From Pomacea canaliculata (Eukaryota; Mollusca; Gastropoda; Architaenioglossa; Ampullariidae): a stretch of DNA of 64,000 nt. Location: positions 18,110,192 through 18,174,191 of the forward strand of contig NC_037603.1 in NCBI RefSeq assembly GCF_003073045.1. Direction: 5' to 3'. The position numbers were made by a program, and so were the translations under genes. Below are positions 1 through 64,000 of the stretch, piece by piece. The notes below the pieces were generated by a model, which was given only the letters and a program-made list of their open reading frames with translations, ran no database searches and had not been told where the DNA came from. Numbering within the stretch: position 1 is the first letter of the stretch; every line of letters begins with the position of its first letter.

Positions 1-2403
1 TAGTGATGCAACTTAGAATATCCTCCTTTCCAAAGCCGTTAGATGTTAAAAAGTCATAATTACGCTTGATGACCAGTCTGTCAGCTGACCACACAGGTCT
101 GCATGACTCCTTGTGTGGAAGCTGGGATTTTGTCACACCAAGAAGAGTGCAGAGATACCAGTGATTGCGGGCTATAGAACCAGAAGACTGGGGCAACCGG
201 GCAGAGCGAATGAAACTCAGGACCATGTTGATGGGTGGCTGGGTAAAGCCTATCTCATGACATCTTTTGAAGGCCACTTTAAGTTTGCTCATGGGGTGCT
301 TTAGGACATAGATATGGTTCAAGATGTCATGGCGATGCAGGCCTTGGTCGAGAAGGTACCTGATTTTATTGTATGCTACGGAGGGAAACCGGTTCGGGAT
401 GTTGATGCTTACATCGCAAATGTCCTTCTCTGTCACACCTAAGCACTTGGCAATAGAAGCGTAACTTAAAGCTGAACCATCTATCTCACGCTGATTCTCT
501 AAGGCTTGCTTAACTCGAGAATTAAAAATGCTTTGTGTAGCAGCTATTGTATTCAACGGCCACTTCTCAAAGTGAAGCTTTCCTTCTTCCTTCAATTTAT
601 GAAGCATGACCATGCGGGCTTCAAGTACTGACATTCTGGTGTTTAGTATCTCTGGTGCATCCCTCAAGTCTCTGTTGCTAATGGAATATTGTTGCAGAAA
701 CCTCACTTTTTCCTCCAGGTCCTTTACGCTGCGTGAGTAAACTTTCTTCAGATGTTTGTTCTTTTGTTTTAGAGCCTCCAGCTCGGGTTCAGAGCAGCCC
801 AGCACTTTACAGAGGAACTTGATCATTTTCTTTCTCTCTGCCAGGAGACGGCCAACTTTCTCTGCTGGTTTTGAGTCCACCATCATCAGCAAGTCAACTG
901 AAATCTCTGACTGTCCCAGTCCCTGAAGAGAAATAACAGTTTAAAATAAAAAGAAAAGACAAGAAATGTACAAACAATTAAGTTGATGGTACCAACCTTT
1001 ATACCAGGGGTGGGCAATTAATTTTCCCAAGGGGCCTCATGAGAAATTGGTATAGTTAACTCAGTTTTACCCAATACTGTATATATACTGGCGGGAGGGC
1101 CAGCGGGTGGGCCGGTCAGAGACAGGAGGCAGGCCGGATCCGGCCTTTGCCCAGGTCTGCTTTATACTATAAACATATCACTCAACTATCTAGCTTGACA
1201 AAGGTAAAAAAATCAATGCTGCATCACTTGAATATGAGAAAGGTGAATGTGAAGACTCATGGGAGAATGAAAATCCTCAGTGTAATGTACAAATGTCAGG
1301 TGATGACGGAGGCCAGCAGAATCCCAGGTGACTCCCATTGTAGTTAAGGCTGAGAGCACTAAAGTCATTGACAGGCAGGATGAAAAACTTTTATATCCAT
1401 GTCCATAACACTCCTAAACAAGGTTTGACAAAAATCAGGGTTCCCAGGGATAGGGATGGTGCCAAGTGAGGACCTTATAAGGACCTTTCATGCATTTCTA
1501 AGGACCTAAGTGACAGGCAGCACATCGTGCACAATGTTTATCTTTAGAGTCTTTTATCAACCATTTCTTTTTAACCATTATATTTTTCTTCCAATTCTCC
1601 TGAAAAGAACACTTCCCTGGCATTTCTTGAATCGTCAAGAAAACATGAAATGTGGTCATCTGTCAAGACTAAAATCTTGCGAAACAAAAGTTGTCGTTGT
1701 GAACAAGACTTGGCAGTTGTGTGATTAGAACAGCGGTGAGGTGAAGAATCCTCTGTATTTTGCCCCAAAGTCAACTCCGAAAATAAATTTGTGGATTTAT
1801 AAGAGGCATGAAAAAGAAATCTGTGGTAATATTTTATCAATATAAACTTGAAAGGGTCACAGAGAAAATGTAAGGGCGTGTGTGAGGAATTGTAAAGGGC
1901 GCATGGCAAATATAAATTATATAAAGGACTTGTAAGGATAGGTAATACCCTGCGATCCCTGAAATATGTGCGTGTGTGGAGGTTAGGCATAGATTTATGC
2001 TCAAGTGAATTTTTTGGTTACCTTTTCAAGATTAAACATTGAACTTTTATAAATACTAATCTTTTGATGGTTATAATGTCACAGTTTTACATGGTTTGCA
2101 TACTAAGGAAGCTGAACATATAAACACTTCTCCAGGGTGAAAATAAAGTTGTATCAAAATTACAACATGCTAATTTATGACTCCTTTTACCTTCAAGATT
2201 CTAGCTCTCTGCAAAACATCCTGCTCAGCATCCTCAGTTAAAGTGCATGGTGCTTTGTTCATGCTTCTGTTTCCAGGAGGCTCTGATTTGGATCCATGCC
2301 TACTGTCGTCATGAAGCCATCTTTCGCATGCCATGACGGGAGATGTTTGAAGAACCATTGTCTGGCACCTCAAAAGTAAACTTGTTACAGCTGATTTCAG
2401 CAT
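1..2403 (-). CDS. mTERF-family mitochondrial transcription factor, C-terminus cut by window edge
   Basis: Two coding exons are visible: 2191-2403 (start ATG at 2403) and 1-922, joined in phase 0 (donor GTAAAAG, acceptor CTCTTCAG). A splice acceptor (TTTGTACAG) about 25 bases before the ATG implies an upstream non-coding exon. The N-terminus (MLKSAVTSLLLRCQTM) is basic and hydrophobic, like a mitochondrial targeting peptide. The second exon reads as repeated helical units of about 35 residues with the mTERF pattern, for example LLGVTKSQL, LGVTEKDI and GFGKEDI followed by hydrophobic stretches. mTERF proteins are alpha-solenoids that bind mitochondrial DNA or rRNA and act in transcription termination, initiation or ribosome assembly. 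The frame runs open to base 1, so the C-terminus lies outside the window. Which MTERF paralogue (1 to 4) it is cannot be settled here. The intron holds a hAT MITE at 1005-1159. Confidence 0.75.
1005..1159. mobile_element. hAT-type MITE with 8-bp target duplication
   Basis: A 155-base element begins CAGGGGTGGGCAA and ends TTTGCCCAGGTCTG, which are imperfect terminal inverted repeats of the hAT kind. It is flanked by a perfect 8-base direct repeat, CTTTATAC, at 997-1004 and 1160-1167, the target-site length made by hAT transposases. The interior is GC-rich with no coding potential, so it is non-autonomous. It sits in the intron of the mTERF gene. Confidence 0.85.
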
Positions 2404-2429
2404 GTCGTTGATCTTAATTGAACCACTGT

Positions 2430-3079
2430 ACAAAGAAAATAAAGCAAGAGAATAATAATTGAGCAATGCAATAACTGAGTTAGACCTCCTCCCCAAAAAT
2501 GATGTGCTTAGCATTCATCAAAGTATTTGTGTCACATCGTGGACTATTAGGAACCACAACTCCATATTATTGCTCACAGTTATCCGACATGTCGACAGAA
2601 GAGGACGGTAACTTTGCTGCGCGAACTTTCAACATTAAAAAATTAAATAATAAGCTAGAAGCATACACAACCAGTCTCTGAGATGTTCTTGTCATCTGTA
2701 AAAGAAATGGTGAGCTCTTACTGTGCAGATGTCTGTATTAAACGACAGGCGAAGGATTCTACTAAGTCTTTTTGACACTGCTCCGAACATTCGTACCCAT
2801 CAATAAAATATGAAACACTACAGGACACATAAAAGTTATATTTGAATATTTCTCTGCAAGTAATAATATTTATGCAAAACGGGCTGACTTGAGTGAGTGT
2901 GTAGGAGGGCACACGAAAATACATTCTGTTAAAGCAGGGTCTAAGGCGCGTAACCACAGTAATATTTCCTAAAAGCCTAACATCGGCATCGTCACAATAA
3001 TGCTACATATGGAGAATATCGCTTTTCCTCGTACGGGAAATCCTTAGTTATCCTACACATAGTAAACGAAAAGCACACA
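2430..3079. other. Upstream region of the mTERF gene, no coding feature
   Basis: This stretch should contain the promoter and a 5' non-coding exon of the minus-strand mTERF gene, because a splice acceptor lies just before the coding start. I could not place the transcription start. No conserved reading frame is seen. Confidence 0.4.
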
Positions 3080-3666
3080 AAATTGGGCACTATGGCAACG
3101 CCACTGGGACAGTCTGGGCCAAAATACTTCCGTCTTTCCGACCGCCTACCTTCGTGCCAACCTGTGAGGCGGGAGGAGGTAGTCCTTGCTAGAGTTAGGA
3201 CACACCTATGCCACGCAAGGACACCTCATACGAGGTGAACCACCACCTGTCTGTCCATGGTGTAAGGGAAGTTTTAGTGTGATACATATTATGATTGTTT
3301 GTCCTGAGCTCCGGACTACCCGTTGACAGTTTTTTACAGAAAATTCTGTTTTCTTTGTTCAGGTCCGTCCCACTGGCAGCAGTCTTTCCATTTTTTAAGG
3401 AGAATAGGACTTTATCATCATTTTTAAGAAATTTTATGTCCTGATAGTTTTCTTTTGATTTTTGGTTTGTTGGTGGCCTTTTTTGGCTCCACCACTCTTT
3501 TCTACGCTTCATTCACTCGTTTACATTTTGTTTACTTCTTGTTGACATTTTAAAGAATGTTATGGTTATATTACTTGGGAGGTTTTGTCCCTTAACTTTT
3601 AAAGTTAAAATTACTTTTGTTGCCATGATATAGCCCTAGTTGCTGACACGGCATTAAAAACAAATA
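3080..3666 (+). mobile_element. Old non-LTR retrotransposon (LINE) 3' end
   Basis: Plus-strand frames give the C-terminal hallmarks of a non-LTR reverse transcriptase ORF: WQRHWDS, then RREEVVLARVR, then GHLIRGEPPPVCPWC followed by a CPEL segment, a CCHC-like zinc knuckle found at the end of jockey/RTE-type ORF2. The pieces lie in different frames with stops between them, so the copy is decayed. The end is marked by a motif ending GATATAGCCCTAG and TTGCTGACACGGC followed by an A-rich tail, which recurs at about 41440. The upstream limit is approximate. An apparent 105-codon minus-strand frame here is a shadow. Confidence 0.7.
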
Positions 3667-4130
3667 ATGGGATGGTTTCAACTAGTGTGGCTCAGCATTT
3701 AATATTTCAACTGGAATAAGAACTTAAGAGCTTTACACTCACTGGACTGGGGTGTCGGAAAAGATGCGATTTTTTTTTCATACATAGATTAATCCATGAT
3801 ATATTTGCCACTTTAGTTCAAAAACCTTTTGCCATCTTTGAGTGAGCTTCACAATTCCTCGTTAATAGGACCTGTCTTTATCGGCCAAAAAAGGTGCTAT
3901 TTACAGTCTCATTTGAACATTAGAACACACAAGAAATTTTGAAGGGAGCGAAATAAATGAAAATCTCACAGCACAAGGTATAAGAACAAAATTCATTCTG
4001 TACCTATAGAATTGAACTATATACATAAAATGAATTGGATAGCAACTTTTCAGAATACAAATGGCAGGGGTGTAGAAAAGGTAATGGTACTTTCACCGAA
4101 AACACACACATCATAAATCATCAATAACAC

Positions 4131-4648
4131 GATTGATTGTCACTGGCAAGAATGGGATTTTATAATCAATAGCAGTGAAAGGTATAGTTTCTATAAGTCA
4201 ATTAAATCTGTGACTCACAGAGAGATGTATTTGAGTTTAGATGTTAATAGTTTCATCAGAAATGCATTAGTGAGAATTCGATTTGGTATTTCAGATATAA
4301 TGACACATACTTTAAGATATTCTGACAATAATGTAAGTAAAATATGCCCTATGTGTCAAATTGATGAAGAGGATGAGTTCCATTTTATACTATGTTGTCC
4401 ATGCCTGAAAGATCTGAGAAAAAATTTCATTCCGACAATGTACTACACTAGACCAAATAATTCCAAACTGCAGATGCTTATGTCAACAAGTAATGAAACA
4501 ATACTGTCCAATCTTGCCAAGTTTTTATATTTAGCGGCAAAGAAAAGAGATGCTATTCTACGCTAATAACACTATGTATCTATTGTGACATGTTGCATGA
4601 CAATCCTTTTGAATGGCCCAAAGGCCTAACAAAATAAACTATTCGTAT
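4131..4648 (+). mobile_element. Young 5'-truncated LINE insertion with 13-bp target duplication
   Basis: The element is flanked by a perfect 13-base direct repeat (TCATCAATAACAC) at 4118-4130 and 4649-4661. A reading frame is open from the truncation point at about 4132 to a stop at 4566, roughly 144 codons. It encodes the C-terminus of a LINE ORF2 with a zinc knuckle (ICPMCQIDEEDEFHFILCC, residues CxxC...H...C). A short 3' UTR follows, ending in AATAAACTATTCGTATTC, where the ATTC unit begins to repeat. The open frame and intact flanking repeats point to a recent insertion of a truncated copy. Confidence 0.88.
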
Positions 4649-4661
4649 TCATCAATAACAC

Positions 4662-6660
4662 AGCACTATAGCAAAGATGGAGATAAACATAGAGGTTATC
4701 AGAAAAGAACACAGGTGACATGGCCAGTCAGAAAATAAAGTGGGAGAGAAGTAGTTGTGTCCACCATCATCCAGCGAGAGGGGCTTCTAAACCTAACGTT
4801 CTAGAATCCTTTACAATTCATGTCCACAGCCCTTGATCCCCATTGAGGATGACAATGTTTGATGCTGCAAAAAGTGTTCAAATCAGAACAAAAGTTACAA
4901 GGAAACATTTTGCCATAGAAAATAAGTACATTTTAAGTAAAAAAAAAAATTCTGTGGAATCACACAAATTAACAATGCTTTAATGTACTAATTTTCCAAA
5001 TAGCAAATAAATAAAATGATAAATAAATTTTTAAAAAACCAAAACAATTCATTTAGAAACATTGGGATTGAAATTTATAAAGGTAGACTATCCTGAATAC
5101 GGTTAACAGTAACACTTGTAACAGGGCCTTGCAGCCTGCTCATGCTCTCAGCTTTAAAAACAGCTCTTTCAGTCTCACTTTTTATCAACTCAAAGCAACT
5201 AGGAGATTCAACAAAGTTTATTCCCTTCGGGTGCAAATATAAGAACTTTCTTGCAGATCCACAAGATATGAACTTCTTCCATTCAGACATTCATAAAAAC
5301 TGTTTAAAAGAGACACACACAAACCCGACAGAGTTCATAAATCTCCAAAGTCAAGTTTCAGACATTTCACATCTATTCGACTGGTGAAAAAAGTTGTTTC
5401 CCCAACGATGCATAGTGCTCTAATTCAACAGTCTCTTTCCATCCACCCACTCCTATTTACTTGTTTCACATCATTCATACCTGCACTTACATAATGACTC
5501 GACTATTTGTGGGAGTATAAAATGGATCAAGATTGGAGACAAATGTTAAAACAGAAAATGTATTGTAAGTGAATGTGGTATAATGTCATTAACAGTCTAA
5601 GGTTTCGGAAAGCACGAGGTGAACTCCACAATAAACAATGACTTAAACAATGACCTTCAACCTTTTTTTTTCCAAAACAACAACTGATCTATAGAATATT
5701 CACAAAGAAGGCCACAATATAATAAAAATATAAGCTTCTTGTCCATTGTGCTAATCAATGTGTTACTGCAAAAATTGTAACTATTTTCCCCATGACCAAC
5801 TTCAGTAAAAGTAACATTTATAATGCATTTAAATCCATGGAATCAGCAACTATGCTAAATCTGCATCAACACATTCAGCTGGTCAGCATCATGCTGTTAG
5901 AATATCTGCAAAGTCTAAGAGCAATGCATGGCACTAAATGTAGAACCAAACCTTCCAGGGTATACTTAAGTATCCCCTACATCAGCAGTATTCTCAACTG
6001 CTCATTGCCACTTCAGAGCATTATACAGCCTTACCAAGTCTTTGAATGTTTTGCTACTCTGCCTAAAAATAGCAAAATAGGTTTTCAACAAACCAGGCTG
6101 AAAAATCACAAGCAACTGTGTCTGGCAGTCAAAGTTTAAGCTATAGGGCTGCTGCATCATCCAGAAGCAAACAGTAAAATCCACAAAGCTTAAAACCTTT
6201 AAAATACCCTTTAAAGAAACTTCTGGTCAGAAATCCAGTTTTGTCCAACCTCTCTACATTCTGACTGTATTCAAAATTTTCAGCTACTGGCTCTATTGCA
6301 GTTGGACCGAAGGAGGAAGAAAGGAAGGCACTTATAAACATAAAAATGAAGGCATACCTGCATGTTAAGTTTTAACAATTTCTTCTACCTGATTTTCAGG
6401 TCAAAACTCAATATAAATCAGTTATACCCCTTTCAAAACATACGTTCTTTTTCTTGTGTTGACTGCAGATAAAGGCTGGCAGCAGTAGGGAATAAAACAC
6501 CTGGATCAAAATACATAAATTGGAATCTGTACAAACACCTCCCTTTTGTTTCTCCATCACTCCCCCTTTCTGCTTGTGGCATGCTATTGAGAACATGTAT
6601 TTTATTTCACACACTTCCTCCATAAAATGATCCATATCTGCAGGTCTTTAGTGAAACTAT
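4662..6660. other. No gene recognised; downstream of the Pro/Tyr-rich gene
   Basis: AT-rich sequence with short, non-conserved frames only. It lies downstream of the minus-strand gene at 6721-7590. A poly(A) signal close to that gene's stop suggests most of this is intergenic, though an extended 3' UTR cannot be excluded. Confidence 0.4.
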
Positions 6661-6666
6661 TTTATT
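6661..6666 (-). terminator. Candidate poly(A) signal for the Pro/Tyr-rich gene
   Basis: TTTATT on the plus strand reads AATAAA on the minus strand, 55 bases downstream of the stop codon at 6721. A second AATAAA lies at about 6601. Confidence 0.45.
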
Positions 6667-6720
6667 TAACATTTAGTACCTTCTAGTCCAGGAGGACATT
6701 GACCTTCAATAAAAATGGTC

Positions 6721-7590
6721 CTAATAATTCTTATACTGGTAACAGTACTGGTAGTAGGGGCCATAGGGATTATAAGTTGCGGTGTTCATCCCAACTGCTC
6801 CTGTGATCCCCACAGCTGCACCACTAGCCCCTGGGATGAGGTCCTGTCTGGTCTGAGTGCTCTGTACAAAAGAAAAAAAAAGATTTTACAGCTGCTTGTC
6901 TGCTTTTCCCAGTAGCCATTTTCTTGCTCTCTGAACTCAAAAATAGACTCAACATCTTTTATATGGCATATAAAGCCGAGCCAGCAACTAAGGCTATATC
7001 ACAGCAAAGCAGCCAGACCCATAAGAATTGTCACATACAAAGAAAGAACAGCATGCCCAAGTTAAGATCTGAATCCAGGACAGCCAACCCTCACTGTACA
7101 GGTGCTTACCATGGTGATATAGTACAAATTGTACAGAAAGCAAAAACAAAAATGCCAAATTTATTGTCTAACTGAATCATTGTGCAGTGCATAAAGATAG
7201 CAAGTAATTGAGAAGGAGTTTTTTCTTTAAATTGCTCAGTTTAGCAACACTTACCTCAGTCACACTGATGGTTGTCTTTGATTTCTCATCAATGGCAACT
7301 GTCTTTTTGTTATCAAGATCATCACCACTCTTTTCATGTGCAGCAATGTTCATCATCTTTGGTGGCCATACTCGCGAATCTGGCATCATGACAACAGTGG
7401 CAGGCATTGGTACCTGGGGATACATCATCATGGGTTGGGCTGGAGTCATTGACATGCTGGAATAGACAAAGCCTCCATTGGAAGGATATACGCTTCCAGC
7501 TGGCATCATTGGAGTTTGAGAGTAGACTGGATAACCAGGGTAGACTGGATACCCTGGGTAACTTTGATAGCCTGGGTAATAACCTGCCAT
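6721..7590 (-). CDS. Small Pro/Tyr/Gly/Met-rich protein, function unknown
   Basis: Two coding exons, 7255-7590 and 6721-6861, join in phase 0 (donor GTAAGTG, acceptor TTTGTACAG). They encode about 159 residues. Residues 1-30 are tandem YPGY-type units (YPGYQSYPGYPVYPGYPVY), then Met/Pro/Tyr-rich sequence to about residue 75. A short charged stretch (HEKSGDDLDNKKT) follows, and the C-terminus is again Tyr-rich (NPYGPYYQYCYQY). There is no signal peptide or membrane segment, so a cytosolic or nuclear low-complexity protein of the PY-rich adaptor kind is likely. I do not recognise the family; it is not DAZAP2. An acceptor (ATCTCACCAG) lies about 20 bases before the ATG. A matching donor (ACAG then GTAAAG) occurs on the minus strand near 8533, so a non-coding first exon around 8540-8620 is plausible. 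Confidence 0.7.
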
Positions 7591-7639
7591 TGCAAAACCT
7601 CAGTTATTTGCTGGTGAGATATTTCCAAGACATGTGAGT

Positions 7640-9029
7640 TATCCATGTCAATTTCAAGAAATCAGTCATTAAAGAAGTTTACGAAACATAGAAATGTACT
7701 TCAAATGAGAAATATGTCATGTACAGCATAACAAAGTATTGTAAAACCTTTTGTGTGACTTGCACTGAAATCTCATGCATGTCATATAAACTACAGGTGA
7801 ATAGCTCTCATAAAAAGTCAGAATGGCGATAATAATTTGACTCTGACAAGGTTGTTAAAATTTTACAAACTTAGCATAATTATTAGTAATGGCTGCATGC
7901 CAAAATTTCCAAGTGAGTGGGTTGATATATTTTTCTTGCATGTAAAGCTATTCTTCCTATATGGTGTTAAAAAAAAAAGTAGTATTTATTAATAATCAAT
8001 TTAATAAGGTACTTTGGGACAGCATCACTGCCAGTTTCGTGTTTTCCTTATTTAAAAAAAATCAAAAATATTTTAGAAACATTTCCAAGCATTTATAACA
8101 AAGCATCTGGCAGTGGCAAAAAAACAAAACAAAACACAACAACAATAACAACAAAAACTTCGTTACATTTCTATCGCAGATAAATATGGAAATATTTCAT
8201 TCACCTGAACCCTGTTGGATTTACTATTTTCACTTAGTAAATCTTTCTTTGTTTACATTTTTCTGGTTTAAAAAAAATGACATTCTCTTATAGCAAAGAC
8301 TGTTTTCAGTTTTCAATTAAATGCGTCAGACGAAAGTGGTACTGATTATTTTCCTGGGAAAAATTTTGTTCCTGCCCACATTTAATGCCCATCTAGTGCA
8401 GAATATCAATATATTCATGAAAATGCTTACCTGGAAACTGGCTCATGTTGAATTGGATGATAACTTTGGTGGCTGTCACAGTTGTTTTTCTGTGTATGCT
8501 CTCTGCTGCCAATGACAAAACTGAACTTTACCTGTAACCTGTTTACGTACGAAATTCGATTCCCATCTGCGTAAGGCTCACGTGACAGGAAGTGCTCACA
8601 CTACGAGGCTTCAGAAACTAGTTATTTACGGGTATGAGTCTGCATATTCATTTTGGTCATAACTGCATGGTATTCCTCGGTGTGGCGATAAAAAAATTCC
8701 TGTACAATATCTTTCTTGCATGTTATTCTTTGTCATCTCTTCCTATCTTCATATTGTCAGGCGTAACCAAGCACTTTTTTCTAGTCTGTTTTGTTGACAC
8801 TCGATCCATTTAAATTCTTACTACTACTCTTTTGTCAGCAGATTTCGCAAAAAATTCACGGATTGGTATCATGTTTAAACATATGTACTGATTTAATTCA
8901 GGTAAAGGCTTAGTCGAATCGGGTATTCTTGATAACAGATAAACCGTTTTACGGGATGAAACAATTATTTGGAAAGACAGTTACCGTACACTGCCTTTTG
9001 CTTAAAGGAAGACGCATCAGAGCCAGAGT
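7640..9029. other. Intron and upstream region of the Pro/Tyr-rich gene
   Basis: Mostly AT-rich, consistent with a 5' UTR intron. Around 8530-8620 (minus strand) the sequence is less AT-rich, holds an E-box (CACGTGA) and a candidate donor, and may be the first exon and promoter. No other feature is seen. Confidence 0.35.
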
Positions 9030-9255
9030 AGACACAGTAGTTTAATGATTAAAACACGCGTGTCACTGTTGAGCTGAGAATCAAAACCTTTTGGGTTCAG
9101 ATCTCGTCTCGGACACTGATTGCAGGCCTGGTGTGTGTGTGGAGGGTCTCCATCTACTCTGGCTTCCTCCCCCTCTCCGCTATCGTTCTCGCTTAATTAG
9201 GGCCAAATCTCCATTAGATCACGAACGTGTATAGGTTCGTTATTAGATAAAAGCA
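9030..9255 (+). repeat. tRNA-derived SINE
   Basis: A tRNA-like head carries a degraded A box (TAGTTTAATGATT at about 9038) and a good B box (GGGTTCAGATC at about 9092) 50-55 bases apart, as in RNA polymerase III promoters. A pyrimidine-rich body (CTTCCTCCCCCTCTCC) and an AT-rich end follow. The tRNA-like head cannot fold into a clean cloverleaf, so it is a SINE rather than a tRNA gene. The ends are approximate. Confidence 0.6.
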
Positions 9256-12200
9256 TTTTCTTGCCAGACCAACCAGCCTGTGAGATAGGATGACTAGAAC
9301 ATATCACCACTTTGCTCGTCATTCGTTTAGACATCAGTTTTGTTTCAAGAAAAATGGTATATTTGTATCTCTTTTTTTAACCTTCTCCAAACTCCCAACT
9401 ATGCAGTAACCTTAGATGTACACTTCTTCAGCTGATGAATTCAAACACATGCTCATACCATATTCAGCAGGGCAAAGCACAATTTCCATAACTTCCCTCC
9501 TTTGCTGTGGTTGTTTATGTCTAGAATGATATAGTTAATAGGCCCCTCTGTGTCTTGCCCTGGTAAGTCAGATTTGTTGGTGTGATTCAACCATTAGCTG
9601 TTTTTACTCTAGCCTGTCAAACCAAACCAGATACATGTATCTGAAAACGAGCATTTCTGACACCATATCCAAGTTGTTAGCAGCAATGATACCACATTAC
9701 CTCCATTGTCAGAGGCCATTCTTGAAACATCCAGACAATCAGATCAACACTACCAGTCTGGAATCAGATGTCACCACCCCTAAACATTTCATCACCAAGC
9801 TGAAGAATAAATTTAAAAAATAAGCTCTGATAATCAGATTGTCTTTCCTAGATTTTTGAAATTGTAAGTCGCAAACCATACAGTCTGTTATCAGGTTTCA
9901 TTTTCTTAGCTTTGTTTTAAACATTTAAAATCTAATGTGGCTTCTGTCTGTTGAGCTTTCGCAGAAAGGTAGCTAGCTGCACAAAGATAGATGTCAACAT
10001 TATCAACTATCAAAGATCGCTAGTAAAATCACTAGCATAAAAAAAACCAGCACTTGATAACATTTTCCATGTTTTCGCTAGACACCTATTGGATTTTAGG
10101 CATCTGTATCTATATATGCAGACTAGTCTGTTTGTCCAGACATGCTTTCAATTTAGAAACCAAACTCAAAAACACAAATTTTCCATCATTAAATTTATTA
10201 GATAAATAAAGATCAACTTCTTTTAACTTTCTCACATTCAAATATTTTTACTCAAAGTTTCCTATTCAAAAAATTTACAAAATAAGTTTGTTTTATAAAT
10301 ATTGCAGTATGTACACATGAAAGCAAAAAAATAATCTGAAAGACAGCAGTTTGATTTCTCTTAAGTGGAGCTACAGCTAGAGCTCAACAATTTAGACTGT
10401 ATATTAAATGATTGTTCAAGAATGTTTAGTCACAGAGCGGTAACTATAGACAAGCTTTAGTAACTGGACTCAAAATGGCATTTGTATTACCACCTGAAAT
10501 AAAATGCTTCTAATTGTGAAAATGTTTTAAAAGTGAAGGCCATAATATATAAGCTCCAAAATCCAGGTAAAAATAAGTTTTTCAAAATATTTGAAAGAAA
10601 ACTGATGATTACCTCTTGATATGCAAAAAGTATAAAAGTATCAATTGTGTAACTGTTCAAGAAAACTTGAGTTTGTTATACTGTTCCACAATTTAATCAT
10701 TATATAATATTACAGAAACAAGTGATTATGCAGTATATTAAAATGCATTTAACAAGCCTGTGGAAGGGAAGTGCACTGTGTGTGTGTTTTGTACATATTT
10801 GTAAAGGTAAAAGCTGGATTGGCAGTGAATGTAAAGGTGGAATTAAAACTTTCTCCTTCCAACGTAAATTCACATCCCCAATATATCAAATACTAATTCC
10901 TTCACAGATGTTGCATGGTGAGTTAATCCAGCCACAGGTCTGAGCAGGTCTACAACAAGAGACCTGCTCTGCAGTCAAGCACACTAACCACCAGGCTATA
11001 CTGCCTCTCCTCTTCTTCATTGTCCTCTGGCAAGTTTGATATTTATGTGGAGAGATGGAGACAGCAGGTGATGACGTGTGAAAATTTGATGACAGGCCAT
11101 GTAACTCCCTTGATCCAGCCTCTGTCCTTTTGCTCTGTTGCCAAATCATCTTCAAGTGTATGTGCTCAGTGCTATATGGTTGACTGGCAACCTGGTCAAG
11201 TGGTTGAACCATTTGACTCTTTGCTGTTGGATATGCTGGTGGACTGACAATGCATGCCATTGATGTTGAATTACAAAATGCCTGATGTTCCACTGATCTC
11301 TGATTTTTCTGTGCCAATTTGTATGTAGGACTTGCATACCATAATAAGACAATTCATGTGCTCCTGCAGCTTCTGTGTATCTTCATTCTCCAATAACATA
11401 TATATATTTTTACATCTAGACTGAAAAAACAGCAACAGAATCATGATTGTGCAATGTTTTGATTAAAAAAGTGACATCTGGGGATTTTAAAAGCTGGTAA
11501 AGACATGATCCGCCATTCGCCACGGGATAAGGGAGGTGATTGGTCACCTTTAATGACTAGACAACATCCTGAGGGCCAGAGCAACTTTTTAAATGTGAAA
11601 AACAAGAATGCCTTCCCTGTGTTCTGCCAACAAACTGGCAGTTTTGAAATCTTTAAAATAATCTATAAAATATTATAAAGTCTGTACAAACCTAGAACAA
11701 ATACTGATTTTAACAGAACTCGATAAAGCCAGAAAATAGCTCTGTGAATACATTTGAAATGCCAAACCAAGCCCTTCTAAGCAAATGAAATATTTATGAA
11801 GTAGTTTGACATTTTTAACCACATTGTCTGCTTAGCTTAAAAAAAGCATGTTTAAGATCTTTATTGTAACATTATGAACAAAACTGGCTATATTAATGCC
11901 AAAAATTTGGGACTCTGTATCAAATAAACATCCCCCTTCCAACATTCTCATACACACACACTCTTTCTCACTTTCACGAAAGTTCATATGGAAGAGGACA
12001 ACAAAGATGTTTTCAAAATTATGCTGTGCTGCATCTGTAACAAGCTATACATCTTGTTATAAAACATAGGATAGTGTACAATTTTTTTTTTATTGCACAT
12101 ATCTTTTAAGGTTTGGTGGGTGCAGTATTTCATCTGTGACAGGAACAAGCAAATATCTGCTGAATTACCGCCTTTCCCATCAGCAGGCAGAAGATTGACA

Positions 12201-12948
12201 GTCTTTGTGGTAATTACATTCTCTGTAACTTCCACAGTGTATCTAATCAGCATAGCTGCAACATGTTTCAGCTAATTCAATAAATGTCCCAGCAACAGCC
12301 AAAAAAACAAAAAAAAAAAGTGCTGTGCTGTGCTGCATACATTTTCTGAAACTCAAGCCGAGTATTACATCAAAATCATTTGTTAATATCATCATACATT
12401 TTTGTCATCACCAGGACACCACCTGTGGCACACATGTGATATATAGCTCTTGTACACAGCAATGATATATTTATATCTGATAGTCTGATTATATATCAAG
12501 TCCATCTGGATTTTTGACATTAAATGTTGTAGTCAACAGGAAACCTGAGACAGAAAAGGGTTTCACATATCTGTGTAATTAAGTTAAATGTTCGAACACT
12601 AAAAAGATAATGAACATGATTTGATGAGATATAGTCAATAAATATTGTTCAATGAACCCTTTCCTTTACTTTAACATCAATAATAATAATAGCAAATTAA
12701 ACATTTAAAATGCCTCGTATACATTTAAATAAATAACAGCAATAAACAAATTCAATATACATAGGTTTCAAAGTTTGTTAAAGTAAATTTGCTAAATATG
12801 TAATGGTTACATTTTTCAAACACAAGAATTTTTAACACCAACATCTCGAAGAGGTCAACATACAATTCTAAACTCTCTCCTCTTAGCGGTATGACCAATT
12901 TAACTTGACTTTGAGTAAAGAAAGTAACAGTAGCAAACAAAAACTCAC
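9256..12948. other. No gene recognised apart from one SINE; may include the 3' end of the MFS gene
   Basis: AT-rich sequence between the Pro/Tyr-rich gene and the last exon I can place for the MFS carrier. The carrier's terminal exon and 3' UTR, both on the minus strand, may lie here, but none of the short frames is convincing. A plus-strand 62-codon frame at 9635-9823 has a Lys-rich end and no supporting context. Confidence 0.35.
10925..11010 (-). repeat. tRNA-derived SINE head (partial, diverged)
   Basis: On the minus strand, GGCAGTATAGCCTGGTGGTTAGTG is a typical SINE start with an A-box-like TAGCCTGGTGGTTAG. The region where a B box should lie (GTTGTAGACC) is diverged from GTTCGANNCC. The element continues an unknown distance towards lower coordinates. 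Confidence 0.5.
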
Positions 12949-15900
12949 TCATAAATGAAAATCCAGCAACCATGTAGAACAGGCCAAACCAGCCAATCTG
13001 ATCTTTTAGCTGTGAAGTTAATAAGGCACCAGTGGCATTTGAAATGATCTGTAATCAGTGATAAGTTTCTGACATCAGTTTGATATTGGAATCATTTGGC
13101 ATCTGAAATATATCAAAAGCACCTAATATGAAGAGATAATATATAGACTATATTTGTTGGGGGTTTTTTTTTTTTGGTGACACAGACGATTGATTCATCA
13201 TCAGTAGCCCCTCTCAAGTTAGCAGGGACTAAACTTGACTCAGAAGAGTTGACAATAAAACCTTATCCAGAAAAGCTGGGGATATAAATCAATTCAGACA
13301 AAGCAGGTTATACCAGCTAGTTAGAAACCATAAATACATCCACAAACATCTATAATTATAAAAATCAGTAGTTGAAAAAAAAAATCCAAATATCACCAAG
13401 CACCTCTTCCTTAATATGCATTACTCCTAACAGCAGTCATCACAATGCTAGTCCTTTTTCACACCCTCCCCTCTTTCCACTTACTGTTACTTCTCTGCTC
13501 ATCATCTTTTTCAAAATCACAATACCCTCAGTCCTTACTACTTGGATCCTCTTTACGTTTTTTGTTTTTGTTTTTGTATTTGTTTTGTATTTCATCATCA
13601 GTACTGTAGTTTATCCTTCCATCATTCATATGTTGTTTGCTTGTTCCTATGTCCCTCATAAGTTGCACGACTCATTTTTGTTCTTAAGAAAAACATGCTC
13701 CTCAAAATTGTGAGTATGTGCTTATATTTATTATTAAACTTACAAAGTGATTATGGCAAACATCCAAGCACATGCATTTCTCATAGTTGTCCTTTCTAAT
13801 AAACACACCTGTGATGTGAAAACTATCCCATAGTTCATACTATAGTACTTGGGACCAAATGCTCGAGCTGTAGCAGTAGGCAGGAGTGAGTAGGTTCCAG
13901 AAAATCCAAAGAAGAGCAGACACACCCAAATGAAGAACATGGCCTCTGCACCCAGCTTGGTCAAGCCAAACGTCAGCATCAGTGATGTGAAGGTGCAGCT
14001 CATGCAAAGCATAGCCACCTGTCCAAAATAAAAAAAATTCTTATATGATGCAATCCCAAACAAGCCTCAAATATGGGACGTTTCACTCCACTGATAAATG
14101 CAGTAACTACCAGGGGCCATAGCTACAAAGGAATCACTACCCCAGGGCAAAGCGCAGAAATATAGGTGTCCCTATAACTTTTTTTGCCACTGCTTTCTGA
14201 CTACAACTTCAAAGGTAAAACAATGTCTGCACACACAATTTCCTGGAAAAAAGATGGACATACTCATGAAGTATTATGTAATGTCTGCTGATATGTAATG
14301 TCTTTCCACTAAGTACTATCCCCAAATCACTATCTTAACTCCTTTTACAATACTGTCTGTCATGTTAGTCATCATGTAATGACTCCATCTTACACGAAAA
14401 AAATGATCCTACGAACAGCATTTTCAATGCCTTAGCCTCCATGCTAAACCTAACACAAACTAGCCTTTTAAATAACACCAATCCAAACCCTTACTCTAAT
14501 CCCACCCATTTGCCCCAAGTGTTTACATAAAGTGCATGAATTCTCTCTCTCACATATACACACACACAAACCCACCTTGAAACTGAATCTGTCAGCAACA
14601 GCACCCCAAATAATGCGACCACCTCCATTGCATACTGCTGCAAAAGCTCCTACCCATGCCATATAGGAATCATTTCTTATAAATGTTTGTCCATATGCCT
14701 AGAACAAGAATACATTAAATTCCAGTTTGTGAGTTTAACAGCCATCCTAGAAAAACACAAAGAAAATTGTGATCTTTTGTAAAAGTATCTTTTCTTCTTT
14801 TACTTTAAAAATAAGAACCAACAGTTAGCAAATGCATTCCAGTGTTGCTTAATGATGGAGATAAATTTTATTTTTGTACAGATATCAAAGTGTACATCTG
14901 TAATCAAACACTGACCAAAATGTCCTTATGTGGCACTGTCTGTGATCAGCATTGTTTATGTGGATTTATAATTTATAATTTATAAAGATTTATAATGCAG
15001 TGCATGACTGCAATATATTTAGCAAAGAAAATTGGTAATCATCAGGACAACAATACTAATACCCAAGGAATGCTTTGTAAAAGATCTGCCAGTGCAGAGA
15101 TTAACAGATTCAGGAAGCATAGTAACTCACAAAATGTTCCCAGTTTTATCTTCCCATCATAATATCACTAGCAAAATCAAATGAAACATCAACTTACAAA
15201 ACAGAAATAATAAGGTTTTTAAGTAGGATTTTTATTGTGACTGAGTGTGAAAGTATGCCATCTTGTGTACATTTGCATTGTTCTGATGCATTTATAAAGA
15301 ATCACTACCTCCTCCTCCAAAAAAGAAGCTTTGGGGTTATTCACCTTATACAGGGATGATATAAAGACGACTCCTTGTCCATTCAATAGCATGATGAACC
15401 ACAAGGTATAGAATGCTCTTGTCTTTAACATTCTTTGAGGAGGCATACTTTCTGTCTCTTCATCTTGTATAGTCCTGTACATACAGAAAATACTGGTCAT
15501 AATTTTCATTGTCACAAGAAATCATCTGTGATGTTCTACTTTGCAGAAAGCCTTTTTGTCATCACAAAATAACTGAAATACATATTCGTACACAGTGTCA
15601 TCTACCTTAAACACCAAAGATTAATTTTCAAAAATATCTATTTACGGCTCATAACTTGTCAATGTCTGGTTTTCAGGGATGATGATCAAAGATACCTGGA
15701 TGATATCCCACTGTCATTGTCACTGTTGCTGCCAACAGAGGCTGTATCCTCAGTGTGATCATTGCTGTGTTTGGAGTCACCTGGACTGCTGGTATCTTGT
15801 ACTCCTACTGTTGCTGGCTGATTCTGTTCCCAGCATAAAAAGCAATAGAAATATCAAAGCATGAAATGGTCAATAATTAATCATGGTACAAAGGTTGGGA

Positions 15901-18900
15901 TTCTCTCTTTTACTGAAGTGGGATAAAAATTCAGTATAATCTAGCACTTTTGTCTGACACTGCATGTCTTGCAATTGAAAGCAAATGAAATTTGCAGGCA
16001 CTCAGTTTTAATGATGTATAATTATATAAGCAGCTTCAATACACATGCATGCACATAGACATACACACACAGAGCCATGCATGCACAAACACTGAGCATC
16101 ATTATCATTCTTTACCATCACTACTTTATCTCTCATTTACCTGAGAGAACCAAAATTATTTCAAAAAGGGAATAGCCAAATAGCATCTGAATCTGCAGGT
16201 ATGCTCCTTTGATGCCCATATCGCAGACCCAGCTGTTGGGAATGAAGCTGGTGAATGTAAAGCAGCAAGAGGGACAGGAGATGTACATTGATCACCCTCA
16301 CAGAAAAAGCTGGCCCCAAGAAAAGTGTGGTCTCTAAGACCTCAGTCCCCAACAACCAAAAAAGGTTGACACTTTTGGGGAATAATAGTGAGTTATCTTT
16401 CACTGCTCATACAAATTATATATCCATCACCCATTGCTAAATAGCGCATATAGCTATAGGTAGTATGATAAATATAACTACCTACAGTAAATTAAATGTT
16501 AAACATTTTGACTAAAAGAAGAAGCAAAATAAATATTTTTCATAATTTTCTTACACAGTAAAATTCCCACTAAGCAGACAACTAGCTAACTGATATTTTT
16601 TACAGGATTAGTCTCGTATACATTTGAATGACTCAGAAGCTTTGTACTCATACATAAAGCAAATAGCATTAAGACATCCCTGAGCAGAGTGTTTTCCTGT
16701 TATTAAAAAAAAGCAAGCCTTGTTAAAGTTAGAGCAAAATTTCCAGAACACACAGGCTTAAATAGTGAAAACTTTTTTCTAAATGTTTTCTCAAAATTTC
16801 ATTTTATGGTTTCCTAGCTTTGATTAAGAAAACCCTAGAGATCTGCACAGAAATGAAAAAGAAGTATATATTGCAGATATTTCATTCAAAAGCTTGTATT
16901 TGGCATTATCAATCGACAAAACAGATCCATGCAGAAGTGGGGTAAAATACCTGATTATTTGGTTGAAGCAAAATGTATGAGCTCTCCAGCTGGAAAGGTA
17001 CATATTTCATAGCAAAACATTTAGGTATAATGCTTCTGAACAAGTTTATTAAATTACAGAATGTTGTCATAATGCTATTTCAAAACTATGGCTGAATGCT
17101 GCAGAAATGATCTAAAAAATTAGTGTGAAATTTGAAAAAAAAAGGTAATACAAATCACAATGTAAGCTAGTGTAGGTCTGTAGACATTTCTCTCTGTACA
17201 CACTGTGAAACAGGAAAGTTTTCTCTATCTGTGCATGTCCACAAGTACTTATGTTTTCCTATGACACGTCACTTGAGTAAAATATTGGATATTTGTATGC
17301 ACACTTCAATTCTTACTGGGAATAGGATTATTAGCATTGTAGTGATGAGATGCTCTTCTACTTTTAAGAGAATGGAGGGAGGGGAACACCTGTAAATTAA
17401 AATAGAAAAATCCTCTAGGCTCATACCAAACTGTGACATCTGACTGTGATGAGAATGTCACTATTTAAGTTTGTCATATTTCTACAAAGCAAATCTTTGC
17501 ATCGTTGTTCTATGAAAAGCAGTTAAAAACTAATGAATGATGCAACTCACATAATCTGGAGGAGGATTTGAAAGGAGCAAAAACTCCTAGCAACTGCATT
17601 GCAGCATAGCAGCCTCCTAGCAAGAGGAAAATAGTGGGGACCCTCTCTAGCACATCCTCTTGAGAAAAATACCTGCACAGTTCCACAAAGGTACATATCT
17701 GATAATATGTTGTATATACAGTTTTATTCATTAGAAACCTGAACCTGTCTGAAATAATGAACCTTTCAAATGAGTAAGCTATACACTTTAATCTCTGTCC
17801 TGTATGTTATGTGTTCAATCACTGCTGAAACTTTCATTTATTCACTTTTATTTCTTTAATTTTGTTCGTCCTTGTCTTGCTGCTCTTTGTCATTCTACAA
17901 GAAAGAAAAAAATAAAAACAAATATGCCACACAATTTTTTTCAAGTTTTAATCTGATTACTAACTTCCCAGTGGAGCTTACTTTTCTCCAGCAATAGTTT
18001 CATTGGGTGCCTTGTTGTCTGGGTTAATAAAAGCTGTCTGAACCTGGTCAAAAATAAATGCTCCGGCTCCAAATCCAGCCACGACACACCCACTGACAAG
18101 CCCCTTTTTCTTTGGCAGCCACTGTGATGAAAAAAGCTACAAATATAACACCAATGTAATATATAGAAGGGAAGCAGATGAGTCATTTGAACCCTGGGAC
18201 CCAAGAGAGGCATACATGCTGGTGGACTTTGATGCTCATGTGGTATGCATTCTTACCACCAGATGACCAAGCTGTTGAGTGCATACCTGATCCCTAAGAT
18301 TGTTGGGGAAGGAAAGGCACTGAACCAACACGTCTTTCCCTGATGGCTATGTATGGGTGGGCTAGTTGCACAAGAACACAATAAAAATTATATACTTTTA
18401 TTCAGAGTTTCACTTGGCACCTGGCCTGCCTTCTCTCCACTCTCACTTCCAAATCAAAAACTCTCCTTCAACTTTAAAGCCATGCTACTTATTATATCCC
18501 TCTGGAACATTCCGGCAACCATCCCCCACTTTTCCCACGGCCTGATTATACAGCTCAACCTTTCCCTGCTCCCCATGATGGCAGTGGTCACCCCCATCCC
18601 AAACTGTCTGGTCATGGCCTTCCAAAGTGGGTCAGGTGACTTCATAACTTCGGGTTAACAATAGATTTAGGGTTAGCCAGTAGCCACTGGTGGGACAGTT
18701 CAAGGCTGGCTATTAGGTACACAGCAGGCGTGAGAAAGGGACAGTCCTGAAATAACTTAGTACACTACTAGAGTGCTACAAGGGCACTGTCTTTAGATGA
18801 GGTATTTAATGCCTTAATCCCCAAACAACCAAAACTATCTTTAATACCTTTGAAAGGACTACCTTTATATTTTTAAAACTATAAATTATATAAATAAAAA

Positions 18901-21900
18901 ACATATACATAAAGCAGATTGTACTAGCATTACCATCATGAAAGCTTATTTTGTGTACTGCTATAGAAGATGCTGCTACTTCTGTCTAAGAATTTTTGTG
19001 AGAGCTAAAAAATAACTATCATCTCCTCTGCCATTGTGTAATTTATCAAACATCTTATGCTGGCACTACTTTTCTAGCTAAAACTTATACAAAACATTAC
19101 ATTTGCTTAGAAATTTTTTGTTAAAACACCAAACATTGTTGTTGTTTTGGGGGCTGTAAAGATACCAATATATATTTTGCAGCCATAGCTCTCATTTTAT
19201 CAAAATGGTCACACAAATATTAAAATCTGTACCCTCATTCCGCAGGCTATGGGAACAGCATATGCCACACCAATTCCAAGGCCAAACATAAGGCCATAGG
19301 TCACCACAGCTGCCTCAAAAGAATACTGCACTGTGAAGTATGTCAGAAGCACCCCTAAACTGCAACAGAAAATCTAAGTGATACTTGACAGATGGCAGCA
19401 GTACAAACCAATTTTCATACATAAATGTATATTAAATGTTTCTGTATAAAAAAAAATTCACTGTGATAAAACAATAAATGAAAGGACAAAGCGTTACATA
19501 ATTTCACCATCCACATTTTCAAAAATAAATTCTGTGCAAGAACTTCAATTCTTTGTCCTCAACTGCATCCCTGTTTTTGTTTTGTTTGTTTTTTTTTGGT
19601 GGGGAAGGATAGTGTGCAGGATTATTGGGAGCAATGGTTTGGTAGAAGTAACACATTTCTTTAGTATTTATATCCGACTTGCTTTAATAGATTAGTCATT
19701 ATTATATGACAAAATGATCTGTTACCATTATGTAATGAGAGGCTGTATGACTGTGCACATAAGAAATACAATCTTTAAGAGCTCCAATTCAGATCCATAA
19801 TCTGAGTTTTTCATGTTACATTTACAACTGTAAACATCAAAATCTGAAAGTTGTTTTTTTTTAATGTAATCCATTAAAGCCAACCTCATAAACCAAGCTC
19901 CAATGATGACAGTGATGCGTGGCCCAAACCGTCGCTCAAGGACACCCCCAAAGTACATTGATGTACCCTGACCCATGCCAGTAACAGCAAAGATCCATAC
20001 ACTGTCTGTGTATTGAAGATCTGGGGAACTGTGCTTTCGGATGTAAGAAGTCAAGTAAGGAGAGAGGTTACCTGGGAAAAAAGTTGTATGTATCATTAAG
20101 TAAATTAATTATAAACTTAAGTCTTAAGTAATCAGCAAATCCTTAGGAAGGCATCCCATATTCTCACTATTCCTGATCATGTGCTGGCAATGTTCTCACT
20201 CTTGCGGTCTGGCCGCAGATATGCAACGTTTGCTTGCTGAACAAATCATTACCGTGACTCATTCATTCCACATGCAATACACAGGCCTTGATGTTGTGCT
20301 AGCCTAAGGTGACCTAATGCAGTGCATAACTGTACCTACTATTGCTGTGTAAATAATAATAAATGCAAAATATGTGCACACATATAAGTAAAGAATTTAT
20401 TCACCGTAGTCAATTAATATATGTATGTAGTTATCTGTATATGAGCACTACCTCTAGCTACCTTTGTGGATTAATAAAGTTGTATTAAAAAATAATTTTG
20501 GGGGTAAGTGATCTCAATTTCCTCTGGTTCATGATGCTGTATAACAGTTGCAGTTTGTGCATGTGTGTGTTTGTGAGAGAGAGTGGGAGGGGTGGAGTTG
20601 GGATATAATTGTGTCAGCACATGTGGCTGCATATTTTAAAATTCGCCTTTCTTCTTATTCTCAATGAATTAAGCCCCTTTGCCTTCCTTTGCATCCCTAC
20701 CTCATGGATGTAATATTAGAGGAGGAAAATAAAATGTGCTATTCAACCTTTAATGTTTGAACAATGACATAACTTGTCAAGGAGAATTATAATTTAAAAC
20801 TGCACACTTTTAAATTAAAAGGACATTTCAACTCATGAATGTAGGAAAACTGTCTTTTTTAAGCCATCATGTTTTGTTCCTAGTGTCAAAAATAATAATG
20901 AGAGTTTATTAGCAGCACGTCTCCCTTTAGATACCTGGTGAATAAAAAATAAATATCATCCTGCAAAGCCAAAAACCATCACCATTGTCAACATATATAG
21001 TCATCAGCTTGTAAACTGAAATAACAAGGAAAGAGTGTCAAATATTGCTGCAAAGCAGCAGTGCTTTATAAATGGTGATATTAGTTCTTGCTCTTGCTGT
21101 TGCAATTCGAAACATGGAATAGTAAAGTAGATCGTGTCCTGTGTTGTGCGTCAGCTGTACATGCTAACAGCAATGACAACACCTGGGGGAATTTTATAAG
21201 GTAGTGTGCGAGATGATCGTCTGCTTGTTTATTTTTAGATAATTGCGAGAAATAGGGAGATGCTAATGAGAACACCGGTATCAGTGGCGCAGGATACAGG
21301 TGGCCGCCCCATAAAAAAAGATAGGGGGCAAGAGTTTAGCATGGGGTTTGACCCACACACACTCGATCATAGCTGAGTATCTTTGCTCTCCAATAGGTAC
21401 ATTGTCTAACAGTGCAACAGAGCTTTTGCGCAAGCATTTCATCATGCATATTTGGCATATAAGTTGAACGTGGACACCGATGACAAAAGTCAACATATGG
21501 TTCACTATCGTAACTCTCTCGATCACCGAAGGTTCTGAACGTCTCAGAGTGATAAATGATCGAAGCAATACATGACAGATGAAACAATAAAAATTATACA
21601 CTTCCTACATATAAGATTTGACACAATAATCAATGTATATTTTCGGCGAAAATATCTGTATATAAAATCTTTTATGCTAACGTGTGGGTCAGAAGTCAAA
21701 AGCAGGAATAGACCGTTTTTATTTAAAGTCTGTACTGTCGATATATATCTTGTAATTCTAGATAAAGTAATTATTTCGCTTTTCCGATGCTCTAACATTT
21801 GGCTGATAATTGTGTGCTAGGCTGCATAGTGGTAGCTGTGTCAGCAGGTGAGCAGTGTCCGATAAGACTAACCAACAATGATCACTTATGTTTGCCTTCA

Positions 21901-22320
21901 GCAATGATTGTTTTGGACGAATTTTCTTTTAAGATTAAATTCTTTTAAATTAAATTATTTTAAGATATATGCTTTCCAAAATTCCTCTTGCAAAATCTAA
22001 TATTTTACCAGCTACTTCGAAGGCCTTACATTTACAACTCACGAAGTCTTCGCTGCAATCTACTGTCAGTACTATAATGCAGCGACAGAAGGACGTGTAT
22101 AATACAAGTTCGTGGTGACAGTACTCGGTTGAAGCATGCTGCTACTTCAGCTACGAAACACGAAAACTTCTCCAACAAATTCATTAAAAAGTGCTCGCAA
22201 GTTGATATCAAAGCAATGTAACCAATGTTTTCACTCACCAAATGTATAGAGAGTGCCAAGGGTCAGGTGTATTAGGACGCCTCCCGCCACGGTCAGCCAT
22301 CCTCTGTACGCGCTGGCCAT
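12949..22320 (-). CDS. MFS carrier of the oxalate:formate / monocarboxylate (OFA/MCT-like) type
   Basis: Ten coding exons read right to left: 22239-22320, 19885-20071, 19233-19359, 17982-18121, 17551-17672, 15696-15823, 15345-15474, 14576-14698, 13809-14018 and 12949-13048. All junctions are phase-compatible except one. The protein starts MASAYRGWLTVAGG with TM1 ending LGTLYTFG, then NLSPYLTSYIR, as in OFA-type carriers; about 450 residues follow with the usual twelve-helix layout. A polar central loop (exon 6, Ser/Asp/Asn-rich, TEDTASVGSNSDNDSG) separates the two six-helix halves. Homologues move lactate, pyruvate or related monocarboxylates across the plasma or organelle membrane; the substrate here is inferred. 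Exon 5 holds a run of five A (plus strand 17579-17583) where four would keep the frame: the expected LLLSNPPPDY appears one frame over, and exon 6 then joins in phase 0. After exon 10 either a strong GTGAGT donor is used and the last exon is missing from my model, or reading continues to a stop at 12752. Confidence 0.85.
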
Positions 22321-25300
22321 GTTGCCGTGGCTCCTTGCTGACCTCCCTTCGGCTATAACACGGTACCGCTGTCAGCCGGCGACCCTCGTAAACGCTCTCC
22401 CTACACCTGCTGTACATTCTACACATAATACATCAGCAGCTAAACCTGCGGGGCGTACACACGGACGACAATCAGAAAAGTACATAAAACTTATTTCCAA
22501 GACCTGTATGTTTGGTAATACTCCAGATGCTCTGTATGACAATGGCTCCAGTCTTGGACTGGCAGTGCGCTTGTCTGAAAATTCATTTAAACTAAATATT
22601 TATTTCTAAGACAAATTTGCACAAAAATGTAACGTAAAAAAAGGAGCCTGAATAAGGTTCATTGAACATTAAGTATTCGAAAATAAACTAAACTTTAAAA
22701 AGAGAGAGACATACACGCTTTTATTTGAAATATACTGAAAAGGATAAAAATAATTTTGTTTCCTTAGGTCTCGAGATTTTCTATATATATATAGCTTAAA
22801 ATATAAAAGTGTGAGTGGCCCCGGAGTAAAAAAAAGTTCCAAGCGTGCCCGTCATAATTACAATTATCATGAGACCTATAAGGAAAAAATTTATTTTGCC
22901 CTATTCGATGAATTTAAAATTAAAAATAATTTTTACTTATTTTATTTTATATTTTTAGTCTTTTTGAATTTGTTTTTTGCCAATCGTCATTACGGTGTTC
23001 TTCCTATCGCAAACGCTTCTCGGCTTCGGTCTCCTGATGTTTTTGCCCTCTTCTTTTGCAGGCGTTTTTTTTTCCCCCTTTTTTTTCGTTGCGGTTCCCC
23101 CGTGTCCCCAACCCTCTCTCTCGTCGCAAATGTAAGGGTTGGTTTGTAACATCCGGCTACCTGCCAGTCGCAGCATTCTATTTTACACGCTTTATGCATC
23201 TATTGTTTATTGTGTGACACGCACGAGAACATACATACACATAAATAGTTTTGTATGCCTGGGCTTATCGATTTTTTTCGTTTTTCATCTGCGACTGTAT
23301 TCCCTTCTTATATGCTGAATTAGCAGCTATAACCTATATAGTTAATTACTAGTTCCAGAACAGCACTTTCATATCTCCCCTAACTCGACGTACAAAATTA
23401 AAAGCAAATCAAATTATTTTACTACCTGTGGCCTGCTGGCAATGATTTAATATTGCATTGCCACAGGGAAAGAGTAAATCGTGAAAATTACATACCTCTA
23501 GGAGCATGGGAAGTGGGTGAAAATCGATTACAAAATTTGGCCATACATACATATAGAGTTAAAAAATAAAAAAAAGTGTACATAATTTTTTAAAACCATT
23601 TACATTGTGTTAAAATTTGTCGGGCAACATATTTAAATTGGATGCTAATATTCCAGTCAATACCAACGTATACTGAGTATGGTTGTAATCGTAGTAAAAA
23701 TAAAGTTTTCTTGCCTAATTATAATTGATAGTCTTTACATTTAAGTTTATCCTTACTGTAAAAGGAAATCGACATTATACTTTATAAACCATGCATGTTG
23801 AAATCTTAACACATTGGGCAAAGTATTGTTCACATATCACATTAAGCCAAAACACAAGTGCGGGCGCGCGCGCACACACACACGTGTAATGCACTCACCA
23901 CACGGAAGAATACCCACAATTAATTAGCTTGCTGTGGATGAGGGTAATGTCTCACTTGGACAAATGTCAAAACCACACCGAAGAAATCTTTATTTTAACT
24001 GTTTGTCAAGCTGTGGGTTCATTATGCAACCCACTATATGTCCCTGATTGTATGTACCATCCACCCAATTGTTGGACAATGCAATGCGCAGCTGAATACA
24101 CACACATGGCTGTTAATCGCTTTTGGCATCAGTCGAGAAGTGCTCAAAAGCCACACGTGGGATTGGAAGATAACCTTTTCCTCCACCACCTATGATAAAC
24201 CTTCATACTTGCTCGTGTTCGTTATCAACATGCTGTAGTATACAGAACTACATTAAATGAGCCTTCATCGCTATCATCGTGTGCTTGTATTGTCTCGTGA
24301 ACACTATCAGTTACTATATATAAGCGTTATCATCCCGACGACGATAAAGGTAAAGTCTCATATGTTATTATTGGTTATTGGAGCAGTGAACGCATGTGGA
24401 ACGTTGGCCCGATTGGCCCTTCCACCTCATCCCAAGATGAATTTCCTGTCCCCTGCCTGTCAATCCCCATCCCAAACACACACACACAGGGGTATACCTC
24501 ACCTCGCAAGGTCTCGAGATGTCAGGTTTCTGTTTGCATACTCATATGTGGTCCTCTTTGTACAGTAGGAACATGTACACATGACCTTTGAAGGTTCCCC
24601 TGAAAACAGTTATCCAGAAATTGTTCCTGGATATAACTTCTTGTAGATTTTTACGGTGTTGTCGGAGGGAGGTAAGGAAGGTGTTGGAGAGGTTGGAGTG
24701 CTATATCTTCATTCATAATGAGATAGTTGTATTGCTCCTTGAGTCTTGAACTTCCTCCCCTTAAACGACTATAAGAAATTAAAACTGATATTGCCTCCCC
24801 CTCCACGAATGCGTTGTAGGATCAAGTACGTTGAAGTATTTGGCTTTTGTCCTTTGTCAATACGTTTGTTTTCTACGAGTGTTTACATTAGAGGCACGTA
24901 ATATCAAAAACCCTGTTGCACAAAAACAACCAGTATGCCCCATCTCGTGATCATCTGTTGTGGAACAACCAAGCGCCCAAGTCACGTGACTCTAAGATGC
25001 CTGCGAATAAGTGAGCTGTTAACGGACAGTTCTACCACTTTTACGGCTGTTACAGTTATTTTCTACAATTCAGTATGTTTATGTTCCGATTAAAGTACAC
25101 ATTATTATTTGCGTTGTAGCTAAAAGAAAATGTAAAACACCACGGCGGAGAGAAAAAAAATCGTAAAATCTGTTTCACTGTTTGTATTATAACCCCCTAC
25201 TCGGGCGCGCGAAGGCGTGTTGTTTTAAAACCCTTTAAAGACTCATTTCTTTTGTTCTATAATCGACAGCAACAGCGAACATAGCGGGAAAACGTTTTAA

Positions 25301-28300
25301 AAAATCGTAAAGGCTGGTCGTGAAATCCATCCCCCGCCCAAGTCTACCAGCTTCTCCATCCTTCTCTCGGCCTGAACTAGAGGAGGAATGACGCTAGTCA
25401 TGTCAGCCCTCAAACCGCTCCTCTTACCCTGTTCTTCAAATTTATTCACTCCAGGTTCATTTCATTGGCCACCTTCACTGCTGTGGGATGATTCCACTTA
25501 CGTGCTCTGGGCAAGGGGAAAGTCACCGACAAGCAGCAAAGATAAAAAATCCGAGCATCACAACTCTTCTACGGAGCATCAAGGTTTTTCGTGCAGCAGC
25601 TGACAATTTCGTTCTGTACAGCAAGACGATTCTACTCCATATTGCAAATGACGAATCTGATCTATGCAGCAAAGGACAATTCTGTGCCATAAATCCGATG
25701 TCACGTGCTTGTTCCCCTCGGCTCACGACAGACAACGGGGACTATTTTGCATTTCTCAAAATTATTTTATTTGCTAGTTTATTTTACATCTTATGAGTGT
25801 TTTTAAACATGCATTTAACTTGCTGTACAATGACAGCAAATACAAACTAAACGTTTATAATTTCAACATCTTGTATGGAAGGACCCACATCTTTCACTTT
25901 TCAGCTACACTGACCCCAATAAATAATAAAGCAATGCCAGCTAACCACACCGCAGGTGAGGCAAAGAGGCTTTGGAAACGACCAGCAAACTAACACAGCA
26001 CATAGCTATAATTTATGGGAAACACTCATCATGCCTGTATGTGGCATAATGTAAATGTTGTTTGGTTTTTTTTTGGGGGGAGGGGGGGCGGGGAACATAA
26101 TAATAGACCAAAGGATATAGTACTGAATGTTAAGGGAACAAATCGGAACCATGTCTCAATGAGTTGACACAGACAAGATTGGCCAAAAAAACTGTAAGTG
26201 GCACTGTACTTTCACATCATGCATTCAGATAAATTATCTTCTCCAGGGTGAAATTTATATATAAGACTCTGCCAGCAAATGCTTTCTGTAACTTTATTCC
26301 AATCCTGACATTCTACATATTGCTGAAATCCACTTACATTCTAAACATCCTGAAATCATGCTAAAATTCATTCACACTGCTACAACAGCACATTAAAATA
26401 TTTTCTGCATACCTCATAATTCTTTCAGCAAAAGCAGGGAACAAATTATGACCCATATGAAGAAAAATGGTCTAAGAAATGTTACCTCTACCTCAGGCAA
26501 TACATACATGAGAATACATAAAGTTAACAGCAGTAATTTTGAAATCTATCTGCAAATGGTCTTTGCACCTCTTCTTTGCAATAGTTCTGTCCTCTATGAA
26601 AGGAAAGGATATCAATTATAAGATGGAATTTAATAATGGACTGAAAGAGTTTTGACTTAAGGAATGTATCTAATGTATTTCTACAACCACCGCTCATGTA
26701 AAGAACTTTTGGTTAAGCTGAGGATTAAACCAATGCTGGAAATTATTACATGGATAGGCGGAGAAAGAAAAAGGAGTTTCACACCAAAATGCATGCACAG
26801 CCATGGTCCTCATACTCACCATGAACAACAATTGGCCATACATCTGAGTTTATCTCCCTATGTTTTTAACTACACCATCTATGAGGTTATCATCATGAAT
26901 ACACTAGCTGATGATGACTTTGGTGTCTTCTGTAAATATTTTTTATAAACATCTTTCCTGTGACTCAAATTTTCTAGTATTTACAGATTTTCGTATGCTG
27001 TCCCATTTACCTAACTTGCCTTGTTCTGTTTTGGGGTAGATGTACTGAGATTTTTCTAGTCCAGCATCAGCATCCAAAGTTTAAAATTTGTTGTTCATCT
27101 TATTTCAATAAAGTTACATTAGCTCTCATTAAAGATGAAGCAAGAGATTCTAGACTTAAAATGGAGAAACTCAAAGTTGAACATGCACAGTTTCTGCATG
27201 TATTTAACAAAGGTTCTCTGACAATACTCACCTTAATCCTTTACAAATCATACCATTCTCATATGCTTGGATTTGCATACAGCAGCAAGTTTTTACAAGT
27301 TCACATCCTTTTAGGAAAATACATCTAATACACTGAAACTATGTAAACAATCATGCCGGTTTTTTTTTAACACAATTATTTCAACTCTTCACAACAAATA
27401 AATGGATTGCTCACAAAAATTATGCCCAGGTATTCAGAATATTTTTTTCATTCAGTTATTTTTCTAAAATATTTCCAGTAAACTTGAACCAAACCAAAGC
27501 ATGAGAACCAGCAAACTGATAAAAATAAAAAATACCCTTTTTATTAGCACACTTCACACTTAGGCCAAGAAAAATATTTTATCACAATTCTGTCAGATCC
27601 CTTTTGGTAATCAGAGAATCGGACGATGGAAATGCACAGCTGATCAAATCCACAAAACATACACAGATTTTGCAAGTTTTGTCACTTTATAGAGTTAGCT
27701 GTTATATCACACAAAACCACTCTTTCAGTATCTTCCTATACGAACAACTGGCAGGTGTAAAATGACACCAGATGATGGATGTGCAGTTTAACATGAGGTA
27801 GGTAATACAAAAATACTGTCAATCATTTCTATGTATTGGAGTGAAAGGTGAAAACATCACAGTGACATAAAATCTTCCAAGACAATTCTGCTCCTTGCAG
27901 CTGTCCACCTCATAAAGGTTTGCTGTTTTCATATTCAGGAAATGAATTCATTAAACCCTGACTCTTCGCATATTTTTTCCTTCTTTTCTGCACTGTGTCT
28001 CTTTCCCCACCTCTATCTACAACAGTTATTCTTCTCTTTTGAGTGCATCAGTCAGAAACATTTATCAGGCCCATGGGATCACAGCACTTTGTGGACGAAG
28101 GGTATGATCAACTAGGTGAGAAAAATAAATCTGGAATCCTTAAATTATAACATCCCTGTTAATGTTTCTGGAAGAAGAGTCAGCCTCGCATATAGAACAA
28201 ACATTTGTCCAAAAATGAACCTTTCCCCCTCTTTTCCAATCTAAATCTAGCATTGCGTAATAAATAACGACACTTTTATATGTTCAAATCCGAGGTAAAA

Positions 28301-28749
28301 CTTTTCACCACTGTGCTGGCTATAGAATATGAGCATTCACTGTAGACTGGCCTAGCCAGGACCAATGGCAGTTACAACAAAGCCCATCTTTCCTTGCTAT
28401 GCTTACACAGAAAGTTCTGAGAAATGTCTTCTGCACAGATATCATCCACCATTAGTGCACTTGTTATGCACATAAATGCCCTTAATTTTTTTCTTGCAAT
28501 GCTGTCACTTTTTTCCTGAAAGGGTTCTATGCTCAATGTCCATTCCTCATGAAGCTGGAATAAGATAAAATTACACTGAAGAGCTTCTTGTTCCATAAAT
28601 CAAAAAAAGCCCAAATTATGCATGCAGGTCATGCTGAGGTTGGTAAGCATCTCTTCAAACATGTAATGATCCTGTATGGATGATATAAATACCTCTCTTA
28701 GTGTAGCAGGTCAACATTAACTTTTCTAGGCAAGTTACACTGGGCCACA
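22321..28749. other. Long stretch without recognisable genes
   Basis: Just right of 22320 should be the promoter of the MFS carrier. From 22600 to 24900 the sequence is AT- and pyrimidine-rich, with a short GC/CA-alternating tract near 23863-23884. From 25000 to 25750 it is more GC-balanced with an E-box-like CACGTGACT (24983), but the short plus-strand frames there show no domain. From 25800 to 28749 it is AT-rich and could include the 3' UTR of cyclin C, whose stop is at 28750. No RNA gene or intact transposon is seen. Confidence 0.4.
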
Positions 28750-31700
28750 TCATGGACCACTGCTCTGCATATTCGACTGCTGTAAATTCTGCCCTTGACC
28801 TTGAACAGACTGGTTCGAGCCATCTTGTCCATTAGAACCTTCAGATGGGGGTCTGCAATTAAAAGAAATTAAAAAGCAATTGACAAGGAACTGCTGCCAC
28901 ACCTGTCATGATCAAAGATGAAAAAGTGAAATCCTAATGCCATGACAGATTTGAAACCCCTAGACATATCTTTTAGGAGAATTGTCTCCAATATTTACTT
29001 CAATATTCTGAGAAAGATTTACATAAAAGTCTGCTACAATTAATATAGTAATATTAATATAAAACAAACTACATGCAAATTTGAAGATAGTCCATTTTAT
29101 TGGACAGGAGAACTTGAAAGGCAAGGTTGCTTGTATAGTGCACTAGCGGAAAGTAGATATAGCCAGTTTGCACTGTTGTTAAGTGGAAAATATTAAATAA
29201 AATATCTCTGAAAAAAGGAGTTGAAAAAAAATGCAGCTGGAGTTAAAATACAGACAAGATTCAAAACTATATAACCAAACTGAAACACACCCATAACACA
29301 ATACATTTAAAATTAAGATTGGGTGTATATCACTAAGATAAACATGAAAAATAAATTATGCTTACATCTTAAACACCAAAAGTAGAGCAAAACCTATGCA
29401 ATTTTAACATCTAAACCACACACACTCTCTCTCAAGTATGCACATGCAGAGCTGGTAGTTTCAGTGACTACCTACAACCTCTGACATAACCAGCTGGTGT
29501 GTAAACACTGGCCTACCTTGAAGGATTCAACTTTGGTTTGGGCATTTTTGCAAGGACAGCAGCTATTTCTTTTTTCTCATCATATGTTTTCCACATATCA
29601 TACAGTGCTAGAATCTGCCTGGTAATCTCAAGTATCTGTTCAAACATTAAAAGTCAATAATCAGTCACCTAAAGGGGATATTATGTCTGAGCCATTACAG
29701 GAAAATAAAACGTACATATATATATCTATTAAAAAACATGCTTTCACTTAGCAGCCTACATTATTTTCAAAATAAAAGAATGGCCATACCTTAAGTGATA
29801 ATATAAAATCTTTATAATTTACATGTGATAATGATGTTTGCATAAACCCTAGTAGCCCTAAATCTTCAGTAAAATGCTTCACTGAATACTAGAATTTTGA
29901 TTTCCAAATGGGTAGTAACTACACATGACCTTAAATTTTGGAATAAACTCAAAGCTATCTGTATCACAAATCTACATGGAATTGGGTTTTTTGTTTTTTG
30001 TTTTACTTTTTTTCATCTGGGGGTGGGGAAGTGGGTTATGTCTTAATTATCATTAGCAAATTGTTACTCACATACCACCAGTGTAGTGTGTTCATGTGAA
30101 ACCTAATGATTCTAGTTTTGTAGAAAATACAATTAAGTTCGTAAAATACAACTAAGATCGCACAGAACAATGAATTTTTCATAAACATAAGTACAAAGAA
30201 GAAGTTGTCTCACTTTGTCTGTATCAACTGAAAGCTCTGCACACCACTGTTTAATATCTTTCTGCTTGATAACACAAGCCATATGGAGACAAGCTGGAAC
30301 ACAAGTCAAAGTAAACTGAAAAAAGAATGCCTACACAAAAGCAAAAATTCTAGCATTTAAAAAACCACTCTATATTTACCATTCACAAAAAGTGAAAGGT
30401 TTGCAAAGTCACAAATTAAATTGTTAGCGGTTTTTAGACTCCCCCACTTCCTAATGTAAACATATTGGGATTTTTGTGGATGTATTGCAAAATACTGTTT
30501 AAAATTTTTCAATGTTTATAAGCTGTTACGCATGTTATGTTTTTATAAATATAAAACTGTCACTAACATTTAATTAAAGGGTAATGACAAAATATGTATG
30601 TTCAGGTTATCACACAACGTATTGCACAATGAGACATCTAATCTTAACTCTTCAGTTGTCAAATCCACAATATCAAAACTGTTTATGTTTTCAGACCTCA
30701 GCAATATTTTTGTTGTGTGATTTGGAACTCTGATGCTGTCTTATGTGATTTCCCACATTTCTACACAAATAGACCCTCTACCCTACTTATTCATACTTAA
30801 AAAAAAAGTTACACTTTTTTGGTGTATGCCTGTTTCAAGATGTGTTGTTGAATTCTAGAGAATTTACACCTTACTGCCTTAGATATCACAAACTACTTCG
30901 ATGAATTAACTTCGAGATAAGAGAGCCTACTTATTGCCAATTCTGAAACTTCAAGTTGACCCCAAATCTGTTAACACTCAAACAAGTTCATTGGCTGATG
31001 ATCAAGCCAGTTTACATCAACCTATCTAAACAAATAAGGACAACGACTGCATGATCTGATGCGCAGATATAGCCTCAAGTAGACAGGCCATATTAAAATG
31101 GATGAAGTTTCCTAAGAGTTTCTTCCCTTTACTGTTCACACACACACACACACACATATTCTTAAATGTCCAGTTGTTAAATACAAGTAACAAGACAGAT
31201 TTTATGTTCTCTGAACAAATTTTAAGCTGATGTATAACAATTTATTATTAATTTATAGGTATAAAACATAGTTTAAGTTTCGACTTTGTGCCCTCTGTAA
31301 TCAGAACAGAAAAAATATGTACTGTCATTAAATTTATCAGAACATTCTTCTACATTTTCATCATCATGTGACTCCATTTGCTATGCAGGATAAAACAAAC
31401 TCACCCAATGCTATCAGATATGGTGGATAGAGCAATGGCACATCTGTCCTTAAGCTGTCATTTGCTATTCTCCTGCATGGGAAAATATGGCACACAACAG
31501 TTTATTGTTAAGTAACTAACATTCAATCGCCTCAGAACTATTGAGAAAAGGTGAAAGGTATTTTAGTAAAGCATGGGTCATTTATTTCTGAAATACTCCA
31601 GAATTTAATTTAAATCAAGAGATAATGAGGTTTCCACAAGATGAAACATCTATTAACTTTTCAATGCGATATTCTGTCTGGTTAAAATTTAGTGTCTTTT

Positions 31701-34700
31701 TTTTTTCTTTCAAGATCACAGGCTAATAAATTTGTGTAAAGATGTATGCCTCTTTTTTCTGAGGAGAAATCTTTTACAAAAATTGATTTTTTTTCCTTAA
31801 TCAAGCAAACTCACCATGCTAAGGGAAGAAGTTCAGTATCAGAATTCAAATCTGCACAGTACTTTGTAAGTGGTCTATATGCGTGATATAAAATTAAACA
31901 GCAATCCTGCAAAAGTTCCCAACAACAAATTAAGCACTAGATATTATAAGTTTAAATCTGAATGATCCATTAGATAAGTACTCAGTAGCAATCCACAGAT
32001 CATTACACTGAACATCTATTATTGTAGTTTATGTTAGAATTGTCAACAATTAATTTACAGTTATGACATTGGTTTGTCAGCACTGAACTATACTGTATAT
32101 GTTAGAAGGAAACTGGATTTGAGGATTAGCTCAAGAAAAGGCAAGTGAAGTAGCACATAGGGCTGAAGTAATATATAATGATATTCTGAATCCTTTCTGC
32201 TCAAACTTTTGGGATAAATGGTTTACTTACAATCACACCTAAAACATAATTTTAGGATAGCCATGTACGCTGCATGTTTTGTTGTTAAGTGACATCACTG
32301 CCAACCTTCTGACAAGTGCAGTCACTAAATCATGACAGTATGAATGTGGACATCATTCCTTAAACTTTTGAACCATGGTACAGTGATAGAAAGCTGAACC
32401 AGAGTACAGTAATAAAAAGTTAAGCAATTGGAGAATACTGGTGTGAAGAAGAATGAGGTTACAAACACTAATACTTTACTCAGAGACAGCTACATGCTTG
32501 ATCTGGTAATCACTGCTAAACAGTCATCCTTCTAAACTATGTCTTCCTGGAAGCCATCTGTACTATCTCACCAATGACAAGCTATAAACTAGGATCCTGC
32601 TCGCCAGCGTGCCAGCTAACCCTCAGCATCTCAACGTTTTTCTTCTCAGACAGTTACTACTGCATTAACTAATGTTTACCTGTAATGTTTAACTGTAATG
32701 TTTAACTGTTTCCATTCATAAAAAGAGTATGCAAAAATGGCAGCTTTCGTGAACCTGGAGCTGTGTTTTGGACATATTCCTGGATAAAAAAGATTCTTCT
32801 AATGCCCAATTTTTTTTTTAAAGTGGAAGGAAGTATTTTAGAAAGTATCATTTAAGCCAAATCTGCTAGTTCACTTGCCACTCCCCTCAAAGATGCATCA
32901 AGTGCCCCAACCATAGTATGACAACAAGCATACTATGAAAACACAAGACTAAAAATTAAACTGCTGAACATCAGACATTTTTAAGGACGTTAAAAATATT
33001 TCCCTTATTAAAATGTTTACTTTTCATGTTTCTGTTCATCAATAACTGGTTGCATGCGACTTAACTTATGAAGCTTAAAACGCACATTAATCTCCCAATA
33101 ATAAAATATTTAACATCAATACCCATTTTATTACCGTTTTTAGAAATAAATAAATAGTTACCATCATTTCCAGCAAATAAAATTCACACTCCAGCACGTT
33201 CTGTATCCTGTATGGGTACTCTTGAGGATATGCATAGGCAAATTTGTTTTTAACTGAAATGCATCAACACCAAAAAGCTACTTATTAGAATAAAAATAAT
33301 TTATCATTCCTGGAAATTATGCCCTACAAAACTTATGCAGATCAAGAATGTGTACAGTCTCTACAAGATAGCATCTTTTTCCTCCATCACCACTTTGGTA
33401 ATCTCTCTCTCACACACACACACACACAGAAATTTGAAAATAAAATACAAATTTATATTTATAGAAACATTTGTCTTGAATCTTTATATCTAAGAAATTC
33501 TATGTATATATGATTATGTTAAAAGGTGTCAATAAAGTAAATTTTTAGGGTTAGATTAAAAAAGGTATTAAATTTATTACAATTCTTTGAACCTTGGGAC
33601 TTCTTGTATTTTATATGACACAAGTACATATGCATATGAACACACCAATGCAAAATCAAATGGCAGCAAGGTTTCACTTACCTACATTCTGACAAGTTGT
33701 TATCAATCTGCTGTTTGATATAACACCAAATTCCTGCATACAAAACAAACCAGAAGAACTCACTATTCGTCCTATACAAAAAATATCACAGGATAGGTAA
33801 AGACTACTTACATATTTGCAAAAACTCTTTAAAGACCATTACATAATAAAATAAGGTACAATATTACATAATAAAATATGGTATAATAACAGAACAGTGA
33901 CACAGATTGTCAAAGCATTAAGTGTTTTACACATTATTCCTGAAGTTTTGAATGTCTCTGAGAAACATTTTATCACTACTTACTTCTACTTTGGATGCTA
34001 AAAATATACAGGTTGGTGCCATCAGCCATGGATCAATACACTTCAAAGAATTCCTGTATGAAAAATACAAACGACATTTGAAGGGTTAATGAAGTAAGTG
34101 CCAGTTTATAAAAACTGCCTTTATATAAGAACATGATCATTTGATTTTTTTAAACTGGCACTTGCTCCATAAACTGTTATTAGACCAATACAGTGCACAT
34201 TATCTGTAAAATGTGTACCAAATAATCCTAGAAAATACACATGCTTCTCTCACCTGGCATAAAACCGTTTGAAATATATTGTAGCTGTGGCAATCACTTG
34301 CTGCCGTACCTTCAGCTGCTCACCCAATGCTTGTATAACTATATAACAATGTAAATATTGTCTTACTTGAATATCTGTATCTTTGTTTTCAGTTTGTTCA
34401 ACACCTTCTTTTGATACAATGCAATGAACTAGATCATAACAGATTTAAACCACGCTACACCTTAATATGATTGTTATTACCTTTTTCTGTCTTTGATCTT
34501 AATTTTACTAAAAGTTATGAAGAATTTTTCTACAAAACTTGAAGATTTAGCAAAGCAATAAAAAAAACAAACAAAAAAAAAAACAGGCCACTATGAACAC
34601 CAACAGAACATACAATTGGCAAAAAAAATCATGATTTTCTGGTATTCTTCTTCTGTTAATTCCTTCAGGTCCTGTTGACGTTCTCGATAGAGATCTTGTT

Positions 34701-35231
34701 TGTCGAGCATCCACTGCTGACTGAAATTACCATGAAAATATCAGTTACTAGAACTTCCTTTAAAAAAGTTTACGAGCACAGTAAACAAGTAGCGTTACAA
34801 AGTTAACCAAATAAACCATACTTTTTTAAATTACGAAGATCTTTAATTCAATTTTTTTAAATTTTATACACCAAACAGGCAAACTGCATGCGCCGTAATA
34901 GGCATTACTATTTGACTCGGTAGCTATGCGAAGATGTCTTGAAAATTATGATTGTTCAAGATCTGTTGATATTTTTAAATGTGACTACTTCATGTGATTT
35001 GAAAACAATGCTTTTTTCCATTCATAAATTTCCATAATATGCAGATTATGACATGATTATTTAGTAACAAGAAACTCGCGCCTAAGTACTTCTTCTACAC
35101 TTTAAACTGAACGGATAAATCCCGGGATTATTTTGACGCATTTACCATACTTCTCTTATTTTACACTAAATATCGGCAAAATAAAGCAAACTCTGTTACT
35201 AGTGTGAACTCTGCCAAAAGTTTCCAGCCAT
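28750..35231 (-). CDS. CCNC: Cyclin C, Mediator kinase-module cyclin (complete)
   Basis: Eleven exons, all phase-consistent: 35200-35231, 34614-34720, 34254-34338, 33984-34053, 33682-33733, 33162-33253, 31815-31906, 31405-31472, 30214-30293, 29517-29635 and 28750-28852. They give 299 residues (human is 283). The start MAGNFWQSSHYQQW is almost identical to vertebrate cyclin C. The cyclin box is clear: VRQQVIATATIYFKRFYAR, then MAPTCIFLASKVEEFG, ECEFYLLE, and YPPYLIALACLHMACV. The tail KMPKPKLNPSRPPSEG is followed by Gln/Ser/Asn-rich sequence, as in other animals. Cyclin C pairs with CDK8/CDK19 together with MED12 and MED13 to form the nuclear Mediator kinase module. The short first coding exon and the intron after SSHY are typical of the animal gene. 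No damage is seen. Confidence 0.97.
31135..31157. repeat. (CA)n microsatellite
   Basis: About ten CA units in a cyclin C intron. Similar short (CA)n or (TG)n tracts lie at about 33411-33428, 56611-56636 and 56743-56762. Confidence 0.9.
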
Positions 35232-36679
35232 CTTCACGCTCTGTCTTGTTGCTGAAAGAAGTCGTTTCACCGAATCGAAGAACCGCAGTTTGCAGAATAG
35301 TCTACCGGAAGTCACTTGTACTTTCTAGCATTCTTTCCCCACGCATGCGCAATAGTGTAAACAAAGCCTGGGCGTCTCGATTCTCGATCTCGTGGCTGCT
35401 ATTAATTGTAGAGTTTAGGTAGCATCGGGAAAACTTTTGCTTAAAAAAAAGATGAGTTATATCGGTCATTGAAAGCTTTGGGATTTTTGCCGTTTTCACT
35501 CATTCTGTGGACCAGTGAACAAAGTGCACACACCATGAAACAAACGCCTTCAGCAGACGACAAATTCAATACGTGATGAGTGAAAATAAATTGTAAGTAG
35601 TTTACCTCTAAGCCAAGAATTACTCTTCTTTCAACTGAGGTTAATTAAAATTAGAATAAAAATTAAAAAAGGTAACTTTATTAGTCGATAAATGACATAA
35701 TTAACCATATCAAATCGCCAAAATCTCGATCGCTTAAATCGCTCTCGTGCACGACCGTAAACAACAGTTGACTTCTCCCATTCCTACCTTCGTGAACTTT
35801 GAACCGATCAGTAGGCCTTGCGATCCCTTCTGTCAAATATATTAAACTTTAAATGTCTGAAACTATTCATTTGTTTGTTTTTTTATGCTATGTGTCTTCA
35901 AGTTTAGTTGAAATCATTCGGTATGTCTATATACATGCTACACGCATTCGTCAGATGTGTAAACATTGGCTGTTTCTACCATACATCACCACCACCACCA
36001 CTACTCACATCTTCTTCACTTTATCATCATCCTCAGTCATTGCATTATCTATGCCTCTCTGTCTCGTATACACACACAGATGGATGTATAAAGTTTGTAT
36101 GATACGAGACGATCGATGATGGTCAAACAATCGGTACAAAAAAATCTCCGTCCACGCAGTCCATTGTATAGGTATACGTACGTATATTTTTGAAACCTCA
36201 CAACACGTACGTACGTTCAAGTGAAGACAGCGGTGCGATGTAAAATACTGACACTCAACGATTGATGTATTTGTTGTATGCTGCACATTTCGTTCCACTT
36301 GCTCGAAGAACTTCATGGTCCAGCCTTTATAAGTCGTTCGATCTTAACCAAATTTGAATAAATTAACGTTGGACTAAGTAGGTACTGTTGGTGTAAACAA
36401 GAAATATCAGATCAGGTCAAAGCTGTGATTCTCTCTGCTAGCAGATCTCATGCCTACAATAAAACGGATATTGCAGCTATCTTTGTTTTTGTTGTTTGTT
36501 TGTCGTTATTCATTACAGTTTAATTGTATGCGTTTTGAAAACCCACGATTAAACTGTTTGTTCATTTTAAAAATCTTTTTAACTGATCATAATTAAGGTG
36601 CATTTCATGCTGCTTAATGCGTATGATATGCACTGTCGTGTATAGGTACACTTTAAGCCATTGGCGGAAAAAGGCGTTA
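35232..36679. other. Cyclin C promoter side and intergenic sequence
   Basis: Just right of the cyclin C start (35232-35420) the sequence is less AT-rich, as expected for a promoter of a constitutive gene; there is no obvious TATA box at the expected distance. The plus-strand frames here overlap cyclin C's first exon antisense and are shadows. No gene is seen from 35500 to 36679. Confidence 0.4.
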
Positions 36680-37554
36680 CAGTGATACCTCGGTTCTCGA
36701 ACATTATAATTCGTTCCGGGAGGACGGTCGAGAACCAAATTGTTCGAGAACCGAAGCAATGAAACCCATAGGAAATAATGGAAACTGGATTAATTCGTTC
36801 CAAGCCCCAGAAAATGCCTATTTACTGGCCTAATTTGTATATAATATGTAGAAAAACATGAGTCTCAACAAGAAATAAGAAATAAAAGTGTATTTATTAA
36901 AAAAAAATAAATAAATAAATAAAATGTACTGTACAGTACAGTAAATTGTGTTTCATTTACTGTACCTGTACCAAACTTTATGGCAGGAAGGAATGAATGT
37001 GGAGGGAGGAGGGAAGGGGGATGGTTATTGTTTTGAAGGGGAGTCCTCTTCAATAAAAACAGAGGGTAACTGCTCTTCGGGTGTTTCTGTTCTCTGTATC
37101 TTTTGCTGAGGAGAATCAGAATCTTGCTCTGCAGTTGCTTGTCTGATTTCTTTACGGAAGAATTTGTCAATTGTTTGCTGTTTTTTTCTCCTTTGCAAAA
37201 TTTTGCGGAAAGTGGACATAACATTATCATTAAAAATGTTAACTGCTCTATTTGCTACCACTTTATCAGGGTGATGTTGTTCAACAAAATTTGCGATTTC
37301 TGCCCGTTTTGCACACATTTCATGACTCTCTCCACAAAAACGTGACTCTCTCTCTCTCTGCACTCACACTGATGACGCAAGCAAGGCGCGCTGGGCCGAA
37401 TGAACGCCATTCGGCTCAACTCGGCTCATCTCGGACGTTCGGATGTTCGAGTTCCAAATATTTGTTCGGATTCCAAGACAAAATTTTCTCGAATTTCCTG
37501 GTCGAATACCGATTTGGTCGAAAGTCAAGGCGTTCGAGAACCGAGGTATCACTG
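36680..37554 (-). mobile_element. Internally deleted pogo/Tigger-type DNA transposon
   Basis: The element starts CAGTGATACCTCGGTTCTCG and ends with its near-perfect inverse (ends CCGAGGTATCACTG), giving terminal inverted repeats of over 20 bases. TA dinucleotides flank both ends (36678-36679 and 37555-37556), the target duplication of Tc1/mariner/pogo elements. Further GTTCGAGAACC-type motifs recur inside both ends. On the minus strand, 37025-37363 is open for about 112 codons and encodes only the C-terminus of a Tigger-like transposase: HHPDKVVANRAVNIFNDN, then ILQRRKKQQTIDKFF, then an acidic/Gln-rich tail. The DDE catalytic core is absent, so the 875-base copy is non-autonomous but keeps a piece of its parent's gene. 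Confidence 0.88.
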
Positions 37555-37799
37555 TATACTGTATAAATAGGAATAAACAAATCCACAACGATCAAAACCA
37601 ATAGGAAACAAATCACATTATTTTTAAAATAATTACAATACTTAACATAAATCGCATTAATTGTTCGTTCCTTGTTGTTTCGTGATTCCTCTTTGTGTCT
37701 TTTATATTTGTATTTTATTCCTTGTCTGCATATACATGTAGTCGTTTTTTACCCTTCCATCCTTCATAATACTCTGTTCATGTCTACTACTTGACAACA

Positions 37800-37880
37800 T
37801 GCTTCTTCGTGAGCGTCATTATGCGCTATATAAATCACATGACGATGGTAGATGGATGGGTGGGCGGATGTATGGATGGC
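37800..37880 (+). repeat. LINE/SINE 3' tail with GCGCTATATAAAT motif
   Basis: The motif GCGCTATATAAATCACATGA followed by GATG/GATGG-like short repeats is a typical 3' terminus of RTE/CR1-type retroposons or SINEs that share their tails. A related motif occurs on the minus strand at about 50730-50750 and a diverged one at about 46685. Confidence 0.45.
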
Positions 37881-37996
37881 GATGAAAAAAAAAAATAAAT
37901 AAACGTCTAAGAAGCACCACAAAATCTTTTTTTTTTTTTTTCGTAAAAGTTGCTATGACATGTCAATGAGCTGCATCCCCTTGAAGTCTTTTGCCC

Positions 37997-40259
37997 TTAA
38001 ACGGTGCGCACCGTGGAGTATGGTCGTTTTTGCTCTCCGGGAACAAAAATATAAGTCTTCCTGCCGATGTGCTGCAGACATTTGCCAACGGTGCCAGTAA
38101 CCCCTCGCCAAAGGTTGGTCTGGGCGCTCAACCCTACTGCCCGCGGCACTGGACGTGGGCTACACGGAAGACAATCCACCTCGTGCAGCAGACGCATCAT
38201 GCGGAGTCCACGGCCTAGTTCCGCTGATTCAGCCGCTTCGCGCTTGATGCGCGGAGGATAACGAGCGGATGTCGGAAGCTGGTAGGAGTGCATCAACGTG
38301 GCCATGCGAAACCCGCGGTCCAGTCGGGCGTTGTCGTCTGCTTCTGGCTTGACACGCGGCTGGGGCCGCGGCGTGACTTCGTTGCGTCCGTATCTGCACA
38401 CAAGTCGAGAAGCGGACCACAAGCTTTGAAGACTAAGCCGCGAATATTCAATTAAAGATGAATGATGCATTACATCTGATCTATAGCTGTGACCCCAGGG
38501 AACTACCGACACCAGTCATGTCCACGTGGCTGTGGACTAAACGCAAGATGCATGGAAATCTCTACATCAATCGCTTTGTGTTTTTGCTCAGTCTTGCTAT
38601 GACCATTAGAGTGAGATTTAGGGTAACGCATGCATAAGGGTTCTTAGTACGACGTGTTTGTAACATGTCGTCAGAGACCATTCTGGTCATCCAGCTGTCC
38701 AAAATGTGTGATTAACATGCCGATCGATTATGCTTCTGCCAAGTCCCTACTGTCTAAAGGCATTAGAAATCAATATAAGAATTACATGGAGGCCAAGTTC
38801 ATCATCAAATTGTTAGATGCCCCATTCGGCATCAGCTATGGCATTATACTGGATGGTCTCGTAATATTACGATATACAAATTGAACCTCTATAAACGTGA
38901 TTGAAAACTCTCTCTCTCTCACACACACACAGAGATATGAGGTTGTTACGCACCATACAATATACAGAAGACATTTTTAAAAAGTCATTTAAAGGATTAT
39001 GGAACAAATGGATCTTCATTAAATGGGAATGGAGGATATTTCTGCTCTAGTCTTCAATGAGATCTCATGTCTGAAGGTTTTAGGCGGTCTTCATGCGGAA
39101 AATAACAGTGAGGCAGTCTGATAAACGATGCCGTGGCATTTAGAAAAAGAGAACCAACGTATTGTATTGGATATTTACTTGTGGATGTTGTCTCTCATCC
39201 GTTTGCCCATGCTAAGTGTGGCTATGCCTTGACCCTCAGGTTTGATCCTTGGCACCGCTCGCGACGACAATGCCATGGTGCCATATTTGTGGAGAATGTT
39301 GTACATGCGTTTTCCCTACGAAAAGGAAAGGTTTATCACAGTTAACAAAAGACATTCAAATCAGCAACGTGCGTGCGTGGGTGCGTCCGTCGGTCCGTGT
39401 ATATGCTTGATTGCGGTTTTTCAGTGTTTGTCTTGCACGTTGTTCTGTATGTGTGTACAGTATTCCGGTACGCATTTACCTGCATGAGCCTGGATGAATG
39501 CGTGGGCAGACGAGCGAACGGATGAAAAGTATAATGGCTGACAATGTGTGCATGTGTGCATCATGGTAAATTAAATAAAGCACGCAGTGATAACCTCACC
39601 TTGGCCATTTCTGCAGTGTCCTTCGCCTCATCCTTGACCCGTGGCTGCCTCGGAGTGGGGCTGTTCTGGGCGTACTCGTGGATGACTACCCGCATGCGTT
39701 TCCCTCTGCTGACAGTCGCAATCTGCTCCCCTTCTGGCTTAATTCTAGGTGGTGCTGTTGCTGGACGAGGGGTGGCTGTTCCTGGTTGATTCAGATGGTA
39801 AATGAGAAATAATAGACATGTGCACACTTAACGACCAGATACATTGAAAAATCCTTCATAAATTCTTCGCTAGAATTGCGTTTTACAGTGCGCGTGTATG
39901 TGTGTGTGTTAGTGTAATTGAAACAGTAGTCATTCAGGTCTTTTTTTATCCTTTTAAATCATGGACCAGAGTACAGTTAGCTGGCTTGATTTTGTTTTAA
40001 GTTACATACCGTTTAACAGGGGACCTACGTTGCCATGCCAGCCCATCTTGTAGTTAACCTTGGAGGCAGAAGTGGGACATCTTGGTTCAGGCCTCGGGCT
40101 GGGGGTCGTTGGACAGGAAGAGCCAAAGGCCACTTTTTCGACACTTCCTCTGTTGCGGATGTAGTTGGGCATTCCTTCCGATTTGATTCGAGACCCAAGA
40201 GGAGGCGAAGAAGTTTGCCGCCATGTCGGAATCTCTGGAACGCTGTGCTTAGCTACCAT
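37997..40259 (-). CDS. Protein made of eight tandem 35/36-residue repeats, function unknown
   Basis: Four coding exons: 40010-40259, 39600-39781, 39179-39315 and 37997-38393. All junctions fit by phase (1, 0, 2) with consensus splice sites. They total 966 bases and encode 321 residues. The ATG at 40259 is chosen because an in-frame TGA lies just inside the exon, right after its acceptor CTCTTCCAG, so earlier exons are non-coding. A repeat with consensus PRxKPEaxxxAxxxRGkRM, then xxxLHxYg, recurs through the whole protein. Its key Arg falls at residues 24, 60, 96, 131, 167, 203, 238 and 274, a spacing of 35 or 36. Units 3-7 are strong; units 1, 2 and 8 are divergent. The protein is basic and Pro-rich between units, with no signal peptide or membrane helix. 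I do not recognise the family. A lattice- or filament-binding role, such as on ciliary microtubules, is only a guess from the regular repeat. Confidence 0.85.
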
Positions 40260-43159
40260 ACTTCACTGGAAGAGTAATTGAACATTCGAAGACGCTTTCA
40301 TCTACGACATTCCATCTTGTGGAGTTGACACCACAGTTAAAGGGCTCGCATTTAAGTAGGCAGTAATACATGTATTATCATAATTGGTCGTAGTGCGTAC
40401 CTGTAAATATTGAAGATGAAAAGGCATGTTGACAAACGAAGAAAAAAAAAAAAACACGTACGAACTTATATGAAGCCTGGCTTTATCAAGACACTGTTGG
40501 AACTCAACGAACACCAAGACTAAGAAAACAATGAGGCCCACAATACATTGTCCTAAATTCAAGACTTCTACTGTCCTTACCGGTCCTTACACATAAATTG
40601 TTCTTGTGTCAGTGTCGCTGAAACTACGTCCACATACGTCTTATCGACGTGGCAACGTAACAAGAATCAGTGCACAAGCATACACAGTTCCAAAACCAGC
40701 AAACAGCTATATAGCTACTCAAAAATAAATCGTCCTTGCTGAAACGCCGGGTTATCAGTACCTGATTTACCCTTGTGCGAGAGATATGTCGAATGGCTTC
40801 TATGAACAGAATTAACGCTGAGCTCTTGTCAAGAGAAGTCGAACGGCAGACCCATTGAGTCTACTGCCTAATGTATGCGTGTCGCTGGACGAGGAGAGCG
40901 GGGGAAGGGTGGCGCGTTGGGGTTTGGGTGCGGCATACTATGCCTCACCTTTTGGCCTCGTATACGTAGCTGCTTGAATGCCTGTGTTTACCACACAAAT
41001 GCTATTTTTGTATCTATCACTTAGGAAATTCGATAGCATGACACATGATTTACGTTTACCGATATCCTTGTACCAAATTATGTGTCGTTTTCCCTTTTAT
41101 TTTTTTAGTGGGGAAATAATACTTGCTTTGTACATAATTTTCAAAAGCCCATAATTATTTTGCCCGTCGGGTTAATCTTGCCTTGGAATTAAAAAAAAAG
41201 TTTAATGTGATGAAAAAAACTATATAGAAGTCGCAGGGCATTACAGATGAACGACTTTAGTTGTGTTTGATAGCCTTTGTATTGACTGCCCCAAAACGAC
41301 CAACAGGAGCCAGAGTGATGGTCTTGACTGGCAGGTTGTTACTGAATATATGTAACATTACAGGTGTTCGTAATGTAAGTTTCGTGTTGCGTGTTTCTCT
41401 AGCTGCCACTAAAAAATAGAAGTATCAGTCGGGGCTTCGATCTCGCCGTGATATAGCCATATAGTTGCTGACACGGAGTTCATCACAAACATCATGGATT
41501 CGATCGTACCTTTGTCACAGAGTTCATATTTTGATTTACTGTCGGAGTATTTTTTTTTCAACGTGATATTTTGAGAATACACGAGGCTAGCTCATCCTGT
41601 AAGTGAACGACACATAAATACTAGGTAGGGCAGGACTCAGGTAGAAGTCTGTGTACATTTAGCCATTCCTCCGAGTTGTCGTTCTTGGAAAAAAACTTTC
41701 CTCACCTCTTCTGTTAAAGAGTTTCAATGGGTTGTGTTACGAAACACCTTGCATCTTATATAAGCATGACTATCAAAATTAGTCTGTGTCAGCGACCAAT
41801 CCTACTGTTACACAGGTGACACTTACTCGCAACTGTGTGGTGTGCTATGCTTAGCAAATTGTTTAAAATTGGGATTTGTTCTGCGATCAATGTTTGCGAA
41901 TAATTCGTCTGCTATTCGACTTTCTGTGTTTTTCGTCAGTTCTCTTCTGGGGAAAAGTGATTAATCATGCTTCCAGGAGGAAATCTGTATATGGAAATCA
42001 ATTGTTCTTTTTAATTTGTTAGGTTACCAAGTTCAGTGCAACCGTGTGTACTCCACCCAGTAGAAAACGTTAACTGTGAGAGAGTTTTGTCCAGAAATCT
42101 ACATACCTGCATTTGTAACAGGCATGTAAACACACTCAATATTCCACGGGTAAGATGTTTTCTTCATTAATTTGCCGATTCTAATAACTTGTGATTAAAC
42201 TTTGCATAATGTATTGCTTCCTTCCCCCTTGGGTAATCATTTTGTTATCCACGTGTAATTATAGTTTTATGAGTGTTTTATGATTTATGATAGCATTAAC
42301 ATTAAAATGTTTGTGTCACAATGATTTAGCTATGGTCAGATACAAATATCATGAGCATATGTGGTTTAAAGAAGGTTTCATGTTGTGCATTGTTTCAGAT
42401 TTCTTCCAAAGCACGCTCCTTTCATGTGTCTGCATCTGTAGTATCGCTGTTTCTGGTGACTTTGCCAGCACGTGTTGAAACACTACTCAGGACAAGTCTC
42501 AGGCACCACAGTGACTCAGAGTCAGACAGTGAAGTTAAAGATCATGGAGTAAAGTTTGTATACTTGTTACCCCACCCCACCCTCCAAAACAAAGTGCTTA
42601 AAACTAACTTTTAGGTCATAAAGAAACTCTGCATGTAAATTACATCTACAACTCTTGATAAGATAGCATAATCAGTAAGTTACAAATAATACAAATAATT
42701 TGCTACATTTTTGCTGGAGCCATTGTTGTATCTATATAGATTATTTGCAGTAGACAATGTAGAATGGAGTATATATACATATACATTTTCATTACCAGTT
42801 TCTGTAAAATCCATTAAAAAGTAACTTTCATATTAAAGATGGCTTTCAGATGAACTGTTGAACTACCACAGAGAATGACTCATCCTTAATGATACATCAT
42901 TATCCAAAGGCCAGCTCTTGAACTACATAATGCACAAAATTCAAATAAAGGCTATAGTTGCTTGCTGCTTATTTTCAATAAACATTTCACTTCTGCATGG
43001 AATGCTCTATCTGTAATGGCCAGAAAACTGTCCAACATTTTTTCCACTTCTTCTTCAAGGTTTGTATCTCAACTTTTCATTGTAGTTGCACATATCGAAG
43101 TATTATTATTTTTTATATAAGATACTTTGTGACATTATTGCTTTCCTTTTTTGAAACAG
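40260..43159. other. Region between divergent genes
   Basis: The 36-residue-repeat gene points left and the J1-crystallin-like gene points right, so both promoters and their non-coding first exons should lie here. I could not place them. Apart from the LINE end at 41440, only short non-conserved frames are seen. Confidence 0.4.
41440..41490 (+). repeat. LINE 3'-end fragment
   Basis: CGCCGTGATATAGCC and TTGCTGACACGG match the 3' terminus of the LINE relic at 3632-3666 with a few changes. Only the terminal 50 bases are recognisable. Confidence 0.45.
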
Positions 43160-43169
43160 AGAAGTTGTC

Positions 43170-46155
43170 ATGATGCAGAAACCAGAACTTTCAGGTGCTT
43201 TGAAACAAGCCAAAGAAGAGGCTTTATATGGGCTTTTGGTGGCTGATGCTCTTTCTATGCCTGTCCACTGGTATTATAATCCTGATGATATTAAACGTGA
43301 CTATGGAAAATGGCTGAGAGGCTTCACAGCTCCTAACAAAAAGCACCCATCTTCTATTTTGTCTTTATCTGCTGTTGGTAAGGACATAATGATGACCAGG
43401 GTTTAGATCTGAACAGTTGAGAGCATTTATGCACAAACCTTTCACACCTTTTATCCTTGGTACATGTACCAAAAGCTCTTTACCCTAGTCTAATTCACAA
43501 TTGCATAATTGCACACATACATCCACTTTATCATTATATCATATAAATACACACACTGGGAACATAAACCCTTTAAAGAACTATTTAAATCTCCACAGGA
43601 AAGGAATAGAACCAGACATTTTGACTTTTTAGCTCATTATTTTAACAAAAGTCATTGTCTTAGTACAGAAACTCTATCTTGATTTTATGTACGGAGGCGA
43701 AGTCAACACTATAGCACAGATGTAGTAGTAATGTGTTGACGTTCTTCTGTCCAGATGGCAGTGGAAGGGGCACAGAGGGATCCACCCTACTCATAGGAAA
43801 CATTATACTGCACGACAAGCTGAAGTACTGGACAGGGGGGAGTTCTACTCATTATCATCAAGGTAGATGAAAGTAGTGGTACAAGACTATGAAAAACTTT
43901 TGTGCATAATGTAATGATCCTTGCTTTTAATTCTTGAAAACAGAGGGCACAAAGAGTTTCCCATTAACTTGTCAAAACAGGTCTGGAAATTGTCTGTATT
44001 TGATAAAAGCTTATGTTTTGGGGCCTTCTTATTTGAAATTTTTTTGTGTCTGAAATATAGGTATGAATGCAGGAGACAATACCCTCAATGCTATCATGGC
44101 ATTAGAAATGATTAAGTCAATGAACATGAGAGACCCGGAGCTTACTAGACCAGTCAAAGAAGTGAGGGGTGGAGTGCTGGAGGACTATGTCCAATTCATG
44201 ACAACACCAGGGTCTCATAATGACACGTATGCAGAGTCATTTCATCGATCATTCTTCAAGGACTGGGTGATGATGGAACCTCACCCAAGAACTGCAGATG
44301 AGCTGATAAAGTTTGCTGAAGAGAGGTGAGATGATTGTAAATTCCTACACAGCTTTAGTCATCAGATGCTGAGAAAGTTTTCAGTGTTCCTTGTGAGATA
44401 TCTTTCCCAATTTTATTTATTTATTTTTTTTATTTGTTACCCCTTGACAAATGATTGTGATATTTAATTGTCTCCATTGATGAATAGAAACAATTAAAAC
44501 ATTTTCCTTGAAATCAAGAAACTTGCTGTTATCAAAATTATTTTACTTGACCAGCCTGGTGTTATCTCTTCAATAAAATTAGATGTAATTAAAAATATTA
44601 TACTTTACCAGACTAATGTAATTCCTGTAATCAAATTAAATGTTGCACAGCAAATTAAATTGGAAATTTATTACTAAATATTTTATTAGTTTACAATCTT
44701 TATGGGATTTATGAAAACCCTCAACATTTTCATGTGCTTATCATCCTTAGCAAGAGTCACCATTTTTATCTTCTTGTCCTTATCTGAAAACAGAAAATGT
44801 ATCAGTTTTGCTTAAATTATTTTTTAAGGAGCAAGCGAAAGATGACTCAGAAGCCAGACTCCCAGCTTGGTGTTATAGGATCTCTTGTGCCAGCAATACC
44901 ATGGATTCTTCACTCTGCACACAAATCCGAAAAAGAATGTGCAAAAGAAACGGTTGACTTTGTTCGCTTAACTCATCCAGTTCCAGCTCTGCTGCCTTTT
45001 GTAGACATGTACGCTCGTCTTTTACATGCTGTGTTGAATGGACATGACCTTAAAACGGAAGTCTTGAAAGTCCTAAGTCATTCTGATCTTGGAGGTCCAT
45101 CTAAAAGACAGATGATTCTAAGTTTGCTTGATAAAGCTTCCAGGTTTGTTAATATTTCTTTGTTTTCTTAAGTCAACATAAATGAATTAATGAATAAAAA
45201 AAAAATATCACACACATGCACACATTCCAACCCCTGTGGGACCCCGGGGTATGCTTGCCTAGCAAGCATTGTAAGAATAGGGTCCCTGCCATCCAGCCAG
45301 GCATGTCGTAAGAGGCGACTAAGGTGGACACCTCACCTAGAGGTAAATTAGGTTGTGGTAGGGCTAACAACCCCACCATGTAAAAAAAAGTATGTTACAG
45401 AACTAAAACCAGAGAACTCGTCACAGATGCGGAGGTAATGAAGCACACCAGGTGACTGGACTAATGACGGACGACAGCCAAACCCGAAAGGGAGCTGGCG
45501 CCCGACAGTGGATTTACTGAAGCCGAGGCAGAAGTTGAGGGTGGGGTGCTGGAACGTCCAGACCTTGTACCAGACTGGCAGGATGCTCCAACTAGTCAAG
45601 GAGTTTGACAACTACAACTTGGACATAGTCAGTGAGTCAGAATTTGCTTGGAGTTTTGATGGTTGATCAGCAATCATGCTAATTGCAACTTGTCAAACCA
45701 ACCTTTTTGATGTCATGGTGGGACTCACGCAGATAGACACGGTACAGAGAGATCTTGAATGCAAAAATCAGGTTTGGCACCAGCAAGGAACATATTTCAA
45801 AGACCAGATTTTGCAGCAGTGAAGACACTGTTTTTTTCCAGCAGTTTGACAATCTTGGAAGCAAGAGCACACAAAGTCTGGACCCATAGAAGTGACAAGC
45901 TAGATGTTGCTTGTCAGCATGAAGTATTGAGCATTTTGTATGTGATTATAGAGCATATATATATAGTCTTTGTTCCTAACTGAATGGACCGCCATATGTC
46001 CTTTAGACCATAAAGTGTTTTGCCATAGAACTCAAAATTTAAAAAAAATTCATTTCAAAAACTACGCAGGGGAGAACTGCCACAGAGGTGCAGCACTGGG
46101 AGCGTTGCTAGGAGCTGCAGCGTCCAGAAGAGGAAAGAAGATCCAGCAATACTGA
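43170..46155 (+). CDS. J1-crystallin-like / ADP-ribosylglycohydrolase-family protein
   Basis: Exons 43160-43377 (start ATG 43170), 43755-43862, 44061-44325, 44829-45143 and 46070-46155 are supported. The N-terminus reads ALYGLLVADALSMPVHWYY, like the start of the ADP-ribosylglycohydrolase fold; GMNAGDNTLNA and the C-terminal ENCHRGAALGALLGAA match this fold's conserved metal-site region. Family members cleave ADP-ribose-protein bonds, or serve as lens crystallin J1 without known activity; the Thr/Asp metal ligands cannot all be judged here. Exons 1-4 join cleanly (phases 1, 1, 2). Exon 4 ends in phase 2 at a weak donor (GTTTGT), but the last exon needs phase 1. The exon that should hold the conserved STACY/SWPSVLYLA and NTNVG segment is missing from 45144-46069. 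The gene may be broken, alternatively spliced or misassembled. Confidence 0.8.
45215..45660 (+). mobile_element. LINE 5' fragment with endonuclease N-terminus
   Basis: Within the last intron of the J1-crystallin-like gene, 45535-45656 encodes KLRVGCWNVQTLYQTGRM then LDIVSESEFAW, the N-terminal APE-type endonuclease motif of RTE-like LINEs (the consensus being LRVGTWNVRTL and LDILGISE). Upstream, 45215-45410 looks like the element's 5' UTR (CGTAAGAGGCGACTAAGG and GGCTAACAACCCCACCATG). No reverse transcriptase follows. Retention of the 5' part without the 3' part is the reverse of usual LINE truncation. Confidence 0.7.
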
Positions 46156-48145
46156 GGGACAACTTGAACTCAATGAAGGTTGCAGCCAATGATGCTGCGT
46201 GGGCATGAACAAGTTATGAACAATGAGACCATTTCTGGCTTATTTTACAAGGAGAACTTTTGCTGGCTTGCTTCACACAGAGATCTGCTGGCTTATTTCA
46301 CACAGGCATATGTCGTTGTGTGCACCACTCTCATAGATTTTGGTACTGAACAGCTACATAAAGATGCAAGTATAAGGTTTAAAATTGAAAAACAACTGAC
46401 TGTGATTAATTCTTAAACAGATTTTGTCAATTCTTATAGATTTTTGTGCTGCAATATCTATGTAAAGATGCAAGAATAAGATTGAAAAGTTGGAAGAAAA
46501 AAACTCATGTCTCTGAGTTCTTCATAAATTCTTGCTTATTTGTGTTACTGTGTGTTGTGAGAGAAAAACTGAGAGTTATGTTTCGAATGGTGGTGAATGA
46601 ATTTTATGCCTGCTGGTAATGAGTACTCGTGCACCTATTGTAAAGTGTCCTAAAGCCATCTCGATCTATTGGTTGATTATAGGGGGTTCTATAAATTATT
46701 ATCATTATTGTTGTTGATTTATCATCCTCATAATACAGCTTTTTGTTTCACATACCTACAGATGCAAGAATAAGATTGAAAGTGGAAAAAATAGCATGTC
46801 TAGTCTAAACTTCCTTTCATGTTCAGCAAAATTTAAAACATAAAAACTGCATGAAGAAATGTTTATTTTAAACGCTAACCCACCCCTGCATGATTGTAGC
46901 AAGTGGAACAGCCCATGACAACCTAACGCATAGTGAGTTTGTTAAAGCGATGCAAGAAGCTACAGCTTCGTACCTGTAATTTATACCTAGCTTCGTCGTG
47001 AGCGAACTGCCTGCAGACTAGGCTGATCTTGTGTCTATGGCGGAACCAGGCTAGGGAGCAGACCTTAGTCGATTTGTCACACAGCCGTGAGACAATTAAT
47101 CAAGTGTGTGTGTGTGACCCCATTATTTTCTTTACCACCACCACAAAGACACAAAAAGTGCATTGCATCTGGCTAAAAAAAAATTCTGTTATAGTGTTAA
47201 TGGTTATTCTCCGGTTAAACTTATTATCACAAGAAATTCCAAAAGTTCATCTGAAGGATCGTTTACACTTCTGTGTTACCTTTTGTACTTGTGTTTGTTT
47301 GTTGATTTGACCACCACAGCTGTACGTCAAATTAATATCTGTGTATGGTAGAGTTTTGTGTGTGATGAATTAAGTGTGTCCCCGCATAAGTATTTGTGAG
47401 ACTGGTGTGTGCGCTCTTTCTCCCGGAAGAATGTGTCCATTAAATTCCGCGGCATGCAGAAAATGACGGTAGCCAGCACAATTTATGATGGTTATTTCCA
47501 TCTGTCTCTGGTCGTGAGCAGCTACTTTGTCCGCCTCACCAAGAGGTCTTGTACCGACGAGACTTAAAAAACGAGAGAGAGAGAGATGTTGGCGAATAAA
47601 ACAAACCTAGTGTCACTCTTTGCAACATATATAAAAGGCATCACTATAAAAGATTTTTGTGACAAATGCGGTTTGGGCGTCTTGCCATTGTATATCCTGG
47701 AATGTGAGAGGTAACTGGAGTTAACTGAAATGTGTAAGCAGTAGGCAACGACTAAAATACAGACCTGAAAATGAGTGGTTTTCTCATTTTTACAGAAAAA
47801 TCGTGACACAATCAATGAAAACTTGAGCTGCTGAAAAGGACTGCTTGCAGAGGTTAGACATGTAGGGAAAATGGAGTTTCCGCAAACCAAGCCATTTTAA
47901 GTCTACCACTTTTGATAAGTCATTCCCGTGTCGGCAGGTAAGAAAAAAATTTAATTATTTTCTTTTCATTCCCCCTCTCTCTCTTTCCCTAGCTCGGGCT
48001 TAATTTCCTTTTCTATCTTTTTAATTCTGTGCAAGAAAAGTATACATGCACTTAATTGCAGCTACATATACATCTATATTTATGTGGACTATTAGAGTAC
48101 ATAACACCTATTTACACTTTCTCACATTCTAATACACACGTGAGT
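46156..48145. other. Downstream of the J1-crystallin-like gene, no gene recognised
   Basis: AT-rich sequence. A LINE-like tail (GGTTCTATAAATTATTATC then ATT/GTT repeats) lies near 46683-46715. Sequence around 46975-47560 is more GC-balanced and could hide a diverged repeat or the first exon of the lectin-like gene, but nothing is firm. Confidence 0.35.
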
Positions 48146-48369
48146 AAGGTGACCAGACGTCCCGCATTTGGCGGGACAGTCCCGCTTTTGACCTCGTGTC
48201 CCGCCTGAATATCGGGCAGGACGCCCAATGTCCCGCTTTCTGGCTTTCTGGCAAGTCCATCAAATGTCCCGGTTGTCTTTAAAAATCACTTTTTTCGGCG
48301 TTTTTTGACTGTGACGACACCATCATCGGCACGTGTCCCGCTTTCGCCCCCGAAACGTCTGGTCACCTT
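48146..48369. mobile_element. hAT-type MITE with perfect inverted ends and 8-bp target duplication
   Basis: The 224-base element begins AAGGTGACCAGACG and ends CGTCTGGTCACCTT, perfect 14-base inverted repeats. It is flanked by the perfect 8-base direct repeat ACGTGAGT at 48138-48145 and 48370-48377. The interior is studded with GTCCCGC motifs on both strands (CGTCCCGCATTTGG, GTCCCGCTTTC), which can form a long hairpin. There is no coding capacity. Intact ends suggest a fairly recent insertion. Confidence 0.9.
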
Positions 48370-48886
48370 ACGTGAGTATAATTTAACATTGACTATAGCA
48401 TCGATATCCGGCGTAAGCCCGAGTCGATTTCTTCATCAAACTCTTTCAACTGTGATTTTATTGTCAACTTTCAATCTTACCACTTCATTCAACTGACTAA
48501 TGAAAATGCACGGCCTCAGTGTAACTAATTAAATAGGAAGTGATTGTTTACTTTTGCCAAAATCTTTGCCAAAATACTGTTAAATTGGGGAGTAACTGAT
48601 GAACTTTAAAATAAAGATGATTTAGAGTGAAATACATGAACGAATTGCCTGTAGAATAAAGGAATATTTCTGTAATTCGACTAGGATATGACAGAAGGTG
48701 TGTGGATATGCGTAACGATCCAGCGGACAAGTACACACACCCACACACATTGCCAGTGCTTTTTTTTTTTTTGCTTTTTTTTTTATCAGTGACTTCACCA
48801 TACCATGTCCTTCTGATGTAGGTTGATTAACCAGACCTTAAATTTTTGTGCAGAGGACATTCACTCCACCGGGACCAGCTGCCCCC

Positions 48887-49366
48887 ATGTTCTTCGGAAT
48901 GATCATTATATCCGTCATGGTTGCCATGACTAACATTATAGCATCATCTGCCGACTCCTCTCGGCGAAACCATTCGTATTTCTGTGAGAAAGGAGAGTAC
49001 CACCTGTACTGCAGGGAAGGCATGCATTTGAAAATTTACGCCGCTTGGTTTGGTCGCTTCGCAGACGACCGCGTGAACTGCATCCTTCCACGGGGAGACG
49101 GCGTAGACTCGCATCCCCTGGCGAGGACCTGTGGATCGTCCGTGCAGAAGCTTGTCGGAAGCGTGTGCAGTGACTGGTGCACTTTGCAAGTCGTCAGCTT
49201 GGACGTCAGTGACGGGGAAGGTCATGTACCATGTCCTCCAAACACAACCAGATACTTGTACATTGAGTTCGAATGTTCGACAGCTGGTGCGAGTACGGGT
49301 GTCACCACTTATGCGATGCTCCTGACTTTGTCAGCTTTGGCATTCATGTTGAATCAGGGTGTGTAA
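48887..49366 (+). CDS. Secreted SUEL-type lectin-like protein, probably GPI-anchored (paralogue 1)
   Basis: The ATG at 48887 follows a splice acceptor (TTTTTGTGCAG at 48853), so a non-coding first exon lies upstream. The 159-residue product starts with a hydrophobic signal peptide (MFFGMIIISVMVAM...). A single domain of about 100 residues has eight cysteines in the D-galactoside/rhamnose-binding lectin (SUEL) order: FCEKGEYHLYC, AWFGRF, VNC, TCGSS, VCSDWC, PCPPNTTRYLYIEFEC. The AxxGR pattern after the second Cys fits the SUEL beta-strand core. Two N-glycosylation sites (NHS, NTT) are present. The end is a small-residue patch (STAGASTG) followed by a hydrophobic tail (YAMLLTLSALAFML), the form of a GPI-attachment signal. 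It shares this architecture with the gene at 51799, so the two are tandem paralogues. Ligand and tissue are unknown. Confidence 0.8.
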   Translation: MFFGMIIISVMVAMTNIIASSADSSRRNHSYFCEKGEYHLYCREGMHLKIYAAWFGRFADDRVNCILPRGDGVDSHPLARTCGSSVQKLVGSVCSDWCTLQVVSLDVSDGEGHVPCPPNTTRYLYIEFECSTAGASTGVTTYAMLLTLSALAFMLNQGV

Positions 49367-50039
49367 GTACATATAAGACAACGGAAGTTACCTGACAAAC
49401 CTAAAGACACGATACGGCCTCGACTCTGTGCACATAACAGCGACTACAAGTCTGTAATCGGTCGGCCAGACAATCTTTTTGATGAGTCAACTCATTCGCA
49501 CTAATACAGAAATTCCCTAATACAGTCTCGTGTCGTTGTTTCACATCTCGCCACGTATAACAGAAGTGATTATCCCTGAGATATCTCAGTGTGGTTTGTT
49601 GCACTTCAAGTCGCCACCAAAAAAAAAAAACAACAAAAAAACAAAAACAATCAAACAAACAAAAAAAACCCCACCAAATCAAAAGAAAAAAAAACAACTA
49701 AATCCCATAATGTAGAGATATGCAAGTGTGATTCTCTTTCATAGTTTTAATGCGTGTGTGTTTGCGTGCGCGCCAATTAACCATAAATTGCTGTTTTCTG
49801 CAATTCTAACTCAACTCCTTTTAAATCAGAAAATCACAGCTTCAGTACAAATGTAACATTCCAAATACCTTTCATTGATCACTTCGTGCACCCATCTATC
49901 TGCAAAAATAAACGGCTTCTTGAGATTTGTATGGCTTTATTACATTATCGTTCAAAGCTGAACTTAAACTTGAAATTATGAATAGATCATCTTAGTTTAG
50001 TTTAATTTTTAATCGGTTAAACTCAAGCATGTAAATGGA
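49367..50039. other. 3' UTR / intergenic, with an A-rich tract
   Basis: Contains an A/C-rich low-complexity run at 49617-49697 and no conserved frame. Confidence 0.4.
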
Positions 50040-50212
50040 CAGTTGGTGGCAAGAGGAAACGTGGTCGGCCAAAAGAAACATAACAGAGAACTAAACGACC
50101 AGAAAATGTCCTGGAACATAGTTAAACTTGCTGCTGACAGACACAAATGGAGGTCTCTGGTTGATGCCTCATGTGCCACCTAGAGGAGTCATTAAGTAAG
50201 TAAAGTAAGTAT
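50040..50212 (+). mobile_element. LINE 3'-end relic
   Basis: The plus strand encodes, with frame changes, the ORF2 C-terminus pattern of RTE-like LINEs: VGGKRKRGRPKET, then WNIVKLAADRHKWRSLVDASCAT with small gaps. It is followed by a TAAGTAAAGTAAG-type tail, the short tandem repeat where such elements end. It is strongly 5'-truncated. Confidence 0.6.
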
Positions 50213-50714
50213 AAATGTTTGCAAACTTATCCTAGAAGCTCTAACATCAAACAGACAAGAAAATTCCCCAGCCTCCTTCCCGACTCCCTCGCTCCGTGCA
50301 CTTACTTCTGTTAAACCTAATTAGTTATAGCTATGTAACTGTATCGCTATAGCTATTATCATTGGCTGTGACGTCGGGGCTTCTTGCGTCACATGTGCGT
50401 TGTGATACCGATACAACCGCTGTCACGGTGCTGCCGGCGCTGATCGCGGTTGGAAGATTGGATCGCTTGCACAGCTGATTACACTGACAAAACATTTTTC
50501 CATAAATCAGTTTTACAACTGCAAACTGTGAGTGAATATGAGCATGGTATTTTGTTTTGTCTCTTTGGTCCCTAACCTTCTGTCTGTCGCTCTGTTTCCT
50601 GGATTGCTTGCATGAGTGTGTGCACATGTTAGAGAGAGATGGGGGAAGGAGAGAGCAAATGAGACAGAGAAAATTAAAGAAAAAATATGAATAGACGTTA
50701 TCAGTGTATTGAGC

Positions 50715-51360
50715 ATGCGTTAATGATAATCGCATGATTTATATAGCGCATACTCAAGCTCGTAAAGAGCGTGCTCTTAGCGCTTGAGACAAGAACAAAG
50801 CATGGACAACAAACGAAGGACGGAAGGATAAATAAAATAACTGACTAATGAAAGACAAATATAAGAAACACAAAGAGGAATCGGGTAACAAGAACTGAGG
50901 GCTGAAACATGTATACCTTGATGAATGGTAAGCTAGTCCGTTAGCATTGGTCGTTGGGGAAGGGGATGGGGTAGTGAAACAGCTGAACAGACGCAGCCTC
51001 TCTTGAGAGGTGGTGAGCAGGTCCTGCGTGGAACGATCAGTCCATTCCAACCAACGTTTACGAATCCGTTCTTTCTTCTTCCAAGGTACCATGAAGGACG
51101 GTCTGAGAGTGGCCTTCCGGTTCACATAGGCAAGCTTGCACTGCTTCACAACTGCCAGAAGAAGTTACTGGTGTCTTACGAAGGTGACGATCGTGTTCTG
51201 TACATAATCACTGGCGTTGTGCTCCTGGTTTCAGATTTAAACCTGTCTCCTCAAGCACTTGGTCTTGAATGCCTGTATTCTCCTCTTTGAATCGGCAACC
51301 AGAGTCGATCTCCGAGGCACCCATATAACATGATCAGAACAGGAGAGAATCACACAATCT
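50715..51360 (-). mobile_element. RTE/CR1-like LINE relic, 3' part
   Basis: On the minus strand the frames read TLVADSKRRIQAFKTKCLRR, then an interrupted stretch, then KERIRKRWLEWTDRSTQDL followed by LTTSQER. This matches the LINE ORF2 C-terminal pattern (KRIQAFETKCLRK ... GRQRKxWxDNIKEWTDRS). The 3' side carries the GCGCTATATAAATCATG motif (minus strand, about 50730-50750). Several stops and shifts mark it as old. The 131-codon minus-strand frame here belongs to this relic and is not a host gene. It lies between the two lectin-like paralogues. Confidence 0.65.
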
Positions 51361-51599
51361 GTGCTTGGTAGCAGCCCTGAAGGAATTAGTTTTCCTATGT
51401 ATGAAATATAAGCGTTTGTAAATGTTATGTATGCGTGCACGAATGCATGACTTGGTGCGTTGATAAATATGAACGAGCAAGCGCGCACATGTGAGTTCAT
51501 GAGTCCTTGTGTGCATATGCTTTCACGCTCCATTAAAGTGAGATTTAATAATTAAACAGTTTTGATGTCTTCTACGTCTCCTCCTCTTTCTCTTTCCAG

Positions 51600-51730
51600 C
51601 AACTCTCTCTCTCTCTTCTCTTGTTCGTCACTTTCTCTTATCACTATTTCTCGCTCATCTCTCTCTCTCTATATATATATCATTCTCTACACTTAACCTT
51701 TCCCCCTTTTTTCTCGTCCCTCCAACTCCC
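51600..51730 (+). repeat. (CT)n/(TA)n pyrimidine-rich tract
   Basis: Runs of CTCTCT with a short TATATATATAT core, extending as a pyrimidine-rich stretch up to the acceptor at 51770 of the next gene. Confidence 0.7.
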
Positions 51731-51798
51731 ACCTCTTATTCTATTCTCGCCTCTTTTTTTTTTTCCAAAGGAGCTCCTTGCAACATATTCAGAAACCA

Positions 51799-52356
51799 AT
51801 GCCAGAATCGCCTCCCTGTTCATTGAGGCGTCTATTACTGCCGTGCCTCCCTTTTCTCCTCCTGCATTTATGCAAGTGGCGACTTTCCAGCGCCTCCGAT
51901 TTATTCATATGTGGTGCGAACATCACCTACCGGATCGAGTGCTACCCGGGTGAACGAATAGAGATAGAATATTCCATGATCGGGCGGCACGCCAATGACA
52001 CCGTCAACTGTCTCAAGAACGAGCCCTTTGATATAGAGAAGGGCTGTGGCATCAACGCCACCGTCCAAACCTCGTCATTCTGCAACGTCAGCGCCTGCAG
52101 TATCGAATTTAATCAGACGGACTGGGATAAGCTGGTGAAACTGCAAAGTACTTCAGTCCTGAGCAAAGTCTGCCCGTCCGAAGTTCCTGTGTACAATTAC
52201 TTCAGGTACGATTGTTACCTAATTAACGGCTTCGAGAAAAATATGAACGACACAGTGGCAACCGGAAGAGCCAGGACGCTTCTACGGACATCAACGCTGT
52301 TTGCCATGTTGCCAGGCCTGTGTATCAGCGCACTGTTTGCTGGAATCCTTGGATGA
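51799..52356 (+). CDS. Secreted SUEL-type lectin-like glycoprotein, probably GPI-anchored (paralogue 2)
   Basis: The ATG at 51799 lies 29 bases after an acceptor (TTTTCCAAAG at 51770), as in paralogue 1. The product has 185 residues. A signal peptide (RRLLLPCLPFLLLHL core) precedes one domain with eight cysteines in the same order as paralogue 1: FICGANITYRIEC, MIGRHANDTVNC, GCG, FC, AC, VCPSE, DC. The IGR motif replaces FGR. Six N-glycosylation sequons (NIT, NDT, NAT, NVS, NQT, NDT) make it far more glycosylated than its neighbour. The end (TLLRTSTLFAMLPGLCISAL...) is hydrophobic and fits a GPI signal or a membrane anchor. Identity to paralogue 1 is low outside the cysteines, so the duplication is old or divergence was fast. 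Confidence 0.78.
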   Translation: MPESPPCSLRRLLLPCLPFLLLHLCKWRLSSASDLFICGANITYRIECYPGERIEIEYSMIGRHANDTVNCLKNEPFDIEKGCGINATVQTSSFCNVSACSIEFNQTDWDKLVKLQSTSVLSKVCPSEVPVYNYFRYDCYLINGFEKNMNDTVATGRARTLLRTSTLFAMLPGLCISALFAGILG

Positions 52357-54048
52357 ACAATAATGACCTCTGATTTGTTGATGTTTGATCCAAAACACCT
52401 TTACTTTCATATTTATTAATTTATTCAGCTATTAATTATTTATTTATAGTGTCGACTTACGACCTGCGAGGTGACTTTCCACCGTCGTGTATTAATACTC
52501 ACCCTTGTCACACTCCACCGGGACCCCTGTCACACTCCACCAAGGGTGAGCACTTCTTGGCTCGCACTCGAGGTCAAAAACTCACGTGGGCCCACGATTT
52601 TTACATTGTAGAGGGGTAACAACCAGGGCTGGCTATGACACCCCCGTCCCCTCTCTATCCCTGACCGTCACAGACATCTTGCCATTTTCAATGCTTATTA
52701 TACCTTCAACAAAATCTTAGACGTGACGGATAAATACACCCCTCTCGGTTGTTCTGCAGGTGAACCTGTGTGTGTGTGTTAGTGTTTAAAATGTAAAGGG
52801 AGATCTGACATCTGTAAGGAAGTCGCTGGTGATTTGTTGTTTTGTTTTGTTTTTTCATGTCTGAGAAGTTTTCAATCTGTCTTAGTACCCTAAAACTATA
52901 CCTTTGTAATTTTTCGAATAAAAATAAAATACTACAGAGAACTTCTTTCAAAAGGTTAAATATTTCCGGTTGTTTCTAAACGTTCCAATGACCGCTTACT
53001 TCTCAAATTTCGCTCAGCTTCGGCTTGCCATTGTAGTGTACCCACAGTTAAATATCTTCACTCTTACCACTCGATCGCCCCTGTCTCTTTAGTGATGTCA
53101 ATGGTAATTAGAGCCTACTTATTTCAGCATGAGTAGGAGCCATATGAGAGGTGTAACTCCTGGCAAAAATACGAAGTTGTGATTCTTATTGATCATGCTA
53201 CTATTTATAGGTATCCAGGAAACAACATACATGTACTTTAGATTATATAAGTCTGGAAAATAACTAGCGAGGAGCCCATGAGGCGAGAGCTCTCGTATTG
53301 GTAAAGGTGCAAAAAGTCTTAGCATGGAAGTGTACGTTCGTGGTCTTAGCACTTTTGAAGAAGTAAGTGTTTATTAGAATACTGGGAGTAGGCCTCAGCA
53401 TCAGACCGTTTTACATTTACAGGAAACTCACTTGAATCTATCGTAATATTCAGAAAGGATATCGGGAAAAAAACAGAGTATGTAATCGAGAGCAGCTCAT
53501 CCAACGATGTAACACTCGAAATTGTGAAGTCAAAACAGTTCTCAGTGTACACTCGGTTCTCTTTAACCCATCAACCTTTGATTCTGTGTGTTCATTGAAT
53601 TATAGAAATCTGGTGTTATTTCTCATGCTAAACTGCTGGCCAATAGGTTTTTTCCCCCTTAATTTTTTTTCTTCAGAAATTCACTTAGGCTGTCGCCAGG
53701 GGATTTTGTAATAGTGGTTCTCAGTACATGTTTAAGATGAATGTAAAATGTTGAATGCAGAATTATTAAAATATTTTGTGTTTCTATTGTGTGTTCAGAT
53801 TCGCATCAATTTAAACTCTGAATGCAGACTTATTTGATAGTGACAGTTACCAATGGAGTTATTGAAAGAATATTTTTAAATATTTAAAATCTGTCATTCA
53901 CAATAAGTTCTTTATGAATTTGCAAAGACTTTTGTACTAATTGCTAATTTTGTGAAATGTAAATTTTCTCTGAGTGGGAACCCTAACCCTCTTGTTTATA
54001 TAATCACTCTTTTAGTCTGTATAATTATTATAATTGTAATATTCCAGG
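52357..54048. other. Downstream of lectin-like paralogue 2, intergenic
   Basis: Contains an arrangement of inverted and direct repeats at 52498-52550 and a segment at 52799-52836 that resembles 57006-57044. No conserved frame is seen. Confidence 0.4.
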
Positions 54049-54228
54049 TTGATGAACTTTACACAGCAGAGATGGTTGCAGTAGACATCAGTAAACTTCT
54101 TAGCCAGAAAAGTTGAAGGATGTCAGATCTTGTAAGCTTCATAACAAGCGGTCTGCCAGTATGTGTGCATTTACCAGTTAATCACCGAGTGCAGTTGGAC
54201 TTAACCTTAAGATTGAGGGGAGGAAGAT

Positions 54229-56112
54229 ATGCCTGCTATAGATAGTGAGAAACAGGTCTTATGTATGTTTGATATAAAGAATGAACTAAGAACAGTGTGT
54301 AATGCACAAGAAGAGCTAAGTGCTAGTGTAATGCTAAAAACTGAAAACTCTGTTTGCTTAGATTCCGACAAAATGAATTCCGAACAAATCAGCTCCATGC
54401 AGCTCGAGAACAGCTCTAGTGAAGAACTCCATCACATAAAAATTGAACATGCTACGCATATGCAGCAGACAAACTGGAAGTTTGAGAGTGTTGTGAAAGC
54501 GGAGTGCAGCTCTCAAGATGTCACTTGTGCATTTAAAACTGAAAATGATTTCATGCACAATGAAAAGACTAATTGTTCTAGTAATAGTAATGAGAAATTT
54601 CATTGGAACTGCCAAGTCATTACCGAAGAAGGGAAGAGAAAGAATTTTCTGCATTATGGTGAAAACGCAGAACAGCCACTTGCTTTTGTGGTCAAGGAGG
54701 AAGGTCATTCAGGTCAAGGAGTTAGTGCTGCAACAGAAGCAGAGGAAACAGAAGCATACAGGGAGCACATGGTTGCATGGAACTTAAAGACAGACAGAAC
54801 AATAGGGCAGCAGGAAGTGCAGGGGGAATCACATGAGATGCAGTGGAGCTGTAAGAAATATAAAGATATTTCATTATGCTTGTCACCACCCAGTATGCAG
54901 GAGATGAGTGCTGCTGGCTGTAAAACTCCTGAGGTGATGAATATTGTGACTGAAAGTCATCAGCACCAGATACACCTGAATAGGACAGAAGATATTGTTG
55001 AGTCTGAAAACCAGCAAGTCAAAAATGATACTAAATCTTATCAGTGCAAGTTGTGCACATCTTCTTTCAGAACTTCAACATTACTAACAAGACACATGGT
55101 GGTCCACAGTGATGTTAAACCTCACCAGTGCAATGTCTGTAAAACTGCCTTCAAAAGATTATCCAATTTGAAAGAACACACGCTAATCCACAGTGATGCT
55201 AAACCTTACCAGTGCAATGTATGTAAAATTGCATTCAGAAGATTACCCCATTTGAAAGATCACTTGCTGATCCATAGTGGTTTTAAACCTCACCAGTGCA
55301 GTGAATGTGAAGCTGCTTTTAGACGTTTATATGATTTAAAAATGCACATGGTTATTCACAGGGATGTTAAACCTTACAAGTGCAGTGTATGTAAATCTGC
55401 TTTCAAAACGTCAGGCCATTTAAGACAGCACATGCTGACCCACAGTGATGTCAAGTCTCACCAGTGCAGTGTCTGTAAAGCTTCTTTTATCCGTTTGTCC
55501 TATTTAAAACTTCACATGATGATCCACAGTGATGAAAACCCATATCAGTGCATCAAGTGTAAATCTACTTTTAAAACTTCATACACTTTAAAACGGCACT
55601 TGCTGATCCACTCTGAAGCTAATCCTCACCAATGTAGCGTGTGTAAAACTGGTTTCAAGTGTGCATCTGAATTAAAAATGCACCTTGTTACCCATAATGT
55701 TGTTAAAGTTCATCAATGCTGTGTGTGTAATGCTGCCTTTAAAAGATCTCGCTCTTTGAAAAAGCACATGTTGACTCACAGTGATGTTATATCTCACCAG
55801 TGTATGCTATGTAAATCTACTTTCAAAACCTCAAACACTTTACAGAGGCACTTGCTGGTCCATAAACCACACCAGTGCCGTGTGTGTAAAGCTGCTTTTA
55901 AGAGTTCATATCTTTTACAAAGCCATATGACAATTCACAGTAACGAACAACCTTACAAATGTAGTGTATGTAAAGCTGCATTCATTAGACTGTACTCTTT
56001 GAAACAGCACATGCTGATACACAGTGGTGATAAACCTCTTCAGTGCAGTGTATGTATGGCTTCTTTTAAAACCTCATGCACTCTAAAAAAGCATTTGAAG
56101 AAACACCATTGA
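54229..56112 (+). CDS. C2H2 zinc-finger protein with 13 fingers
   Basis: A single long coding exon encodes 627 residues. A splice acceptor (AATATTCCAG at about 54048) lies upstream, so the 5' UTR is spliced. Residues 1-265 are acidic and Ser/Glu-rich with no clear KRAB, SCAN or BTB domain. From about residue 268 to the end there are 13 tandem fingers of the CxxC-F-L-H-HxxxH type, such as YQCKLCTSSFRTSTLLTRHM. Linkers are HSDVKPH-like rather than the classic TGEKP. Finger 10 (STFKTSNTLQRHLLVHKPH) has a linker shortened by about four residues. Tandem arrays of this kind usually bind DNA as nuclear regulators; the target is unknown. Fingers share strong sequence similarity (VCKxxFK), evidence of internal duplication. 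A poly(A) signal follows at 56195. No damage is seen. Confidence 0.92.
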   Translation: MPAIDSEKQVLCMFDIKNELRTVCNAQEELSASVMLKTENSVCLDSDKMNSEQISSMQLENSSSEELHHIKIEHATHMQQTNWKFESVVKAECSSQDVTCAFKTENDFMHNEKTNCSSNSNEKFHWNCQVITEEGKRKNFLHYGENAEQPLAFVVKEEGHSGQGVSAATEAEETEAYREHMVAWNLKTDRTIGQQEVQGESHEMQWSCKKYKDISLCLSPPSMQEMSAAGCKTPEVMNIVTESHQHQIHLNRTEDIVESENQQVKNDTKSYQCKLCTSSFRTSTLLTRHMVVHSDVKPHQCNVCKTAFKRLSNLKEHTLIHSDAKPYQCNVCKIAFRRLPHLKDHLLIHSGFKPHQCSECEAAFRRLYDLKMHMVIHRDVKPYKCSVCKSAFKTSGHLRQHMLTHSDVKSHQCSVCKASFIRLSYLKLHMMIHSDENPYQCIKCKSTFKTSYTLKRHLLIHSEANPHQCSVCKTGFKCASELKMHLVTHNVVKVHQCCVCNAAFKRSRSLKKHMLTHSDVISHQCMLCKSTFKTSNTLQRHLLVHKPHQCRVCKAAFKSSYLLQSHMTIHSNEQPYKCSVCKAAFIRLYSLKQHMLIHSGDKPLQCSVCMASFKTSCTLKKHLKKHH

Positions 56113-56194
56113 AAAGGAGTTTGTTATGGTTGTAGGAGATTGAAGCATTCCTGCTTTTCCTGATGTTATAATTAAATGATAATATTTGTTATGG

Positions 56195-56200
56195 AATAAA
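56195..56200 (+). terminator. Poly(A) signal of the zinc-finger gene
   Basis: AATAAA 83 bases after the stop codon at 56112. Confidence 0.6.
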
Positions 56201-56334
56201 TCTTATCGTTCTTGTTCCATGGCTTTTTTTTTTCATTTTGTCATGTCTTGGAAAAGAGGGCTGTCACTATCTTTTTACTGAGAGTTTGGACAATTTTATG
56301 CAGTATGCCTTTTAGTAACTCAGACATTAAAACA

Positions 56335-56500
56335 ACATGTAAAATTAAATCTTATCAGTGCAAGGTGTGTATATTTTCATCCACATGTTTAACCTTACCA
56401 GTGAGTGCTGGGTGTGTAAATCACTTTTAATCCACAGTGGTGTTAAATCTCACCAGTGCAATGAGAGTAAAGCAGCAATCCGAACGATTGTTGGGAAGCT
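56335..56500 (+). pseudogene. Decayed C2H2 finger remnants
   Basis: Downstream of the 13-finger exon, frames spell fragments of the same fingers: KSYQCKVCIFSST, then IHSGVKSHQCNESKAA, with stops and shifts between. The nucleotide phrases (CTTATCAGTGCAAG, CTCACCAGTGCAATG, ATCCACAGTG) match those of the intact gene. They are relics of extra fingers or of a neighbouring paralogue. Confidence 0.65.
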
Positions 56501-57098
56501 ATTGGCTTAGTTAACTGATGGGGACCATCTACTTGTTGCTTTTTTTGATCTTTTAAAAACTTCAGAATTACTCCTGTCAGGTTGATTATAGAACTTAAAA
56601 CAAATCGATCGGCACACGCACACACACACACACACAGACAGATATTTAAAAAAACATAATAATAATAATATTACTATTTAAACAAAATATTTAATCATTA
56701 TACGTGACTCTTACATTGCACTCACATCTGCAAAGGCACAACCGTGTGTGTGTGTGTGTGCATACACGAATTTTAAAACATGGTCTGAATTCAACATTTC
56801 TCCATGATCATACATTTTGCTATGACAACAGGTCAGTATAAAAAGTCTTTCAACCTTGTTTTTCTCTTCTCTCTGGTCCTTTCCTATCTGTCAGCAATTA
56901 GTAACAAACAAACAAACAAAAAATCGAAAGTAACGTAACGATGAAGTTCAAAATAGACAGGAGTAATCATACAGAACACGAGTCTGGACATATTGAAAGT
57001 GCTGCGATGAGATCTGACATTTGTAACAAAGCCGCTGGTGACTCGGTTAAAGATGTACATTAGAAACAGTGAAACGTAAATGTCCGGTCATTTATGTG

Positions 57099-59226
57099 TC
57101 ACAGGTCAGTAAGGTCTCTGCCATTTTCAATCAGCTTGTCTTTTGCTTGCTTGTGGCGGTCCTTCAGAGGTGCAGTGCTGCCTAATATTTCCAACCGATG
57201 AAGGATGTCGTCCTCGTCCTGTTCGGCGTCTCCTTCGTCGCCCACCCCTTTGCCGGCGACCCATTTCTGGCTTTCGGGGTCCAAGCGCGCTCCTGTCAGA
57301 TCCTGAGGCTTGTTGTCGGTGGAGCCCGACAGGTACCTCCTCCGCAGGTCTTGAATCTGCTCCCACCACGACCCTTCCGGCACCTCCCCCTTGAACGAGG
57401 TCTTGTCCCGCTGCCAGTCGTCGTACTCCCGCACGTTCTTTTGCAACAGCTGCTTGAGATCCACCCCCTTCAACAAGGACTCGTCCAGCCCAGGTCCATG
57501 ATATCCTTATAGGTGATCTCCTTCCCTCGTCGGACATTTGCATCATCGTCCTCGTCACCGTGCCTGTCTCCGTGCATAAGCAGCGAGTGGACGTTCTCAA
57601 AGGGGTCTTTGGCCAGCCGCTCTTCTTGTTCTCCTCCTCCTGCTCATCCCTGCTTTTGATAAACTGCAGCTGCCGCAGGTCGTGGTCATGTCCTCCCGCA
57701 CCATGCAGCATGTGCTCCCCGTCCATCACGCTCGGCACACCGCCGCTGCCTTTCCGCCTGCTGTCCGAACCGCTGCTTCCCATCAGCGCTTCCATGTCCA
57801 CCGCCGAGGCAACGGTTCGGGCCGCCTCGTGCCGCGCGGCGGGGTCGTGCACGTTATGCAGTGCGGCGGACCCGTGAACGATTTCCTCCACGTCGGCAGG
57901 CCCGTACGGCAACGCTGGCGGCGTTCGAATTCCCGTCATGCACATGCCGCGCCCCGTGAACAATTTCCTCCGCGTCGCCGGCCTGGAACTCGCCCTTAGG
58001 AACGTCAGCATCCAGGACTGGAACTGGAGGCGCCGACGCCCTCGTGAACGTCAGCAGCGCCGTGCATCAGCACTTCCACGTCGCCCGCCAGAATCTGGGG
58101 GGCTCCTGCTGAATGTTCTACTTCAGTTGCTGATGCATCAGTGTGAACGTTTCTGTGACCGTGAACCAGCTCCTCCACGTCGCCAGCTTGAAATTCCCCA
58201 TGGTGCCCCGCGGCGTTGCTGTCGACTGAGGCCCCTGATACATGGTTCGCTTCTTCGTCAGCTCGTGGATGGTTTTGTACAGATTGCAATTGCTGCTGTT
58301 GTTCTCCTTGCTCATCTGTGTTAAGTCCAGATTGTAAAGTGTCCTGGTCTCCGGCGACATTAAATGCAACCACGACTTCCTGTGCACGCTGCTGACCCAC
58401 ATCGTTAGCTCGAATGTCATTAGTGCATCATTCACATCTGATTAAAAAAAAGATCTTTCATTATTATACACAAACACACATTTTGTTATTTTGTTAAATG
58501 AATAAATTGAAATAAAAGAAACAAGAGAAGGAAACACATATAGAGGCATAATAAAACCATCACCCTGAAGGTTGAAGGGAGAGTTTTAGAAAGCGTCAAA
58601 GGATCGAGGAAAAAAAATTAAACGTGAAAAGAATAAACAGGCGACGAAGAAGACTAGTCCTCAAGAAAAAAAAAAAATGTCGAACTTTAAGTCAAAGGAT
58701 CAATCATGGCAACGATGAGATCAAGCTGTCGCTGCTTTCTCCGTGCGAGGGCGACACGAGTCGATAATGTTCGCGAACGTTCGCGCTGCTTAAGACACAC
58801 AATACATGGCAGAGCTCCACAAGCTTAACTTGCTCTTTACAATCTACTGCTTATGCTTCGTGTAAAATACTATTTTCCTCTGGGTGAATATCCTACTTGA
58901 GAGATGGGTCTACAAACGTCACCCTGCACAGAAAGAGGTCAGATTCGTAAAGTCAAGAAGCTACGATTTGGCCATCTGTGCACTATAGTGTTTGTAGATG
59001 CGTATCTTGAGAACAGAAAAGGTATTCATCCAGAACTGTTGTTGCACTGAGCTGTACCCATCCCTTATAAACAAACTTTCTCTTGCCCACTGCTTTCGCC
59101 AGAGGTATTATACTTCCGTTCCTATAGCTACGACCCTTGAACTCACCTTCCATTGGTTTGGCCTCCGTTATGTCTCTGGCACTGAGTACCGCCAGTAACA
59201 GAATGACTGACGCTGGGGGAGAACAT
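57099..59226 (-). pseudogene. Secreted His-Gly-repeat protein gene with several frame changes
   Basis: Exon 1 (59147-59226) starts ATG at 59226 and, allowing one base in a C run, encodes a signal peptide ending VILLLAVLSARDITEA. Its strong donor (GTGAGT, phase 1) joins exon 2 (57099-58437, acceptor TTTAATCAG), giving KPMEDVNDAL. Exon 2 is much more GC-rich than its surroundings. Its frames carry copies of a motif like aGDvEElvHG...VH: AGDVEELVHGHRNVH, AGDVEVLMHGAADVH, AGDAEEIVHGARHVH, ADVEEIVHGSAALHNVH, with looser copies HMLHGAGGHDH and LLMHGDRHGD. The C-terminus (LKQLLQKNVREYDDWQRDKT ... GSWWEQIQDLRRRYL) is charged and ends at 57099. The reading frame changes about five times, so this is a decaying gene or a GC-rich region with base-calling errors. 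I do not recognise the family. An acidic, His-rich extracellular or metal-binding protein is inferred. Confidence 0.6.
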
Positions 59227-62200
59227 TGTGACACACCTCTTGCAAGTCTTCGGGAGGGGAGCGTTGGCCTCTTGTATTCAAGATTCCCCTACACCCTACC
59301 TCAAATTTGAATCAAGGTTTAAATCCTAGGTTGGCAGATGATTTCAAATAAAGTACCTCAACACGCTTAAAAACGTTGAAGTTTCACCAATCACATCATC
59401 CACAGCAGGTTCAAACGATCTGAATTTGCCGACTCCATGAGTTATAGACGATTTCTATATTACACACAACCACGAAAAGCTCTTCAGTTCTTTTCAGTTA
59501 GATACAGCTCTGGCAGGAATCGGCTAACTCTCTATCGTTAATACTACTTATAAGCAAGTTTGAACTTTGCCGTGAAACAGGAAGTCAGCAAAAGTTTGAC
59601 TTGTTGATGAAATAGTTCTTTGCTCAACGACACAATCAGCTGCAGCCATAATTACAAACTGTGCTGATTAAATGACCGCTTTGTTTTAAAAGGAGTCCAG
59701 AAGGAATCTGTGAGGTCCAGCATCTATGTGATATAAACACGCCAGTCCCCGAAGCCAGTGACAAAATTCAGAATCACTTTCTTCGCCTTTTCTCATTAAA
59801 ATGTTGTCCCCCAGGCCACGTCCCGGGAAATGATGTAGCGACATGACTTTGTTCCAAGGTGCGGCCGGTGACGTGTTACCTGTATTGACCAGTATTTACT
59901 ACGTGCTTGTCAACGTCAGCTGCAACACGTGGAAACAACTCACCGTTCGTCTGCTTTCCGGAGGTTTCCAGGCGTTAAAAACATACCCATTCGCCAATTT
60001 GAACTGATTAAAACTTCTTTTTAGCCCTTTTGTTTTAAAAATAAAAAAAATAATTTATGGTTCAACGGATTTTTTTTAAATCACTGAAAAGAACTGAAAA
60101 TAGTAACTTCGTATGATCTTAAGGTTGTTGGGGTTTTTTTTTCTATGTCAAAGCGTGTTTCGATTTTAAGCACGAAATCGATCAGTCCCTAGTCACGTGA
60201 TCCGAAAAAAAAAGGCCTTCAAGGCACATGTGTTGGCCTCGTTGGCGAGGTTAAAGGTTGATAAGCCAAGCTGGCGAAAGTGAAACGTATACAACTAACA
60301 GAATGATCGATTTGAATTTCAATTTGTTCAATTAAATAAGTTAATGCTCGACCTACTTCGCTAGTTTGCGCTTACTTGCTTTGAGATGAATTGTAAGAGA
60401 TAGTTAATCAAACCTGTGCAGATGAAGTTCAGTAAGACACACGTTAAAGACATACCCCAGCTTTTTTTTACTGTTGTTGAGTAACTAAAGGGATAGAGTT
60501 TACCATGCTACGACGTCCTCAAAACCTGACCAGATAATTAAATCCCCTCTATCCCTTCATTCGAGAGATACAAACCTTTCAAACTCAAGATGCAGAGAAA
60601 AAATGTCAAATCTTTTATTACAGAAAGGTATCTTTTTGTGCCGTCAGAGATAGGGAAATCTCGCGGATATGATATTTGTATGTGCACGGTTGAAAATGTC
60701 GATACTTGAAAACTGTATGCTTCACAATTGTACTTATGTACCTCGCTTAGGTACTCGGAAATCGGTAATTTGAGACAAAAAAAGTCCGCTCACTTGAAAA
60801 CAAAAATGCACTTTGGTGAATCAATGACTTGTACAAGATTTCTGACTCGATTGCCCGACAAAACATTGACTAGGCGCCACATGCTCGTAAACTTTTGACT
60901 AGCAAAGGTAAAAATTACAATCAGTGTGAAATCCAAAGCCTCGCTCAACAATTTGGTTGATATCCACCGTTCTAGACCCACGTTGTCGCCTTTCTTGTTG
61001 CACATCTATCTGTCCAGTCAACTTCTGTGCTGCGATGACAACTACCATGGTCGATGATTAGATGCTTACCTTTCTCCATGTTGCCGAAAGTCTTTATTTA
61101 GCGAATACATTTTCTGTAATCTTTATTCAAAATCAGTATGAATTTGAAATAGAGTTGAGCCTCAGCCATGCTGACATCAAGGGCTGTATATAAGCCGGAG
61201 CCCTTTGCGCACCTAGTTATCCCCTTCACCCACATCTCCCCCAACATCCCACCGCGAGGTTGAAGTGATTTCCCTTCCAAAAACAAAGCACCTAATTACG
61301 AAAAGGTTTGTACACCGTCATTTTAATTTCATCGCGCACACGCACGCATGCACGCGCGCAAACACACACACACCACTTTTTTCCACAACTACCAAACTAT
61401 AACGAAAGCCACGAAGAAAATAAATGTACCTTTTATTGCACTTGAGATACTAAGACGTCTACTGCAAGAACAAAATCGCATACATACAAGCTGAAACACG
61501 TGGATACAAATTCATACTGGGATGCACCACAAAAGACAAAAACGCACTGACAAGAAAATAAGGTAATGAACAACTTTATAGAGACCATGACATCCCACAG
61601 AATATCATTTACTTATTATATTTAAGCATAAGCGACAACTGCATTGCCTAACCTGTCATTCTGATGTTTAATACTAAACATGAATATGTACTCGCAAAAA
61701 TGAACATCTATTCAATCACTAGTTACCGTAATTTTCTGCGTGACTAATCTCCCCATTTTAGTTTTTTTTTTTTTTAAATGGCGAAAACCGTCTATGGAAC
61801 AATGTTTTTGAAAAAATAAATTAATTGGTGGTTTGCAAAAGCCGAAAAACAACACCCAATGTGTTCTGAAGGAAGACTGGGGACAACTGGGTAGGGATTA
61901 CGTCATCAACAGCGTTGCACGTGATCATCTAGAAACAGATACAGACCTGTCTAAACTAGCAAACGCACGCACACATACACACGTCTATGCATGTACACTC
62001 CACATACCCCTGTTCTCAAGATACGCCATTTTTCATGTGGTCAACGAACAAAGCAACTTAAGGCAAGCACTGTACATACCATGAGATTACCTTTTGCAGC
62101 AGACTTATCTGTACATGACACAGCCTTACTGATAAGCCCAAAATAGTCTGATATTATTAAAACGTGTCTTGGATGCAAACTGCACTAAAATAGTGCAGAA

Positions 62201-62664
62201 ATATTGTATACTTTACTGTAGACAAATAAAGTCAGACAAATATAAAATAAATATGTTTTGTGGATACGATATGAACTGGCGCATTAAGTGTTAAACACTA
62301 TGCACAAAATGTTTGCAAAACAATAAATATTATAGCACTTCTGACTAGAATGCATCAGAAGCACAAAAAAGAGACTCTCTTGCTCAGACAACCTGCATCA
62401 GAGTTCTTAGAGACAGTGTTGAGCAGGCTAAGTGTCCAAAGTGTCAGGATGTTTGTAAATTGCTGGCATGAAACCCAGCTGAAGACATAAAGTCTCACAT
62501 TTTCTTATGCTGGGAAGGTGGTGGGGGAAAACACATTTCATCATAAAGCTTCAAAAGTCTTCTCTAAAAGCCTTGGCTTTTAAAAGTACGGTCAACAATC
62601 CATCATACAGAGTTAAAAAGTTTGGCTTTCATTTAATACAGTAATGCATACAAAGCATTTGTTT

Positions 62665-62697
<33 letters not shown>

Positions 62698-63999
62698 AGA
62701 GATATTATTTCAAGGTCAAAATCTCTGACTTCAAACTTCTTTTTCTAAATATTTCTTGCTTTTCAAAATTCTGGCTAGATTCATTCTACAATATTTTGTT
62801 CATAAAAATCTTCTATAAAATTAATTGACACAATTTCTTTGTCTTAAAAATTCTACCAGCTTTCTTTGGTAATTCCAAGGATGTTAGAAAATCACTAGAT
62901 GCAGAGATTTGGGAATAGTTATTAAACGGCCGTCTGGTATGATAGCTCCACATCATTTTAGCTAGAAGAAAAAGCAGCTGACTTTCTGACAGTACAATCA
63001 TGCCACAAAATACCCTTCATATCCCCCCCCCCCCCAAAAAATATGGACAGTCATTTAGATGTTGTTGCTCCATCAAAATGATACATCCCTATCAGCTACA
63101 CTAAAACACATTTTAAATTGTAGATGTCTTGCTAGCTAACTGTTGACAGGAAAGATATTTTGGCATCAACCTGAAATAATATCTCTTTTCCTATGCAATG
63201 TTATACATTTTGCCAATTTTTTTTTTTTGCATATTCCAAGCAACATTGAGAGAAAGCACGCTGTAGTGGAAGATGCCGAAAGATCTGAATCTCAGTAACC
63301 CTGCATGAACACAGTTTTCAGCTTTTTTGCAATATCACGTTAGGTTACAACAATGTGACAACAACAACATGCAACAAGATGAACACATAAGTTTTCTAGC
63401 CTGCACCAGATGACAAAAAATTAAGTACCAACTGCATTACTCTTTGTGAAATTAAATTACTTTAATGCATGTGAAAAATGCCTTGATTTTCCCCAAACTT
63501 TGTCAAATTTAAGCATACAGAAATATTACTAACAAGTGACTGAAGTGGGCCAGACAATAAGCAGCAATGTCCTGTTCATGGCCATGCAGTATACTTTCGT
63601 TTCATCGATACAGAGTTGTGGGTAAGAAATTACTTTTTTTTTCCAGGAAATGTTTTAAAATTTATTTAAAATGCACATGGCTACAGGCCTGATGATGTAG
63701 GATTTTCTAGAAAGAAGACCAAAGAGCATCATAAGCTAACAAAATTCAGGTGTTGCAAATAATGTAAAATGGTACTGCAGTTACCAAAAAAAAAAAAAAA
63801 AAAAAAAAAAACCAGCAAACAAAAAACTCCAAAGCAAAACAAATTGCCCAAAGCATAAATGGCCGGCTATATTAGCAAGACCTACATACTACCACTAAAT
63901 CCTTACTGACTGAAGGCCAGACCTGCCAGTTAAATCTAGCTAAACCTACATGTAGATTTGACTAAGCCTACAATTTAAAAGTATTGTACATGTCAAGGC
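59227..63999. other. No firm gene; possible minus-strand first exon near 61080
   Basis: 59227-60990 shows no conserved frame. On the minus strand, CTTATATACAG (about 61190) is a TATA-like box and, about 110 bases downstream, AACATGGAGAAAG followed by GTAAGC (61080) could be a very short first coding exon. No partner exon was identified. 61400-64000 is AT-rich with poly(A)/poly(T) runs (62666-62683, 63785-63811) and a C run (63023-63034), and may be 3' UTR or intron of a gene outside the window. Confidence 0.35.
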
Positions 64000-64000
64000 T

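What the first reader, a model, noticed from the sequence alone, without database searches (positions are those of the whole stretch)
37997..40259. Undescribed-looking protein of eight 35/36-residue repeats
Four exons join with perfect phase agreement into 321 residues. A key Arg recurs at residues 24, 60, 96, 131, 167, 203, 238 and 274, so repeats fill almost the whole protein. The core is PRxKPE ... RGkRM ... LHxYg. Intron positions do not all fall at the same place in the repeat, so the array predates or ignores exon shuffling. I know no named domain with this pattern. The regular spacing and basic, Pro-separated units suggest binding to a repeating partner such as a microtubule; that is inference.
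Basis: partly seen in the sequence, partly recalled or inferred. Interest (0 to 1): 0.72.

Follow-up and report, generated by a model that had tools for sequence, protein, structure and literature searches.

The report
Undescribed eight-repeat protein in a snail
A snail-like animal genome carries a small family of three related genes whose proteins are built largely from a 35-36-residue repeat that matched no protein family or solved structure we could search; its spacing resembles proteins that line microtubules, but its function has not been tested.

Summary
Four minus-strand exons (37997-40259) join with GT-AG sites and agreeing phases into 321 residues, with Arg at all eight stated positions. 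The 35/36-residue period is not chance: 0 of 1000 shuffles reached it. Five units (3-7) are clear; units 1, 2 and 8 are degenerate.

New here: the gene has two relatives on the same contig. Paralogue B (321 aa, 38% identical, eight units by position, one intron at the identical unit position and phase) lies 12.5 Mb away. A diverged relative C (321 aa, seven units) sits 18 kb from B, head to head; its membership is less secure. Codon-position differences between A and B look like purifying selection.

None of the three has a significant Pfam or PDB-sequence match, and A and B none in NCBIfam. Positive controls from the same genome found their solved relatives.

Best guess (about 0.4): an extended protein laying one unit per 8-nm tubulin dimer, as SAXO-type proteins do with a similar period. 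Known motifs of that class are absent from A, and the structure prediction failed (pLDDT 44). Distribution in other animals and expression could not be tested.

The parts
40010..40259 (-). Exon 1 of gene A: start codon, N-terminus, unit 1 (40086-40193) and most of unit 2 (40010-40085)
   Evidence: Open frame from ATG to a GT donor; whole-genome protein search
39600..39781 (-). Exon 2: end of unit 2 (39750-39781), unit 3 (39645-39749), first 15 residues of unit 4 (39600-39644)
   Evidence: AG acceptor, GT donor, phase 1 in and 0 out; unit profile match
39179..39315 (-). Exon 3: rest of unit 4 (39253-39315), first part of unit 5 (39179-39252)
   Evidence: AG acceptor, GT donor, phase 0 in and 2 out; unit profile match
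37997..38393 (-). Exon 4: rest of unit 5 (38360-38393), unit 6 (38255-38359), unit 7 (38147-38254), unit 8 (38036-38146), C-terminal tail and stop
38394..39178 (-). Intron 3, phase 2, at unit 5 offset 24.67; same unit, offset and phase as intron 2 of paralogue B
40260..40275 (-). Probable splice acceptor of a 5'-UTR intron just upstream of the ATG, with an in-frame TGA between
   Evidence: read by eye; paralogue B also has TTGCAG three bases before its ATG; not confirmed by RNA

Best explanation
A functional gene encoding an elongated, basic, Pro-segmented tandem-repeat protein, one of a small family in this genome. SHOWN: the gene model, the 35/36-residue array, paralogue B, a codon pattern of purifying selection; relative C is well supported but less certain. 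INFERRED: each unit (PRxKPEA...A...GxRM..LLHxYG...Pro linker) is a short, partly helical binding element and the chain lies lengthwise along a polymer with a matching repeat, most likely a microtubule of cilia or sperm, one unit per 8-nm tubulin dimer, stabilising the lattice as SAXO/SPM1-type proteins do but with an unrelated motif.
For: Array and period. Paralogue B with the same array and an identically placed intron; relative C (the profile of A+B units gives C 41.8 bits, best of 2000 shuffles 13.0). Codon-position differences between A and B 0.487/0.445/0.705 over 308 codons, and 40 of 50 four-fold sites with conserved amino acid changed (no formal dN/dS test). Scale: the same lag analysis on 320 residues of a SAXO1-like exon of this genome peaks at 133, 67, 34 and 100, i.e. 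about 33.3 residues (no shuffle control run on it), and that exon hits solved SAXO1 at 3.1e-47; in SPM1 all 32 residues of the repeat are needed to fill its 8-nm step (PMC8144581, passages); SAXO Mn motifs are spaced 8 nm apart (PMC9564825, passages); GFG repeats of about 31 residues span one alpha/beta-tubulin pair (PMC10973386, passages). Positions 17-26 of the core unit (mean of nine units) have a helical moment of 1.43 against 0.39 at the strand angle; positions 5-14 are equivocal, 0.83 against 0.72.
Against: Mn, PYG, GFG, SNYG and tau PGGG motifs: 0 in A; B has one Mn match, as had 172 of 1000 shuffles. No sequence relative (nothing below E 0.3) in the PDB copy, which holds mammalian and sea urchin doublet proteins. 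Net charge at pH 7 is +32 (A), +14 (B), +1.5 (C), so basicity is not a family trait. AlphaFold2 on exon 4: mean pLDDT 44, pTM 0.16, one helix (58-68) and two short strands, no repeated fold. The strict ciliary X-box pattern was not found. The scale match is arithmetic and would fit other partners.
Confidence: 0.4

Rival explanations
1. An intrinsically disordered scaffold or adaptor: each unit is a short linear motif that docks one copy of some globular partner, with no link to a polymer lattice.
For: Failed structure prediction (also explicable by the three-row alignment), 10-11% proline, a recurring motif at constant spacing, charge not conserved among A, B and C.
Against: Spacing is held within 35-37 residues over the eight units of A and of B and the first five of C; loose scaffolds usually tolerate variable linkers (general knowledge). 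C does relax to 54-55 residues at its end.
Confidence: 0.28
2. A helix-turn-helix solenoid like the 34-36-residue TPR, PPR or SEL1 classes: two helices per unit stack into a superhelix.
For: Unit length 35/36; amphipathic second segment.
Against: No such Pfam family at E<=10 for A, B, C or for the 17 of 23 units scanned singly; A and B have 35 Pro each and the consensus carries Pro at unit starts and linkers; the model is not a solenoid, though at low confidence.
Confidence: 0.12
3. An actin-binding tandem array of the WH2/beta-thymosin style, one amphipathic helix plus basic tail per actin.
For: The R..M..LL..Y segment followed by a basic linker looks superficially WH2-like (my comparison, motif recalled).
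Against: A WH2 core pattern written from memory: 0 in A, B and C; no WH2 match in Pfam scans.
Confidence: 0.07
4. A sperm chromatin (nuclear basic) protein: A is very basic and Pro-rich.
For: A has pI 10.65, 36 Arg and 20 Lys of 321.
Against: C is near neutral (pI 7.88); AT-hook core RGRP 0 in A, B and C; Arg content is far below protamines (general knowledge); ordered motif with hydrophobic positions.
Confidence: 0.06
5. Not a working gene: a pseudogene or a chance chain of open frames.
For: No RNA evidence available here.
Against: Intact 321-aa models for A, B and C with canonical splice sites, an intron shared by A and B, and a codon pattern of constraint.
Confidence: 0.03

Closest known systems
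SAXO1/SAXO2/MAP6-type Mn-repeat proteins (Pfam PF05217), incl. Toxoplasma SPM1
   Same: Extended tandem short repeats; period about 33.3 residues in this genome's SAXO1-like exon versus 35.6 here; both basic and Pro-rich (control pI 9.1, 38 Pro in 320)
   Different: No Mn motif in A or C, one at chance level in B; no PF05217 match; no similarity in PDB searches; the genome has separate SAXO1-like frames on C13
GFG-repeat (EFHB/CFAP77) and PYG-repeat (FAM166/CIMIP2) microtubule inner proteins
   Same: GFG: about 31-residue tandem units, each spanning one tubulin dimer (PMC10973386, passages)
   Different: GFG and PYG motifs absent; no CMI2B-like (PF10629) match, whereas this genome has two such matches on C10 and C11
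TPR/PPR/SEL1 solenoids
   Same: 34-36-residue repeat unit, possibly two short helices
   Different: No profile match; Pro-rich junctions
WH2/beta-thymosin arrays
   Same: Short amphipathic segment with basic tail, tandem (recalled comparison)
   Different: Core pattern absent; no Pfam match

Membership tests
SAXO/MAP6 Mn-repeat proteins | Recurrent Mn unit [TS][TS]x4[YF] (pattern from PMC10973386, passages) | tested here: not met
   0 in A and C, 1 in B at chance level; 5 in the SAXO1-like control
SAXO/MAP6 Mn-repeat proteins | PF05217 profile match | tested here: not met
   No match at E<=10; the genome's own SAXO1-like frames score up to 133 bits
SAXO/MAP6 Mn-repeat proteins | Binds tubulin with 8-nm spacing | not testable with these tools
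   Only the residue period could be compared
PYG, GFG and SNYG microtubule inner proteins | PYG, GFG or [ST]Nxx[ILVY]G motif | tested here: not met
   0 in A, B and C
TPR/PPR/SEL1 solenoids | Profile match | tested here: not met
   (17 of 23 units scanned singly)
TPR/PPR/SEL1 solenoids | Two packed helices per unit | tested here: inconclusive
   AlphaFold2 of exon 4 at pLDDT 44
WH2 actin binders | LLxxIxxGxx[LM][KR] core (pattern recalled) | tested here: not met
The A/B/C family described here | A and B: tandem PRx[KR]PE[AG] ... A ... G..M units of 35-37 residues | tested here: met
   Periodicity of both, cross-profile scores 137.1 and 134.6 bits against at most 8.7 in 2000 shuffles each; strict PRx[KR]PE at 3 of 8 units in each, G..M at 5 of 8 in each
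The A/B/C family described here | C belongs to the same family | tested here: inconclusive
   For: A+B unit profile 41.8 bits against at most 13.0 in 2000 shuffles, spacing 37, 36, 37, 36, adjacency to B. Against: lag test reached by 41 of 1000 shuffles, G..M at chance (303 of 1000), no significant single-exon match to A or B (best E 0.138, 0.169), 25% aligned identity to A

The most novel reading that the evidence does not exclude
A previously undescribed class of tubulin-dimer-spaced repeat (35-36 residues, PRxKPE...GxRM..LLHxYG), evolved independently of Mn, PYG and GFG repeats, that lines or coats axonemal microtubules in molluscs and perhaps other animals and was missed because it is absent from the vertebrate and sea urchin doublets solved so far.
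Probability: 0.25. Interest if true: 0.75.

Novelty: new variant of a known kind. Interest (0 to 1): 0.5.

Why it matters
If the unit binds tubulin, it would be another independent solution for reading the 8-nm lattice, from a lineage (probably molluscs) for which no solved doublet paper appeared in the listings. If not, it is still a regular repeat family with intact, anciently duplicated genes that none of the profile libraries searched here describes.

Tried and rejected
Structure: AlphaFold2 on exon 4 with exons 2 and 3 as alignment rows gave pLDDT 44 and was not used for a fold search.

Searches that found nothing: alignment of A, B and C against viral contigs (233 pattern stretches, none confirmed) and prokaryote genome contigs (34, none confirmed); four unit strings in full texts (0 papers). 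Paper searches: I saw the listings and starts of abstracts, and none of the titles named such a protein; from listing 59 I also saw passages of one review (PMC13406575). Other papers seen only as passages: PMC6129957, PMC10973386, PMC9564825, PMC8144581. PF10791 (fungal ATP synthase subunit F) at E 0.17 to B and 0.14 to one of 17 units, far below its cut-off, was set aside as chance; so were the PDB matches at E 0.34-2. Weak genome hits on C3, C4 and C6 (E 1.4-4.3) were not pursued beyond listing the frames of one.

X-box scan: the strict pattern was not found in the window or the 60 kb around B and C. Seven loose matches appeared, one of them about 0.5 kb upstream of C's ATG and one about 2.2 kb upstream of A's; no chance control was run, so I count it neither way. 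The residue counts printed are mis-scaled by my script; one search has the right ones. The first lag script timed out and one script failed on a file name.

Unit-by-unit orthology of A and B is only partial: 4 of 8 A units (2, 5, 6, 8) find their best B partner at the same number. Units 3 and 5 of A are unusually alike.

Full report
WHAT IS THERE. On the minus strand of 37997-40259 four exons join into one 321-residue frame with GT-AG introns of phases 1, 0 and 2. Arg recurs at exactly the eight positions given. Self-comparison peaks at lags 107, 71 and 36; the best lag scores 0.30 per residue pair, against at most -0.20 in 1000 shuffles. The repeat consensus over 11 units (five of A, six of B) is PRVKPEAxxxAxLxxGxRMxxxxHxYxxxPxxxRPx. 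Exons are richer in G+C than introns (0.57 against 0.40). Units 3-7 are plain; units 1, 2 and 8 are recognised mainly by position and by comparison with the paralogue.

THE GENOME. The window lies in an animal genome of 440,159,624 bases in 24 contigs. The size is close to the published golden apple snail assembly (440,071,717 bp; PMC6129957, passages), so Pomacea canaliculata is my guess; but that paper gives 27.2 Mb as its shortest scaffold while this contig C14 has 19.4 Mb, so the name is not established.

THE FAMILY. Whole-genome search found one clear relative on the same contig. Gene B (C14:5629181-5629473, 5629741-5630025, 5630555-5630942, plus strand) also gives 321 residues, 38% identical to A, in which I mark eight units. 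Profiles of one protein's units find the other at 137.1 and 134.6 bits, against at most 8.7 in 2000 shuffles each. Intron 3 of A and intron 2 of B both lie in unit 5 at offset 24.67, phase 2; the other introns differ. A three-unit consensus query brought up a weak hit (E 1.31) about 20 kb from B. A unit profile then marked further frames on the same strand, which join with canonical splice sites into gene C: C14 minus, five exons between 5605235 and 5611103, 321 residues. C has seven units spaced 37, 36, 37, 36, 54 and 55. The A+B unit profile gives C 41.8 bits; the best of 2000 shuffles reached 13.0. C was picked because it matched, so this overstates the evidence; its lag test is weak (41 of 1000 shuffles reach it) and no single exon of it matches A or B significantly (best E 0.138). 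Splice agreement and closeness to B are the independent support. B and C stand head to head about 18 kb apart; what lies between was not examined. No further convincing member appeared, but the search scores only its best candidates.

SELECTION. Over 308 aligned codons of A and B, positions 1, 2 and 3 differ in 0.487, 0.445 and 0.705, and 40 of 50 four-fold sites with conserved amino acids differ. I read this as an old duplication with both copies kept as proteins; no formal dN/dS test was run.

WHAT IT IS NOT. A, B and C have no Pfam match near any cut-off; 17 of the 23 units scanned singly gave one sub-threshold chance match. NCBIfam gave none for A and B (C was not scanned there). PDB sequences gave nothing below E 0.3, by single sequences or by profiles. 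The negative is calibrated by two exons of the same genome: a FAM166C-like one hits the FAM166C chain of 8snb at 1.1e-34 (8SNB is a sea urchin doublet according to PMC10973386, passages) and a SAXO1-like one hits SAXO1 at 3.1e-47 and even Toxoplasma SPM1 at 4.6e-7. So an orthologue of a solved doublet protein with ordinary conservation should have been seen.

HOW IT MAY WORK. The protein looks extended: 35 Pro, a failed structure prediction that may also reflect the thin alignment, and one segment per unit with a helical moment (1.43 against 0.39), while the first segment is equivocal (0.83 against 0.72). The even spacing asks for a partner with an even spacing. In the same genome a SAXO1-like protein shows about a 33.3-residue period by the same analysis. 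In Toxoplasma SPM1 all 32 residues of a repeat are needed to fill the 8-nm step along a protofilament (PMC8144581, passages), and GFG units of about 31 residues span one tubulin dimer (PMC10973386, passages). A 35-36-residue unit is of that order. That is why I put a microtubule-lattice protein first, at 0.4. It would be a functional analogue, not a member: the Mn, PYG, GFG and SNYG motifs are absent from A. The charge differences between A, B and C speak against simple electrostatic binding and against a chromatin role. A disordered multi-site adaptor is the main rival.

NOVELTY. Within the libraries and papers searched here nothing describes this repeat. I could not search animal protein databases, where orthologues annotated as uncharacterised may well exist. 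I file it as a new variant of a known kind: an undescribed repeat in the well-known class of short tandem-repeat proteins.

Noticed in passing
36678-37556: An 879-base element bounded by perfect 25-nt inverted repeats, about 440 bases beyond the gene's stop codon. At least 40 near-full-length copies at 96-100% identity, this one included, lie across the genome (40 of 592 candidates scored), so it probably spread recently. It contains a frame (37025-37363, minus) that looked to me like a degenerate transposase C-terminus (by eye; Pfam gave only a sub-threshold topoisomerase match).
   Followed up: partly
48842-49366 and 51697-52356 (+): Two frames with secreted-protein features (my reading); the first has a sub-threshold match to the SUEL galactose/rhamnose-binding lectin domain (E 0.0019, below cut-off), and the second resembles it by eye but has no Pfam match. 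Possibly tandem lectin-like genes.
   Followed up: no
54217-56112 (+): A single 631-residue open frame with about a dozen C2H2 zinc fingers, also seen as an 84-base tandem repeat.
   Followed up: no
L040 and L041 (C13:13622024-13630402): At least two neighbouring SAXO1-like frames in the same genome, useful as built-in controls for Mn-repeat proteins.
   Followed up: partly
window 39645-39749 and 39179-39252/38360-38393: Units 3 and 5 of gene A are much more alike than other unit pairs of A (score 117 against at most 78), suggesting a recent internal copy or conversion.
   Followed up: no
L007, L023 and window gene A: All three family members come out at exactly 321 residues in my splice models although exon counts differ (4, 3, 5) and C has seven units; probably coincidence.
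   Followed up: no
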